From Branchinecta lynchi (lineage: Eukaryota > Arthropoda > Branchiopoda > Anostraca > Branchinectidae): a stretch of DNA of 64,000 bases. Position numbers and translations under genes: made by a program. The notes under the pieces are model-generated. The model saw only the letters and a list, made by a program, of their open reading frames with translations, was not told where the DNA came from and searched no databases. Shown here piece by piece: positions 1 to 64,000 of this stretch. Position 1 is the first letter of the stretch. Every line of letters starts with the position of its first letter. The DNA lies in the NCBI GenBank assembly GCA_023053575.1, contig JAKZAP010000016.1:8676046-8740045 (forward strand). The letters are read 5' to 3'.

Positions 1-602
1 TTCCCCCAAGATCGACACAGAGGGAGAGACAGGCGCATTAGCGGTCCAGACTGGGCCGACATAAGGAGATTGCTAGACGCGACGATATGACGGTGCTAGT
101 TTTTGGTATTTTAGGGGGAGGTGGAACAGTCCCCGAGCATGCATTTCCTCCTTCCATTTTTCTTACACCGCGAAATTCTGTGTCGTTTCATCACGTAATA
201 CCACAATCACTCATTTTAAATGGTGGATTGAAATATGATCGATAGACAGAAAGATAGGACAACTGCTAGGTTAGCTTTTGGTAAATAGAGAAAAAGGAAA
301 AGCAACGTTAACATTAAAAGAAAATAATAGGTTCCACTTGCGGAGTCGGATTTCCATAAAATAAAAATTGTATTCACATTTAATCTTCTTCCTGGGGTAT
401 GTCGTTTATTTTAGTAATATTTCCCGACGGACTGATTTTTTGTCATGTTGATACGTCTGCGCAATCTAGATATTGCAACGTACTCAACGAAGCCGGATCC
501 CAGTCAACATGACAGTACTGACCTGTGACCAATAAGGAAGTAGGAGACACAAAAAAAACGGCCAATAGGATTTGAGGCTTATTTAAAATTTGAAACCTTT
601 AA
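1..602. other. No gene recognised
   Basis: AT-rich unique-looking sequence. I see no coding exon, RNA gene or clear repeat. It ends at the TTAA (599-602) that borders the next element. Confidence 0.4.
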
Positions 603-940
603 AGGAACTGTCTTACCTATAATACTAATGCATCCGTAAACACTCCATGTATTTCTAAACCCGGAGACCCTAATTTCGTACGGTGCGTTCTAACACCTCC
701 GACAAAACCACGCTGATTTTCTCACTTGCTTTGTTTTCCTACCTTCAGTGTGTATCACGCTGTTGACTGCGAGAAGTTTTTCCATAAAAAAACGGCTATG
801 TAAATTGTTTCCCTGTCTTCGCTGCAAGTCAACGGGTCTCGTGGCTTAAAACAGCCAAAACCGTGGGTTATTTGTTGAAAGCACAACACAGTTTTAAAGT
901 ATTCAAATATATTTGAAAAGCAAATAGTGCGAGGGGTCCT
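603..940 (-). mobile_element. TTAA-target MITE, family T2, copy 1
   Basis: A 338-bp element bordered on both sides by TTAA (599-602 and 941-944). The termini read AGGACCCC and its near inverse AGGAACTG, so a short terminal inverted repeat is visible. The interior is shared with 13313-16211 and 52803-53179, for example the block with GGGTCTCCGGGTT and the block GAGACCCGTTGACTT. TTAA targets are used by the piggyBac and Kolobok superfamilies; no transposase is encoded, so the class is inferred from the target only. This is the cleanest full copy of the family in the window. Confidence 0.75.
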
Positions 941-1149
941 TTAAGATATCATTTCTGATCATACTTTGCTGCAATGTCGTGATTAAACAATCCATCAAGA
1001 AGTCGGGAAAACGTTTCCAATTACCAACAGGTTCACAAAAGTTACAGCGATTGTAATGTATGTCGGGTTGGACCGGTAATACTAGTTCAGGAACTTCCAC
1101 ATAAGCTGAATAATAGAACTTGGAATGCATTATGAAGTACCCCACCAAA

Positions 1150-1760
1150 TACTCCCGGATCCGATCATCCGTGAGGGCGTGGATGGAGGTAGAATCCGGG
1201 ATCTTGTAACTCTTGTACCAGTTGCGAATGGGTTATCGATTAGTTTGAAACACAGTGGAGGGAGTTGGAGGGTCTGCGAGCTTTTCCGAGGGTGCTCCGA
1301 TTTGAGTGAAACCTAGTATAGGAGGTAAGATAAAATGCCCTAAATCTGAAATTTATGTCGCATGTGGACACGATAAGGGAGTTTGTGGGGACTCTCGGAA
1401 ATTGTGTGACACGCGTAGGGACCTAAGAGGTGTGCCGTTTGAGGTCTGCACCGGATACGACCTGTGTGTGGGGAATTAGATGGGGTCCTGGAAAATTTCC
1501 GGAAGTTCTCATATCCGAGTGAAACTGGGTGGTGGAGCAAATGTCCCCAGATATGACATTTGTGTGTCCGACTCGGATCCAAACTCGCTGAGGGAACCGG
1601 GGGGGGGATTTCCGGAAGTGCTCGAATTCGAGTGAAACGTGATGGGTGGTAGAAGCTAATACTTTAGGTATTAGCTTCGCTATGGGGGAGGGGGGTGATA
1701 CTAACCCCTTCGAAGAAATAAAAAGGCTAAACTGGGCGCTCGCAGAGCGCTCTGTCAAAG
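1150..1760. repeat. Degenerate G-tract repeat fragment
   Basis: Contains GATTCGAGTGAAACTTGG-like phrases and G runs (for example near 1600-1610 and 1685-1695) that recur at 35.6-36.1, 36.9-37.4, 38.9-40.7 and 45.5-46.5 kb. Open frames here run on both strands and look like chance products of the repeat. Nothing else is recognised from 941 to 2306. Confidence 0.45.
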
Positions 1761-2306
1761 TCTGAACTAAGCTTCACCCGATAACAAAAGCTGATCTAAA
1801 CTGGGCGCGGCCCAGTTCTTGGTCGTCAAGAAACTGAGTTGACATCCAGCTTGGACATCGACAGTTCGGAGGCTTCAAGCGTCTGAGACTTAGAGAACTG
1901 CATTCCCACTCGCATGTTTCTAGCTTGCTAGATTGACAGAAATAGGAGGGGTATTTTTAGTTGTTTGGATACGTAGGGATTTTTTAGTCTTATTTTGTCA
2001 AAATGAGAAGCACACTTGTCAGATTTGAGCTTCCTAGATCGACAAAAGTCAGTTGTCAAATCATGGACTTCATCCTGCAATGCATAGCTTTAACCCAAGT
2101 TTTAACACGATCCGTTGTGTACCAGTATTTCTCGATTGTAGTAAAATCTGGCTGATTTTGCTTGCGGCGTACATTTTCAAGAATTTGTTAGTTTCATGCA
2201 CAGATCCTTTGTATTTTAACAGAAGAAATTGTGATGACAAGAATTTTCCTCCATGGCGAGGCTGAAAAATAAATCTGTTTCGTGAGCAATAAGAGAAGAT
2301 GTAGTA

Positions 2307-2466
2307 CACTGTAAAAAAAAAAATCTTGCAGTATTTGTTACTTGGACTAATCTTGTCTTTATTGAGATAAGATTATCCCTAATTCGGATTAATGTTATCC
2401 CAACAGAGATAAGATTAATCCCAGTAGTAAATACTGCGTCCTTATTTAGAGAAACTTTTTACAGTG
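2307..2466 (+). mobile_element. TA-target MITE, copy 1
   Basis: A 160-bp element with terminal inverted repeat CACTGTAAAAA / TTTTTACAGTG, flanked by TA on both sides (2305-2306 and 2467-2468). The interior holds several inverted AGATAAGATTAATC motifs, so the whole element can fold into a long hairpin. TA duplication and CACTG-type ends are those of Tc1/mariner-like MITEs. Related copies lie at 19566-19735 and 58874-59043. Confidence 0.75.
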
Positions 2467-3429
2467 TACGACTAGCATAATTAGTGCAACACGTCATTTG
2501 ATGTCGTTTTATTTTGTTTTCCAGCTTTAAATTTAGAATAAGTCTGTTCTGATTCAGGTTGGTTTTGCATAATTCCTTTTTGGCCGGAAAGGGTTGAATT
2601 GAAACACCGTCATTCACCATTTTCCAGTAAAATGTCTCACATTTTTCGGGTTTCCTGGGGAAGGAAGACAGACGGGCAGATCCATGATAAGTTGCCCTTA
2701 CTTTGAATTGGGATGCAAAAAGACGTTCTGCATGATCGTAAATGATTTCACAAAATTTTGCCTGTGGCCCTTTCCCTGGTAGGCTCTAGACTACTAGAGG
2801 GCGAGTCATTTCATTTGGGTTCTAGACATGAAATTTCGGGGCTTGGGCCACATTAAAAGCTAGATTAAGTTTGGGGGGGGGGGGTAGTATTTTGGCCGAA
2901 AAAAGTGATGGCCTACTTAAAAAATTTCGCCTGCGGTACTCATATATAGTCGTTAGAAACTGCTGTGGGTCGGGCTATTGCAGAAGCGAATTGCTGTTAT
3001 TACGAAGACGTTCACCCTAACCTCGCAAGTCCTAGTTTTGATGTTTCTGTACGTTGTCCCGCAAGTGTTGCATTTCTTGGCTACTGTTTTGTTTCTAGCT
3101 GGTCTAACTCTTGAGCCTTGCCGGGCATCTGCCAGTCGTATAAATTTATAGAGGCGAAAGCCTTATTATTGCAATTATATTATTATTATTATTATTATCA
3201 TAGTTTGAGGTAGTCACCTCCCAAGCCCTTCAAGCCGCCCCTGACCTCGGAGATAGGACTACTTGAATGTTGGCAGTTATCGCGAGTCATACTATTGCAT
3301 ATGCAACGAAAAGCTCAAATGGGCGGCAGGCGCCCTGTCCCCGCCCCTCAATTTTCGGCTAGCGACGCCTCTTTCTAGAGATCCGGATCTTATCGGGCTA
3401 CTGTGAAGGATCTCGAGGGGTCACTGAAG
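2467..3429. other. Non-coding; microsatellite and repeat fragment
   Basis: No gene is seen. An (ATT)n microsatellite lies at about 3173-3199. A short block near 2925-2945 with CGCCTGCGGTACTC is shared with 25165 and 25905, evidently a minor dispersed repeat. A G10 run lies near 2873-2884. Confidence 0.4.
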
Positions 3430-3565
3430 ATTTTATAAGTAGTGAACTTGTGAGCAGAGCCCCTCGGTAGCTCAGTTGGTAGAGCGTCTGTCTTGTAAAC
3501 AGGAAGCCTGGGTTCAAATCCCGGCTGAGGAGCATTTTTGTCTATCAGTTCACTACTTATAAAAT
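3430..3565. repeat. Perfect 19-bp inverted repeat around the tRNA
   Basis: Left arm ATTTTATAAGTAGTGAACT at 3430-3448; the right arm at 3547-3565 is its exact reverse complement. The arms enclose the tRNA-like gene with 12 bp on the left and 14 bp on the right, so the transcript or the DNA could fold with the tRNA at the apex. Confidence 0.85.
3461..3532 (+). tRNA. tRNA-Thr (TGT), or tRNA-Thr-derived copy
   Basis: A cloverleaf can be drawn. D stem GCTC/GAGC with loop AGTTGGTA. Anticodon stem TCTGT/ACAGG with loop CTTGTAA, giving anticodon TGT at 3494-3496 (Thr). T stem CTGGG/CCCGG with loop TTCAAAT. Internal promoter boxes A (TAGCTCAGTTGGTAGAGC) and B (GGTTCAAATCC) are intact, and a T5 pol III terminator follows at 3535-3539. 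The acceptor stem pairs six of seven positions; the outermost pair is C-A, although the next outer bases (3460/3532, 3459/3533) would pair again. That mismatch, the G at the discriminator position and the surrounding inverted repeat leave open that this is a mobile tRNA-like copy, not a canonical gene. No intron is present. Confidence 0.7.
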
Positions 3566-4054
3566 GTTTCCATGTCAAGGGCGTTTTTCCCCGTAAAAAT
3601 TATTTATTTGGTTTTCACCATGAGACGTCTTGTGGGTCCTGGTTTGTCTACGTGGCTCCGACAAGGGAGTCCTAGACTTCTAAATTATATTCGAAAAATT
3701 CTTTATGGTATTGGTCACGGTACAAGTCCCTTGTGTAAAGTGCCATCTATATTGTCACTGAAGAGTCTTACATTCTTGACAGCGCGAACCTTAGCTGACA
3801 CAAATGCGAACTACCCTTGCAAGCGCCATATGGGCGTTCAGCTCTGCACGATGATTAGGTTTAAATATCTGTTTTCGTCGGGCAGGCTGCCATCCTCTCT
3901 GTATGCCATTGCAGATTGGGAGAGGTCGTTTCTCACTACTCTCATCAATGATTTGACCAGTAGGAATTATAGCAGTATTGCTTCTTTGACTTTACAGGAC
4001 CCGTCGTACCTACAATGTCAATGCAACCTATTCTCGTAACTAAGAGTCATTAAT
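3566..4054. other. Non-coding; shared repeat block
   Basis: The block around 3778-3845 (GACAGCGCGAACCTTAGCTG and what follows) recurs at 46817-46885 with many substitutions. An open frame of 155 codons covers the region but matches no family I know, and its sequence is partly this repeat, so I do not call a gene. Confidence 0.4.
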
Positions 4055-4376
4055 TCTTAAATCCGGAGACCCAATTTTAATATGTTACATTCTCAAACCG
4101 TTAACGACACTTCGCAAATCTTCGCACTTTCCACGATTCACTATTTTCCATGTACATTATGCCTGACGAGTGTTAGCGTATTTGATGCGCGTTATTATTC
4201 CGTAAAACCTGTTATATGGATTTCTCCGAGTTTTTGCAATAATTCAGTGTGTCTGGGGAAAAGCTTAAAACAGCCAAAGCCGTGGATAATTTTTGTAAAG
4301 CTAGAGCTTAGTTTTACAGCATTCAGATAGCTTTGAATACTGGAACATAAATAGTAAATAATGCGAGGTGTGCTTT
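4055..4376 (-). mobile_element. Diverged T2 element
   Basis: Aligns in order with 603-940: AATCCGGAGACCC near 4062, TTAAAACAGCCAAAGCCGTGG near 4265, and ATAATGCGAGG near 4360. It is much more diverged than the other copies and has lost both terminal TTAA sites. Confidence 0.55.
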
Positions 4377-4756
4377 GCGTGTATTAGCAGTGAGGGGGTG
4401 CTCACTTTATTGGCTTTCCTGTACAGCCTTCGTGGGCAGCGAGTAGGCACTTACTGTACGCTGTTTAGGGAGTGACCACCTCCTCGATTAGTAGTTATTT
4501 AAGAAGGGACCAGCTTTTATTCGGTAGTTATAATCTATCTGGACTTAAAATAAAAACTGCGGACGGACCTCGCCATCCTGAGGGGAATTCCTGCTGAATT
4601 TATTCACTTGATGCTCCCGAGTTCCGACAATCAAAAGTCAATTGTAGCGATCGTAACTTGTGCGGAACGAAACATGATCGGGGGAGGAGCTACTTTTCTT
4701 ATCATGTGGGACGGAGGAACGAAAAAAACAGAGTTGTAACCATCGTAAGTCATAAT

Positions 4757-5113
4757 AGTTACGTTTTTCTGATACCATGGTAACTGATACCACGGTCTAT
4801 AGTCGTTTTTGCAGTTATCGTGGTATCTGGCCAGTTATCGTGGTATCAGATATTCAGATACTTCGGTCCGACCGTGGTTACTGGTCGTGGCATCTGAAAA
4901 GTTTCCATCAAATTTTGTCAGATTGGTGAGAAAGAAGTTTAGCACTTAGTGATGTAACTGGATATCTGTTTTTCTTTTGGGATGACTTCGAAAAGTGCAA
5001 TTTCGGCGATAGTTGAGCACCGTATATCAAATACCACGATAACTGCAAAAACGACTAATTGCAGATCCAGTTACCGTGGTAACAGATACCATGGTATCAG
5101 CAAAAATGCAACT
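4757..5113 (+). mobile_element. Long-TIR foldback element, copy 1
   Basis: Arms of more than 100 bp face each other. The left begins AGTTACGTTTTTCTGATACC and the right, read inverted, AGTTGCATTTTTGCTGATACC. Both carry the chain GGTAACTG, GTCGTTTTTGCAGTTATCG, TGGTATCTG. The centre (about 4905-5010) is single-copy within the element. The flanks are AAT on each side, a possible 3-bp target duplication. A second copy (42589-44060) is split by another transposon, and a partial copy lies at 54568-54671. Confidence 0.7.
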
Positions 5114-5261
5114 AATAACTCCGAAGAACGAAGCGGATGGTGTCTATGGTTGTCTCCTTCAGATGGATCTTCTGGCTTGGCCATTCTCTGGTTTCTTTTT
5201 GTGTTTACTATGGGCTTATATCCGCATTTGCTGATGTAACCAAGAAGAAATAAGCACCAGA

Positions 5262-5615
5262 ACCCCTATCTCTGTAATACGACCATGCTTAGTCGAATAT
5301 ATTCCTTATACTCCGCCCGATGCAAACGAGCGGAGGGTTCTAGCTACTAGAACATCACAATTCGGTACCTCTGCAAACAGCTATATCGCAGTAAAGCCCC
5401 GGACAAAATTTCTAAAGTAAAAGTCGATTGGTTGTCTACCATTGTGACGTCGCCTGTAACGCGCTGTAGAGCGGGTCAGCACGCCTTCTGTCCTTTTCCT
5501 CTGATATGCACAGCGGCGAGATTCGAACCTCAGCGCTCAGTTTTGTCGGGGTGTCCGTAGTCGCTGCAGGGAACCAAAGGCGCGGGTTCGGTTGGCTTAC
5601 TTGTTCTTGATATAA
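5262..5615. repeat. Dispersed repeat, pair of 50207-50610
   Basis: Shares the order CCCTATCTCTGTAATACGAC, GATGCAAACGAGCG, ACCTCTGCAAACAGCTA, GGTTGTCTACCATTGTG with 50207-50610. Both run in the same direction. A B-box-like stretch (GGTTCGAATCTC on the minus strand near 5524-5535) hints at a pol III ancestor, but no A box or cloverleaf supports it. Confidence 0.55.
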
Positions 5616-6097
5616 CGCGCATCTAATTTCTCAGTGGTGTCGTCTTCAGCGTTTCTATTTTGTTTGCGCAGTTATAAAAAGATCGTAAACAAATTCCCGC
5701 TGTTTACAATCTTTATAGACAATTTTTCGGGCTTATATAGTTTTCGTTTTAGTTTTAAATCCGCCGTTCCGAGGATGCGTGAAAAGTTTAACTCGTCTTA
5801 TTTTATATTACGGATATCTTAAATATAATTGAATTTGCGAACAATAATGGTGATCCACCCCCCACCGTAGTGTGCTCGTACCCGGGTAGTCAGTCCCATT
5901 CATACGCAGGGTCAGCCTAAAAATCCCCTCCCACCCCACCCTTCGCACTTAAGATGAAAACTGTGGCCCGAAGTATAGTTTTTAGTGGAGTGTTCCTTGG
6001 AACAGTCCACTATTGCGAGCGCTGTAGCAGCTTTTGTTTTTCGGTTTCCGGTTTTCACCGTATTTTGTGGAGCTCGTAACTCGTGAACCAGTGCAAG

Positions 6098-6835
6098 TAT
6101 CAAGTTCAAACTTGGTATACTAGTGGGTGTTGAGGTCTAGTTGTGCCTTTTGGGGGTCCCAACCCCCACCCGGTTCAGGGGCAAATGGGTCCAGATTGCC
6201 CAGTGAACAATGTTCATAACTTGACCAGAACTGGACACAGGACGATGAAGTTTGTCGTACATGTAGATCTTAGGGCTGGAAAATTGCTTTCAAAGTTGCA
6301 CCTCCCCCACCCACCACGTTCGTGGGCAACTGGGCCCAGGAGTAAAGTTTGTTACCCGTGACAGGCATCAACAGGTATCAAGTTCACACTTGGTATACTA
6401 GTGGGGTTGGGGTCTAGTTGTTCCTTTTGGGGTCCCAGCCCCCCACCTCAACCCGGTTCAGGGGCAAATGGGCCCAGTGAATAATGTTCATAAATTGACC
6501 AGAACTGGACAAAGGAAGATGAAGTTCCTTGTACATGTAGATCCTAGGGCTGGGAAATTGCTTTGAAAGTTGCACCTCCCCCACCCACCACGTTCATGGG
6601 CAACTGGGCCCGGATTGCCCAGGAGTAAAGTTCGTTACCCGTGACAGAAATCAAAAGGTATCAAGTTGAAACTTGGTAGGATTTTGAGCATTGGGGTCTC
6701 TTTTTACTTTTTGCGGACCCCAAAACCCACCCCCACTTGGTTTATGGGCAATTGGACCAATAAGTTGAAATAAGGTAATGAAATTCCTTTGTGCTTTTGG
6801 ATCATAGGGGTTGGAGAGAGTTGAACCACCCCTGC
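6098..6835 (+). repeat. Tandem repeat, about 280-bp unit
   Basis: Two similar units (6098-6375 and 6376-6658) and a third diverged partial unit (from 6659). Each starts TATCAAGTT, then ACTTGGTA, then a G/C-rich block around GGGGTC, then CGTTCRTGGGCAACTGGG. The open frame at 6143-6361 is part of the repeat. The stretch 5616-6097 before it shows no gene. Confidence 0.7.
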
Positions 6836-7500
6836 CCTCTAATTAGGTTATTTCAATACTTGTTTGGTTATTGGGGATGAGAAATTTCTTGGTTCTAAAG
6901 CTATTTGTATATAAAATGAGATACAAATTTTACTTTTACACTCCACGTCTGAGCGCTTGTGCACTTGTTTGAGTATTAGAAGACGTCGGTTGTAGGGCTA
7001 CCATCTAGGGTGATCCTCGACGATAGTCTCACTGAGCCAACCAACTTATTCCGTCGACCAACTAAGCGTACTGGCAAGGATTTGAACTTCCAGCCCGCAG
7101 CCGGTGATAGTTACCCCCCTAGTTGCCCATTTTATAGTTACCCCCCCCCCCCAAAAAAAAAAAAAACACACACACATGTAAGATAAGATCCATCTGGTTT
7201 ATATTTTACAACAGGCCTACCTCTTCAAAATTTATTTATTTATTTTTATTCCGTATATTCTTTCTTCGAAGCATTATTCTCAATCATCACAAGCTGGTCT
7301 TAGAGACAAACAGCCGCCTTCTCGAGGTTTAAAATAGTCCTGTGGAGAAATGTGGTCGCTCCAACGTGACATAATTATGGCTACTCTGGCTAAAGTTCCG
7401 GTACGTAATCATCCAGCGTCCTGGCTATAATAATCATCGCCCAGTCGCGTCATCCCTGTCTGCATTCACAGGCGTCCCTATCAAGGGGCATCGAGACTAC
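6836..7500. other. Non-coding; homopolymer junction
   Basis: No gene is seen. A C12-A14-(CA)n run lies at about 7140-7176. A B-box-like word (AAGTTCAAATCC, minus strand, near 7080) is present without a matching A box. Confidence 0.35.
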
Positions 7501-7747
7501 AGATCACTTTATTCTTGGTTTTATTTTTGGTTTCTGTTACTCTGATTGTTTTTAATTAATTTTACATTGACACCAACAAAAATTGATTCCCCTCCGAATC
7601 TGATAGGGATTCCTTTTTGATGATGGTGATGATAATCGGAGTATTACCCGTCCGTTGGTGCTTGCGAGAATACGGGAATTTATTCCCCGGGACAAACAAA
7701 ACGTGGGGACTCCTCAAGTGGAGTCCTCGGGGAACGGTGAGAATACG
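7501..7747 (+). mobile_element. Palindromic GAGAATACG element (family P), partial copy
   Basis: The right half of the family seen in full at 26289-26723. It holds CACTTTATTCTTGGTTTTAT, then GATGATGGTGATGATAATCGG, then the end block GGGGACTCCTCAAGTGGAGTCC and GGGGAACGGTGAGAATACG. The left half is missing. Confidence 0.65.
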
Positions 7748-7851
7748 TCTTATATAGAAATTGCCCGAAATTCCTGATTTGTCCTAGTTCCTCGTGTTCC
7801 TCTCTGGTGCATAAGTTCTCGAAAAGCTACTTCGCTAATGTAGTTGTTGGT

Positions 7852-8225
7852 AAGTAGTGTAGGGTGATATTTAGGAATATCGAATTCGATATTTTCAAAT
7901 TCGATTATCGATATTTCGACTATCGTAAACCGATATTTGAAACTGCTTATACTACTATATTTTTGATGAACAAAAAAATTTAACTAGAGTTATAAAATTA
8001 AACATTCCCATTAAGAAATACTAGCATTTCCACCCTTTTCCTCCCCAGTCTTTTTCTCCTTCCCAATCTAGATCAAGTCTCACAATCCTAGTCGTTGTTT
8101 TATTCTGAAAATCCCGAATGATAGAACAGTTGCAAGTCCTAATGCAACTATCAAAAATATCGATATTTGAAAAGTCAATATAGAAATATCGAAATTTGTT
8201 CAATATTATCGATGTTTCGATTATA
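7852..8225. mobile_element. GATATCG-rich element, relative of the 29223 hAT MITE
   Basis: Starts TGTAGGGTGATATTTAGGAAT, comparable to TAGTGTTGGGCGATATTTGG at 29223, and is filled with TATCGATATT motifs at both sides. The right terminus and target duplication are not recognisable, so this is an old or truncated copy. Confidence 0.45.
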
Positions 8226-8490
8226 AGTAAGTAAGTATATTTATAACCCACAAAATGTTTTACAACAAAAGAGAGTGGAATAGAGATAAATAGAAAAATA
8301 GAAAAAAGAAAAGAACAAAAGACAATAAGATAATAAACATACGAAACATACAATAATCCTCCAACTATAAATCAAAAAGTCTAATCAGTCGGTGATGCGG
8401 CAACAGACGCAGGCTAGATTTCTGACGGAAATCGGCGTGCAATTCTTGAAGCCATGACAAAATGTCAGTAGCTCCGTACGATTTAATAAT

Positions 8491-8519
8491 CTTAGAATTG
8501 CTATGAGAGCAATTCTAAG
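8491..8519. repeat. Perfect 12-bp hairpin
   Basis: CTTAGAATTGCT (8491-8502) and its exact complement AGCAATTCTAAG (8508-8519) with a 5-nt loop ATGAG. The word AGCAATT is repeated once more just downstream. No function is assigned. Confidence 0.6.
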
Positions 8520-8717
8520 AGCAATTATCGTATCGAATATCGCCAACACTATTGGTAAGGTAGGCAAGGTTGATTCCAGTGATTTGCTGCCGCTGACTCA
8601 AGACAACCATTTCAAACGCAGTTGTGCTTCACGAGTTTTGAATCATTTTTATCGAAATAGGTTAGCGGAAGGAAATCCTGAAAAGTACTAGTAACCACGG
8701 GACTCTAATCTAGTTTT

Positions 8718-9659
8718 TGGGATCCCAAAATGTAAGTGGAGGGATACCTATGACATCGCAAAGTTGTCCGTCTGTCAGCACGATAACTCTCGAAGGGAAT
8801 GAGATATTTTGATGAAACTTGGTGTGAGGATTCTTTGGGCAAGTTCGTAGGTGGGCTCTGTAGCCCTAGATTTAGGGGTGGGGGAGGGGGTTCAAGTTAA
8901 GGAGCAAACAAAATATTTTTAAACAGCTAATGTGATAGTAGATTATGAGGTAAGAAGACAGGCTGAGCACGAATATGCAAAATATTTTCTCGTCCGACCA
9001 GTAGTTCGCCCGGAATCCGGCAAAAACTGGAAAGTTGGCTGAAAGTAAAAGTTTCATTTGAAGTTGCTTAAATGTTCGATTTAGGGGAGACATGCTGAAC
9101 ACGATGATGAATAACATTTTCTCGCCGGACAAGTAGTTTGTCCGGAATCCGGAAAAAAACAGAAAGTTGGCTAAAAGTAAAAGTTTCATTTGAAGTTGCT
9201 TAAGTGTTCGATTTAGGGGTAAGAAGACATGCTGAACACGATGGTGAATAACATTTTCTCGCCGGACAAGTTCGTATGAAAAGCAATTTCTACCCTGACA
9301 ACCAGTTCGCCCAGAATCCGGCCAAAACCAGAAATTTTTTTAAAAGTAATAAGTTTTATTTGAAATTGATTAGATGTTCTTTATAAGGATGAGGAGATAC
9401 GCTGAATTCGATTCTGATTTTTTCTTTTTTGCTGGACAAGTAGTTCGCTCGGAATTCGGCCGAAACCGGAAATTTGGCAGAAGTAAAGCAGGAAGTTTCG
9501 GTCAGTATCGTCAAAATAGATATAGCTTATACAGGTATATCTGAACTTGGTTTTCTCTGATGATTAGCCTGGCGAAGACTGGATCTGGCGAAGACAAGAC
9601 CCAGTTATCTGGATAAAATATTAGATTTCTGGGATCCCACCGAAACCTTAGGTCTTGTT
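8718..9659 (+). mobile_element. GGGATCCC element (family G), copy A, full length
   Basis: Begins TGGGATCCCAAAATG after a T run, followed by the conserved head (AAGTGGAGGGATACC, GACATCGCAAAGTTGTCC, ACGATAACTCTCGAAGGGAAT). Then come about three units of a roughly 150-bp tandem repeat (CGGACAAGTAGTTCG, CCGGAATCCGGC, AAGTTTCATTTGAAGTTG). The tail has ACAAGACCC...GGGATCCCAC...GGTCTTGTT, in which ACAAGACC and GGTCTTGT can pair. No open frame is conserved between copies. Architecture fits a non-autonomous Helentron; see findings. Confidence 0.8.
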
Positions 9660-9792
9660 CCCGGTGGAGTCTTAGTCGTGCCAATGGTCATCTCATCCGC
9701 CAGGATTCAACACCTTTCGGGCCGTCGTATTGAGGTAATCGAAATGTAATTGGGAGTTGCTGAGCTTCGTCTGAGGGAAACCCTCCCTGTAT

Positions 9793-10155
9793 CAGGGGCG
9801 GATCCAGAGGGGGGGCGATCGCCCCCCCTAGACGGGCTGTTATTTTTTGTTTTGTTTTACTGCACTTACGGAAGTCTGCATTAACGCATGTTCGAACTAC
9901 TGTAACTAGACTCTAAAATCTTTTTACATGTGGAGCCAGGAGCTTGAGTTTTTCTTGTAAACAGTTGTCAGTTGATCAAGTACAGTTTTTACCATTATCG
10001 TAATATATGAAAACCACATTTTCGTTAAATCAGAGACCGACAGGTACACTTAAAACGCGAAAAAAATCAGCCTTGTGGCCGACAAAAAGGACACTACCCC
10101 CACTCTTTTCGGTAAGAATCGCCCCCCGTAGAACGGAAGGCTGGATCCGCCCCTG
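9793..10155 (+). mobile_element. hAT-type MITE with 8-bp target duplication
   Basis: Terminal inverted repeats CAGGGGCGGATCCAG / CTGGATCCGCCCCTG, flanked on both sides by the identical 8-mer CCCTGTAT (9785-9792 and 10156-10163). Subterminal G/C runs continue the inverted symmetry. CAGGGG-type ends with an 8-bp duplication are diagnostic of hAT elements. No transposase is encoded in its 363 bp. Confidence 0.88.
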
Positions 10156-10278
10156 CCCTGTATCGCGTTTCCATTACCCTTCTGCTCGTCGTATCCCGTC
10201 TGGAGAGGACGCTATATCTGTTGAAAATGGAGGTTAAGAATTGTCCCTATACTAGGCCGCCAGTATTCTCTGGGCGTT

Positions 10279-11338
10279 TGGGATCTCAAAACGTAAGTGG
10301 AGGGATACCTATGACATCGCAAAAGTTGTCCGTCTGTCAGTCTGTCCGTCCGTCTGTCAGCACGATAACTCTCGAAGGGAATGAGATATTTTGAAGAAAA
10401 TTGGTGTGAGGATTCTTCGAATCAAGGGAAAGGTTGAGCTCGTAGATGGGCCCTATAGCTATGTATTTAGGGGAGGGGGAGGGGTTACAAATTAAGGGGT
10501 GAAAAAAATTGATTTTAAAAGCTAATGAGATAGTCGATTAGGAGGCAAGACGACATGCTGAACATGAATATGAAAATCATTTTGTCGCCGGACAAGTAGT
10601 TCACCCGGAATCCGGCCGAAACCGGAAAGTTTGTCAAAAATAAAACTTTTATCTAAAGTTGATTAGATGTCCGATTTAGGAGTAAGGAGACATGCTGAAT
10701 CCGAATATATAAATGATTTTCTCGTCAGACAAGTAGATCGCCCGGCATCCGGCCAGACCCGGAAAATTTGTCAACAACAAAAGTTTGATTTCAAGTTGAT
10801 TAGAGGTTCGATTTACGGATGGGGAAACATGCTGAATCCGAATATGAAAATTATTTTCTCACTGGACAAGTAGATCGCCCGGAATCCCGCCAAAACCGGA
10901 AAATTTGTTAAAAGTAAAAGTTTATATGAATATCATTAGGTTTACAGGTAAGATGACTGTGCATGACAGTCATTTTCTGAAGTTGATTCGACAGTTGGGG
11001 TTCGACAGAGGGGTAGGAGAAATGCTGAATCCGTTTTTGAACTTCAATCTTTTGAAAGACAAGTAGTTCGCCCGGAATCTGGCCGAAACGGGAAATTTGG
11101 CAGAAGTACGGCAGGAACTTTCGTCAAAGTCGAGATGACGCAGGCTGTAGGGCTTAACACACATGCTGAATCCATATTTGAACTTGGTCTTCTCAGATGA
11201 TTACCATTTGCCTTAATCTGTTTCTAAATTATATTAGTGCAGTGCTCAAGGAGTCTGGCGAAGACTGAATCTCTACAAGACCCAATTATCTTGATCAAAT
11301 AATACATCGGGGATCCCATCGAAACCTTTGGGCTTGTT
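10279..11338 (+). mobile_element. Family G, copy B, left member of a head-to-tail dimer
   Basis: Head at 10279 (TGGGATCTCAAAACG), about four central repeat units (near 10525, 10640, 10780 and 11000), and a tail ending GGGCTTGTT at 11338. The next base starts copy C with no spacer. Confidence 0.78.
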
Positions 11339-12279
11339 GGGATCCGACAGTAAGTGGAGGGATACGTACGGCATCGCAAAACTTTTCCGTCCGTCTGTCA
11401 GCACGATAACTCTCGAAGGGAATGAGAGATTTTTATGAAACTTGGTGTAAGACTTTCTGAGTCAAGGGAATGGTCGAGTTCGCAAATGGGCTTTGTAGCC
11501 CTACATTTAAGGGTTGGGGAGGGGGTTCGAATTGAGGGACAAACAAAATATTTTTAAACAGCTAATAAAAATAGTCTATTAAGGGGTAAGAAGACTTACT
11601 GAATACGATTATGAAAACCAGTTTCTCACCGGACAAGTAGTTCGCCCAGAATGTGGCCAAAACCGGAAAGTTTGTTAAAGTAAAATTGCTATTTGAAGTT
11701 GATTAGATGCCCGATTTAGGTGTAAGAAGACATGCTGGACAATTTTATGTGAAAATCATTTTCTACCCGGACAAGTGTCAAGTAAAATTGGAAAATTTGT
11801 TGAAAGCGAAAGTTTTATTTGAATTTGATTAGATGTGACGAGCTGCGTATGACAATCGATTTTTAACCGGACATAAAGTTCGCCCTGAGTCCGGCTGAAA
11901 CTGGAAAATTTGTCATAAGTTAAAGTTTTATTTGAAGTTGATTAGATGTTCGGTATATGGGTAAGGAGATACGCTGTATTAGTTTTTCAGCTCTATTTGT
12001 TTTGCCAGACAAGCAGCTCACTCGGAATTCGGCCGGAACCGGAAATTTCTTAGAAGTATTATAAGGCAGGAAGTTACGATTGGTCTTGTAAAAATAGATA
12101 TGACTTATTGTGGTAAACACACATGCTGAATCCATATCGGAACTTGGTTTTCTTTCTGGCCTTAATATGTTTCAAAATTTTAATAGTAAAAACGTTCAAG
12201 GAGTCTGGCGAAGACAAGACCCAATTGTCTGTGCCAAATAGCACATTTGTGGGATCCCATCAAAACCTTTGGTCTTGTT
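11339..12279 (+). mobile_element. Family G, copy C, right member of the dimer
   Basis: Head GGGATCCGACAGTAAGTGG directly abuts the tail of copy B. Central repeats at about 11580-11960. Tail GGGATCCCATCAAAACC and GGTCTTGTT at 12251-12279. Confidence 0.76.
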
Positions 12280-13312
12280 TTCTTCGTTTAGTACTTTCAA
12301 ACGGGCTTTTAGTTGTACTGGCATGAACATGCAAAGCAACTTGTTCAGACCTACGAGTCTACGACATTTAAAGTACCAATCCACTCCGCTTCCGTAATAG
12401 CTCCATAAGTTCTTTGTTATTCCTCTTTTAATTCTGGTAACTCAATTAATTTTAAGAAAAAAACACGTAAAATGATAAGTGACAGAGAAGAATAACCGAA
12501 TTGAGTGCTGGGTGACTTTTCCAGGTGGCTAATTATTCACCCTTCAAATAACTTACATCAAAATCTAATCTGTGCTTGTTGTTGTTTCTCTTTCGCATCT
12601 GGCGGCAATTCGTCTTGGATTTTATGAAGGGTGTATTACTTGCCAACTCTGTCAAGGGAGCAGCCCGGAAAGGCCGAAAGAGATAGAAGTAGGAAGATTG
12701 GCGAAGAGGCTTGCCAGGTTCAGAAAAAGAAAGAATATAGGCTACATGACACCATGTACGCCATCTATCAGGCTTCTGTGGAACGTACATGCCCGGTATG
12801 TACTCTTGGTTTCTGATAGATTATAGTGCCATCTGCTGTCTATCGGGTTTTACGAACCTATATTGGATTGATTTCGTCATCTATTTATTAACTATAAGGA
12901 GCCAAGGCATCCCATACGCCGTCAGCTGGATTTTGGCCGAACTAAATGTTCGAACTGTGGATCATTCAGAAAATAAGACACCGCGAAGTGGTTTTTACAA
13001 CAACTAAAAGCTCGATCTCTGACTTTAAATTCTCAGTAAGTACTAGAAATACGGCGTAGTCCAGGAGTAGTTCAGCCAAAGTAGAATAAATTGCTGTAAT
13101 GCGACCGGAGACCGAGCACTCGCGCCATCTTCTGGATTCCGTCCGAATTAAGTGTCGAGTACATATGCGTGTAGCTGTGCCATGCTCTAATAGACAGCGC
13201 GTGCGTTGCCTTGTTTTCTGAATGACAAAGCCCACAGGAAGAACATTTATTTCAACCAAAATCCAGCAGATGGCGTATTAGCCCCTCAGTACATCCAGAG
13301 ATCGAGCACTCA
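12280..13312. other. Non-coding with dispersed repeat fragments
   Basis: About 12565-12640 (TCTGGCGGCAATTCGTC and GGATTTTATGAAGG) corresponds to the inverse of 28275-28395. Words such as GGCCGAACTAAATGTTCG (near 12935) recur near 16235. Several overlapping frames exist on both strands; none resembles a known protein. Confidence 0.4.
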
Positions 13313-13425
13313 CAGGACTCCTCGCACTATTTACTCTTCAACTTCTAGTATTTTAAAATATTTGAATACTGGGGGGGGGGGGGGAGGGGATACGTGGGAA
13401 TAACCCTCGGTCTTGGCTGTTTTAA

Positions 13426-13864
13426 AGGACACCAGAATGAAGAGTACCAAGTATCATCCCTATCTGTATGATTTCTATTAATATTACCTGCAGAAAACCC
13501 AATCCAACTACGAAATAGTGTTTCCAAGCTATGATTTTTGCTCCACTTTGCATCTGTCCTTATTTCAGTACCGAACAATTTTAGAAATAAACAAATGTCT
13601 CCAAACAACCCTTCTTCTGGAATATTTTTTAACCAGGTAAGCCCAAATGTATATCTAGAAGAAATTCCAATACGATCCGGCCTGCGCTGTACAAGATTTG
13701 AATGAATTGCGATTTTGTCTTGGCGTCTGCATGTGCAAACCTGCAGAAACGAACATCCCTACTTTGAAAACGTCACGCTGAGGAGAAGAATGCTCTCCGT
13801 GGCCATGTCTGTAAATGCATTCTCCATGGTGTGTTCAAGTATGGTTTCATTGTTCAGGTGTCCT
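13426..13864 (-). mobile_element. TTAA-target MITE, family T1, copy 1
   Basis: Ends AGGACACC / GGTGTCCT with TTAA on each side (13422-13425 and 13865-13868). It lies in a T2 element. The unfilled T2 copy at 52803-53179 reads straight through one TTAA at the matching point, which proves the insertion. It is the inverted counterpart of 38163-38626. The open frames inside are not conserved as proteins between the two copies. Confidence 0.85.
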
Positions 13865-13930
13865 TTAAGCTTTTTCCGAGACCCGTTGACTTATAGCGAT
13901 GACAGGGAAACAATTTACATAACCTGTTTT

Positions 13931-14276
13931 TAGAATCCCAAAACGTAAGTGGAGGGATACCTATGACATCGCAAAAGTTGTCCGTCTGTCCGTCCGTTCC
14001 GTCCGTCTGTTAGCATGATAACTCTCGAAGGGTTGAGAGATTTTGTTCAAATTTGGCACGATGACTTTTTGGGTCAAAGTACAGGTCAATTTCGACGATT
14101 TGCTCTGTAGCTCTGTATTTAGGGGTGGGGGAGGGGTTTCAAATTAAGGGGCAAACAAAATATATTTTAAAACTATTGAGATAGTTCATTGAGGGGTAAG
14201 GGACATGTTGAACCCGAAAATGAAATTTATTTTCTTGCCGGACAAGTAGTTCACCCGGAATCCGGTGAAAACCGGA
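13931..14276 (+). mobile_element. Family G, copy D (5' part)
   Basis: Head TAGAATCCCAAAACGTAAGT through the first central repeat (TCCGGTGAAAACCGGA), then an abrupt change of sequence near 14276. It sits in T2 DNA. Confidence 0.7.
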
Positions 14277-15621
14277 CACAAAATTTGTCGACCAGTTTTC
14301 GGCTATAGCAGTCCTACGCCTGAGCTACACAAGCCTTGCGTTGCGCTTGCGACGACTCTTTCTACTTTAGTCTTTCCACTTTAGTCTGTCCACTTTAGTC
14401 TTCCCATTTCAATGTGTCCACTTTAGTCTGTCCACTTTATTCCTTCCACTTTAGTCTTCGGAGCTTGCGCTTAAAAAATTGACGCAACGCAAGAAGAGAA
14501 CTGAGCTCTATTTTTACGTTGCGTACGACGCGTACGCGTCAGATTTTTCAATTTGTTTTTCATTGAAATGGAAGTTTTTGAAGAAAAAACTAGTAAAACT
14601 AGTTCAAGAGATACCTGGACTATGTGATAAAAAGGTCCCTGACTATCACAACAAGACTTTCATTAATAATACATGGTTATCAATTTGTTAAATCATCAAC
14701 AAGGAGTTTAGCAAGAGCATGACTGGTAATTTGACCCTACTTTGTATCACCTTACATTTAATTGGACCTTGTCTCCTTCAAGTAGCAAATAGCAATAATA
14801 AAAAATTACCTATAAACATTCTACAAACTGTCTAAATTTGCCCATAGGCTCCATGTTCAGTCCAGGCATCATTTTAAAAACGTGTCCGAAACGAACGAAA
14901 ATGCTGAATTAATTCAGCATTTTATGCAGCATTTCGCTTTCGGACTTAAATTTTCGCTGAATTAATGCAGCATTAATTCAGCATAAAATGCATCGACAAA
15001 TTCAGCAAGAATGCTAAATTTTCATGAAGAAACTGAGGAGTACGGCGATTCTCTCAGTGTTTTCGGCGGCAAACATACCAAATTTAAGACAACTGGCGAT
15101 CATGGCCAACGAAGAAAGGAAAGATAAGAATGTTGGATATCAGTAGCTCATCCATTTTGTCAGCTTTATACAGCTAATTCTTTTTTCTTCTTTTGTTTCC
15201 GGACTTAAATTTTGGTATTCTAGAAGTGTCAGAGAAGAAAGAAAGGTAACAGCTTTCGGACAAAAAAAAGAAAAGTAAATGCAGCATTAATGCAGCATTT
15301 ACAGCACCAAAAAGCTTTCGGACACGTTCTAAGTCTTCATCAGAACTAGCCATTTTCTGAAAGCGCAATGCACAAGCCTTCACGGTGTGAAAGGTCCGAC
15401 GCAAGACAGACGCAACGCCGACTCTACGCAAACGCAACGCAAGCTTCTTGCGTTCTCAGTGTGAAAGCCGCATTTTATTCTCAGACTACTATAGCTCTGC
15501 GCCTGGATGCCGGCATTCATTTGTTTGTCCTGTGTGACGTTGGAGAGATCTGCGCATCTGGCGTAATCGAAAGTCGAACGGGTTGAAAAAGCGAGGATAT
15601 TCAAGCGAGAATGTTGTTAAA
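14277..15621. other. Insert between copies D and E
   Basis: Not part of family G or T2. It holds a short tandem array of CCACTTTAGTCTGT-like units (14364-14458), blocks of CGCAACGCAAG at both sides (near 14480 and 15400-15450), and the MITE at 14879-15328. No protein is recognised in any frame. Confidence 0.45.
14879..15328. mobile_element. MITE with AACGTGTCCGAAA termini
   Basis: Perfect 13-bp terminal inverted repeat AACGTGTCCGAAA / TTTCGGACACGTT. The interior has several palindromic GCTGAATTAATTCAGC motifs (14900-15010) and the terminal word CTTTCGGAC repeated internally. No clear target duplication. Superfamily undetermined. Confidence 0.6.
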
Positions 15622-16042
15622 TGAGGATTCACTGGTAAAGTAGAGGTCAAGTTCGTAGATGGGTCCTTTAGTCCTATCTTTAGAGGCAGAGGGGGGGTTT
15701 GGAATTCACGGTAAAACAGGAATTTACGGTAAAACTTTTATGTTTTATAAGCTAATAAGATATTCATCGAGTGGGTAAGTAGGTCCGCTGAATCCATATC
15801 TGAACTTGGTTTTCTTGCTGGACGGCTGATACTGGAAATATGGTTGAAGCTCAGACTTGTTTCTGAAATGGATTACAGATTCGGTATCGGGGCAAGTAGA
15901 CATGCTGAATACATTTTTGAACTTTATTTTAACAGTAAACATATTCAAGGAATATAACGAAGACTGAATGGCGAAGACACGACCCAATCCTTTGAATCAA
16001 ATATTTTATTTCTGGGATCCCATCGAAACCATTGGTCTTGTT
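15622..16042 (+). mobile_element. Family G, copy E (3' part)
   Basis: Starts inside the head (GTCAAGTTCGTAGATGGGTCC), has a shortened repeat region, and ends GGGATCCCATCGAAACC and TTGGTCTTGTT at 16042. It overlaps the part of the element present in copy D, so D and E are two copies, probably a former dimer like B-C. Confidence 0.68.
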
Positions 16043-16211
16043 CTCATGGAAAACTTCTCACATCGAAGGTAGCAAAACACGGCAAGTTAGAAAATCAGCG
16101 TAGTTTCGTTAGAGGGGTTAGAATTTACCGTACGAAATTGGGGCCTCCGGGTTTATAAATATAGTGATTATGGAAGTAGGCTGCGTTAGTATTATCGATA
16201 AGACAGGTCCT

Positions 16212-16607
16212 TTAAGTCATCTATTAAATTTCGGCCGAACTAAATGCTCGATCTATTTGCCTTTACTTTTTGATATGTTGAGAATTTAAAGTCAGATATC
16301 GAGCATGTACATACTCGCATGTATCAAAGTAAGGTATCAGTAAGGTATGCTTATTTGAACACTTTTTTAACTTTTCCAGTACCTTGGCTTTGTTACTTGC
16401 ATAGACAAAAGTAAAATGGAAAAGAAAAAGAAAAAACTTGATGTCAGCTAACAACCAACTATTTCAGGGTCATCCTGGCACAAACTTGAAGTAGAAATTT
16501 TAACTTTCTTTGATTTTGAATTTTTTCTTCTTTTGAAGACGTCTGCAGGCTCGGAACGCCATCTTCGCCATTGAAGGTGCGTTCCTCGTGGCAGACTTTC
16601 AAACTAT
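16212..16607. other. No gene recognised
   Basis: Contains short words shared with 12.9-13.2 kb (GCCGAACTAAATGCTCGATC, GAATTTAAAGTCAGATATCGAG). No exon or RNA gene is seen. Confidence 0.35.
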
Positions 16608-17074
16608 AACAAGACCAAAGGTTTCGATGGGATCTCAAAAATTTAATATTTACAGACAATCGGGCGGTCCAGTGGTAATCATCGGAGAAGACGAACTTCA
16701 AACATGGATTCAGCATATGAGTTTACCCCTATAGCCTGCGTCATGTCTACTTTGACGAAAGTTCCTGCCTTACTTCTGCCAAATTTCCGGTTTCAGCCGG
16801 ATTCCGGGCGAACTACTTGTCTTGCAAAAAATTGAAGTTCAAAAACAGATTCAGCGTATGTCCTATCTCCATAATCAACTTCATATAAAACTTAAACTTT
16901 TAACAAATTTTCCGATTTCAGCAGGATTCGTGGTGAAATGTGTCCAGGTATAAATGCCTTCTTACCCGTAAATCGAACACCTAATGAAATTCATATAAAA
17001 CTTTTACTTTTAACAGATTTTCCGGTTATGGCCGGATTCCCGGCAATCTACTTGTCCGGCGACAATATCATTAA
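16608..17074 (-). mobile_element. Family G, copy F, head missing
   Basis: On the plus strand it begins with the inverted tail AACAAGACCAAAGGTTTCG and GGGATCTC, then about two inverted central units (TTCCGGTTTCAGCCGG, TTCCGGTTATGGCCGG). It stops near CTTGTCCGGCGAC, before the head. Confidence 0.72.
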
Positions 17075-17597
17075 TACAACTTAGCAAAAGGCGGGGGGGG
17101 GTGAGTCACCCCCCCCCCCCCCTCCCCTTCGAGCCACCTCTGGCTCAGGTCTTGCGGATGTCCCATTATCTATCTGTGGCTTTACAGGCATTTTTTGTTC
17201 ACTGCTTGGTTTCACTGGGATATGTTTTGTCAATTATTTTGCGTTCCTTCCTGCCCCACTATGCATCCAGTATCACATTACCCCTTTCTCCACACAAACT
17301 GACCTTCCTTGGACACCGTCACCTGGTTTAATTATTGCGGTAATTAAGATTCCGTTCCTAATTAACAGGTTCTCAGACTAAGGGGCTTACATCCTTATCT
17401 CGCAGCAGAAAAGTATGAAGAAAGCGATTAGGGCGGGACCTCTGATTGTCTCATTGCTGATTCAGGATAGCTTCTGAGTTTCAGATTTGTAGAAATCCGT
17501 CCGTAATTGCAATACCAAACAAAAAAGGATTACCTAGTAGATGTGGTTAAAGGGTAGGGTTAAAATAAATATTAAAAATCTTTCGTAAATTTGTAGG
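17075..17597. other. Non-coding; homopolymer runs
   Basis: A G9 run followed by a C14 run lies at 17092-17122. No gene is seen. Confidence 0.35.
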
Positions 17598-17686
17598 ACT
17601 GGAGTTCTGCAAGACCCCATTGTCTGGGTCAAGAAGTCAAATAATTATTCCTGTTTGGGATCCCACCGAAAACTTCGAGCGTGTTC
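17598..17686 (+). mobile_element. Family G tail fragment
   Basis: Only the terminal stem-loop region remains: GCAAGACCCCATTGTCTGGGTC, then TTTGGGATCCCACCGAAAAC, degenerate at the end. Confidence 0.5.
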
Positions 17687-17699
17687 CATCCTACTTACC

Positions 17700-17980
17700 G
17701 TAGTTACTACGCATGACGTCGCGAATTCTGGCTTTTTGCCGTCAAGGCTGGAACGATTTTTCTATTTTCCAGCAGGATCTCACGCCAGGGGCGAATCCGT
17801 CCAATCACGTTCCAGAGATGCGTAGTTACTACGCTTACCACGCTCCCGAGCATGGTAAGCAAATAGTAACTATTAGTTACTATTCCGACAAGGTTGGAAC
17901 GGTCAGCGTAGTAACTTTTCGTGAGGATGGAACGGAAATAGTAACTAATAGTTACTATTTGTGGAAGGGTGGAACACGCT
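17700..17980. repeat. Repeat with inverted AGTTACTATT motifs, pair of 36145-36250
   Basis: The block TAGTTACTATTCCGACAAGG to AATAGTAACTAATAG is nearly identical to 36149-36235. Within it AGTTACTATT and AATAGTAACT face each other, so it can form hairpins. The open frame at 17713-18024 is part of this repeat. Confidence 0.55.
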
Positions 17981-18389
17981 CTTTGTCACGTTTATGCATG
18001 ATTGCAAGTGACATAAGGAGATAATTTAGACGAGATTACGTTCTCTAAGGCAGGAGTCCTTCGAGTAGCCTAGGATTTTTTAAGAGTTTCAGTAGGAAGG
18101 GCAAGGGATTGACGAGACAGATGTAATTTAATTCTTGGCAGAACTCCAGGGCAGTCCGACTTGGTGTCACATTGATTCCTTCCTAAAGAAAGTGTACTTG
18201 TGTGAAAATGTGCGACCTTGATGCGTTAAACATGGGAGACGGATATTTTTCAAGTGCATTTTCTCTTTCTAATATATTTGAAAATGCAAAACGTATACGT
18301 CCGCTCCATTATATTCAAGCTATGTTTCGGTCCCTCTTCAGCTCAAAATATCTGATTTTGCGAATTTCATCCTTGAAAATTGCTTGGAG

Positions 18390-18560
18390 TTGAAGCTGGT
18401 GATGTGATTTCGTTTTTGACACGGCTGCTGTTTTTGCTGCTCGATTGTGTCGTTGGAAAGGTTGACATTTTTCTGCATTTTGTTCTGGAATTACTTATCT
18501 CTTCTTCTTCTTTTCAGCTAAGATGGACACTTGTCGGTGGCATGTCTGGGCAATTTGAAG
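18390..18560 (+). repeat. Dispersed repeat fragment (GGCTGCTGTTTTTGCTG)
   Basis: The block ACACGGCTGCTGTTTTTGCTGCTCGATTG recurs at about 35100-35130 and, more diverged, at 42379-42410. On the minus strand the copies give similar short peptides (AAKTAAVSK), which points to a small mobile element, not a gene. The rest of 17981-19565 has no gene; a 29-bp direct duplication lies at 18972-19030. Confidence 0.5.
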
Positions 18561-19565
18561 TTCCATACTTCGGGGATAAATATTCCTGCAGCCCAATCTA
18601 ACTGCGAATTTAGCTCGAATACAATCTAGCTGACGTATCCGTTTTGCATTGTCAAATATGATTCGCACTCAGCTTGAACTGAAGGAATGTTTATCTCTGT
18701 AAAATCCTAGTACCAGCCAACATTATTCGCTAAAGTATAAACATATTTTTTCGCCCTTTGCGTCAACAAGTAAGTCGCCCTCTGCCGTCCATTTCCTACT
18801 TAGCGGGCAAACAATTCACCAGCTCAAGAAAAACAACTTTTGTGGCGATTTAGGCAGAAATGACGGAAAAAACTCACCACGTCTGTTTTAACTTTTTATT
18901 TGTATACCAGCTAAATGCTTTATTTTTGCCTGATTTTATCTAAGATTATTTTCCTAGCTGCTAGCTCTCTAGATAATTTGCGACCTGGGCCACTGTGATC
19001 TGAATTTGCGACCTGGGCCACTGTGATCTAATTCGAATTCTAGAAGGCTTTGGATTTAACTCTTCAAATTACGAAGTGTGTACGTGCACTACTTTAAAGC
19101 TAGGGGCCCTCAGAACGCGGATATCGGCATCACTAACGGAATAAATCCGAGTCGTCAGGCGACAAAATTTGCGCCCTTTCGTTTCAACTCGGTCGAATTT
19201 ATTCGCGCCGCGTCTCAGTTTGTAAGCGAAAACAAAATCATGTTCTTTGGGTAGTAAACTTAACGCGGAAAACTCGTATGTGTCTAGGACTCCGGGGTTT
19301 CGAACCGATGGTCAGGTTCATCTGTCGGCCTTCCCGCCCGGAACTGACGAAAACGGAGAAAATCCGTCCGAAAAAACTCAACCGTCGTTTCACATCAGAA
19401 CCTGATCTAAGCAGTATTTATGAATCAGTAGGCTATCGTGGTCCCTTCCTTCAACATTCCTATTTTCTGCAAATGGGATTTTATGCTAAAGTCTTACTGT
19501 TTTGTTGTTGGATTTGACGACTTTCCCTTCCTCCCCCCTCCCGATCGCTTGATGGCAGCATCATC

Positions 19566-19735
19566 AACTGTACAAAGTTTCTCCGAGGAAGGATTAAATT
19601 TAACTGCAGTATTTGCTACTGGAATTAATCTTATCTCTACTGAGATAAGATTAATCCGAATTAGAGATAAGATTATCTTTCTAGAGATAAGATTAATCAC
19701 AGTAGCAAATGCTGCAAGATTTTTTTTTTACAGTG
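19566..19735 (-). mobile_element. TA-target MITE, copy 2, worn ends
   Basis: Inverted relative to 2307-2466 and 58874-59043. It carries CTCCGAGGAAGGATTAAA, GCAGTATTTGCTACTGG and repeated inverted AGATAAGATTAAT, ending TTTTTTTACAGTG. The terminal TA sites are no longer recognisable. Confidence 0.65.
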
Positions 19736-19989
19736 CCGACAGTGTGGTTTGCTATCCTAATGGGGATGCATTGCCTTTAGTAATATTTAGTCTATGTTAA
19801 GATCAGGAAGATTTTTTCAGTGGGAGGGAGCTAGAAATCCTTCATCTATAGCTTGGTAAAAAATCTGAAAAAGCTTCGGCCGCAATGAGCATCGGGTCTG
19901 TACCCAAGTGAATCAATCCTGCCTTTCCTAGTTCAGTTCTTGCAGGACTCTTTGAAGCTTTATAGCATAACAGCAACATATAAATTTGT

Positions 19990-20223
19990 TTATCTTCCTC
20001 TTATTGCATAGAAATTCTTCTTTCCCGGCAAAGCAATAACATCGCTCTTCTTCCCTCGCAAACCGAAGAAATTCGCAGCCAACGGATTTCGGGGTCTTCG
20101 GTTTTGTTGATCAAGTCGCGTTTCTCCCATAAACCCATCGTCGTCGTCGTATAAGGCGTGCCTTTTCAAGGCCTTGACTTTGGTTCCGGTGTCGGCGTGG
20201 ATGGGTGGAAGTGGGAAGCGAAC
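19990..20223 (-). CDS. Tachykinin-type neuropeptide precursor, exon 3 (peptide exon)
   Basis: Codes residues 117-193 and the TAA stop. The acceptor is ATTTTCTAG before GTTCGC. This exon carries the likely hormones. After KR (136-137) and RR (158-159) comes a peptide ending NFFGLR, then G-K-K (173-175), the standard amidation and cleavage signal. Next is SDVIALP with G-K-K (183-185), then NFYAIR with G-R directly before the stop. FFGLR-amide fits the protostome tachykinin consensus FxGxR-amide, and FYAIR-amide fits the FxAxR variant known in a bivalve tachykinin. An acidic spacer with four Asp (142-145) lies between cleavage sites. The 82-codon exon upstream joins in phase 0. The products would act on a tachykinin-type G-protein-coupled receptor after dense-core-vesicle processing; this is inferred from the family. 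Natalisin (FxxxR-amide) is the main alternative. Confidence 0.8.
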   Translation of the reverse strand, partial: VRFPLPPIHADTGTKVKALKRHALYDDDDGFMGETRLDQQNRRPRNPLAANFFGLRGKKSDVIALPGKKNFYAIRGR

Positions 20224-20252
20224 CTAGAAAATTGGTGAACCCACTGACTTAC

Positions 20253-20749
20253 AGTTTAACTGAAAAGGCAGTTTATGTTTACATCTGATATTTGAATACA
20301 CTGAAATATTGTGAATCATCCACGGGATTTTTCTTTTTCATCCTAGACTCGAGGAATAGCATTCAGAATGTGTGTTTCACGAAATTCACTCATGGAGAAT
20401 TCGAATTCAGCATAAGCCTGCATTTCCAGGGTCAAAGATGCTAAACTCGGAAAAGTTACGCATGTAGAAAGTAGGAAAATGATGTTAAGATATGTCTTAC
20501 AAGGAATCTGACATTTTTATTTGATTTTTCGGCAATGGCTTTCATTTGTAATTGGTAAATATTTCAAGCGTAGACGGAAATGCACATAGAGATACCACGA
20601 ATCGAAAGAATATGTTCATTCAGTGAAATCGAGCTTCTGTGGCTAACAGACAAACGAAGTAACGCATTTGTATCGCGTTTTCATGCCTATTTTAATGAAT
20701 GAGTTATGTGTAACTTGGCTGTCGAATCTCAACCTTATTTGGTTAAACT
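20253..20749. mobile_element. TTAA-target MITE, family T3, copy 1
   Basis: In intron 2 of the peptide gene. Ends AGTTTAACTGA / TTTGGTTAAACT; TTAA on the right (20750-20753) and TTAC, one change away, on the left (20249-20252). Pair of 50811-51254, sharing the ends and the ACGAAGTAACG block, with a diverged interior. Confidence 0.6.
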
Positions 20750-20753
20750 TTAA

Positions 20754-22278
20754 AGGACGTATAGAATCTGACAGTTTGCATATGCAAACGATTAAATCTA
20801 AAATATAAATAACATATCGAAGAGAAATCTATAAATGTTGCATCGATAGATTAGTTACGACTTTCCACTCATTTGAGGCGCAAGGTCACCATCTGGCGGT
20901 GGAATTCGGAAAAACGTCGTGGCATTGTCATCCGAGGCGTTATTTAAGTTAAATGAGTGCGGCCACGCTCTTTGTCGGTGCCAAGTCGCGCTTGGTTCTA
21001 CGCAGTGAAAAGTCGAAGCAAAATCTTACAAATTTCTCTTTGTTAAGATATTTTAATTTCTAGATTCAAGTGATTACAAATGCTACCTATCAGGGGCTGA
21101 TACATACCTTCAGTAACGTGCCCGTACATTTTTTTTTGCTGTCGGGTAATTTTGGCCTCCTTCGCTTCGTGTTTATAACGTATCACCTGCATGCTTCGGT
21201 CCGATGTCAGTGGAAAATATTCTACTTATATCGGAGCGAATTTCAAACGCGAGCAAAAATCTTCTGCTGTATCTAGGATTACTATAGACAGTTATTTTTA
21301 AGATTCAAAAGAAGAAAGTGTTTCGTCACCGGGTTGTAAGATAATAAAGAATGATAATAAATAAAAATGCCTCTGAAGCCGGGCTTGAACCTGCGACGGG
21401 TATCTCACAGAATCAACTCTCTCGCCTACTGAGGTATCAAGAGGTTTAGTCGTCCTCAAACCAATATAATCTCACTACCTCTCTGAAATTCGTCTGCGTT
21501 GACCTTTCAGGTCTACGAAATACTAAAAGCTTAAAATTGTCTAAGACCGACAAATGAAGGACAAATTTTATGAAGAGAAACTCTTGGTTCCATGCGGTCA
21601 GAGACTTGATGAGTGGCGATTGTTTTACTTTCAGTGTACGTTTAAGTTCGAAATCAAAATTAAAATAAACTGGACTGGAAACAACAATTTGTATGAGGAT
21701 GATTAACGCACTTAAGTAGAGGAAAATAGAGCAGTATAGACAAATAAAAGGAAAAAATACACTGAGCTTTCAATAATGTAGTGATGCACGAGATCAAAAA
21801 ATAAACATTTAAAAACAGAAAGAAAAAGGATTAATCGGGTCTAAAAAATATTTTTCCTAGATGGAGTGCGGAGAAATGGCCAAGGGCAGAAACGTGAAGG
21901 TCCTGGGCAATTGAAGATAACTTGCATAAGGGTCAGAGGGCAAAAAAGTTGCAGTTTATGAGAATTCCTGTGATGTCGAGTAAGGTACAAGAGAAATTTA
22001 CAATATTTGAAATAATAAGTCCTGATACGTTTTAAATCCTTTAGCCTCAGAATATCAAAAATTCCGGAAAGGTTGCAGACAGATGTGATCGTGCTGGTGG
22101 GTTATCTTGCGACCATCAGGCATTTTTGGATCAGAGTAGGACTCGCCGATGGATCGTGGACTGCAACTCCTGCCAGGATTTGTGCCAGTATCATCGTATT
22201 CCGAGCGGAAAATATTTTTGTCCGCGGAAACCTTCTGTTCGCACCATGAATGTTAAGTGCTAAAGATTCAAAATATAC
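20754..22278. other. Intron 2 of the peptide gene, remainder
   Basis: Non-coding apart from the T3 element and a tRNA-like relic. An open frame on the minus strand continues past the exon 2 donor (to 22102), but the GGTATAT donor and the phase-0 join to exon 3 argue that it is intron. Confidence 0.5.
21369..21444 (-). pseudogene. tRNA-derived relic
   Basis: A B box (GGTTCAAGCCC, 21381-21391 on the minus strand) follows an A-box-like TACCTCAGTAGGCGAGAGAG, and the ends CCTCT / AGAGG can pair. A T5 follows the 3' end. The anticodon arm does not fold, so this is a decayed tRNA or a tRNA-derived SINE head. Confidence 0.45.
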
Positions 22279-22524
22279 CTTTGCCAAGCTTGACCGCCGT
22301 TTTTCGATTCTGCTTTTCTGGTCTTCGTATACCTGACAGACTGGACGCGGACCACCAGCCTGGTCCTCATCGAGCCTACTGCAAAGCAGTTTGCCCATGG
22401 CTTTCAGAAACTCGAAACTTGAACAGATGTCATCATTCTTGCATAAGGTCTGTCCGGGCTCAATCGGAATTCTGGCCGGATCACTAGAAGGGTCTTTTGC
22501 TGATACATCGTACCCGTTTGGGAC
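22279..22524 (-). CDS. Tachykinin-type neuropeptide precursor, exon 2
   Basis: Codes residues 35-116 in exactly 82 codons, phase 0 at both ends. The acceptor is strong (CACTCTTTTCTAG before GTCCCA); the donor is AAAG followed by GTATAT. It holds four cysteines (62, 68, 82, 97) in the pattern C-x5-C-x13-C-x14-C, spanning TLCKNDDICSS to RPVCQVYEDQ, and a basic KRR site (109-111) near its end. Tachykinin precursors that I know are not cysteine-rich, so this part may be a folded domain or a second product. The start of the domain, NGYDVSAKDP, is not one I recognise. A stop-free frame of this length with good splice sites and matching phases supports a real exon. Confidence 0.72.
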
Positions 22525-23490
22525 CTAGAAAAGAGTGTATTAGCAAGTAATAGCGGTGAGGCTGCCAAGATTGGTTTCGGAATTCCCCTACGACCCCAAA
22601 ATTTGCTGCCGCGACCGGTGTGTTTTTCCGCGACGCATTTCTATGCCATACGTTTCTAAGTTTTTGTCGCAAACAGAAAAGCTTGCACACACTCGACCCA
22701 CAAGCTGACCCCGCGAAACCCCATTTTATCTGTCTTCTGGCGGTAATTTCAAATGTCTGAAAAACAGACCCAGATCAAATCTTAAGAAAAAGTACTTCAG
22801 GCTTATGTCCTTACCATTTTGTATTAGAGGGATTCCCATTTGTATGTCCATCTAGTTCATAAAATAGCTAACTGTATTATTTGGACCCGCATTTGCCGCA
22901 TAATTTGAATTTCGGGTTAAAATCGAGCCACAACATTGAAAACCACATCAACAGTTTTTTGTCAAGTCGGTCCTCCATTGGCTATGCTAGGCTGTCGGAA
23001 GCGAATGTGACGTATCGTAAGCGGCCATTTGTGCCAGTTTTTTTGCCAATGAGGGCATGTACGACAGACATACGACATACGTTATATGACAGACATACGA
23101 TTGCCAGTGGAGGATCCACTTGAAATTTGAGCCACAAAAAACCTTAGGTACTGGTCGCGGAAACAGTCGTTTATGTGGGCCACGTAAACGACCGAGCCAC
23201 AAACACTTGGTGGGACCGCGGAAAAAGCATTAACAGTACTATAATATTCGTGCCAGGATCGGTGAGAATCCAACCAGCTTAGTGGACCTCAACAGACCTG
23301 CCGAAGAATATGGGAATCTAATGATGTATCTATTTTGACACAGTAACCCAGAGGACTTGTGTTGGTGAAAGATGGCAGTGACTGGGTTGATGCACGAGTC
23401 GAGAGCTGGTATTTCGATGCCGGTAGGCCCTGCGAAATTCACCTGTCGTGAACTTTTAATATCGGCCAATCGGGGTGGGAAGTAACTCAC

Positions 23491-23592
23491 TTCTTCGCTG
23501 AGTATGTAATCCTTATATCCATCCTCTTCGCAGTCAGAGTAACCTATCGAAAGATAAACGTATGTAAAGCATAGAACCACTCGGTAGTACAT
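23491..23592 (-). CDS. Tachykinin-type neuropeptide precursor, exon 1 (signal peptide)
   Basis: Codes residues 1-34. The start MYYR is followed by a hydrophobic run VVLCFTYVYLSIG, a typical signal peptide, with likely cleavage around residues 17-19, before the acidic stretch DCEEDGYKD. Donor: GAAGAA followed by GTGAGT, phase 0. The exons add up to 582 coding bases, 193 residues plus stop, with no gap or frameshift. The frame runs open beyond the donor to 23239, but the consensus GTGAGT and clean joining to exon 2 favour splicing there. A TATA-like box lies about 40 bp upstream. Intron 1 is 23490 down to 22525. Confidence 0.72.
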
Positions 23593-23630
23593 TTCTAAGC
23601 TAAATGACCTCTAAAGGACGTTACCTCGCC

Positions 23631-23638
23631 TTTAAATA
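23631..23638 (-). promoter_or_regulatory. TATA-like box of the peptide gene
   Basis: TATTTAAA on the minus strand, in the context GCGTATTTAAAGGCG, ending 39 bp before the start codon. A TATA at this distance would put the start of transcription close to the ATG, leaving a short leader. Predicted from sequence only; it could instead be a chance AT-rich word. Confidence 0.4.
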
Positions 23639-23899
23639 CGCGCACAGGTGTTCCCAGACAAATTGGGACTTGTGATTTACTGACATACCGAAGGGATAGA
23701 CCAAATTATAGCAAATTGCTCCAGCAATTTGTGCCTATTGTTGGAGGTTACTGCTCGTTTATTATTCTTTCTCTGAAATTATACGTGGTAGGGTAAAAGT
23801 GTGGCGGAGGGAAGGTTAGCGAGAATTTGCAGGAACGAAAAATCGTAGGTTTCTGGAACGCCAATGTAAATTGGGATGCGGGACCAGTGAGTAGAGTGG

Positions 23900-24520
23900 C
23901 CCACAGGGGCGTCAAAGGAAGGGGGTGCAGCAGCACCCCCCCCCCCCCCCAACCTTTTGAGATTCGGTACTAAAATTGGTCTGTATTTTTTCGATAGCGG
24001 AACTATTCGGTATATTTACGGGGATTGGGTAGTTATACAGAATCCCAAATAGGCTACCGGTATAAATCCATCCGCTATAATGATCGGGATTTGGTATAGT
24101 TTCCAGTATTCGGCAGTTATCACGAATTCGGTGGGAGAATTTACTGAAATTATTTGGTAATTTTTGATGCCAGAACTATTCGGTATATTTATGGATGTTC
24201 GGTAGTTACACAGAATTACGAATAAGCTATTGGCCCAAAATCATTCGGTATCATGATTTGGATTCGGTAGTTTATTCGGTGCATTTTTCGCGATTCTGTA
24301 GTTACCACGAATCCCGACTTTTGTTCCAGTTTCGACGAAATTATACCGACTACGAATTTTATTTGATAGTCTTTCGATACCAAAACAATTCGGTATAATA
24401 GACGGGATACGGTTTAGTTATGCAGAATCCCGAGCATAATGTCGGTCTAAACTTATTCGGTATTATAGCTGGGATTCGGTATAATTGCAAGGATTCGGGA
24501 GTTACCACGAACCTCGAAGA
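23900..24520 (+). repeat. ATTCGGTAT tandem array with hAT-like left end
   Basis: From about 23958 there are three to four diverged units of roughly 170-210 bp, marked by AACTATTCGGTATATTT (near 23997, 24172) and AACAATTCGGTATAAT (near 24384). The sequence before it, CAGGGGCGTC and a C15 run (to about 23951), mirrors CCCCTG and a C16 run at 26145-26185, where GATTCGGTAAA also recurs. That may be the two ends of one old element, but no target duplication is visible. Confidence 0.5.
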
Positions 24521-24782
24521 GATCGAGTGAAGCACTGGTCGCAGACAAAGGGACGGATCGATTTGATCGATAGTCCTTACTTGTATTTTGGAGCGCAAAA
24601 GAAGATCTAATCATAAATGTTTCGAAAATTCCGCCTGCGATGCTTTTCGTAATATTCTCTATTTTGTGGAAGGGCGTGTCTTTTGAACGGGGTTTTAAGC
24701 CAGTTGCAGGATTGGAATTTCGAAACATTATAAGCTAGAATCTGGATGGAAATATCGAGGGGCTGCCCACTGTCGGCCATTT

Positions 24783-25093
24783 GGTGTACACCATGTTGCG
24801 CCACCATCCACCACGCGCGCCACTCATATCCGCCACGTGCGCCACTCTTCCGCCACGCGCACGACCAACCCGCCTCTTGCTAAAAAACAGCTATTTTCCG
24901 TCACGCGCGCCACCCTTCCACAACCCTTCCACCACGCGCGCCACCCGCCTGCCTCTTGCTCAAAAATAGCTATGTTCCGCCACGCGCGCCACCCTTCCGC
25001 CACGCGCGCCACCCATCCGTCACCGTTCCGCGATGCGCGACACCCATCCGCCACCCTTCCGCCCCGCGCCCCGCCCACCACCCGGTGTACACC
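24783..25093. repeat. GC-rich CCACGCGCGCCAC array bounded by GGTGTACACC
   Basis: About 15 degenerate units of CGCCACGCGCGCCACCCTTC type, interrupted by two longer units with CTCTTGCTMAAAAA and TAGCTAT. GC content is far above the surroundings. Identical 10-mers GGTGTACACC, themselves palindromes, mark both ends (24783-24792, 25084-25093). Open frames on both strands only reflect the low-complexity repeat. Confidence 0.65.
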
Positions 25094-26288
25094 GATTTTG
25101 AGAGTGGGCAACCACTCGGGAAATAGTTATATTTGGCAGGGAAAAGCTAACTTTAAAAATCTCACCTGCGGCGCTCACTTTCTGTGATCATGTGCAGTAT
25201 TGACTAGACTATAGTAGCTGCTGCTGACAAGAACGTCGCTCATCCGGCTTCTGGAATTTCGTAAGCATTGTCAAAATAGGTGTTGTAAGGTGTATTACGG
25301 CGTATAAGGCTTATTGTTAAGATTCCTCTTTTCCTCGGTGCGCGCTGTAATAAGGCGAATAAGGAGAATAGACTCGCGTTCTATTCTCGCTTATGCAGGG
25401 CCAATCAGATCGCTTGGTTGGTGCCGCCAGCAGGCCGAGGAAAGGAGCAGCGCCATCAGGGTTGCCGCGTTAAGCACTAAATTTCTACTTTGTTGGAAGT
25501 TGAATAAACGACTTTTCTTCAGAAGAACACGTTTTGTTCTCTTACGACTGCTTATTGTTAGTTCGAGGACCAATGCCTGTTCATCCGTTAATTTAATAGC
25601 TTTTTACAATACAAAGGGCGTCAGACTGTACTCGTATACTTAAGAACACTTTTTCTGATCTTTAGAAGATCGAAAAAGTGTACCTGCGTGGCAACACCCA
25701 ATGCTGCATCGACTATTGAGCTCCTATTTGAACAAGCGTGTATATTAAGACGTAAACAACGCGTATAGTGTTATTCAGCTTATTACACCTATTTGGACAA
25801 TGCTTTAGAGTCTCAGTATTTAATTTAAGGTAAATGGTAGAATTTTAGAGAAGCAGTTAAATTTTAGCGTACTTGAAAAAAAATGGATTTCGAAAATGTT
25901 TGCCTGCGGCGCTCAATTTAATTTTGCCTTGGGTATAATAGATAGAAGCTGTTACTGCAATCGTGCTCGGCAATATATTCTCCAAGTGGGGTTTGCCAGA
26001 AAGCCGCCTAATAGCTGGCCTATCGTCTTTCATGCTGCCCTTTAATGTGACTCTTCTTATGTAATCCTTTCTGTTCCAGAATTTAAAGCTCGAATTCTCA
26101 GATTTTAGGATTCGGTAAAGTTTTGAGAGATTCGGTAAAATTGTTGCCCCCCCCCCCCCCCCAACGAAAATGCGCTTGCGAGGCCCCTGGCGGGGGCAGC
26201 TGCATATGAAAATTCATAAAATCTGTAGGGAAAAAGGGAGTGATATCATTATGACATTCAGTTACGTAAAGTGGATTTTATTACGAGG
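25094..26288. other. Non-coding, minor repeats
   Basis: A small dispersed block with CTGCGGCGCTCA occurs twice (near 25165 and 25908) and once near 2930. A C16 run lies at 26147-26162. A 109-codon frame (25314-25643) has no recognisable domain, and I do not call it a gene. Confidence 0.35.
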
Positions 26289-26723
26289 CGCATTCTCGCC
26301 GTTCCCCCAGGACTCCTCGTGGAATCGAAGGGAGTGGCGAGGATAGAGGGAGTCACTTCATGCCGACTCCGCGCACAGGAACAGCGAGAACACGGGGAAT
26401 GCTTCTAAAATGGATTTTTGTAAAAAAAAAAAAAAAAAAGCAGTGGACGAAATTCGTCTAGATCCACTTTATTCTTGGTTTTATTTTTGGTTTCTGTTAT
26501 TCTGATTGTTTTTAATTAATTTTACATTGCACCAACACCAGAAAAAATGTAATACCCTCCGAATCTGACAGGGAGTCCTTTTTGATGATGGTGATGATAA
26601 TCGGAGTATTCCCCGTCCGTTGGTGCTCGTGAGAATACGGGAATTGATTCCCCGGGACAAACAAAAACATGGGGACTATTGGGGACTCCTCAAGTGGAGT
26701 CCTCGGGGAACGGCGAGAATACG
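26289..26723 (+). mobile_element. Family P element, full copy
   Basis: Starts CGCATTCTCGCCGTTCCCC and ends GGGGAACGGCGAGAATACG, a terminal inverted repeat of about 20 bp. Next to each end is an inner palindrome built on GGACTCC...GGAGTCC. The interior has an A17 run and the blocks CTTTATTCTTGGTTTTAT and TGATGATGGTGATGATAATC. Other copies: 7501-7747, 27609-28027, 28229-28275, 28695-29099. No frame is conserved. Confidence 0.75.
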
Positions 26724-26808
26724 CCTAAGGTCTGTCCCCAAACTTAGAACTTACCAGACCGGCTAATGATCCGAATTACGCCATAAGTTTTCGTGAAATG
26801 ACGCCTCT

Positions 26809-27511
26809 GGATACCTATGACACTGCAAAAGTTGTCCGTCTGTCCATTGTCCGTCCGTCCGTCTGTGCGCACTATAACTCTCGAAGGTAATGAGATATTT
26901 TGATGAAACCGGAAAGTCTGCTAAAACTAAAAGTTTTATTTGAAGTTGAATAGATATTCGACTTAGGGGTAGGAAGACATGCTGAACACGATGATGAAAA
27001 CCATTTTCTCGCCGGACAAGTAGTTCGCCCGGAATTTGGCCAAAACCGGAAAGTTTGTTAAAAGTATAAGTTTTATTTGAAGTTGAGTAGATGTTCAGTT
27101 AAGGGGTAAGAAGACATGCTGAATACTTATGTGAAAAGTATTTTCTACCTGGACAACTTGTTCGCCCGGAATCGGGCCAAAACCGGAAAAATTTTTAAAA
27201 GCAAAAGTTTTATTTGAAGTTGATTAGATGACAGATTTGGGGGTAAGAAAAGACGCTGATTCTGTATATGACAACCTTTTTTTTTTACCGGGACATATAG
27301 TTCGTTCGGAATCCGGTTGAAACCGGATTTTTTTTTTATAAGTTAAAGTTTTACTTGAAGTTGATTAGATGTTCTTTATATGGATAAGGAGGTACGCTGA
27401 ATTCGTTTCTGAATTTTCTTCTTTTTTTTTTGACAAGTATGGTAGTTCGTTCGCAATTGTCTGGTTCAAATGTTAGATTTTTGGGATCCCATCGAAACCT
27501 TTGGTCTTGTT
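26809..27511 (+). mobile_element. Family G, copy G, head truncated
   Basis: Begins within the head at GGATACCTATGACACTGC, has about three central repeats, and ends GGGATCCCATCGAAACC and TTGGTCTTGTT. Confidence 0.74.
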
Positions 27512-27608
27512 ATTTGCGAATTGAGCTGTAACCTAGAGAACGCAGATTCGCATTCGCCTAGGTAACGCCAACGAATAAATTCGCACCGTGCCTTTTCAAC
27601 ACCAAAGG

Positions 27609-28027
27609 CGTATTCTCGCCGTTCCCCGACGACACCTCCGGGAATCGAAGGGAAGGAGAGGGAGTCACTCCATGCCGACTCCGCGCACAGAAACAGCGAG
27701 AACACGGGGAATGCTTCTAAAATGGATTTTGTTAAAACAAAACAAAAAATGCAGTGGACGAAATTCGTCTAGATCCACTTTATTCTTGGTTTTATTTTTG
27801 GTTTCTGTTATTCTGATTGTTTTTCTTTAATTTTACATTGCACCAACGCCAGCAAAAATTGATTCCCCTCTGAATCTGAAAGGGAGTCCTTTTTTATGAT
27901 GCTGATGATAATCGGAGCATTCCCTCCCGCGAGAATGCTGAGAATACGGGGAGTGAGTCCCCGGGACATACAAAAAACGCGAGGACTCCTCAACTCAAGT
28001 GGAGTCTCTGGAAACGGCGAGAATATG
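27609..28027 (+). mobile_element. Family P element, full copy
   Basis: CGTATTCTCGCCGTTCCCC to GGAAACGGCGAGAATATG, 419 bp. It has the same orientation and interior as 26289-26723. Confidence 0.74.
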
Positions 28028-28228
28028 TCTCAAGTCGATTTTGTTCGCGTCGCAGAAAAGATTCGCGTTCTGTTTCCACTAAGCTTAGTTTTGTTCTGAC
28101 AAGACACGATCGGGAATTCCCCGATGGAGTTTCTGTACTTCCGTCACGAAGTTGACAAAATCTCAACTTTTCCGTATGGAATTTTGTAATTGGACAATTT
28201 CTAGTATTATCCTACTATAATAAAGATG

Positions 28229-28400
28229 TAATCTCGTTGTTCCCCGAGGACTCCACTTGAGGAGTCCTGAGGACTCTGGCGCGTCTGGCGGCGATTCGTC
28301 ATCGAATTTATACAGACGTATACGTCCTTCATAAAATCCGATGATGAATTGCTGCCAGACGGGCTAGACGAACAATAACAATCACACGTGAGATCTGGGT
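28229..28400. repeat. Family P end plus a palindromic repeat
   Basis: 28229-28275 is one family P terminus with its inner palindrome (GAGGACTCC...GGAGTCCTG). 28272-28355 is an imperfect inverted repeat around GTCTGGCGGCGATTCGTC / GATGAATTGCTGCCAGAC, shared with 12565-12640. Confidence 0.55.
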
Positions 28401-28694
28401 ATAAGTTATTTACCGGGGGAATAAGCGATTAGGCTTTTGCTTCATTTCGAGTCGCGCATTAGCCCCGTGGAAAAGTCAGCCAGCACTCAGCACTGAAGTC
28501 GGAAGCCAGAAATGACAAACTTGATGATGCTTGACAGAACAGAGTTGAGTAAAGCAAAAGGGGGGGGGGGAGGCATTTTAAACACTTTTAAACATGGTTA
28601 GTCCTGAGAGGAATTGAAAATAGCAAAACAACCTGCATAAACGTACACCAAGAAGTAACGTGTCATTGTTTTCTTTACAATAGCGCACCTACGG
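28401..28694. other. No gene recognised
   Basis: Non-coding; a G12 run lies at 28561-28572. Confidence 0.35.
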
Positions 28695-29099
28695 CGTATT
28701 TTTGCCGTTCCCCGAGGACTCCACTTGAGGAGTCCCCCCGTTTTGTTTGTCCCGGGGATTCACTCCCCTTATTCAAGCGAGTTCCCACGGACGGGGAATG
28801 CTCCGAATCATCACCATCATTAAAAGGACTCCCTTTCATATTCGGAGGGGAATCAATTTTTGCTGGTGTTGGTGCAATATAAAATTAATTAAAAACAGTC
28901 AGAAGAAACAAAACCAAAATTAGAGTGGATCAAGACTGATTTCGTCAACTACATATTTTGTTTCGAACAAGATCCGTTTTGGAAGCATTCCCCGTGTTCT
29001 CGCTGTTTTCTGTACGTGGAGTCCCCGTGGAGTGACTCCCTCTATTCTCGCCGTTCCCTTCGATTCCCCGAGGAGTCCTCGGGGAACGGCGAGAATACG
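28695..29099 (-). mobile_element. Family P element, inverted copy
   Basis: CGTATTTTTGCCGTTCCCC to GGGGAACGGCGAGAATACG, 405 bp, interior reversed relative to the copies at 26.3 and 27.6 kb. Its right end is about 510 bp before the dymeclin start codon. Confidence 0.74.
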
Positions 29100-29222
29100 A
29101 CTTTAGCGGCCAAAAAAGAACTAACCTGTTCGTAAGCTTTGGTTCAGGTAGCGTGCCATAACTTACATGCATTTCACAAAACTTTATGCATGACTTGATA
29201 GTTGATACTCGCTTAGGACTAG

Positions 29223-29599
29223 TAGTGTTGGGCGATATTTGGAATTTTCGATATATCGACATATCGATATTTTCACTCTCGATATTCGACAATCGATATA
29301 TCGATATCGATATTTTCAGACTATGTTTCGCTATAGTACACGTCTCGTTTCAACAAAATTGAAGAGCAAAATCCTCGCAAAAAAGCATATTGCATCAACT
29401 AAAATTTCGAATAAATAAAAAAATTAATTACGGCTCCAGTTTCGGATGTATAAATGTAACTTATGTTGGATCGCTTACAATAATTATAAATGAACAAATA
29501 TCGTTTTCGATATCGATATTTACGTTTCGATATTCGATATCGATATTTGGTCCGATATATCGATATATCGTTATCGATATCGAATATCGCCCAACACTA
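29223..29599. mobile_element. hAT-type MITE in the dymeclin 5' leader or promoter
   Basis: Terminal inverted repeat TAGTGTTGGGCGATAT / ATATCGCCCAACACTA, flanked by the identical 8-mer AGGACTAG (29215-29222 and 29600-29607). The subterminal regions are palindromic TATCGATATCGATATT strings. The right copy of the duplication is followed by CCTA and then the dymeclin ATG at 29612. Removing the element and one duplication joins GATACTCGCTT directly to the start-codon context. Confidence 0.9.
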
Positions 29600-29611
29600 A
29601 GGACTAGCCTA

Positions 29612-29748
29612 ATGGGTCAGGGGGCAAGTGTTTTGAGTGACAAACATCTGGAATTAGCCGAAAAACTAACCAGTAATGAAGCCCTTGGACCAAATGATCC
29701 CTTCTGGAACAGCTTGCTTTCATCGTTCTATAAGACGCCACAGACAAG
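29612..29748 (+). CDS. DYM: Dymeclin, coding exon 1
   Basis: Residues 1-45. Dymeclin is a peripheral membrane protein that cycles between cytosol and Golgi and is needed for Golgi organisation and secretory traffic; human loss causes Dyggve-Melchior-Clausen dysplasia. The N-terminus MGQGAS fits an N-myristoylation consensus (Gly2, Ser6), and GPNDPFWNSLLSSF matches the NDPFW signature of the family. The donor is AG followed by GTGGGT; the exon ends in phase 2. The ATG aligns with the start of vertebrate dymeclin. Ten exons in the window splice in frame to 511 codons, against about 669 residues in the human protein, so the last 150 or so residues lie to the right of the window. All introns are GT-AG. 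A 5' untranslated exon further upstream is possible, because CAACACTAAGGACTAG could act as an acceptor. Confidence 0.92.
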
Positions 29749-30479
29749 GTGGGTTTTGAGCTTTTATTTTTAGGTTTTTATTGTCAACTTTGGTCTTTTA
29801 CTTTTTTGTTTGTCCTTGACCCATGGTTTTGGTGTTTTTTCTGCTCTTCCTTGCAATGCCTGTTATGCATAACATTTTCAACACTAATGATTAACATCGC
29901 AGGTGCTATCTGTTATGCTTTGTCTGTTGAAACTGGTTGAAAATGCGCATCCTTGTGTTGTCTGCTATGAAACTTTTGACAGGCCCTGGCCGATCCTGTC
30001 AGGATCCTGCTGCTGTCTGATGTTGGAGATATCTTCTGTAATGGAAGGTTTCTCTTGTTTGTCTGTCATATGTTGTATAGGCTATATTTATTCTCCTAGT
30101 AGATCTGCCAACTCAGTACGGATATGTGTCTGACACTGGGCTTTAGCTGAATTACCTATGGGTTTCTTACGCAGTTGAGGTTGCTTTGCTAATTGGCAAC
30201 TGACTGAAGGTAAGCCCCAGACTGGGCCCAGAAAGATTTATTAAGGGTTAGCCTGGTGACTCCTTTTGGCCCATAGAGCCATAGAGCAAAACCTCAAACA
30301 TAGGTTTTAGCAAATGTTAGTGTAAAGTTCAGACAGTAAGACAGAGTCTGGTAGTATGACACTTCGTTTCCCTGATTTCCCTATAAGGCATTTTTCCATT
30401 ACACAATGACACAATTGCGGGCCACACACTTCTGAATATTATTCACAGAATCACGATTGCGTGCCCAGGAGCGACACTA

Positions 30480-32260
30480 GCCTTTTACCTTTGGGGGGAG
30501 ACGGACATCCGGTTTTTACAGACTGACTCCAAAAATGTTCCGGAAAAATTTAGCTATACCTACCATATAGGATCTAGCTTTTAATGTGTTTCAGACCCCC
30601 ACAAATTTTTATCCTAAAATGCCAATTAATGAAACAACGTTCTTCCAAATAAAGAATACTACAAAATGCGCCACAGGCAAAATTTTGTGTAAACTAACTG
30701 TAATGCATCAGTTGAGATTATTCCTTTGGTATATTAAAGTTCACATATTCAGCTTTTTGGGATCCCAAAACGTAAGTGGAGGGATACCTATGACATCGCA
30801 AAAGTTGTCTGTCTGTCCGCACAATAACTCTTGAAGGGATTGAGCTATTTTGAAATTACTTCAAATTAAGGGACAAACAAAATATTTTTTGAAAGCTATT
30901 GCGATAGTCGATTATGAGGTAAGAAGACATGCTGAGCACGATGGTGAAAACCATTTTCTTGTCGGAGAAAAGTTTCGTCTGGACTCTGGCAAAAAACGGA
31001 AAGTTTGTTAAAAGTAGAAGTTTCATTTTAAGTTGATTAAATGTTTGATTTAGGGGTAAGAAGACATGCTGAACACGATGGTGAAAACCATTTTCTTGCT
31101 GGACATGTAGTTCTTCCGGAATCCGGGAAAAAACGGAAAGTTGGTTAAAAGAAAAAGTTTCATTTGAACTTGATTAAATGTTTGATTTAGGGATAAGAAG
31201 ACATGGTGAGCATGATGGTGGAAATCATTTTCTCGCCGGATAAGTAGTTCGTCCGGAATCCGGCAAAAACCGGAAAGTTTGTAAAAAGTAAAAGTATTAT
31301 TTGAAGTTGATTAAATGTTTGATTTAGGGGTAAGACAACATGCTGAACACGATGGTGAAAACCAGTTCTCGCTGGACAACTAGTTCGCCTGGAACCCGGC
31401 CAAAACCGGAAAATATGTTAAAAGCAAAAGTTTTATCTGAAGTTGATTACATGATAGATTTAGGGGTAAGAAGAAACGCTGAGTCTGTATATGACAATAA
31501 TTTTTACCACGACATATAATTAGTCTGGAATCCGGTTGTACCTGCATTTTTTTTTAAGACAAAGTTTTATTTAAGTTGATTAGATGTTCTTTATATGGAT
31601 AAGGAGATACGCTGGATTCGTTTCTGAATTTTCTTTTTTTGCTGGACTAGTAGTTCGCTCGGAATTTGGGCGAAACCGCAAATTTGGCAGAAGGAAAGCA
31701 GGAACTTTCGGTCAGTATCGTCAAAATAGGTATGGCTTATAGAGGTATAGATAGGTAGATAGATAGATAGAATATCTGAACTCGGTTTTCTCTGATGATT
31801 AGCCTAGCGAAGACTGGATCTGGCGAAGACAAGACCCAATTGTCTGGATCAAATCTTAGATTTTTGGGATCCCATCGACACCTTTGGTCTTGTCATTTTA
31901 GCTTTTGGCAAAAGCGAAGCTTCCGACGACTGTACTAAGACCAAGCACCGCAGGCGAACTTTTTTAATCTGCCTTTTTTTGTAAAAATTTAGCTATAGTA
32001 CCATAGAATTTCCGGATTTTAATATGTTTCAAACCCCAAGAATTTCTGTCCTAAAACGAAAGCTCAATGATGTACTGTTCTTCCAAAATGCACGCAGGCG
32101 AAATTTTGGGTAAAACTAACTCTAGTGCATCAGTTGAGATTGTTCCTTTAATGTAAATTCATATATTTAAATTCACATATTCGGCTTTTCATTTCAGCTT
32201 TCGCTAAAAAGCGAAGCTTCCAACAACTGTATTTGTCTGTATTTTTTCCGGAAAAATTGC
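30480..32260 (+). repeat. Tandem duplication of a roughly 390-bp unit, one copy split by family G
   Basis: Unit 1 runs from about 30485 to 30757 and resumes at 31894-31975. Unit 2 runs from about 31976 to 32250. Shared order: AAAAATTTAGCTATA, TAATATGTTTCA, GCATCAGTTGAGATTRTTCCTTT, TTCACATATTCRGCTTTT, CATTTYAGCTTT, AAGCGAAGCTTCC. Only unit 1 carries the 1.1-kb insertion, so unit 2 serves as an unfilled site. Lies in dymeclin intron 1. Confidence 0.7.
30758..31893 (+). mobile_element. Family G, copy H, full length
   Basis: TGGGATCCCAAAACG head, about five central repeats (31030, 31180, 31310, 31440, 31570), tail GGGATCCCATCGACACC and GGTCTTGT. A TAGA microsatellite lies at about 31746-31770, just before the tail. 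Confidence 0.82.
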
Positions 32261-32910
32261 ACCCCACAAATCTTTGCACAATTTGATTTCTTCCGTATAA
32301 AAAGGCCTGATGTGCAGACAACAATACTGACGCCCGACAAAATTATTAAGAATTCGATTTCTTTGCATTTTGCCCGACAAGACAGTGAAGAACTTTAATT
32401 TTTATGTTGTGCGATGTACCGAGGAGAGCTGAACTTTTTGTATGCGCCTGATACAAATTTACAGAATTTTATTTTTTTTTTCTTGTAAAAAGAAAAAGAA
32501 ATTTTGGGATTGGAACCTGATGTGCCGACGACAATACCGACGCCCGTGAAAACGTGCCGACGAGAATACCGAGGCACGACAAAAGCAGTCAGCACGACAG
32601 AGCCCCCCCCCCCATAGTGATGCCCCTGTGTCTGCCACACAGTCAAGCCACAAGGGTCATTTACTCTCAAGAAAACTGGGACTAAAAAAAGTGTGACTCC
32701 GATTTTGATGAAGATTTTGATGAAATTTGGATATGCTATTGGTTTTAGTCCTATAATAAGCCATGTAAAAGGATTCGAAAAAATTTGAACGGTTTCCGAG
32801 TTGCATTTCTAGTGAGCCAGAACTCCAGAAAAAGGCTTGTAAAACGTAAAAAAAGTGACTTTTCTTAGGATTTTTATTTTTCTGGAACCAAACAAGCTAG
32901 AGAGTTCTGA

Positions 32911-33185
32911 GCCTCGTTTTTGTTGCCTGCTGCAGGTCCACTTCTCGGCCGATTCTGGACTGATTCTTTCTACATCCGTTTTTGCACTGCAGCGCTTCCG
33001 AGGAAGACGGCAGCGCTTCTCGAGAATCACGGACTTGCTCCCCGACCAAGTCCGTGCTTCCCTGCAAGATGCTGCAGCGCTGCCGCTTCAACCAAGAAGA
33101 AAGTGAATCCAAAAACGCATATTATGCAAAAGCAAAGAAGTGCTGCAGCAGCGATGCGGCAGCGCTATTGCAACAAAAACGAGGC
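32911..33185. repeat. Spaced 16-bp inverted repeat
   Basis: GCCTCGTTTTTGTTGC at 32911-32926 and its exact complement at 33170-33185, about 243 bp apart. The spacer is rich in GCAGCGCT words. Frames are open on both strands, but no protein family is recognised. Confidence 0.5.
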
Positions 33186-33279
33186 TCTGGTTTGTGTCTT
33201 TCTGATGCAGTTATCTTGAGCTTTTTCACAGAATTTCTTCAAACGACCAGTTGAAAAAAAATGTATCAAATGTTGAGGG

Positions 33280-34947
33280 TTTCATTCATTAGTTCATAAT
33301 ACGATTTTTGCCAAGTTTAAGGGAATATCACACATTTTCTGGAAGTACTGTGGGGCTAGTAATAACAACATTTCTAGAACTGGTAAAAGCTGTCTTTTGA
33401 CGTTGATCCGAAGTCTCTAGCTCATCTGGCTCAGATTCTAGGAGCCTGTAAAATCTGCAGTTTGACAAAAAGTCGCAAAAATGTCAATCCTTGTGGTCAA
33501 TTATCTCTGTGTAACCGCCGTAAATTTTTTTCGTTCTTTTTTCATTCGAAAGAGCGCATTCTTGCCTTTCGTTTGGTACCCTAGCCATCTTTCACATTTG
33601 AGTTTAGACACTTTTTTGGCAATTGAAGTTGACCTACTTTGAGACTAACAATCTCGCTACAAACGTGCAACAACTTTTATTGTAATTTTTATTTCGGCTG
33701 TTGGCGTAACTCGGTTGTTGCTGGGTTCTTATAATGGCCCACTTCGAATATTTCATCGTACTGAACTAATTGGTGGTGCTTACCGTACCGTATTAGTGAC
33801 CATATGACCCACGATACGGAAGCAGTCCACTGTTACCAGGCTAAACTCATGGCGTACGTTAAAAATATTTGTCCTGCTCTTACGAAAGTGTCGTACGTTA
33901 CTGAGGGTGCTGCTTCGCAGTAGGAACAACAAGTTTTTTGCAATCTTTGCTCAATCAGACTGACTTTGGATTACCCGCCGAGTCTCAATTTTTGTGCGAC
34001 TTCTCATGGCAAGAGTGCGTGTGACGGTATTGGGGGTACGACAAAACGCATGGTTGCTAAAGAGATTTTGCGTCACATTGCGGATAAGTGACGTCGTATT
34101 AACACAGCCAACTCAGTATTTCATGTTGCTTCAGAAAAGATCACCGGAATCGTGTATTTTTTGTTAGGAGTGACGAACTCAGAAACTTACCATCTGCAAG
34201 AGCGGTTCCCACATACCGTTGGTTTTTCTGGAACTAGAAGTCATCACCGTTTTAAACATATCTCGCATACCCATGTTCGGGGGTTCTTGACATCTGCGAG
34301 TTCAGCGTATTCTGAAGGCATGGTTTTGCGCGAAGATTACACCTCTTCGTCTTTTCTAACAGTGAATGATGGTTCTTCGTGCCATGTTTTTTTTATTTCA
34401 CTTAATAAATATTGCAAGATAGGTTTCTCATATATTCAAACAAGTCACTAAGAAGTCAGGTCGAACGCAGGAGGTGCAAGACTGCGGCACCTTGTCTATT
34501 TGCTTAATTTTACAGAGTAGCTTTGTACATTCCGCCAATAAACTCGATATATCTCCGAGCCTGTGCACCACCAATTAGTTCAGTACGATGAAAAGTTCGA
34601 AGTTTGGCATTATAAGAAGCCAGCAATCAACGAAGAACGCCGAGAGCAGTTTAATCAAGTAAAACAGCCGAAAAAAAATTACAAATTGCAAAAATGCACA
34701 TTTTTAGCGAGATTTTTAGTCCCAAAGCAGGTCGACTTCAATTGCCAAAAAAAGTATCGAAACTCAAAAGGTGGAAGATCGCTATGGGGCTCCTCCAGGC
34801 TCCTAGAATCTGAACTAAATGAGCTAGAGACTTTGGATCAACGTCAAAAGACAGCTTTTGACCAGTTCTAAAAGCTAGTACTTCCAGACAATTTGTGATA
34901 TCCCCTCAAATTTGGCGAAAATCGTATTTTGAACTACGGAATGAAAT
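33280..34947. mobile_element. Long inverted-arm element in intron 1
   Basis: Left arm 33280-33779 and right arm 34565-34947 are homologous in inverted orientation. From the outside in both show AATACGATTTT, TCTGGAAGTACT, AAAGCTGTCTTTTGACGTTG, TTTTGGCAATTGAAGT, CTTCTTATAATG and finally TCATCGTACTGAACTAATTG. The left arm has roughly 115 bp extra. The core of about 785 bp holds a decayed open frame (next entry). The layout is that of a DNA transposon with long terminal inverted repeats, or of an inverted duplication. No target duplication could be identified. Confidence 0.7.
33785..34451 (+). pseudogene. Decayed transposon-type ORF with HGKSACDGIGG motif
   Basis: Reading through the stops at 33920 and 34089 gives a chain with HDTEAVH, YVTEGAASQ, FCATSHGKSACDGIGGTTKR and further on ASEKITGIVYFL. 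From memory, the HGKxxCDGxGGTxKR signature with an upstream DGAASQ block occurs in long uncharacterised proteins repeated in many invertebrate genomes, evidently transposon-encoded. Here in-frame stops break it, and no full-length copy is in the window. The class of element is not certain. Confidence 0.55.
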
Positions 34948-36305
34948 CATCTTGGAAAGGGTCCTCTTCAGGCTCAAAACCGCTCAAGTTGGAAGAACGA
35001 GCTTATGGAAAAACAAACTAAAGAATTTTTAGCGTTAAATATTTGACTTCGGGAATTCTTTGTGCCTGGAGTTAAAAACGTTGATGTGATTTCAATTTGG
35101 ACACGGCTGCTGTTTTTGCTGCTCGATTGGGTTGTAGGATCAGGTAGAGATTTTTCTTTATTTGGGTTGACTTTGGTTTTGTTGTAGATAAGAGCTGGGG
35201 GTCTGAATTTCCTTTCGCTGATGATGCCGTTCCATGTTTCTGGTAGTGAATATTCACCTGTGACTCTGTAAGCCTAATTTTGGACATGGTTCAAGGTTAT
35301 CTTTATTTAGAAAATAAATGAAAGTTAATGAATTCGCAATTCACTTCCTGGCACCAATGGTTATCACATCGAACCAGGATGCAGTCAATAGTCTTACAAA
35401 TGCAGTTAATAGTCTTACAAATCAGAAAATTATGATAGACACTGCAACAGATAACTTCACTGCTTCAAGATTTATGCAGCTGTCTTTTTCGCTTCTAAGC
35501 TGAACGGCTTTTTGGGGTCGAAAACATTAGCACCTATGAATTCGTAAAGTTTGTGTGTCCGTCTGTTACCATGCTGACTCTCAAAGGGGTTAAGATATTT
35601 TGTTGGAATTTGGTTCGAGGATGCCTTCGATCAAAGTACAGGTAAAGTGAACGGGCAATCCAGTTTTATGGAAACTTGGTGGCTGAACGAGTGCATGGGC
35701 CCTAGAAAGTGCTCGGATTCGAATGAAACTTGACCAAGGTGTTCAATTTATCCGCATCCGAGAACGTGTTGCAAGGAGGTCTCGGAAATGTTGTAATACG
35801 AGTAGGGGCCGAAACAGATAGAGGGATTGGGATACAACTTGAAAGGTACAGAATCCATGGGACCTAGACATATAATTTGAGGCTAAACAGGATCTGACGT
35901 CGGTGGGGTGAAGGTGCGGAGGAGGGGTACCGGACCGTTAGGCCCACTGGAAATTTTTCAGAAATTCTCCGTTTGAGTGATACTTGATGAATGGTAGACG
36001 CATATGCCAAATAAGTGCCATTTACGTGTCCGAACCTCTTCTTCCATTATGGTAGCACTGTAGTGGGATTAGGGGCGGGTCCTGAATATTTTCTTAAACA
36101 CTTAGGGACCAAGTGGGTTGAGAACGATTTAGATAAACTTGGCGATCTATTAGTTACTATTCCGACAAGGCTGGAACGGTCAGCGTAGTAACTTTTCGTG
36201 AGGATGGTACGGAAATAGTAACTAATAGTAACTATTGTTAGAAGGGTGGAGCATGCTCACAGTACAGTATTTATTTTGTTTGTTTATGACAATTTGACTT
36301 TTTAG
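34948..36305. repeat. Intron 1, right part: dispersed repeat fragments
   Basis: 35095-35170 is a copy of the CACGGCTGCTGTTTTTGCTG fragment also seen at 18.4 and 42.4 kb. 35520-36130 is a degenerate G-tract repeat with phrases like GATTCGAATGAAACTTG. 36145-36250 is the pair of 17860-17965. No additional exon of dymeclin is expected here, because exons 1 and 2 join in frame. Confidence 0.5.
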
Positions 36306-36452
36306 GGAAGGTGTCCAGGGTGTAGCGTCAACCATTGGCGTATTCAACGAGAATCTTCTGGTGAATAATTTTTACACTGGAAATGTTGGAGCATTGATCT
36401 ATGTGTTCCTTGAACGATCGTTGGAGCTAAAGGACTCTGTACATTTGGAAGA
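36306..36452 (+). CDS. DYM: Dymeclin, coding exon 2
   Basis: Residues 46-94 (the Arg codon is split with exon 1). Acceptor CTTTTTTAG before GGAAGG, donor GTAAGT. The translation has NNFYTGNVGALIYVFLERS, corresponding to the NPRTGNLGALIKVFLSR segment of human dymeclin. Enters and leaves in phase 2. Intron 1 before it is 6557 bp. Confidence 0.92.
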
Positions 36453-36879
36453 GTAAGTTTCTGCATTTTCTCCAGGATTTTTTTGTTTGTGGGTGGTGGT
36501 GGAGGGGCCACGAAAGACCCAGATATAGTAACATAGTTTTCTTCTTAAGGTTAAGTTTCTAGGTTAGCCTTCCCAACTTTGTGTTCTTAGGGCTTATTGA
36601 CAGTTATCCTTTCATGATTAAAGATACTTCAAGGAAAATATTGAATAAAACTTGAATATACCAGTTTCGTGTCCCATCCACCAGTGCCAAATAAAAAACC
36701 AACAAGAGCTCCGAGCTCATAAGGAACTTGTTACGAGTATGTGTTGCAAGAAAGTAGATGGGAACGTCACGAATGCCCCACCCCCTTCGACGCCCCTAGA
36801 ATCGGACATAGAAATAGCGTATCTAGCTTCACTCGAGTCTGAGCATACCCGGCATCGCTTCAGATAATCTAGAACAAAT

Positions 36880-37430
36880 GACGTGTCTACCTTCCAAGTT
36901 CAGATTCACTAGTTTGATCCCCAGACGCCCATACTATTTCCGGTCCCCCTCAAACTCCCCCTACCGTGGCCGAATCTGGTTTGGACACATAAATGGATCA
37001 TCTAAAGCATCTTCACTTACCGCCTATCAAGTTTCAGTCGAATTTGATTTTTTTTCGGGAAATTCCGGTACCCCCCCCCCCCTCACCGTCCGGACCCTAA
37101 AACATGTCATTAGGGCATATAATATCTCTATTTTAAAAGTTTCATTCAGGTCACTCCACTCGTTTGACCCCTATGTGAGCCAAACAGTTTCCGGAACTCC
37201 GCCCCCCCACAACTCCCCCACTGTGGGCGAATGCGACTCGGACACATAAACCTCACATCTCCGACATCTCGTCTTCTCGTCCGTCAAGCTTGACTCGAAT
37301 CGAGTATATCTGCAAATTTCCAGTCCCCGTTTCTTCCTCCTACCGTGGCTGGATCCGATCCGGACGCCAAATATCAAATCTAGGCCGCATATACTCGGTA
37401 CTCTTCAGCTTGCATCCCATTCTGTCCATT
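36880..37430 (-). repeat. C-tract (inverted G-tract) repeat array
   Basis: Units with GATTTG/GACTCG-type phrases and C runs at about 37068-37082 and 37202-37208. It is the inverse of the G-tract arrays at 39.8 and 45.5 kb. Part of dymeclin intron 2. Confidence 0.5.
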
Positions 37431-37441
37431 CGTTTGGTTTT

Positions 37442-38860
37442 TGGGATCCCAAAACGTTAGTGGAGGGATACCTATGACTTCATAAAAGTTGTCCGTCTGT
37501 CCGTCCGTCTGTGAGCACGATAACTCTCGTAGGGAAGTAGGTAATTTGATGAAACTTGGTGTGAGTACTCGGGTCTCTTTGATGTCCGGGGGGAGGGTCA
37601 AATTAAGGGGCGAACAAAATATTTTTTAACAGCTAATCAGATAGTCGATTTAGGGGTAAGATAACAGGCTGAACACGAATATTAAAATAATTTTCTCGTT
37701 GTATAAGTAGTTCGCTCGGAATCCGGCCAGAACCGTAAAATTTGTTAAAAGTAAATGTTATATCTGAAGTTGATTAGATGTTCGATTTAGGGGTAAGAAG
37801 ACATTCTGAATCCGTATATGACAATCACTTTCAACCCGGACATTTAGTTCGCCCGGAATCCGGTGGAAACAGGAAAGTTTGTTAGAAGTAAAAGTTGTAT
37901 CTGAAGTTGAATAGAGGTTCGATACAGTGGTATGGAGTCATGCTGAGTCGGTATATGAAAATTATTTTCTCATCGGACATGTATTTTGCCCCGAATCCAG
38001 CCAAAACCCGAAATTCTTTTGAAAGTTAAAGTTTTATCTGAAAGGATTAGAGGTTCGATATATGGGTAAGAAGATGCGCTGAATTTATTTTTGGGCTTTA
38101 GTTTTTTTTTGCCGGATAAGTATTTCGCCCGGAATCCGGCTGAAACTGAAAATATGGCTTAAAGGACACCTGAACAATGAAACCATAATTGAACGCACCA
38201 TGGAGAATGCATTTACAGACATGGACACGGAGAGCATTCTTCTCCTGAGCGTGACGTTTTTAAAATAGGGATGATTGTTTCCGGAGGTTTGCACATGCAG
38301 ACTCCAAGACAAAAAGCGCAATTCATTCAAATCTTGTACAGCGCTGGCCGGATCGTATTGGAATTTCTTCTAGATATACGTTTGGGCTTATCTGGTTAAA
38401 AAATATTCCAGAAGAAGGGTTGATTGGAGACATTTGTTAATTTCTAAAATTGCTCGGTACTGAAATAAGGACAGATGAAAAATGGAGCAAAAATCATAGC
38501 TTGGAAACGGTATTCCGTATTTGGATTGGGTTTTCTGCAGGCAATGTTAACGGGTTTTCTGCAGGGAATGTTAACGGGCGTCATACAGATAGAGATGATA
38601 GTTGGTACTCTTCATTCAGGTGTCCTTTAAGTAAGGCATGGAAGTTTTGATCAATTTCGTCAAAGTAGATACGGGTAACTACACATGCTGAATCATATCT
38701 GGAATTGGTTATCTCAGATGGTTAGCTGGCCTTATTCTGTTTCTAAATTTTAATTGTAAAAATGTTCAAGGAGTCTGACGAAGACCGGATGTCTACATGA
38801 CGAAATTTTCTGGATCACATATTAAATTTTTGGGATCCTATCGAAACCTTTGGCCTTGTT
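37442..38860 (+). mobile_element. Family G, copy I, split by a T1 MITE
   Basis: Head TGGGATCCCAAAACG at 37442, four central repeats to 38150, interruption by 38163-38626, then GTAAGGCATGGAAG and the tail ending TGGCCTTGTT at 38860. Its own length without the guest is about 955 bp. Confidence 0.8.
38163..38626 (+). mobile_element. TTAA-target MITE, family T1, copy 2
   Basis: Ends AGGACACCTGAA / TTCAGGTGTCCT, TTAA on each side (38159-38162, 38627-38630). Its 25-bp excess over the 13426 copy is explained by a tandem duplication of GGTTTTCTGCAGGVAATGTTAAC near 38525-38575. Inserted into family G copy I. Confidence 0.87.
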
Positions 38861-38869
38861 GTGCATGTC

Positions 38870-39735
38870 ACACATTTTCCGGCCCCCCTCCAACTCCCCC
38901 AACCATGGCCGCACTGGCCGCATATGGTTCGGACGCATGTTTTGCATATCTAGGTCATAAGTTCTCATCACCCATAAAGTTTCACTCGAATTGGACCATC
39001 CGTTCCCAACCTATGGAAGTGAGCAATTTCCGGACTCCCCTTCCCTTGACTACCGCAAAAATGGTCGGTTCCAGGAGCGTAAGTCTTCCTAGGGCATTGT
39101 GTCAGGTCCTTAAATCTACTTGGTCCGGTCACTAATATGCCTGCCAAGTTCATCGTCCTTAGCACATCTGTAAGTATCCTAACTCGCGATCACCGAAATT
39201 CAAGGAAAGCCCTGTTTTCCCCCAAAGAGCCCTGGAATGACCTGGTTCTGTCAAGAACGTATCTAGGGCTTATGCGTGTTCTTCCCACCAAATTCCATCC
39301 CGATCCCTCAACGCTAAGCGTTTCACGAAAATTCGGGAGCCCCACTCGACCCACCCCCCCTACAAGCACCGTATCCGGCCGGTTTCACTTCAAGTTTTAT
39401 TCAAATCCGATAGCGCATTCAGAAGCCAGAGTGCCACAAGATTCTGGATTCCCCATCCCTCCACTCCCCACGATGGTCGGATCGTGGAAACGACTATTCT
39501 CAAGTCATTTGTTCGAGTCCCTGATATGTCTGCCGAGTTTCATCGTCCTATTACATCAGGAAGTACCGAACTTGCGTGATCACTAAAATTCCGGGTCACT
39601 GATATGCCTGTCAAGTTCTATCGTCCTAGCTTATGTGGAAGTGCCAAACTAGCAAAACCCGGACCGACGGACGGACAGCACTTGCCATACAAATCAGTAT
39701 ATAGTACCTTCTTGCCGACCCTGTGCCCCCCCCCC
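38870..39735 (-). repeat. C-tract repeat array
   Basis: Repeating phrases CCAAGTTTCATCGTCCTA, CCCCTCCA, TCCGATCC and a C18 run at 39726-39743. Inverted relative to the array starting at 39836. Open frames such as 39137-39586 are made of the repeat. Confidence 0.55.
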
Positions 39736-39835
39736 CCCCCCCGGCAAGAATTAAGAAGTTTGAACGCTCTTTGATTTGAAACAAATCGAACGGTTTGTAC
39801 GAGTCATTTAGTGTTCGTCTTTTCCCGATCCGACC

Positions 39836-41130
39836 ATTTGCGGGGGAATGGAGGGGGGGGGGGAATCTGGAAAATTGAAGGCAGTTTGTCCCACTTTTTC
39901 GAGTTAGGGTACTTCCAGATGTGGTAGGACTATGTAACTTGGCAGGTATATCAGGGACCCGACAAAACTTTGAAATAATCAGTTTCTCAATCCGACCATC
40001 TGGGTGGAGGGCGGGAGAATCTGGAAAATCGAGAAGAGTGTAACTTTCGAACGGGTGATTGGATTGGAATGAAACTTAACAATTAAATAGATTTAGTTTG
40101 AAGTCTGTGGACCGGATTTGGCAGCTAAGGGGCAGATAGACCGGAAATCTCGAGAAACGGTTAGAATGGAGGAATCGGAGGGAAACCTGCTAGAAAGAAT
40201 ATCTGCTCTAGATAAATCGTTTACACAGTTGGACTGGATCCGGACACTGGGGGGGGGGGGATTTCTGTGATGGCAGTTTCGGGATTTTCACGACGAAACT
40301 TGGCAGGCATAGCTGGGACCCGGTCAGACTGACTTGGAAATAAAAATTTCTCGGTCTGGTAATCGTGGTGATCTTTTTCATGTCCGGACCGGATCCGACA
40401 ACTATAGGGGGGGGGGGGATATGTTACCGGCATAGACTGTGAGAGATCGGGATGGAATTTTGTGGGAATAACGAACATATGCTCTGGTTTAATCATTTAC
40501 AGAACCGGATGGTTCCGGGAACTGTGGGGGGAGTTCAGGGGGGGGGGGGGGTACGGAATTCCGGTGATCGCGAATTAAGTTACTCCCACATGTGCTAGAA
40601 CGATGAAACTTGTCTGGAAAATTAATTCAACAAGATTGGCTTAGAAATCGTCATTTTCAAATCTGAATATTCCTTAAAGTAGGTACCAATCTTGACCACA
40701 AAGTAAGAAAAATACTTGCAAGCAAAATATACATTTTAATGATCCCCATGAGCCCATTATCATTTTTGCCTTAAGGGTTTTGCTTACAAATGAAGTTCTA
40801 GCTCCCTTAAAGTGCGCATCCTAACCGAAAAGTGAAAAAAAAAAACACTTTGACCAAAAGGTATTTACTAATGATCCCCAAGGGCCTCAAGAATTTTGCT
40901 TACAGATGAATTTCTAGCGCCTTTAAAGTGCGCATCATTACGGCAAAGTCTAAAAATAAAATACTTTTTACCAAACGATATATTCTCATGATTTCAAAGT
41001 TCAGGATCATTCTTATCTCAAGGGTTTTGCTCACAAATGATCAGAACAAACCCATGAAAAGGCAAATTCGATGTTTCATCTTCTTAACCACCCTTGTAAG
41101 TACCACATCAGCTACTAGCTCTTGTTTCTC
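39836..41130 (+). repeat. G-tract array followed by 130-bp units
   Basis: 39836-40680: several degenerate units with a G run (39848-39859, 40247-40260, 40406-40419, 40536-40550) next to GGATCCG and followed by ACTTCCAGATGTGCTAGRACG and ATGAAACTTGGCAGG. 40735-41065: three units of roughly 110-135 bp with GATCCCCAWGRGCC, TTTTGCTTACAAATGAA and TTTAAAGTGCGCATC. The same succession recurs at 45520-46740, so it behaves as one composite element. Confidence 0.55.
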
Positions 41131-41913
41131 TGTTTTGAGAGTTAAATATTGCATTGTGTTGTCTCTCTGTTCTTTTGTCTACGCCATCTAGATCCTCCCG
41201 GGCCAGTCTTGATGGGCATACATTTTTCTTGTCAAAAGGTATGGCAGCAAAGGAGTGTCACACAATGGGAGTTCTTTGAAGATCTTTCTGGGGGTTCCTT
41301 GGAAGATGGTTATCGCTTGAGGACTCGGCACGCCTAGGACTGTGAATCTCTTTATTTTGTTTCGAGAGTTTGTTCCTGCTTATGAAACCTAAGTAGCCTT
41401 CCAGCGACCTGTTATTAGTTACGATCGTTACTATTCTTGTTATTATTGCCGTCCCAGAGCCCGCCCTAATCAGTAATTTGGCTCCTCCCACTTATTATTT
41501 TCGTTCCACGACTGTTACGATCGTTACAATTTACTTATGATGGTCGCGAGCATCATAAGTGATAATAACCATCGGTCCTGCAGGAACTCCCGTAAGATTG
41601 ATGAGGAATGGTCGCGTCGTTATTATTTTCGTTCCAGAGAGCGTGATAACTACCACAATACAGCGCTCGTCCCTCCTCTTATCATCGCAACTTCATTTCA
41701 CTGGAAAGCTACCCTAGATATGTTAACATGTAATTTTCTGTGGCAGGTTGCTTGTACTTCAAGAAGAGTTAGTGAAAACTTTTTGGAAAGAGTTCCATAT
41801 TCTGTTTTAGAGTCCAACTGTAATAGTATTCTTGTTCCTTCGTTTGCTTTTCTCATGTGGTGTATGTCTTTCACCAGTGAAAGGTAGCCTATTCTTGTTT
41901 TATTTTTTTTCAG
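41131..41913. other. Rest of dymeclin intron 2
   Basis: Non-coding. Contains GTTACGATCGTTAC palindromic words near 41415 and 41515. Ends with the polypyrimidine tract TTTTATTTTTTTTCAG of exon 3. Confidence 0.4.
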
Positions 41914-42035
41914 TCGGCTCTTTACTTGGCAGTCGTACAATGCCTTGTTCATCTTGCGATGCATTCTGTCAGACTGGGTTGACCGCTTGGATGAAGCACA
42001 GCTTCAGGCAGAATTCCACAGCCTTCCAAATTTGG
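41914..42035 (+). CDS. DYM: Dymeclin, coding exon 3
   Basis: Residues 95-135. Acceptor TTTTTTTTCAG, donor GTAAGT. The segment LFTWQSYNALFILRCILSDW matches HIFIWQTHNALFIICCLLKV of the human protein. Enters in phase 2, leaves in phase 1. Confidence 0.92.
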
Positions 42036-42359
42036 GTAAGTTATTGATCATAAATGTTTCATCCCAAAGACTGTTCTATAGGGATCGCTTGGTGTGCTAC
42101 CTTTCCTATAAATACTCCTTCAGCCCAAGCTGACTTCGAAACATGTATTCAAATAATGCCTGCAGCGGATACGTCACTTACGATGATTTAGCAGCGATAT
42201 TTTGGCCCTTCTTGGCAAGGGTCTTCGTCAAGCTGTTAATCTTCCGGCTGAACGTTGGGGAAGGAACAAACCTGTAATAAATAACTGAAGCTTCTACCGA
42301 CTATAAATATGTTATTCGGGGAAATTACTTTTAAATACCACGTTGGTAAAAAATTAGTC

Positions 42360-42530
42360 CTTGGATTTAATTTTTGATATGGCCGCTGTTTTTGCTGTGC
42401 GATCGGGGCGATGATGAGAAAAGTTTTTTTTCTGCATTTTGATCAACTTTGGTAGCCGTATCCGTTTATGCATTGATTGAATATATACCTCTCCTATTTT
42501 GTCCATCTCTCTTGCGAATCTGACAGGATC
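42360..42530. repeat. Dispersed fragment, third copy of the GGCTGCTG repeat
   Basis: TGGCCGCTGTTTTTGCTGTGCGATCG corresponds to 18420-18445 and 35105-35130, more diverged. Confidence 0.45.
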
Positions 42531-42588
42531 CGCCATTTTCACCCGTTGGATATTCACTGTCTTATAGAGACAATTCAATATATACCAT

Positions 42589-44060
42589 AGTTGATACCAT
42601 GGTAACTGGATCTGCAATATGACATTTTTGCAGTAACCGTGGTTTATGATATACGGTTGCTCTGCAAAAACGACAGTTGCTGGAATTGCGCTTCTCGAAG
42701 TCGTCCCAAAAGAACAAGACCAAAGGTGTCGATGGGATCCCAAAAATCTAAGATTTGATCCAGACAATTGGGTCTTGTCGTCGCCAGGCTAACCATCAGA
42801 GAAAAGCGAGCTCAGATATTTTATCTACCTATCTATCTACACCTCTATAAGCCATATCTATTTTGACGATACTGACCGAAACTTCCTGCTTTATACTACT
42901 GCCAAATTCGCGGTGTCGCCCGAATTCCAAGCGAACTACTAGTCCAGCAAAAAAAGAAAATTCAGAAACGAAACCGGCGTATCTCCTTATCCCTATAAAG
43001 AACATCTAATCAACTTTAAATAAAATTTTGACTTCAAAAAAAAAATGCGGGTACAACCGGATTCCTGACTAATTATATGTCCGGGTAAAAAATAATCATC
43101 ATATACAGACTCAGCTTCTCTTCTTACCCCTAAATCTATCATCTAATCAACTACAGATAAAGCTTTTGCTTTTAACATATTTTCCGGTTTTGACCGGGTT
43201 ACAGGCGAACTAGTTGTCCAGCGAGAAAATGGTTTTCACCATCGGGTTCAGCATGTCTTATTACCCCTAAACAAACATTTAATCAACTTCAACTGAAACT
43301 TGTTACTTCGAACCAACTTTCCGGTTTTGGCCGGATTCCGGACAAACTGCTTGTCCGGCGACAAAATGATTTTCACCATCATGCTCAGCATGTCTTCTTA
43401 CCTCTAAATCAAACATTTAATCAACTTCAAATCAAACTTTTACTTTCAACCAACTTTCCGGTTTTTGCCGGATTCCGGACGAACTACTCGTCCAGCGAGA
43501 AAATGGTTTTCGCCATCTTGCTAAGCATGTCTTCTTACACCTAAATCAAACATTTAATCAACTTCAAATGAAACTTTTACTTTTAACAAACTTTCCGGTT
43601 TTTGCCGGATTCCGGACGAACTACTTGTGCGGCGAGAAAATGATTTCCACCATCGTGCTCTGCATGTCTTATTACCCGATAATCGACTATCACATTAACT
43701 GTTTACAAATATTTTGTTTGTCCCTTAATTTCAACCCCCTCCCCCACCCCCGAATATAGGGCTACAGAGCTCATCTACGAACTCGACCTTACCCTTGACC
43801 CAAACAATCCTCATACTAAATTTCATCAAAAAATCTCATTCCCTTCGGGAGTTATCGTGCTTACAGACGGACGGACGGACAACTTTTGCGATGTCATAGG
43901 TATCCCTCCACTTACGTTTTGGGATCCCAAAAACTTATATGCAGTCACATCACGAAGTGCCAAACTTCTCTGCCAAAATATCAGATACCACGATCACTGG
44001 CCAGATACCACGATAACTGCAAAAACGACTTTAGACCGTGGTATCTGCAAAAAGGCAACT
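42589..44060 (-). mobile_element. Foldback element copy 2, split by family G copy J
   Basis: The left piece (42589-42712) begins AGTTGATACCATGGTAACTGG and reaches CTTCTCGAAGTCGTCCCAAAAG. The right piece (43930-44060) resumes at GTCACATCACGAAGTGCCAAAC and ends GGCAACT. Together they match the inverse of 4757-5113. CAT flanks both outer ends, a possible 3-bp duplication. The right end is 31 bp before dymeclin exon 4. Confidence 0.7.
42713..43929 (-). mobile_element. Family G, copy J, full length, six central repeats
   Basis: Plus strand begins AACAAGACCAAAGG and GGGATCCC, continues with five to six inverted units (TTTCCGGTTTTTGCCGG, TTCCGGACGAACTACTTG) and ends with the inverted head CTTACGTTTTGGGATCCCA. 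The insertion point can be read against the intact foldback at 4757-5113. Confidence 0.83.
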
Positions 44061-44091
44061 CATATTTTCTGATGCTTCATTTCTTTTCTAG

Positions 44092-44176
44092 ATAATAGCA
44101 AAATCCTTTATCCACCTGACATTTTGGAGGCCTTTGTGAACAGGCTTGTTGAGCTGTTGGTTGACCTGCCCATATG
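44092..44176 (+). CDS. DYM: Dymeclin, coding exon 4
   Basis: Residues 136-163. Acceptor TCTTTTCTAG, donor GTAAGT. Codes DNSKILYPPDILEAFVNRL and VELLVDLPI, the counterpart of the helix ending LITDIPLLD in human. Enters in phase 1, leaves in phase 2. Only 85 nt, the shortest exon seen. Confidence 0.9.
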
Positions 44177-44291
44177 GTAAGTAAATATTTCTGACAGGTT
44201 GCGTATGCACTCCACTCTGTTGGAAAAAAAAGCTACTTGAAGAGAAATTTGATAAGATTCACCTAGTGTAGTTTCAGGTTTAAGGCGCTTG

Positions 44292-45036
44292 GATTTGGCG
44301 AGACATAAGCAAAGATGGGCGAATCCAATCGTGAAAGGATTCGAATCGTCTGGGCTAGGTACGAATCCGATTCCGAATTCACCATTTCATGCTGAGGATT
44401 CGAATCCGGATTCAAATTCGACCTTAACCAAAACCAGATAATGTACATAGGTTACAGTTTGAAAATCTAAGGTGACAAAAACACTGCCCTAAGGGAAATG
44501 AGACGGTTAATTGGATGATGTGAACCATATTTCTAGATTTTCATATGTGAGTGTTATGGTAGGCCTATGGGTTTCCCCCCAGGGTTGGTCACCAAGAACC
44601 AGGGTGTACGAGTTACTTCAGGATACTTTGGGTTACTCAGGGTTACTTTGGGTTACTTTTGGTTACTTTGGGTTACATTGCATTGGGTTACTTTGGGTTA
44701 CTTTGAGATACTTTTGTGTTACTTTCCAGGGTGTACGAAGTTACTTTTGGTGACCAACCCTGGGTTTCCCCTCTGCAAGCAGGAATGGATTTGGGGCTCG
44801 TAAAGCGCAATACCTTGAGCGCAGTGTGTACAAATTGGGAAAAGATTAGAAATTGACGCGGATTCGTAAGATTCAAGGTTTTGAATCCGAGTCCGAATCC
44901 AGCCTGACAAGTAGAAGATTCGAATCCGGCAAAAATGACGAATCCTGCATTCGGATCGGAATCCGAATTTAGATTCGTCCATGTCTGGACATAAGGTATT
45001 TTTACGTTATTTTTTTCAATCAATCAATCAATCAAG
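44292..45036. repeat. GAATCC-rich element enclosing a hAT MITE, with (AATC)n tail
   Basis: GATTCGAATCCG-like words fill 44310-44425 and 44860-44985, in part inverted, on both sides of the MITE at 44579-44763. An AATC microsatellite at 45017-45036 begins a stretch (to about 45110) typical of a LINE 3' end on the minus strand. Confidence 0.45.
44579..44763. mobile_element. Short hAT MITE with 8-bp target duplication
   Basis: Terminal inverted repeat CCAGGGTTGGTCACCAA / TTGGTGACCAACCCTGG; GTTTCCCC on both sides (44571-44578 and 44764-44771). The second inner word GGTGTACGA follows near each end as a direct repeat. The centre is a tandem array of GGTTACTTT. At 185 bp it is the smallest transposon found here. 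Confidence 0.85.
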
Positions 45037-45519
45037 TTTAATCCGAATAGCTAAAAGCTAGAAAAGGAATACAAATTTACAAAATACACAGACAGAAAGA
45101 GTATGTTTATCTCCAAGGAGTATGTTGCTCGGTTGTTTCTCACTTAAAATAAAATATGAAAATAAACTCGGGGTGATTTTCGATTTTGTTGCTCGTATCC
45201 GGCAGGAAACACAATTTCAGCGGCAAGTTAAAAAATGTTAAAGTTCAAATTAAACAATTGTCTAATTTATCATGCATATAGACATAAAACTAAGGATCCT
45301 TGTAGTACAAAATAGTAGAGCGTAAGCCTTATGTTCTGTCTATCAAGGATGCATCTTGAATTTTATTTTTTTCCAGGCACTTGAAATTCCAGGCACCTCG
45401 GCATTTCTGTGAGTTTTAACCTGTGGGTCGAGTGTGTGACATCTTTTTATGGCACTTGCAGCTTCGCCGAAGTGCCATATACTGATCACTTTTACTTTAT
45501 ATTTGGAAAGACCTCGTGT

Positions 45520-46740
45520 CTCAGATGTCCCATTACAAGTCCGGACCGGATCCGATCAATGTGGGGGGAGTCGGGGGGGGGGAATACCGGGGATCGCCTT
45601 TTAAGGTGCTTCCCGATATGCTAGAACGTGAAAATTGGCTTGAACATTATAGACTTGGTAAGATTGGCTTAGAAATATTCTGTTCCTCGATCCGGGGGAT
45701 CGTGGGGGGATTTGAGGGATGGGGAATCGGGAATCTTGCGGCATGTATAACTTTCGAACGTGTGATCGGATCTTGATGAAACTTTATATTTGGAAAGACC
45801 TCGTGTCTCACATGTCCCATTACAAGTCCGGACTGGATCCGATCAATGTGGGGGGAGTCGGGGGGGGGGGGAAGCTTGTGACACACTTACAGTGTTGCGA
45901 TGGGGATGAAATTTGGTTGGAAGAACAAGCACAAACCCTAAAAACGGTACCGGATTCCGGCACTTGGGGGGAAGTTGTAGGGGGGGGGGGGTCCGGAATA
46001 CCGGTGATCGCCTTTTAAGGTACTTCCCGAACATTGACTTAAACCTGAACATTGGCTTAAACATTATAGACTTGGCAAGATTGGCTTAGAAATTTTCTGT
46101 TCTTGGGGGGATTTGAGGGATGGGGAATCCGGAGTCTTGAGGAATGTGTAACTTTCGAACGGGTGATCGAATCTTAATGAAACTTGATATTTGGAAAGAC
46201 CTCGTGTCTCAAGTGTCCCGAATCAAGTCCGGACCGGATCCGATGAGTATGGGGGGGGGGGGTGCAGGAGAGAACCGGAAATCTTGTGACACGCTTAGAG
46301 TGTAGCGGTCGGGATGAAACCTGGTGGGAAGAACAAGCACAGGCCGCCGATACGTCAGTGACAGAACCGGACCGAATCCGGCCGGGGGAGTTGTAGGGGG
46401 GGGGGGGGGGTCGGTTATCGCGAGTTAAGGTACTTCCAGATGTGCTAGGACGATTAGATTAGAAACTTGATTAGAAACTCTTAACATTAGAAACTTGACA
46501 AGGTTGACTTAGAAATTGTCACTTCCCAGATCGACCATCCCTGAAAGTACTCATCTTAACCTCAAAGGACAAAAATACTTTTAAGCAAAATTAAATTTGC
46601 CTATCATCACAGCCAAGTGCAAAAATTAAATACTTTTTTTTTTTTTTTACCAACCTATACATTCTCTTAATTTCCAAGGGCACATGATCGTTCTTATCTC
46701 AAGGGTCTTGCGTGCAAATGGTCAGAACAAACCCACGAAT
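45520..46740 (+). repeat. G-tract composite repeat, second plus-strand copy
   Basis: Units with G runs at 45557-45582, 45850-45871, 45966-45990, 46251-46263 and 46395-46411, each next to GGATCCGATCAATGTG or GGAATACCGGTGATCGC, with TATTTGGAAAGACCTCGTGTC between them. From 46550 it passes into the unit with CTTATCTCAAGGGT and TCAGAACAAACCCA also seen at 41.0 kb. Lies in dymeclin intron 4. Confidence 0.6.
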
Positions 46741-46981
46741 TGGCAAATTCCTACTTTCATCCTCTGACCCAGCTTTGCATATGCCATATGAGCTTCTAGC
46801 TCTTGTTTTTACAACCTTGACAGCGCGAACCTTAGCTGATGTACGTGTTACATATCCTTGCAAATGCCATAGGAGCTTACAGCTCTTGTTTAAATGCTGT
46901 GTATTTTCTCATGATTCCACACGCCTGGTTGACCCTTGGCTTAACCACGATCCGACAGTTTACTTCTCTTCTCTACTCTAG

Positions 46982-47089
46982 TGACCTTACTCATCACCTG
47001 TACATCGAAGCTATCAATATTCTACTTGTTCTTTGCTCACATCAGATGTTCACTGGATGCTTGAATTACCAGAAGTCAACAGTCTACAG
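46982..47089 (+). CDS. DYM: Dymeclin, coding exon 5
   Basis: Residues 164-199. Acceptor CTCTACTCTAG, donor GTTGGT (weaker than the other donors). DLTHHLYIEAINILLVLCSH aligns with DITYEISVEAISTMVVFLSC of human dymeclin. Phase 2 in and out. Confidence 0.9.
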
Positions 47090-47249
47090 GTTGGTACAGT
47101 TTTTTGAGTTCCAAACAAAACTGAAGGCTTTCCATGGCTTCGTAAACGTGTCCACCTGATCGTCCTAACGTCTATCTGGATCCGTAAGAACGGTAACTCC
47201 CCAACAGTTCCTGATAGTTTTTTCTGAAACTAGGTATAATGAATTTGAA

Positions 47250-47705
47250 TGAATTTATTTCCAAAAAGCCCGTGGGGCCATGGCAGGAAAATTACATAAA
47301 ATAGCACTCACAAACACAATGTTTACACCAAAAGGAGGGAACCCTTACTCGAAAAAAACGCTCCCGATGCTCCATAGACTGCTTGAGGAACCTCCCAAGC
47401 CGACGAAGGTCCCCAAAAATTTTCTTCCCCATGACTTTAACCAAATCCTCCTCCTCCAACCTAGTATATCCAAAAATCTCTTTACGCAGATCATTTAACT
47501 CAACGCAGCTACCCACCAGATGCAAAATATCCTCCCCTAGTGAACCGCACGTAGGGCAGAAGTAAGGACCAGAACATAGCTTAACTTTACCTATAAACTT
47601 TCTTCTTTCCCCCAATGGTAGAGAATCCGCCCGCAGACTCACCATCCATTTAAGTTCCTCTGGTCTAAGCCCCGCTTTATACAGATGCTTCCAGTCGAAA
47701 GTAAA
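47250..47705 (-). pseudogene. LINE C-terminal fragment
   Basis: The minus strand codes DWKHLYKAGLRPEELKW, then FCPTCGSLGEDILHLVGSC, a CCHC-type zinc knuckle like those at the C-terminus of many non-LTR retrotransposon ORF2 proteins, and ends at a stop at 47292. After the stop comes GGCTTTTTGGAAATAAATTC(A)TTCA, resembling a LINE 3' tail. 5'-truncated, as usual for LINEs. Lies antisense in dymeclin intron 5. Confidence 0.65.
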
Positions 47706-48212
47706 GTCAAGTCAACAGACCGGTTTTCACCTCAACAATTAAAGATGGACGATACAGAGGGTTGTCCGATCAAGTTGGTTAGACGGCTGATAAAAGGGTA
47801 AAAAGATAATTTGGCTTCGAAAGATCAGTTTAGCTGGTAGTCCGGCAAATTGGAAAACTAAGATGAATTTGAAAAGACAAAATATATAGTCAATAAGGGT
47901 AAAAGAACGCACTGGAGAAGCCATGCTTTCAATTCAGTATCGGATAGAACAGTCGGTGCACAAACTCCCTAAGTTTGTATTATGGACTAGACAGAGTCAG
48001 GTTTCTGTCTATTCAAAGTTCAGTGTGGAGAGTACCACCTATTTGTTGTCGTAGCTGCTTTTCTAGAAATCGGAAACCAAGGAAATTTATAAGACGAGAA
48101 AGATTACAGAGAAATCATGCTCTTGGGAGGTCCTTTGTGATGAATAACTATTAACACAACTTGATGTGCACGTGATAGCTCAGTGCAAAATATTGGAACT
48201 CGTTTGTTTCAG
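47706..48212. other. Rest of intron 5
   Basis: Non-coding, nothing recognised, ending at the exon 6 acceptor CGTTTGTTTCAG. Confidence 0.4.
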
Positions 48213-48352
48213 AATACTGTTCTCCGAGCGATGTCGAATCCATGCAGGTTTGCTTGTGAAGCGATTGCTTTCAAACTTCGTGCAGAGATTACCAACGCCA
48301 TCAACATGGTTCGGACAGGCGGAAGGAGGCAGCCTCGTATTAGGAATAGCTT
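48213..48352 (+). CDS. DYM: Dymeclin, coding exon 6
   Basis: Residues 200-246. Acceptor TTTGTTTCAG, donor GTAAGT. AGLLVKRLLSNFVQRLPTP and GGSLVLGIA align with the human segment TSKLVKTLLYNFIRQEKPPP...GGGLLYGLAS. Enters in phase 2, leaves in phase 1. Confidence 0.92.
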
Positions 48353-48465
48353 GTAAGTAATCATTATTTGGTATCATTATTTTGGCTGTCGGGTAGGCCG
48401 CGGGGTTGCAAACTGTTTAAGATTTGGTTTCTTGCGACGTGAGTGACCTAGCAAACCCATCTTTT

Positions 48466-49076
48466 TGCTATCCCAAAACGTACGTGGAGGGATACCTATA
48501 ACATCGCAAAAGTTATCCGTCCGTCTGTAGAGCACGATAACTCTCGAAGGGAATAAGATATTTTGATGGAACTTGGTGTGAGGATTGTTTGGGTCAAGGG
48601 TTTGGGTCAAGGGTCAAGGCATTTGGGTGTGGGGGAGGGGGTTCAAATTAAGGGACAAGCAAAATATTTTTAAATAGCTAATGTGATAGTCAATTATGGG
48701 GTAAGAAGACATGCTGAACCGGACAAGTAGTTCGTCGGGACTCTGGCAAAACCCGGAAAGTAAAGTCAAAGTTTTATTTAAAGTTGATTAGATGTTCTTT
48801 ATAGCGATAAGGAGATACGCTGGATTCGTTTCTGGTTTTTTTTTTTTTTTGCTGGACTAGTAGTTCGCTTGAAATTCGGTCGAAACAGCAAATTTGGCAG
48901 AAGTAAAGCAGGAAGTTTCGGTCAGTACCGTCAAAATAGATATGGCTTATAGAGGTATATCTGAACTTGGCTGTCTCTGATGATTAGCCTGGCGAAGACT
49001 GGATCTGGCGAAGACAAGACCCAATTGTCTGGATCAAATATTAGATTTTTGGGATCCTATCGACCCCTTTGGTCTT
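48466..49076 (+). mobile_element. Family G, copy K, reduced repeat region
   Basis: Head TGCTATCCCAAAACGTACGTGG, one central unit, tail GGGATCCTATCGACCC ending GGTCTT. Shortest copy with both ends (611 bp). Confidence 0.76.
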
Positions 49077-49864
49077 AACTATCCTTTCTTGTTATTTCTC
49101 TATATCCTACTTTGGTTCCATTCATTTAGTGTTCTCGTACTCGTTATCTTCCCAGCTCTGCCATTTTAATGGTCTAGCGTTGTAAGTAAGTATATTTACG
49201 CTAAAGCTGACGTCTATGGTAGGCCTACATGAGAAAATACAAAAAAAAAAAAAACATTTTGCTTGCCTCAAAAAGAAACAGAAATCCGGAATAAACCTAT
49301 AAAAAGTGCTATTGTACGTCATTTCAAAAAAGATAACCGTCCAAATATGTGGTCCCAATGGTCTAATGAGGTCCCGTCAATTCACCCACATGTCAGTTCA
49401 CATAAACGTCAGTTCGCCTGCAAAATCTTTTACTACCACCAAATTTGTGTGAAAAGTATTCGCTAAGCAACGGGGAAAATTGACAAGAAGTTAGAATAGC
49501 CGAAGCGAATTAATCCTGCTGGCGGCGTCTATTCGCCCGCGTGAATCCGAATCTGAATTCTATAGGCACAAGACTTAACTCTCGAAACGAAAAATAAAAC
49601 GGATTTGCATTTTCAAATGTAGCCTACATGTAATTTTTAAATGGCTTGACAAGCCCTTAAGATGACCTTTAGCGTTCTTAGACTTGGGACTTATCTAATA
49701 GAAAGAATGAGAATTAATTGACCATCAGTCTGCCTCTTAAGTCACGTGTCATCACTGGAAAGACTAGACTCAGGCATTGCAACCGTGAATCATAAAATTG
49801 GCGAAGGAGATATTCGTAACTAAAAGTTGTTTTCGAGCGAAGTTCATTGACAGTTTTATTGCAG
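49077..49864. other. Rest of intron 6
   Basis: Non-coding; an A14 run lies at 49241-49254. No element is recognised. Confidence 0.35.
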
Positions 49865-50026
49865 CTAGTTTGTGGAATGCTTTTTCGCTGAGGAGGGGCG
49901 ATGCGAATGTCGTGCAGGAATCCCCATTGGCTGAACTGTCGTTGCTACTGTTGCTGGTCTTGACCAATCAGGCTGCGCCTGAGAACCCGTACAGGATCGC
50001 TCTTACTACTTTCTCTCATTCGAAAG
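49865..50026 (+). CDS. DYM: Dymeclin, coding exon 7
   Basis: Residues 247-300. Acceptor TTTTATTGCAG, donor GTAAGA. ESPLAELSLLLLLVLTNQ and ENPYRIALTTF are near-identical in pattern to human SPLANQSLLLLLVLANL...PNPYRQAIMSF, one of the best-conserved parts of the family and the strongest single piece of evidence for the identification. Phase 1 in and out. Confidence 0.95.
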
Positions 50027-50206
50027 GTAAGAACTTTAATTGAAAGCAGAAGAGAAACACCCAATTATTCCATTAGTGAAGTTTATGAGTTTTCTTCTTC
50101 TTGTGTTTCCCCTTCTTTTCTCGCTTGTATGTTGTGACGATTCAGTCGAGCAAACACGTCTAGCGAGCCAGTTACACCAAGAACAAATAATCTGCCAGAA
50201 GCTCCG

Positions 50207-50610
50207 TCTCCCTATCTCTGTAATACGACCATGCGAGTTGAATATATTCTGATACCCTACCCGATGCAAACGAGCGAAGGAGGAGCTACGCAGAACATCA
50301 TAATGTGTTACCTCTGCAAACAGCTACATCGCAGTAGAACCCCGCAGAAGAATACGAACGCCGTCTGAGTCGCCCTTCACAGCTTATTGGTTGTCTACCA
50401 TTGTGGCGTCACGTCTGACTCGCTGCAGACTGGGTTTTCCACCCCTGTTTTTTTCATCTGGTAGGCGCATCGGTGAAGAAGGAAGTATACAGCTATCTAC
50501 TCAAACTTCAGATCAAGTACCTCTAGCTCTGCTCAGTTTTACCGGGGTATCCATAATCGCTGCATGGACCAATGACGGAGGTTCTGTCGGATTAGTTGTT
50601 CTTGGTTACT
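50207..50610. repeat. Dispersed repeat, pair of 5262-5615
   Basis: Matches 5262-5615 in order over most of its length. Intron 7 of dymeclin. Confidence 0.55.
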
Positions 50611-50810
50611 CGCAATGGTTTGTCGACCAAGTTAGTCAAGATTAGGCCTACCGCAAAACAGAAAGCATAGGCACCAAGAGTCCAATGAACTTGACATGTG
50701 ACCTCCTGCATGGGGAAAGTCAGTCGAATTGTGGCACAGTGATATTTGCAAGATTGTTATTTTCGATACCTTGTGTAAAGCACTTTTGTTCTTTTTGGTT
50801 CTCTCTTTAA

Positions 50811-51254
50811 AGTTTAACTGAAAAGCCAACTTATTTTTGTATCAGTTGATTGAATACACTGGGTCATTTGGTCAGCCAAGGTATTTTTTTTATTATTTCC
50901 CACTATCTGCTCTAGTAGTGACGTTCGGAATATCTATGGGCGTCCCCACAACCGAAATTCTACTATGGCGCGAAAAATTTGAATCTCAACACAAACGCGG
51001 CTTTTCAGTGAGCAGTGGTGAGCTTGGTAAAAACTGCTTATTGCCTGATCGCAAATTTTTCGTAAATATTTTTCCTCAAGCATACAACAGAGGTACAGGC
51101 GTCAAGAGTTACCACAAATCCGACAGGGAAAGTCCACGATTCGAAAATCGATTCTTCCTGAATAGCAGAGCAACGAAGTAACGAATCGGGCTTCGAGCCT
51201 ATATTTAAGTGAATATCGATGCGTACTCCTGTCTCAGCCCTTATTGGTTAGACT
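50811..51254. mobile_element. TTAA-target MITE, family T3, copy 2
   Basis: AGTTTAACTGAAAAGCC to TTGGTTAGACT, TTAA on both sides (50807-50810 and 51255-51258). The terminal inverted repeat is imperfect (AGTYTAACYRA). The 114-codon frame inside is not conserved in the copy at 20253-20749. Confidence 0.7.
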
Positions 51255-51258
51255 TTAA

Positions 51259-52802
51259 AGTACTTATGCAAACCTGGACTTCTCAATTGTAGACATTGGC
51301 GGAGAAGTTCAAAATTCAAGATGCAAGTGTTACCCTTTTCCTCGTCGCTTTAAAAATTATGGACAACTTGGCCCAACCAACCATGACATTATTCTTTGCT
51401 TCCTGGCAGAAAATTGAAAATTTATTGTCTTTTATGTGTTTTATTTATTTTCTTTCACTTCCTCCACTTTTTAAAAATGGCATGCTACAAAGAAAAGATA
51501 CTTACCTACATACTTCAATCCAAAATCAAACTTCAGCGATTCATATATACCCACTTTCTGATTCGCTAAACGGGGGAAACGTGACAAGATTTCAGGCATT
51601 AGACTCCATCCTTAATAGCAACTACCCTCGAACAGGTAGATAAATTGATACTTTATTACGAAACGAACTCTCACAACATTTGACTGTCAAACTTATTGTT
51701 TTTGTTAAAGCACAATGGAGACTTCTAATGCTTTACTTTGTATTACATGCTTCACAAATAAACATTTCCGACTTCCTTTAGAAGGCGCTACGAAAATCGG
51801 CCGTTTTCTTGTTATCCTTGTCTTTACCTCTCTGGCATTTCGGCGATCCAGATCTTAGGAGCTGGGAACTCCCAGCAATGCTTGATAGAAAAGAATATAT
51901 TTGAGACATCACCAAAGTCAAGCCGCAGATGCAGTTTACCTGATTGTTCCAGTGTTTCATCAGAAGTTCCATGGCTTAAAGTGCCTATTCAAAGTTTTTC
52001 TTTGTGGAATAGTGTTGTGAAGCTTAATTAGCTTGCTTTATAAAATGTACCAGAATATGCAATATGCTTATAAAAAATAACATAGGTACACAAATCTTTC
52101 AAAAACAAATATTCTTTTTCAAATCTGAATTATACAAGCTGATTTATGCATAAAATAAAGACCTACTAAGTATTATAAGAAATATCACTTTTATCTTTGT
52201 CCAAGCTAGTAAATTGAGCATTTACTGGCCTAAATACGCTTTGAAATATCACAGAGAGGAAAATGTTGAAAAAGCTGCTGATCTAGGGGGTAAGCATTGT
52301 TCCTAGGTTGTTACAGAGTGGGATTGGGGTAGTTCGATGTGCCCATTGAACTTTAAGTACATTGTAATAACATGGGGCATTGACATTTACATTTAAATAA
52401 CTAGACAACGGTCAAGAAATGACCCATCAAACAGGTTGCCAACATGCCATTGCTGATTATTCACTAATGATTCGTTCGCTTCATGGAAGGAATGTGAATC
52501 CCAGCGTCGCAGAACAGCACAAACGAGAGGCAGAGGGGCTAGATACTCCGCAAGATAGATATATGGTATTAATAAATAGATACTCCATCTAGTTGCTGCA
52601 ACACTTCACGTTGCCTAGGCAACGTAAATCTAGTTTATCTTCCTTCTGCCTTCGCTGAACGAATTCGAAACTATGAACACGTCGAGCCTGCATTATTTGT
52701 TTAACATTCGCATACCCTTCGGGTACGATCTTACTTTTACACCATTTTCCGCCCATTTCCAAATTTGGTTATTTAACCTGTTTATTGCTTCCCATTCGTT
52801 AA
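51259..52802. other. Rest of intron 7, no feature
   Basis: AT-rich non-coding sequence. A 115-codon frame (51296-51643) shows no recognisable domain and does not fit between dymeclin exons 7 and 8, which join in frame without it. Confidence 0.4.
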
Positions 52803-53179
52803 AGGACCCGTCGCACTATCTACTTTTCATCTTTCAGTATTTTAATATATGTGAATATTTAAGAGTAGGCTGTGCTTTCAAAAAATAATCCACGGTCTTG
52901 TGCTACGTTAAGCCTTTTCCGAGACCCGTTGACTTATAGAGAAAACAGGGAAACAATTTACAGAACCGGCTTTTCTGATAAAAAAAAACTTCTCGCAGAC
53001 AACCGTCGACAGCGTGATAAACGTCGAAGGCAAAACAGCAAAACGCGGCAAGTGAGAAATGAGTGTGGTTTTGTTAGAGGGTTGGAATGTACAGTACGAA
53101 ATTAGGGTCTCCGGGTTGAGAAATATATGGAGCGACTATGGAAGTAGGTTGCATTAGTATTGTAGGTAAGACAGGTCCT
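52803..53179 (+). mobile_element. T2 element, uninterrupted copy
   Basis: AGGACCCGTCGCACTATC to AAGACAGGTCCT, TTAA on both sides (52799-52802, 53180-53183). At CTACGTTAAGCCTTTTCCG it has the single TTAA into which T1 inserted in the 13.3-kb copy, and at CGGCTTTTCTGATAAAAA the site filled by family G there. Confidence 0.8.
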
Positions 53180-53769
53180 TTAACGAATTCGGTAATCTCC
53201 GCGCCTTTGTTTAATCCTGACCTATTTCACTGCCTCGGTCCGTCCGTTTGCAGATTCTGTGATTTAACGTGCTTATTTGGTTCCCAGTCGTCATCGAACT
53301 GGGTAATTCACCGGACTTTTCGTTAGTCCGTATATGTTCGATTGCCCAGTCAGTCCATTTAATATTTCGGTGATTAATCAGATTCATTTGTTGAGAGAGA
53401 GAGAGAGAGACTTTAATTTAAAAAAACGGCTTTCACAGCGCGTGGCGCCGAATTGGCGTTTCACGTCAGGTTATTTGCACACTTATCAGATACAAACCGA
53501 TCGTCAACGAGAAACTGAGTCAACACAAGAAAATAATACACAAGGTTTACAAACGCAGGAATGAAACTCTTCCTGTATCTTTCGTGGATTGGTGGGAGAG
53601 GTTGAAGGATGGGGACTTTCTGGGAGTTGGGTTCTTTACCGTATTCGCTAATTCACCGGACTATTGTTTAGTTCGTATCTATTACCGGACTTCGGTTGTT
53701 GTAGGCCGTCTTTAACTGGTTCCGAACAGGCCTATTGATGGGTAGTAACTAAACACACATTTGTTTCAG
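53180..53769. other. Intron 7, last part
   Basis: Non-coding; a (GA)8 microsatellite lies at 53394-53410. The acceptor of exon 8 is ACATTTGTTTCAG. Confidence 0.4.
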
Positions 53770-54077
53770 ATCAGGCCGAAGTATCCCCCGTTCACACATC
53801 TGCCTCCTTCAAGCTAGACTACGTGCCTCTGTACTCTGCGATCTGTGATCACTTGGAAGATGAACGAGTATCACTTCTCCTGTACATGTTCCTGAACGAA
53901 CACTCTCAATTCAGGGAGTTCATCCTCTCCCAAGAAAGAATAGAGGATTTGGTTGTGCCAATTCTGAAAGTGTTGTATGGAACGCCATCTTGCGGCTCGC
54001 ACCATGTATATATGTCGTTGATCAACTTGCTCATATTGAGCGAGAATGATGACTTCAATGTGGCTGTTCATAGTAGG
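53770..54077 (+). CDS. DYM: Dymeclin, coding exon 8
   Basis: Residues 301-403, the largest exon. Acceptor TTTGTTTCAG, donor GGGTGAGT. DEDERVSLLLYMFL-type helix, then EDLVVPILKVLYGTP and SHHVYMSLINLLILSENDDF, aligning with ENLVLPILEILYH...[20 protein letters not shown] in human. Enters in phase 1 and leaves in phase 0 after CATAGTAGG. The open frame runs on into the intron, so the end is set by the GTGAGT donor and by exact joining to exon 9. Confidence 0.94.
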
Positions 54078-54567
54078 GTGAGTCGTACTAATTACTTTAA
54101 AGCGCAAATGAGTAGCTGTTGTTTCTGTTCCAGTATTCGAACATGCGTGACGTCTTTTAAACTCATTCCATCGATTACATTTATTCAGTATAAACTGCGA
54201 GCTGATTTTACGTCGCAGATACAACAAATGATCGAACGTTCAGCATAACTGCTGAGTCACTTGGGTTCCAATTTACATCAACAAAACATAGATACAGTAT
54301 AATAACAAAAAGGCCAAGCATAGCTCCTTAATCTCATTCTGGAAGATCAAATAACAACCAAGTTTTGTTTAAAAAAACAATAAATAAATAAAAGAAAGTA
54401 AGAGTTAAACAGCTTTACTATCTGATGCTACGATTGCTTTGCAGAAGTCATCGAGTCATTTAAAATAAATACCAATGGCCACTCAGATACTAACTGCCAG
54501 ACTTCTTTCCCGCCTTTTGACAAAACCGAGGCCCCTGTGTTGGTGATGATGGAAGTGAGACGAATTT

Positions 54568-54671
54568 TTCAGATACCACGATCAGTTTTGACCGTGGTAT
54601 TTGAATATCAGTTACTACAGTAACTGGCCAGATACCACGTAACGGCCAAAGCGCCTTTTGACCGTGGTATA
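54568..54671. mobile_element. Foldback element, partial third copy
   Basis: CAGATACCACGATCAG, GACCGTGGTATTTG, AACTGGCCAGATACCACG and again GACCGTGGTATAAG: only the arms remain. Confidence 0.5.
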
Positions 54672-54729
54672 AGATAAGCTCATGGAAGCTGGAAGCTCAT
54701 ATTGCACTTGCAAGGCTGTTTCAGAGGAT

Positions 54730-55066
54730 GAAATATAAACTTTGCCTTTTCGTGGGTTTGTTCTGATCATCTGTCCTCAGAACCTTGAGATAAGAATGAT
54801 CATGGACTTGGAAATTACGAGAATGTATCGTATGGTAAAAAGTATTTTATGTTCGAACTTGGCTGTAATGATGCGCACTTTAAAGGCGCTAGAAATTCAT
54901 CTCTAAGCAAAGCAATTGAGCCAAAAATGATAATGGGCTCATTGGGGATCATGAAAATGTGTATAGTGCTTAAAAGTATTTTTCTTACTTTGAATGAACG
55001 AATTCATTGCATGAAAAAACCCATGGGGTCGTGGCAACAAAACAAAATGAAAACACAGCTAACTAC
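54730..55066. repeat. Inverted composite repeat and LINE 3' end
   Basis: 54745-54985 is the inverse of the 130-bp units at 40.7-41.1 kb (CACTTTAAAGGCGCTAG, GGGGATCATGA). 54990-55050 resembles the LINE tail at 47228-47300 (TGAATGAACGAATTCATT, CATGGGGTCGTGGCA). Confidence 0.5.
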
Positions 55067-56216
55067 AACAAGACCAAAGGTGTCGATGGGATCCCAAAAA
55101 TCTAATATTTGATTCAGACAATCGAGTCTTGTCTTCGCCAGATCCAGTCTTGGACAGGCTAATCATCAGAGAAAACCAAGTTCAGATATACCTCTATAAG
55201 CCATATCTATTTTGACGATACTGACCGAGACTTCCTGCCGATTTCATAGCGAACTACTAGTCCAGCAAAAAAAAATACAGAAACAAAGCAAGCGTATCTC
55301 CTTATCCCTATAAAGAACATCTAATCAACTTTGAATAAAAGTTTGACTTCGAAAAATCCGGTTACAACCGGATTCCGGAATAATTTTATGTCCGGGTAAA
55401 AAACCATTGTCATAAACCGACACAGCCTCTCTTCTTACCCCTTAATCTGTCATCTAATCGAACCTTTGCTTTTAAAAATTTTTCCGGTTTTGGCCGGATT
55501 CCGGGCGAACTAGCTGTCCAGCGAGAAAACGATTTTCAGCATCGTGTTCGGCATGTCTTTTTACCCATAAATCAAACATTTAATTAACTTCAGATTAAAC
55601 TTTTACTTTTAACCAACTTTCCGGTTTTCGCCGGATTCCGGGCGAACTACATGTTCGGGTAGAAAATTGTTTTCACATAAGTGTTCAGCATGTCTTGTTG
55701 TCCTAAATCGAACACCTAATCAACTCGAATTAAAACTTCTAATTTTAACAAACTTTCCGGTTTCGGCCGGATTCCGGGCGAACTACTTGTCCGTCGAGAA
55801 AATGGTTTTCACCATCGTCTTCAGCATGTCTTCCTACCCCTCAATCGAACATCTAATCAACTTCAAATAAAACTTTTACTTTTAACACACTTTCCGGTTT
55901 TGGCCGGATTCCGGGCGAACTACTCGCCCGATGACAAAATAGTTTTCACCATCGTGCTCAACATGTCTTCTTACCCCATAATCGACTATCACATTAGCTG
56001 TTTCAAAATATTTCTTTTGCCCCTTAATTTGAACCCCCACCCCTAAATGTAGGGCTACAAAGCCCATCTATGAACTTGACTGGTTCGACGACCCAAAGAA
56101 CACTTGGTGTGAGGAACACCAAGTTTAATCAAAATATCTCATTCCCTTCGAGAGTTATCGTGCTTACAGACGGGCAGACGGACAACTTTTGCGATGTCAT
56201 AGGTATCCCTCTACTC
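55067..56216 (-). mobile_element. Family G, copy L
   Basis: AACAAGACCAAAGG tail on the left, five inverted central repeats, head reached at GATGTCATAGGTATCCCTCTAC where it stops about 20 bp short of the usual GGGATCCC end. Confidence 0.8.
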
Positions 56217-56572
56217 TACTACTCTATGGGACAAACGAACGCGGAGGAATCTAGCCACCTTGCTGTCAAGACTGGTACTTTAAGGAATAGTCGATTTGGG
56301 AAGTGGCGATTTCTAAGCCAAACTTGTCGAATCTCTCACATTCCAGCCAAGTTTCATCGTCCTAGCGTATCTGGAAGTACCTTAACTGAAAAATTGGAGT
56401 TAAGGTTAAGGATGGAAAATTGGAGTCAGTCTTGGAACTGGCATCAGTCTCTCCCCTTCCCCTCCCCGATAATGCTGCCCCGGGATCGGTGGGAGGTAAG
56501 AAATTTAAAAATAAAACAATATCCCGTGAATTTAATGATAAGTGTTACATGTTTCCTTCCTTCCTCTACAGC

Positions 56573-57208
56573 AATGCGGAAAGTTTAAACCTAGAAAAAT
56601 TAACTGAACTTGAGACCACGGCCCAATGCTTGGTTCTTCCGTTATCTGTGTAACCGAGGTCCATCGACAAGATTTAAATTTATTAAAAGTTCCAAATTTC
56701 TCATCTTTTGTTAAACTTCGCCCTGATGACCATCCCCTTGGGAAGAAAGGAGGAGGAGTTATAACCCTTGTACATGAAGATTTTAAACCTCAGCTTTTAA
56801 CTATACCTTTCCTTGATGAAAAAGATGAGATTATTTGGGTGAAAGTACAACCTAAGCGACTCCCCAGGCCGTTCTCTGCGGTAGCGGTCTGCGTTTTCTA
56901 CTATTCATCTAGTCAGCCCGCCGCAAGAAAGGCGTTTTGGGAGAAGTTGCAGGAATCAACGGATTACATCCAGAGAACACATCCATATTTCAGAGTAGTT
57001 ATACTAGGAGATGGTTACGAGCTGGCTACTAATTCGCTAGCCAGGTCACTTAGTCTTAAAAGCGTGGTTAATTTCCCGACGACCAAAGGTGAAACTTGTC
57101 TGGATGTGATCCTGACAAACCTTTGTAACTATCATCAAAATCCGAGTAAACTAGCACCACTTAGTGGTAGTTACCATTATATGCTCCGGTGGAACCCTTT
57201 TGAGAGAG
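56573..57208 (+). pseudogene. LINE endonuclease (APE-type) fragment
   Basis: NAESLNLEKLTELE at 56573, a one-base frameshift near 56628, then SSVICVTEV, a GGGVITLVHEDF block, VVILGDG and FPTTKGETCLDVILTN, followed by SGSYHYMLRW. This is the order of an AP-endonuclease domain of a non-LTR retrotransposon. Key residues are damaged: the Asn of GDxN and the Asp of SDHH are missing, so it is inactive. It is cut on the right by family G copy M. Confidence 0.8.
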
Positions 57209-58209
57209 TAAAAACCAAGTTCAGATATGGATTCAGCATGTGTGTTTACCCCTATAAGTCATATCTGTTTTGACGAAAACTTCCTGCCACTTCTGCCAAT
57301 TTCCCGGTTTCAGCCAAATTCCGGAACTACATTGTCCGGCGAAAAAAGAAAGCTCAAAAACGAACTCAGCGCATCTTCTTTCCCCAATACTGAACATCTA
57401 ATCAACTTCGAATACAAATTTAACTTATAACAAAATTTCCGGCCAAACTATATGTCCGGGTAAAAATTATTTTTCATGCACGGATTCATCATCTCTTCTT
57501 ACCCCTAAATCAGATATCTAATCAACTACAAATAAAACTTTAACTTTTCAGGTTTTGGCCGGATTCCGGGCGAACTACTTGCCCGGGTAGAAAATTGTTT
57601 TCACACAAATGTTCAGCATGTCTTCTTACCCGTAAATCGAACATCTAACAAACTCCAAATGAAACTTTTATTTTTAACAAACTTTCTGGTTTTGGCCGAA
57701 CATCTAATAAACTCCAAATAAAACTTTTACTTTTAACAAACTTTCCGGTTTTGGCCGGATTCCGAGCGCACTACTTGTCCAGCGAGAAAATGGTCTTCAC
57801 CATCGTGCTCAGCATGTCCTTCTACCCCTAAACCGAACATCTAATGAACTTCAAATAAAACTTTTACTTTTAACAGACTTTCCGGTTTTGGCCGGATTTC
57901 CGGCTGAACTACTTGTCCGGCGCAAAAATGGTTTTCACCATCGGGTTCAGCATGTCTTCTTACCCCATAATAGACTATCACATTATCTGTTAAAAAATAT
58001 TTCATTTGCCCCTTAATTTAAACCCCCTCCCCCACCCCTAAATGTAGGATTACATAGCCCATCTACGACCTCGACCTTACTTTGGACCCAAAGAATCCTC
58101 CCACCGAGTTTCATCAAAATATTTCATTCCCTTCGAGAGTTATAGTGCGCACAGACGGACAACTTTTGCGATGTCATAGGTATCCCGCCACTTACGTTTT
58201 GGGATCCCA
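57209..58209 (-). mobile_element. Family G, copy M, tail missing
   Basis: Starts inside the tail at AACCAAGTTCAGATATGG, joined in frame to the LINE fragment by chance, then five inverted central repeats and the head ending TTTTGGGATCCCA. The terminal stem-loop is absent. Confidence 0.8.
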
Positions 58210-58873
58210 AAAAGTAAAGTATCGGGTTTTAATATGCACGCAATTTCTCTGACCCTCCAGTCCTAACTAGACTCTTTAATTAATCACGCCCAAAGTTTAT
58301 GGAACTTTCATATATGCCAAGGAAAGGCTTTACTGCTGACGGTAGGAGCCCTTGAAGACATGCAATATAAAATAGCAATAATAATAATAATATATTGCAA
58401 AACAATAAGGCTACGAAGCCTCTATAAAGTCCTTTTTAAACATTTAGGGTCGTACGTTTGGAAGACTCGCGGTACTGGGATTCACGGGTTTCTTTGTAGA
58501 CTTTTGAAGTCTTGATGAAGAAAATAAGAAGAAATAATCGTGCCTGAAAGAAAATACTTAAAAGGTTCTCGGTATTCAACATAACATTCAACACAAGGAT
58601 GTGCATCCATGAGTTCAATGTTATCAAACTGTTTGAATATCTAACTTAGCTTGTTCTTTGCTGAATGCCTGAATTGGTACCGCAATCGCCGAAATTGTAT
58701 TTATCCCTCACTTGACATTTTGTAGGGATAATCAGCTGATCAACAAAATCCCCAAAAATCTCTTTTTTTTTCTTGTATAAAACTTTTGACTGTGTAATAG
58801 GCATCCTACAGCAAGTGCCCGAATTTACAAACGTCATTAACCGCAAACAGTTAGGAAAGAGGCAGAAATGGTA
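58210..58873. other. Intron 8, no feature
   Basis: Non-coding; AATAAT microsatellite at 58375-58393. Confidence 0.4.
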
Positions 58874-59043
58874 CACTGTAAAAAAAAAATCTTGCAGTAT
58901 TTGCTACTGGGATTACTCTTGTCTCTAAAAAGATTATCTTATCTCAAATTCGGATTAATTGTATCTCAGTACAGATAAGATTAATCCCAGTAGCGAATAC
59001 TGATGTTAACTTTAATCCTTACTCGGAGGAACTTTTTACAATG
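58874..59043 (+). mobile_element. TA-target MITE, copy 3, next to exon 9
   Basis: CACTGTAAAAA at the left after TA, TTTTTACAATG at the right (followed by TG where TA is expected). Interior as in 2307-2466. The right end is 36 bp before dymeclin exon 9, so the element directly adjoins or overlaps the branch-point region. Confidence 0.75.
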
Positions 59044-59079
59044 TGTGAACCCTCAAAAAATAGATTTATTCAATTCCAG

Positions 59080-59193
59080 ACTCTTAGAAACATCACTTGG
59101 TATACAGAGCGAGCCCTGACGGAAATCTCCTTGGGAGGTTTGATGATTCTAGTGATATTGCGCACTGTCCAGTACAACATTTTTAAAATCAGG
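59080..59193 (+). CDS. DYM: Dymeclin, coding exon 9
   Basis: Residues 404-441, exactly 38 codons, phase 0 at both ends. Acceptor TTATTCAATTCCAG, donor GTAAGT. NITWYTERALTEISLGGLMI and LRTVQYNIF are almost the same as human NITWYSERVLTEISLGSLLI...IRTIQYNMT. Highly diagnostic. Confidence 0.95.
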
Positions 59194-59991
59194 GTAAGTC
59201 TGTTTGTGTTTAGGGCATTGGAAGCTAAGTTGAACTACTCAGAGAAAATGTGGGACTGACAATAATAGTCCATCTACTTCACTACTGGCTCTTTTAGTGC
59301 TTTTCCCTCCCCGAAATTTCGAGCTTCTTACAAATTTCAGGAGTCAGTTTAATTTGGGTCTTAACGCATGGACGGATAATCAGGTTTCCCGACCAGTTTG
59401 CTTAAAAAGAATAAAAAATAAAGTATCATTATTAAAGTATGAAATTATCTAAGTTTCTCCGTACATTGATGATGGTCTGGAAATCCTGTCAGGAATTCCG
59501 GGCCGCGACCCATTAGAAAATTAGAGAAGAAATAATGTTTTATTGCAATTTGGTTTTGATTTTGTAATTTTTAAATTAAATTTGTAAGTTAGTTTTTGTG
59601 TTTTATTTATTTAGCTAATGTAGATCTGTAATAATTTTATCTAAATAAATTTAGTTTATTAAATTAAATTTGTGAATTAGTTTTTGTGTTTGATATATTT
59701 AGCTAATATAGATATATCGTTTATTTTTGTTTTTCTTTCCTTCTTCTTCTTTTCCTTCTTCGTTTAAGACGATTTTTTTGTCATACAGATGGGTAATAAA
59801 TTTATCATCAGCAGTATAGGAGTGTTCAACAGGAAAAAAAAATCCTTGTTTCAATCCAAGCTGTTATTTAAGGTAATGCCTAAATTATGTCTCGTTATAC
59901 CGTTTAGTGCTTACAGTGATGCTCTTTGTTACTTACGACCGAGGAACAACAATTCTTTTTCACATCCTATCTCATGTAATTGAATTTGTAG
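59194..59991. other. Intron 9
   Basis: 798 bp, AT-rich, with two copies of a TTAAATTAAATTTGTRARTTAGTTTTTGTG block (59570 and 59655), a local tandem duplication of about 90 bp. Confidence 0.5.
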
Positions 59992-60201
59992 GACAAATAC
60001 TTGCACAGCAACTGCCTTGCAACCCTTGCAAATATGGCTTCTCGGTTCCGGGGCGTTCACACTTACGTCGCGCAGAGGCTGGTTAGCTTTCTTGAATCGA
60101 TGTCAAAAAGATACGCGAAGCAAGTGAATTTGGTGAAGCATTCCATGGCAATCAACCTCGACTCACAAGAAAACGGGCCGAGCTTATCCAATGAAGATTC
60201 G
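59992..60201 (+). CDS. DYM: Dymeclin, coding exon 10 (last in window)
   Basis: Residues 442-511, 70 codons, phase 0. Acceptor TTGAATTTGTAG, donor GTAAGT after GAAGATTCG. DKYLHSNCLATLANMASRF and VAQRLVSFLESMSKRY match human DKYLHTNCLAALANMSAQF...AAQRIISLFSLLSKKH. The following exons, including the conserved C-terminus, are not found before position 64000. Confidence 0.94.
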
Positions 60202-61300
60202 GTAAGTGTGAAGCTCATTACATGCTTGGGCAGGAGCGGGAGTCGTCATACTTGACACACAAAGGCAATTACAAGGTGTTTCTCCAGTATTCCGGCTTCC
60301 TCTGTGATTTGCGATTCTAGCGTCGCTCTTGTCACCTGAAGACTCCCAGGTCTTGACACTTCATCAAGACCTGCCACTGGTTTTTCATATAACTTCCGGC
60401 TGTATTCACTAATACTCCTGATGACTAACTCTCCTTGCTGTTGCAAAATCGCCGAGTACCTAACGGAAGAGCCGGAAGCGGCACCACAGCTGTCCCCAGC
60501 GACCGCGATGATTGACAGACACAGGATTTGAGTCGTTTGTGAGACGTTTTCTCGTTCTTCCTGAGGATCACCGGCGTGTTTTGGACTTAGTCATATAGAG
60601 TATACCGCATTTAGTCGGAAGCCATTAAGTCTGTTGAGATGCTACAGGCGGGGCGTCGAAGGGTATTTATCTCAGTATTATGACTACCCACTGGGTCGCT
60701 CGTGTTATATACCTTGACATGCGTGTTCACACCCTGTTGAGACAGAAATATCTTAATAATACGAATCAACCTGCATTTCAATCTTCTTCTTCACTTTTCA
60801 GATCAGTTCCGATTTCACTTTATACAAAATAAATGCGATGGACAACAAAGCTGTCACGTTCCCTTTCCTATTCTTTTCTGGATCTTTAAAGGGCTAACAC
60901 TCATAATGCCGACGGCTCAAAATGCCCACGACTCCAAATGTCTGTGATTCATGCCCATGGCTCAAAATGCCCACGATTGAGATAATTGAGGTGTTCAGTC
61001 TGTAGTAAATGGAAATAGGGGCGAGTGAGCAACGGAAGGAGTATAGACCGAGTATCAGAATGGCGATAATTGTATGCTGAATTGGTATAATTTCAAAGGT
61101 TAACTTCAGACATCGAGGTTGATATCGGAAATATCACCGAGACGCTCATTAAAAATAACCTATCCGGGCGCTAGGTTATGAAAAATCTCTACCGAGTCGA
61201 AGGCGAGGTTGATATTTTTAAATGGCCGTCGAGTTTGTTATTCTGATATACTATTATAACTTTTTCGAACAGAACAGTCCTATACCTATATTTTTATAGG
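60202..61300. other. Intron 10, first part
   Basis: Non-coding. 60895-60975 has repeated GGCTCAAAATGCCCACG words whose inverse recurs at 63050-63205. Confidence 0.4.
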
Positions 61301-61831
61301 TGTTACGGTGATGCCATCTGCATTCCGTACGTTTTCCTTATGCCGCCGCTAGGCAGCGTTACTCCCTTCCATTGCCTGTGTCTTTTATCTTTTATACCGT
61401 CGCGGCCACTCTTTCGTATTACTTATTAACTCTCTGGCCACGCCGGGTGTGAGTCACCTTCTTCTAAACACTTCTTTCCCGGTTCCCGGCCGGGTAACAA
61501 CTCTTTTCACTTAAAGATTGTTCTTTTGTAAGTACATCTATTAATAAAACCTTTTGTTTACTTACGGACCATAGGTCACTTCTATGAGTCTTTGTTAAGC
61601 TCCTTAGAGTGGGCTGGCCTGTAAGGCCTAGTGTATGATGGGTGGTTGATAACCTGTTTTGTGTTCGGTATGCAAACCATAGTGTGAATCGACCAGGGGA
61701 ATCCATAATGAACCCGTGAAGTTCTGCACGTGTAGTAGGCCACCAACGCCCTAGGCCATCCTGACTCCGATGATTGTTTACCTGGACATTTACCATCTTA
61801 TGTCCGGCTTACTACACCCCTCGCCATAACA
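61301..61831 (+). mobile_element. Putative solo LTR
   Basis: 531 bp from TGTTACGGTG to CGCCATAACA: TG...CA ends extended to the inverted TGTTA/TAACA. An AATAAA signal lies at 61543-61548. The flanking 5-mers ATAGG and TCAGG differ at two places, so a target duplication is not proven, and no internal retroelement sequence adjoins. A Gypsy-type solo LTR is the best guess. Confidence 0.45.
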
Positions 61832-62191
61832 TCAGGTTTGAGAGTGCAAACTCCATATACAAATACAGTCATCGTAACATAGGTATAAGACTTATTCTTC
61901 TTTTGTTGTACTTTTTTGCTAATGGGGTAGGGAATTTTATTTTAGTAAAGTAGCAACCCAAGCTTACTGTAAACCTACTAAAATTACTACTATGGGGGCC
62001 CAAAGACTTACCAATGCAGTATTTTTACTTTTTTTTTTGTAGATTTAGATGCCATCTGGCGGTTGTGAAAGCGTACTATAGATCTACTAAAATGACTACT
62101 CTAGGGGTCGTGGAAGTAAAAAGTAAGCAATAACAAAACCACGCATTGGCTCTTGAGAAAAGCAGAAAAATCCGAGATCAAAGACAGTGAT
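61832..62191. repeat. Diverged duplication with CTACTAAAATNACTACT
   Basis: CCTACTAAAATTACTACTATGGGGG (61974) and TCTACTAAAATGACTACTCTAGGGG (62092) mark two diverged units of about 118 bp. No gene. Confidence 0.4.
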
Positions 62192-62475
62192 CAATGCTGA
62201 ATAACTAGCTTTGGAAAGCAAGGGATAGTAGGATGTTGTTTCAGTTGACAAGCTCTATTTTCATTGTCAGTGGAAATCTGGTGTGACAAGGTATGCCCTA
62301 GGGCATAGGCTGGTTGTCTAAGAGAGTTCTGTCATTTTTCATTGCTGAATAACTAGCTTCTGGAAGCAAGGGATAGTAGGACGCTGTTTCAGTTGAGAAG
62401 CTGTATTTTCAGTGGAAATCTTACTGTGACAAGGTATGACCTAGGGCATAGGCTGGTTGTCTAAGAGAGTTTTCT
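62192..62475 (+). repeat. Direct duplication of about 145 bp
   Basis: 62192-62332 and 62342-62475 share CTGAATAACTAGCTT, AAGCAAGGGATAGTAGGA, GTGACAAGGTATG and AGGGCATAGGCTGGTTGTCTAAGAGAG with few changes, so this is a recent duplication. Confidence 0.75.
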
Positions 62476-63243
62476 CAGGATTTTTTTTTTTTTTTTTTTA
62501 TATATATATATAATCGTGTGTTTTTTTACTGAAAGTATTGTTTTAATTATTTTTGGGAGGTCTGCTTCAACTTTCCAGTATTTGAGGAAAATTACTCGAT
62601 GAATTCAGTTTTTGAGGAAAAGTGCTCGATGAACATCTGCGGAGGCTGATACGGCTTCGGATCAGCCTCTCTGAGGATGATACGAGGTCGTAACAATCTC
62701 AAAACAAGTAATTGTCTTAATATAACTTCCTGTGGGACATATGAAGATATGTATTGCATACCTGTTCGACAAAAGTTATATTACAATTTACAATATTATA
62801 ATCCTGAAACAAAACAAAAATGAATCCCAAAGAGCGATCTTTTTAATTAAGTTAACTTTTTACCTTAGGTTCGCTTTCTGTTCTTGAACAGTTATGTATG
62901 ACATTTCTTCTGTACTTTCACGTCAACAATTCTGGGACTGATCAACAAACAATGATTTGTTTTTTTCAATACCTTTTCTGTGGTACTCGTGTCCTTTAGC
63001 CTATCCTTTGTCCGTTGTCCCAGGATCTTTTTGCCTCCCCTGTGGACAGTTTGAGCCATCGGCATATTGGACCAGGGCGATATTAATCTTCCTTGTGAGC
63101 ATTTTTAATTGTTGGCTTTTTGAGCCGTCAGCATTTTGGAAGCTTTACCGTCGGAGCCTCTCGGCACTTTTCCACGCATTCTTAGTCGTGGGCATTTTGA
63201 ATGTGGTTAAGGTAATAAGGTAAAGGTCGGGTCGGAATACTGA
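62476..63243. other. Intron 10, further part
   Basis: T18 and (TA)5 run at 62482-62512. No exon is recognised. Ends at the 5'-truncated LINE. Confidence 0.4.
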
Positions 63244-64000
63244 GCAGTAATAAGTAGGCTTGTTGTCAAACAGGGATGCACGCTGTCCCCTAGGCTTTTT
63301 TCTTTGTACATAAATGATATAGAAGATTATTTTACGGTGAGTGAAGCCCCCAGGCTGCAACTGATGTCATTTAATTTATTTTGTTTATTGTTCTCAGATG
63401 ACATAGTTCTTCTAGGAAAGACAGCAGATGATCTGCGGAGGCTGCGTGGTGTTTTGCAGGATTATCTGGATAAGAAAAAGCTAGTATTAAACACCGCGAA
63501 ATCTGTTATACTAGTTTTCGGTAAAAATGAGGAATGCAGTGAAAGATTTTATTGTAAAGAGATAGAACTTAAAATAGTGAAAGAGTTTGTATATCTAGGT
63601 TGTAAGTTTTCGGCTACGGGGAAGTGGGGTGCACAGTTGGATAGTATAGCGGCGAAAGGCCAGAAAGCTTCATGGATGGTAATGAAAAGTATGCTAAATT
63701 GTTTAGGCCCAGGAGAGATGAAAATTCAAAAGTAATATTCAATACGAAAATAAGCCCAATATTACCATATGCAGCGGAAGTGTGGGGATATGAAACGGGG
63801 GAGAAAATTGAGCGCGTGCAGCTAAGTCATTATAAAAGGTTGATAGGGTTAAGTGGAAAGTTTAACGGATTACTACTAAGAGGTGACCTAGGTATTCATT
63901 CATTAAGAGGTAAGAGACTTGTAAAAATGGTGAAGTACTGGGAACGGATAACGGCCAGATAATAGACTCGTGAAGGCTGCGCTGCTTGAGGACCTTAATG
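63244..64000 (+). pseudogene. LINE reverse transcriptase fragment, 5'-truncated
   Basis: In frame from 63244: VVKQGCTLSPRLFSLYIND (RT motif B region), then LLFSDDIVLLG with the catalytic DD pair (motif C), the following LNTAKSVILVF (motif D region) and FVYLGCKFS. A frameshift near 63720-63735 moves to the frame of ILPYAAEVWGYE and IERVQLSHYKRLIG. A second shift near 63957 is needed for DNRLVKAALLEDLN at the edge. This is a decayed non-LTR retrotransposon ORF2 that continues past the window. It may belong to the same LINE group as the fragments at 47.3 and 56.6 kb, but they do not overlap, so this cannot be tested here. Confidence 0.85.

Follow-up and report, generated by a model that had tools for sequence, protein, structure and literature searches.

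Arthropod natalisins, reportedly described by Jiang et al. in 2013, end in FxxxRamide, and in insects the natalisin system has a role in mating and reproduction. The FxxxRamide motif is common to natalisins and tachykinins (PMC4730192). In many natalisins an aromatic residue comes directly after the first Phe or its equivalent, as in Drosophila natalisin-4, FFATRamide (PMC6880623), in FWxxRamide (PMC4730192), and in PFWVARamide and NPYWIARamide (PMC7212414); this feature is not exclusive to natalisins, because FYGXR is among the tachykinin motifs of crabs (PMC13329902). Two-copy natalisin precursors occur in Varroa and Metaseiulus (PMC4730192) and in Collembola (PMC4770511). In Tetranychus urticae and in tardigrades, peptides with tachykinin and natalisin motifs lie on one precursor (PMC4730192, PMC6880623).

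Here we analyzed a gene on the minus strand of a 64,000-nt stretch of Branchinecta lynchi DNA (the window). From its sequence, we judge at about even confidence that it functions as a neuropeptide-precursor gene within the tachykinin/natalisin superfamily, separate from the canonical tachykinin gene, and that natalisin is its most likely type. Translation of the spliced exons, all joined in phase 0, gives a single 193-residue frame with no break. The exons are 102 nt (exon 1, 23491..23592), 246 nt (exon 2, 22279..22524) and 234 nt (exon 3, 19990..20223) long; the boundaries, phase and product length proposed in the initial annotation were reproduced exactly on recomputation. The donors read GTGAGT (exon 1) and GTATAT, and TTTTCTAG is present at both acceptors. 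The TAG of each acceptor is an in-frame stop for exon 2 or exon 3, so neither exon can be read from upstream without splicing. Exon 1 starts with ATG and encodes a hydrophobic, signal-peptide-like sequence, MYYRVVLCFTYVYLSIGYS, with a hydropathy peak of 1.97 at residues 6–16; the signal peptide claimed earlier thus stands as a hydrophobic N-terminus, judged by hydropathy only. A TATTTAAA box-like sequence (23631..23638, minus strand), a consensus match only, begins 46 nt 5' of the ATG. Exon 2 contributes 82 residues of a cysteine-bearing propeptide segment with the C-terminal end EKRRSSLAK, and exon 3 contributes 77 residues and the stop, the joined product ending in PRNPLAANFFGLRGKKSDVIALPGKKNFYAIRGR.

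The precursor contains the dibasic sites KRR, KR, RR, KK, and KK, and three Gly-basic amidation sites lie within the exon 3 product, which carries every predicted amidated peptide; both kinds of site are features of neuropeptide precursors. Cleavage and amidation were deduced from dibasic/Gly rules. The first predicted peptide, PRNPLAANFFGLR-amide (20056..20094, minus strand), follows RR and precedes an amidation Gly and KK. A putative linker peptide, SDVIALP-amide (20026..20046, minus strand), lies between the two KK sites, and NFYAIR-amide (19999..20016, minus strand) would be released by processing at the Gly-Arg that comes next, directly before the stop. Both motifs, NFFGLR-G-KK and NFYAIR-G-R-stop, and the dibasic sites are present exactly as first reported. 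Only the former, one of the two peptides, has the FxGxR-amide end of protostome tachykinins, Ala replacing Gly in NFYAIR-G-R. FFGLR-G and FYAIR-G both read F-x-x-x-R-G-basic, that is, the natalisin pattern of FxxxR-amide in at least two copies. In both, an aromatic residue directly follows the first Phe (FF, FY), and X3 is Leu or Ile, not Met.

Could such a frame arise by chance, or be the remnant of a decayed gene? The motif F-x-[G/A]-x-R-G-[K/R] occurs twice in the six frames of the window, both times in this gene, and regex scans of the window found no further peptide copies. Windows simulated with a first-order Markov model held a mean of 0.23 such motifs each, and none of 100 contained two in the same frame within 60 codons. 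Among 345 stop-to-stop frames of at least 60 aa, two have at least two G-[KR]-[KR]/end sites, and this frame is the only one with three. Taken singly, the motif carries little information: genome-wide, FxGxRGK[KR] has 122 matches, the background level (128 for the reversed pattern), so the weight is borne by the context. We read 46 of the 122 loci in protein context (the window's own and batches of 14, 24, and 7, the 14 on the plus strand only and the batch of 7 including five minus-strand loci); 54 further loci, of the 100 listed among the 122, were judged by letters only (known repeat families, Ser for Arg, or a stop). Only this gene and the canonical tachykinin were precursor-like among the 46. 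Codon usage is mildly coding-like, with frame 0 the best of three at −0.025 against +0.213 for the adjoining dymeclin gene, on which the model itself was trained; 1.5% of random stretches reach the sense-codon score of frame 0. This weak codon signal, the background frequency of the motif, and the failure of protein searches to return a homologue (see below) speak for a chance or decayed frame. The close motif pair, the three amidation sites, the well-formed splice sites, each acceptor carrying an in-frame stop, the unbroken frame and the outcome at the 46 loci speak against it, and we regard this explanation as very improbable.

Three other sets of motif matches were discarded. On contig C5, a six-copy FSGVRGKR/FSGIRGKR array is a tandem repeat of 191–192 bp in which the frame shifts and stops occur; the frequent F-x-GERGKR matches belong to a dispersed repeat; and FWGSRGKR on C12 has natalisin-like letters but stands alone near stops and is not a precursor.

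A canonical arthropod tachykinin exon, with IPSGFVGMR-G-KK, is located on contig C4 (L016) and reads IPSGFVGMRGKK; no more tachykinin copies were found near it in 139,801 bases. The gene under study lies on C7, and is thus separate from the tachykinin gene, as natalisin genes are; it is a second, diverged member of the superfamily. The initial annotation had presented it as a tachykinin-type gene, which holds in so far as the gene is complete, can be processed and encodes a neuropeptide precursor of broadly tachykinin kind, but not if it is meant as the tachykinin gene of this genome. The canonical exon is the only gene found in the host genome that resembles it. Exon 3 aligns weakly with that exon over ..P..FxGxRGKKSD (13/31 residues identical, E 1e-4, a value with some circularity, the locus having been chosen by its motif), with no significant similarity outside these 31 residues.

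This alignment bears on a second possibility, that the gene is a lineage-specific tachykinin duplicate which kept FFGLRamide, diverged in FYAIRamide and acts on the tachykinin receptor. The FxGxRamide end obeys the protostome tachykinin rule; FxAxRamide is known inside a tachykinin precursor, as DTK-6, FVAVRamide, of Drosophila (PMC6880623); and two tachykinin precursors exist in some molluscs and Platynereis (PMC11365428) and in abalone (PMC9521575). As in arthropod tachykinin-related precursors, including that of the host IPSGFVGMRamide, FxGxRamide is followed by GKK-S-D and processing is dibasic. Against a duplicate stand X3, which is Leu/Ile where the genome's own tachykinin has Met, the aromatic residue after Phe in both peptides, and the partial circularity of an E value that nothing significant beyond 31 residues backs up. 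The gene also differs from arthropod tachykinin precursors in lacking an FxGMR copy and in encoding only two peptides, and from the host's canonical tachykinin in its contig and in its little other similarity. We consider a duplicate possible but rather unlikely. A natalisin type is slightly favoured over it on sequence grounds, because in both peptides the first Phe is followed by an aromatic residue and X3 is other than Met.

The natalisin-type reading agrees with arthropod natalisins in the C-terminal FxxxRamide, the aromatic residue after Phe, and the Gly and basic sites (PMC4730192, PMC6880623, PMC7212414), in a gene separate from tachykinin, and in the two-copy layout seen in mites and springtails. 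It departs from them in peptide 1, NFFGLR-G-KK, which also suits the tachykinin FxGxR form, and in the unexplained cysteine-bearing exon 2. The decapod natalisins in the literature covered, unlike the peptides here, share the form FW/YW-x-A-R, and their precursors are multi-copy; 16 peptides are reported for one from Cancer borealis (PMC13329902). A separate, more typical natalisin gene may exist elsewhere in the genome. We also entertain, as rather unlikely, a compact hybrid precursor in which one tachykinin-type and one natalisin-type peptide would sit behind a cysteine-bearing propeptide, beside a separate canonical tachykinin gene. Such a precursor would resemble those of T. urticae and tardigrades; there, however, the hosts are chelicerates and tardigrades, whereas here a crustacean has a separate canonical tachykinin exon. 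The gene also resembles the DTK-6 case, where FxAxRamide is a prediction from a precursor that carries FxGxR peptides too, but DTK-6 belongs to a multi-copy tachykinin precursor (PMC6880623).

The four cysteines of exon 2 (C-x5-C-x13-C-x14-C, 22336..22443, minus strand; precursor residues 62, 68, 82, and 97) form a segment that, to our knowledge, is not typical of tachykinin precursors. Neither the precursor nor the four-cysteine stretch matched Pfam or NCBIfam. A search of 5.8 billion proteins gave no homologue at E 10 or better (49 candidates; 5 in a second search). This database contains at least one Artemia protein. In the 575.7-Mb host genome exon 3 matched only itself and exon 2 matched itself and one insignificant sequence (E 5.7), so neither has a second significant match. 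The exon 3 product had no match in a phage collection, and we set aside PDB matches to photosystem I subunit IV (E 2.4e-4 and 0.037) as irrelevant. No report of FFGLRamide or similar motifs was found in literature searched by motif letters, and with the letters alone the one pertinent find was oyster FRFTALRamide. A cysteine-bearing exon without counterpart in Pfam, NCBIfam, the protein database, or the host genome speaks for a precursor from another family or restricted to this lineage, with motifs convergent on FxxxRamide and exon 2 perhaps encoding the main hormone. The FxxxRamide end common to natalisins and tachykinins (PMC4730192) is present here twice, with GKK and GR sites, and argues against this explanation, which we find improbable.

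The initial annotation had drawn a parallel to bivalves, and an oyster and pearl-oyster survey includes the FxAxR-type FRFTALRamide (PMC4200219), as a tachykinin gene of lophotrochozoan type would have it. The adjoining dymeclin gene, however, is nearest by far to Artemia dymeclin (591 bits vs 326 for the next), which marks the host as an arthropod, most likely an Artemia-like anostracan crustacean and not a lophotrochozoan. We dropped the lophotrochozoan origin, now next to negligible in probability, once dymeclin had placed the host with Artemia; the parallel itself is not supported. FxAxRamide is known in arthropods as well, in DTK-6 and natalisin-4 of Drosophila (PMC6880623). Natalisin, the pertinent arthropod alternative, was absent from the annotation's considerations.

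If the gene functions as predicted, the 193-aa preprohormone would enter the secretory pathway in neurons or in endocrine cells of the gut, and prohormone convertases would cleave it at KRR, KR, RR, and KK. Trimming by carboxypeptidase and amidation by PHM/PAL would then yield (PR)NPLAANFFGLRamide, NFYAIRamide, and SDVIALPamide. Via their FxxxRamide end, the released peptides may activate a class A GPCR of tachykinin or natalisin type.

Tachykinin and natalisin systems of branchiopods seem little described; the literature covered mentions a natalisin gene in just one branchiopod, Daphnia pulex (PMC4770511). In Artemia, activity of the tachykinin-receptor pathway is reported for the opening 30 minutes of diapause termination (PMC11049050). 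Anostraca is the sister group of the remaining branchiopods (PMC8942981). A further ligand gene encoding two divergent amidated peptides would allow the tachykinin/natalisin split, and also the reach of mixed precursors, to be tested in Anostraca. A hybrid precursor, if true, would place the mixed arrangement, or its re-evolution, inside Pancrustacea.

The candidate neuropeptide precursor is encoded on the minus strand in three exons, whose coordinates, re-read in the window sequence, match the initial annotation exactly. Exon 1 (23491-23592) opens with ATG and codes for a hydrophobic segment, residues 6-16 having a mean hydropathy of 1.97; a strong donor, GTGAGT, follows it. Both exon 2 (22279-22524) and exon 3 (19990-20223) are preceded by TTTTCTAG, in which the acceptor TAG is an in-frame stop, so that reading into either of them from upstream requires splicing. 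The exons join in phase 0 throughout to a product of 193 residues, with basic cleavage sites at KRR(109), KR(136), RR(158), KK(174), and KK(184) and, within the last 35 residues, three Gly-basic sites, FFGLR-G-KK, IALP-G-KK, and FYAIR-G-R-stop. Cysteines occupy positions 21, 62, 68, 82, and 97, with one more (8) within the signal stretch. The C-x5-C-x13-C-x14-C stretch in exon 2 (22336-22443, minus strand) lacks a family match in Pfam or NCBIfam and is, to our knowledge, unusual for a tachykinin-type precursor.

The window's six frames contain two matches to F-x-[GA]-x-R-G-[KR], which share one frame and lie 19 codons apart. With the window modelled as a first-order Markov chain, 100 simulated windows averaged 0.23 matches and none contained a same-frame pair within 60 codons, and only one of the 345 open frames of at least 60 aa in the window, that of exon 3, has three Gly-basic sites. 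A chance frame or a decayed gene would be in keeping with the lack of genome-wide enrichment of the single motif FxGxRGK[KR] (122 places vs 128 for the reversed pattern) and with codon usage, which, modelled on the dymeclin gene of the window, gives only mild support for coding: the coding frame is the best of three yet scores below dymeclin, and its sense-codon score is reached by 1.5% of random stretches. We regard chance or decay as very improbable; our confidence in a real gene is high, though short of complete. Two protein-database searches with the product (49 and 5 candidates) returned no homologue at E 10 or better, and no description of the gene was found in the open-licence literature. 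Because the protein search requires shared 5-residue words (at most 100 used, with a length filter; the database includes Artemia dymeclin) and neuropeptide precursors are often left unannotated, this absence is weak evidence.

Plus-strand positions 29612 to 60168 or beyond hold the dymeclin gene, in which at least 10 exon stretches were matched and the longest introns reach ~6.5 kb. Among the matches listed (the best 120 of 251 passing proteins, scored from the 7,997 candidates with the most shared words), its joined exons are closest to Artemia franciscana dymeclin (591 bits, E 3.6e-172), followed by a tick protein (326 bits); Daphnia pulex reaches 284 bits. Identity to the Artemia protein is 53-81% by segment over ten matches. 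Sequence comparison thus places the host as a crustacean nearest Anostraca among the sequences compared, with A. franciscana itself ruled out. Such a host conflicts with the lophotrochozoan setting that an earlier comparison to a bivalve FxAxR-amide implied. Elsewhere in the window are a tRNA-Thr gene (anticodon TGT, 3461-3533, plus strand) and a dispersed repeat with open frames (55384-58016 and 43194-43759, plus; 26763-27098 and 30856-31173, minus) in which text such as SGFGRIPxELLVRRENGFHHRxQHVFLPLN recurs. At the right end of the window, plus-strand positions 63244-63735 encode part of a reverse transcriptase (PF00078, E 1.1e-12) and so mark a retroelement piece.

The host assembly comprises 575.7 Mb in 216 contigs, the window being C7:8676046-8740045. 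Exon 3 matches only itself in the whole genome, and exon 2 has one further, insignificant match (E 5.7). A pattern search located a separate exon at C4:16052298 (L016) that reads NEKRSLYKNRGKKIPSGFVGMRGKKSDNLFSQSEMSDGDYEVVLAKR, is flanked by acceptor-like CAG and donor-like GTAATT, and contains the canonical arthropod tachykinin exon sequence IPSGFVGMRGKK; upstream lies KRSLYKNRGKK (possible SLYKNRamide). The surrounding 140 kb showed no second tachykinin copy, and a single copy is fewer than usual in arthropod precursors. Its predicted peptide, IPSGFVGMRamide, has the canonical arthropod tachykinin form; APSGFLGMRamide is described from a decapod shrimp (PMC7212414). Of the 122 motif places, 100 were covered: the window's own, 45 others read in protein context, of which L016 alone was peptide-precursor-like, and 54 judged by letters only. 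One place on another contig (L065, C5:19770800-19773200) was rejected as a gene, being a 191-192 bp tandem repeat with FSGVRGKR-like letters in shifting frames. Because the canonical exon sits on C4, the window gene is distinct from the host's canonical tachykinin gene. BLASTP aligned exon 3 to the C4 exon over 31 residues (13 identical, E 1e-4), mostly FxGxRGKKSD plus a short stretch before it; as the C4 locus was picked by the motif, this hints only weakly at kinship.

The initial tachykinin-type assignment holds as to kind, a neuropeptide precursor of the tachykinin/natalisin superfamily, but not as to setting, given a crustacean host with its canonical tachykinin exon elsewhere. In arthropods the superfamily divides into tachykinins, which end in FxGxRamide, and natalisins, which end in FxxxRamide and differ between orders, for instance FxPxR or FWxxR (PMC4730192); decapod natalisins end in NPFWVARamide and NPYWIARamide (PMC7212414). 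In both window peptides an aromatic residue follows the first Phe (FF, FY) and the Met usual in arthropod tachykinins is missing; the two copies also lie on a separate gene, so natalisin fits slightly better. As in the window gene, two peptides per precursor are described for natalisins of Varroa (two only, ending PGFVGARamide; PMC4730192) and springtails (PMC4770511). We put a natalisin-type gene at an even chance. A duplicated tachykinin gene is possible but less probable: FFGLR also obeys the FxGxR rule, FxAxR is found in Drosophila DTK-6 (PMC6880623), and crab tachykinin motifs include FYGXR (PMC13329902), whereas the aromatic residue after Phe and the missing Met in both peptides speak against it. 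A precursor of another peptide family is unlikely. Both motif types coexist in Tetranychus precursors (PMC4730192) and, one of each, in tardigrade precursors (PMC6880623).

By analogy with established neuropeptide biology, the precursor would enter the secretory pathway and be cleaved by convertases at its dibasic sites; after removal of C-terminal basic residues, amidation would proceed from Gly. Neurons or gut endocrine cells might release the amidated peptides, whose FxxxRamide ends could activate a tachykinin/natalisin-type class A receptor. The gene would represent a second, possibly mixed tachykinin/natalisin precursor in an anostracan-like crustacean that also carries a canonical tachykinin gene.
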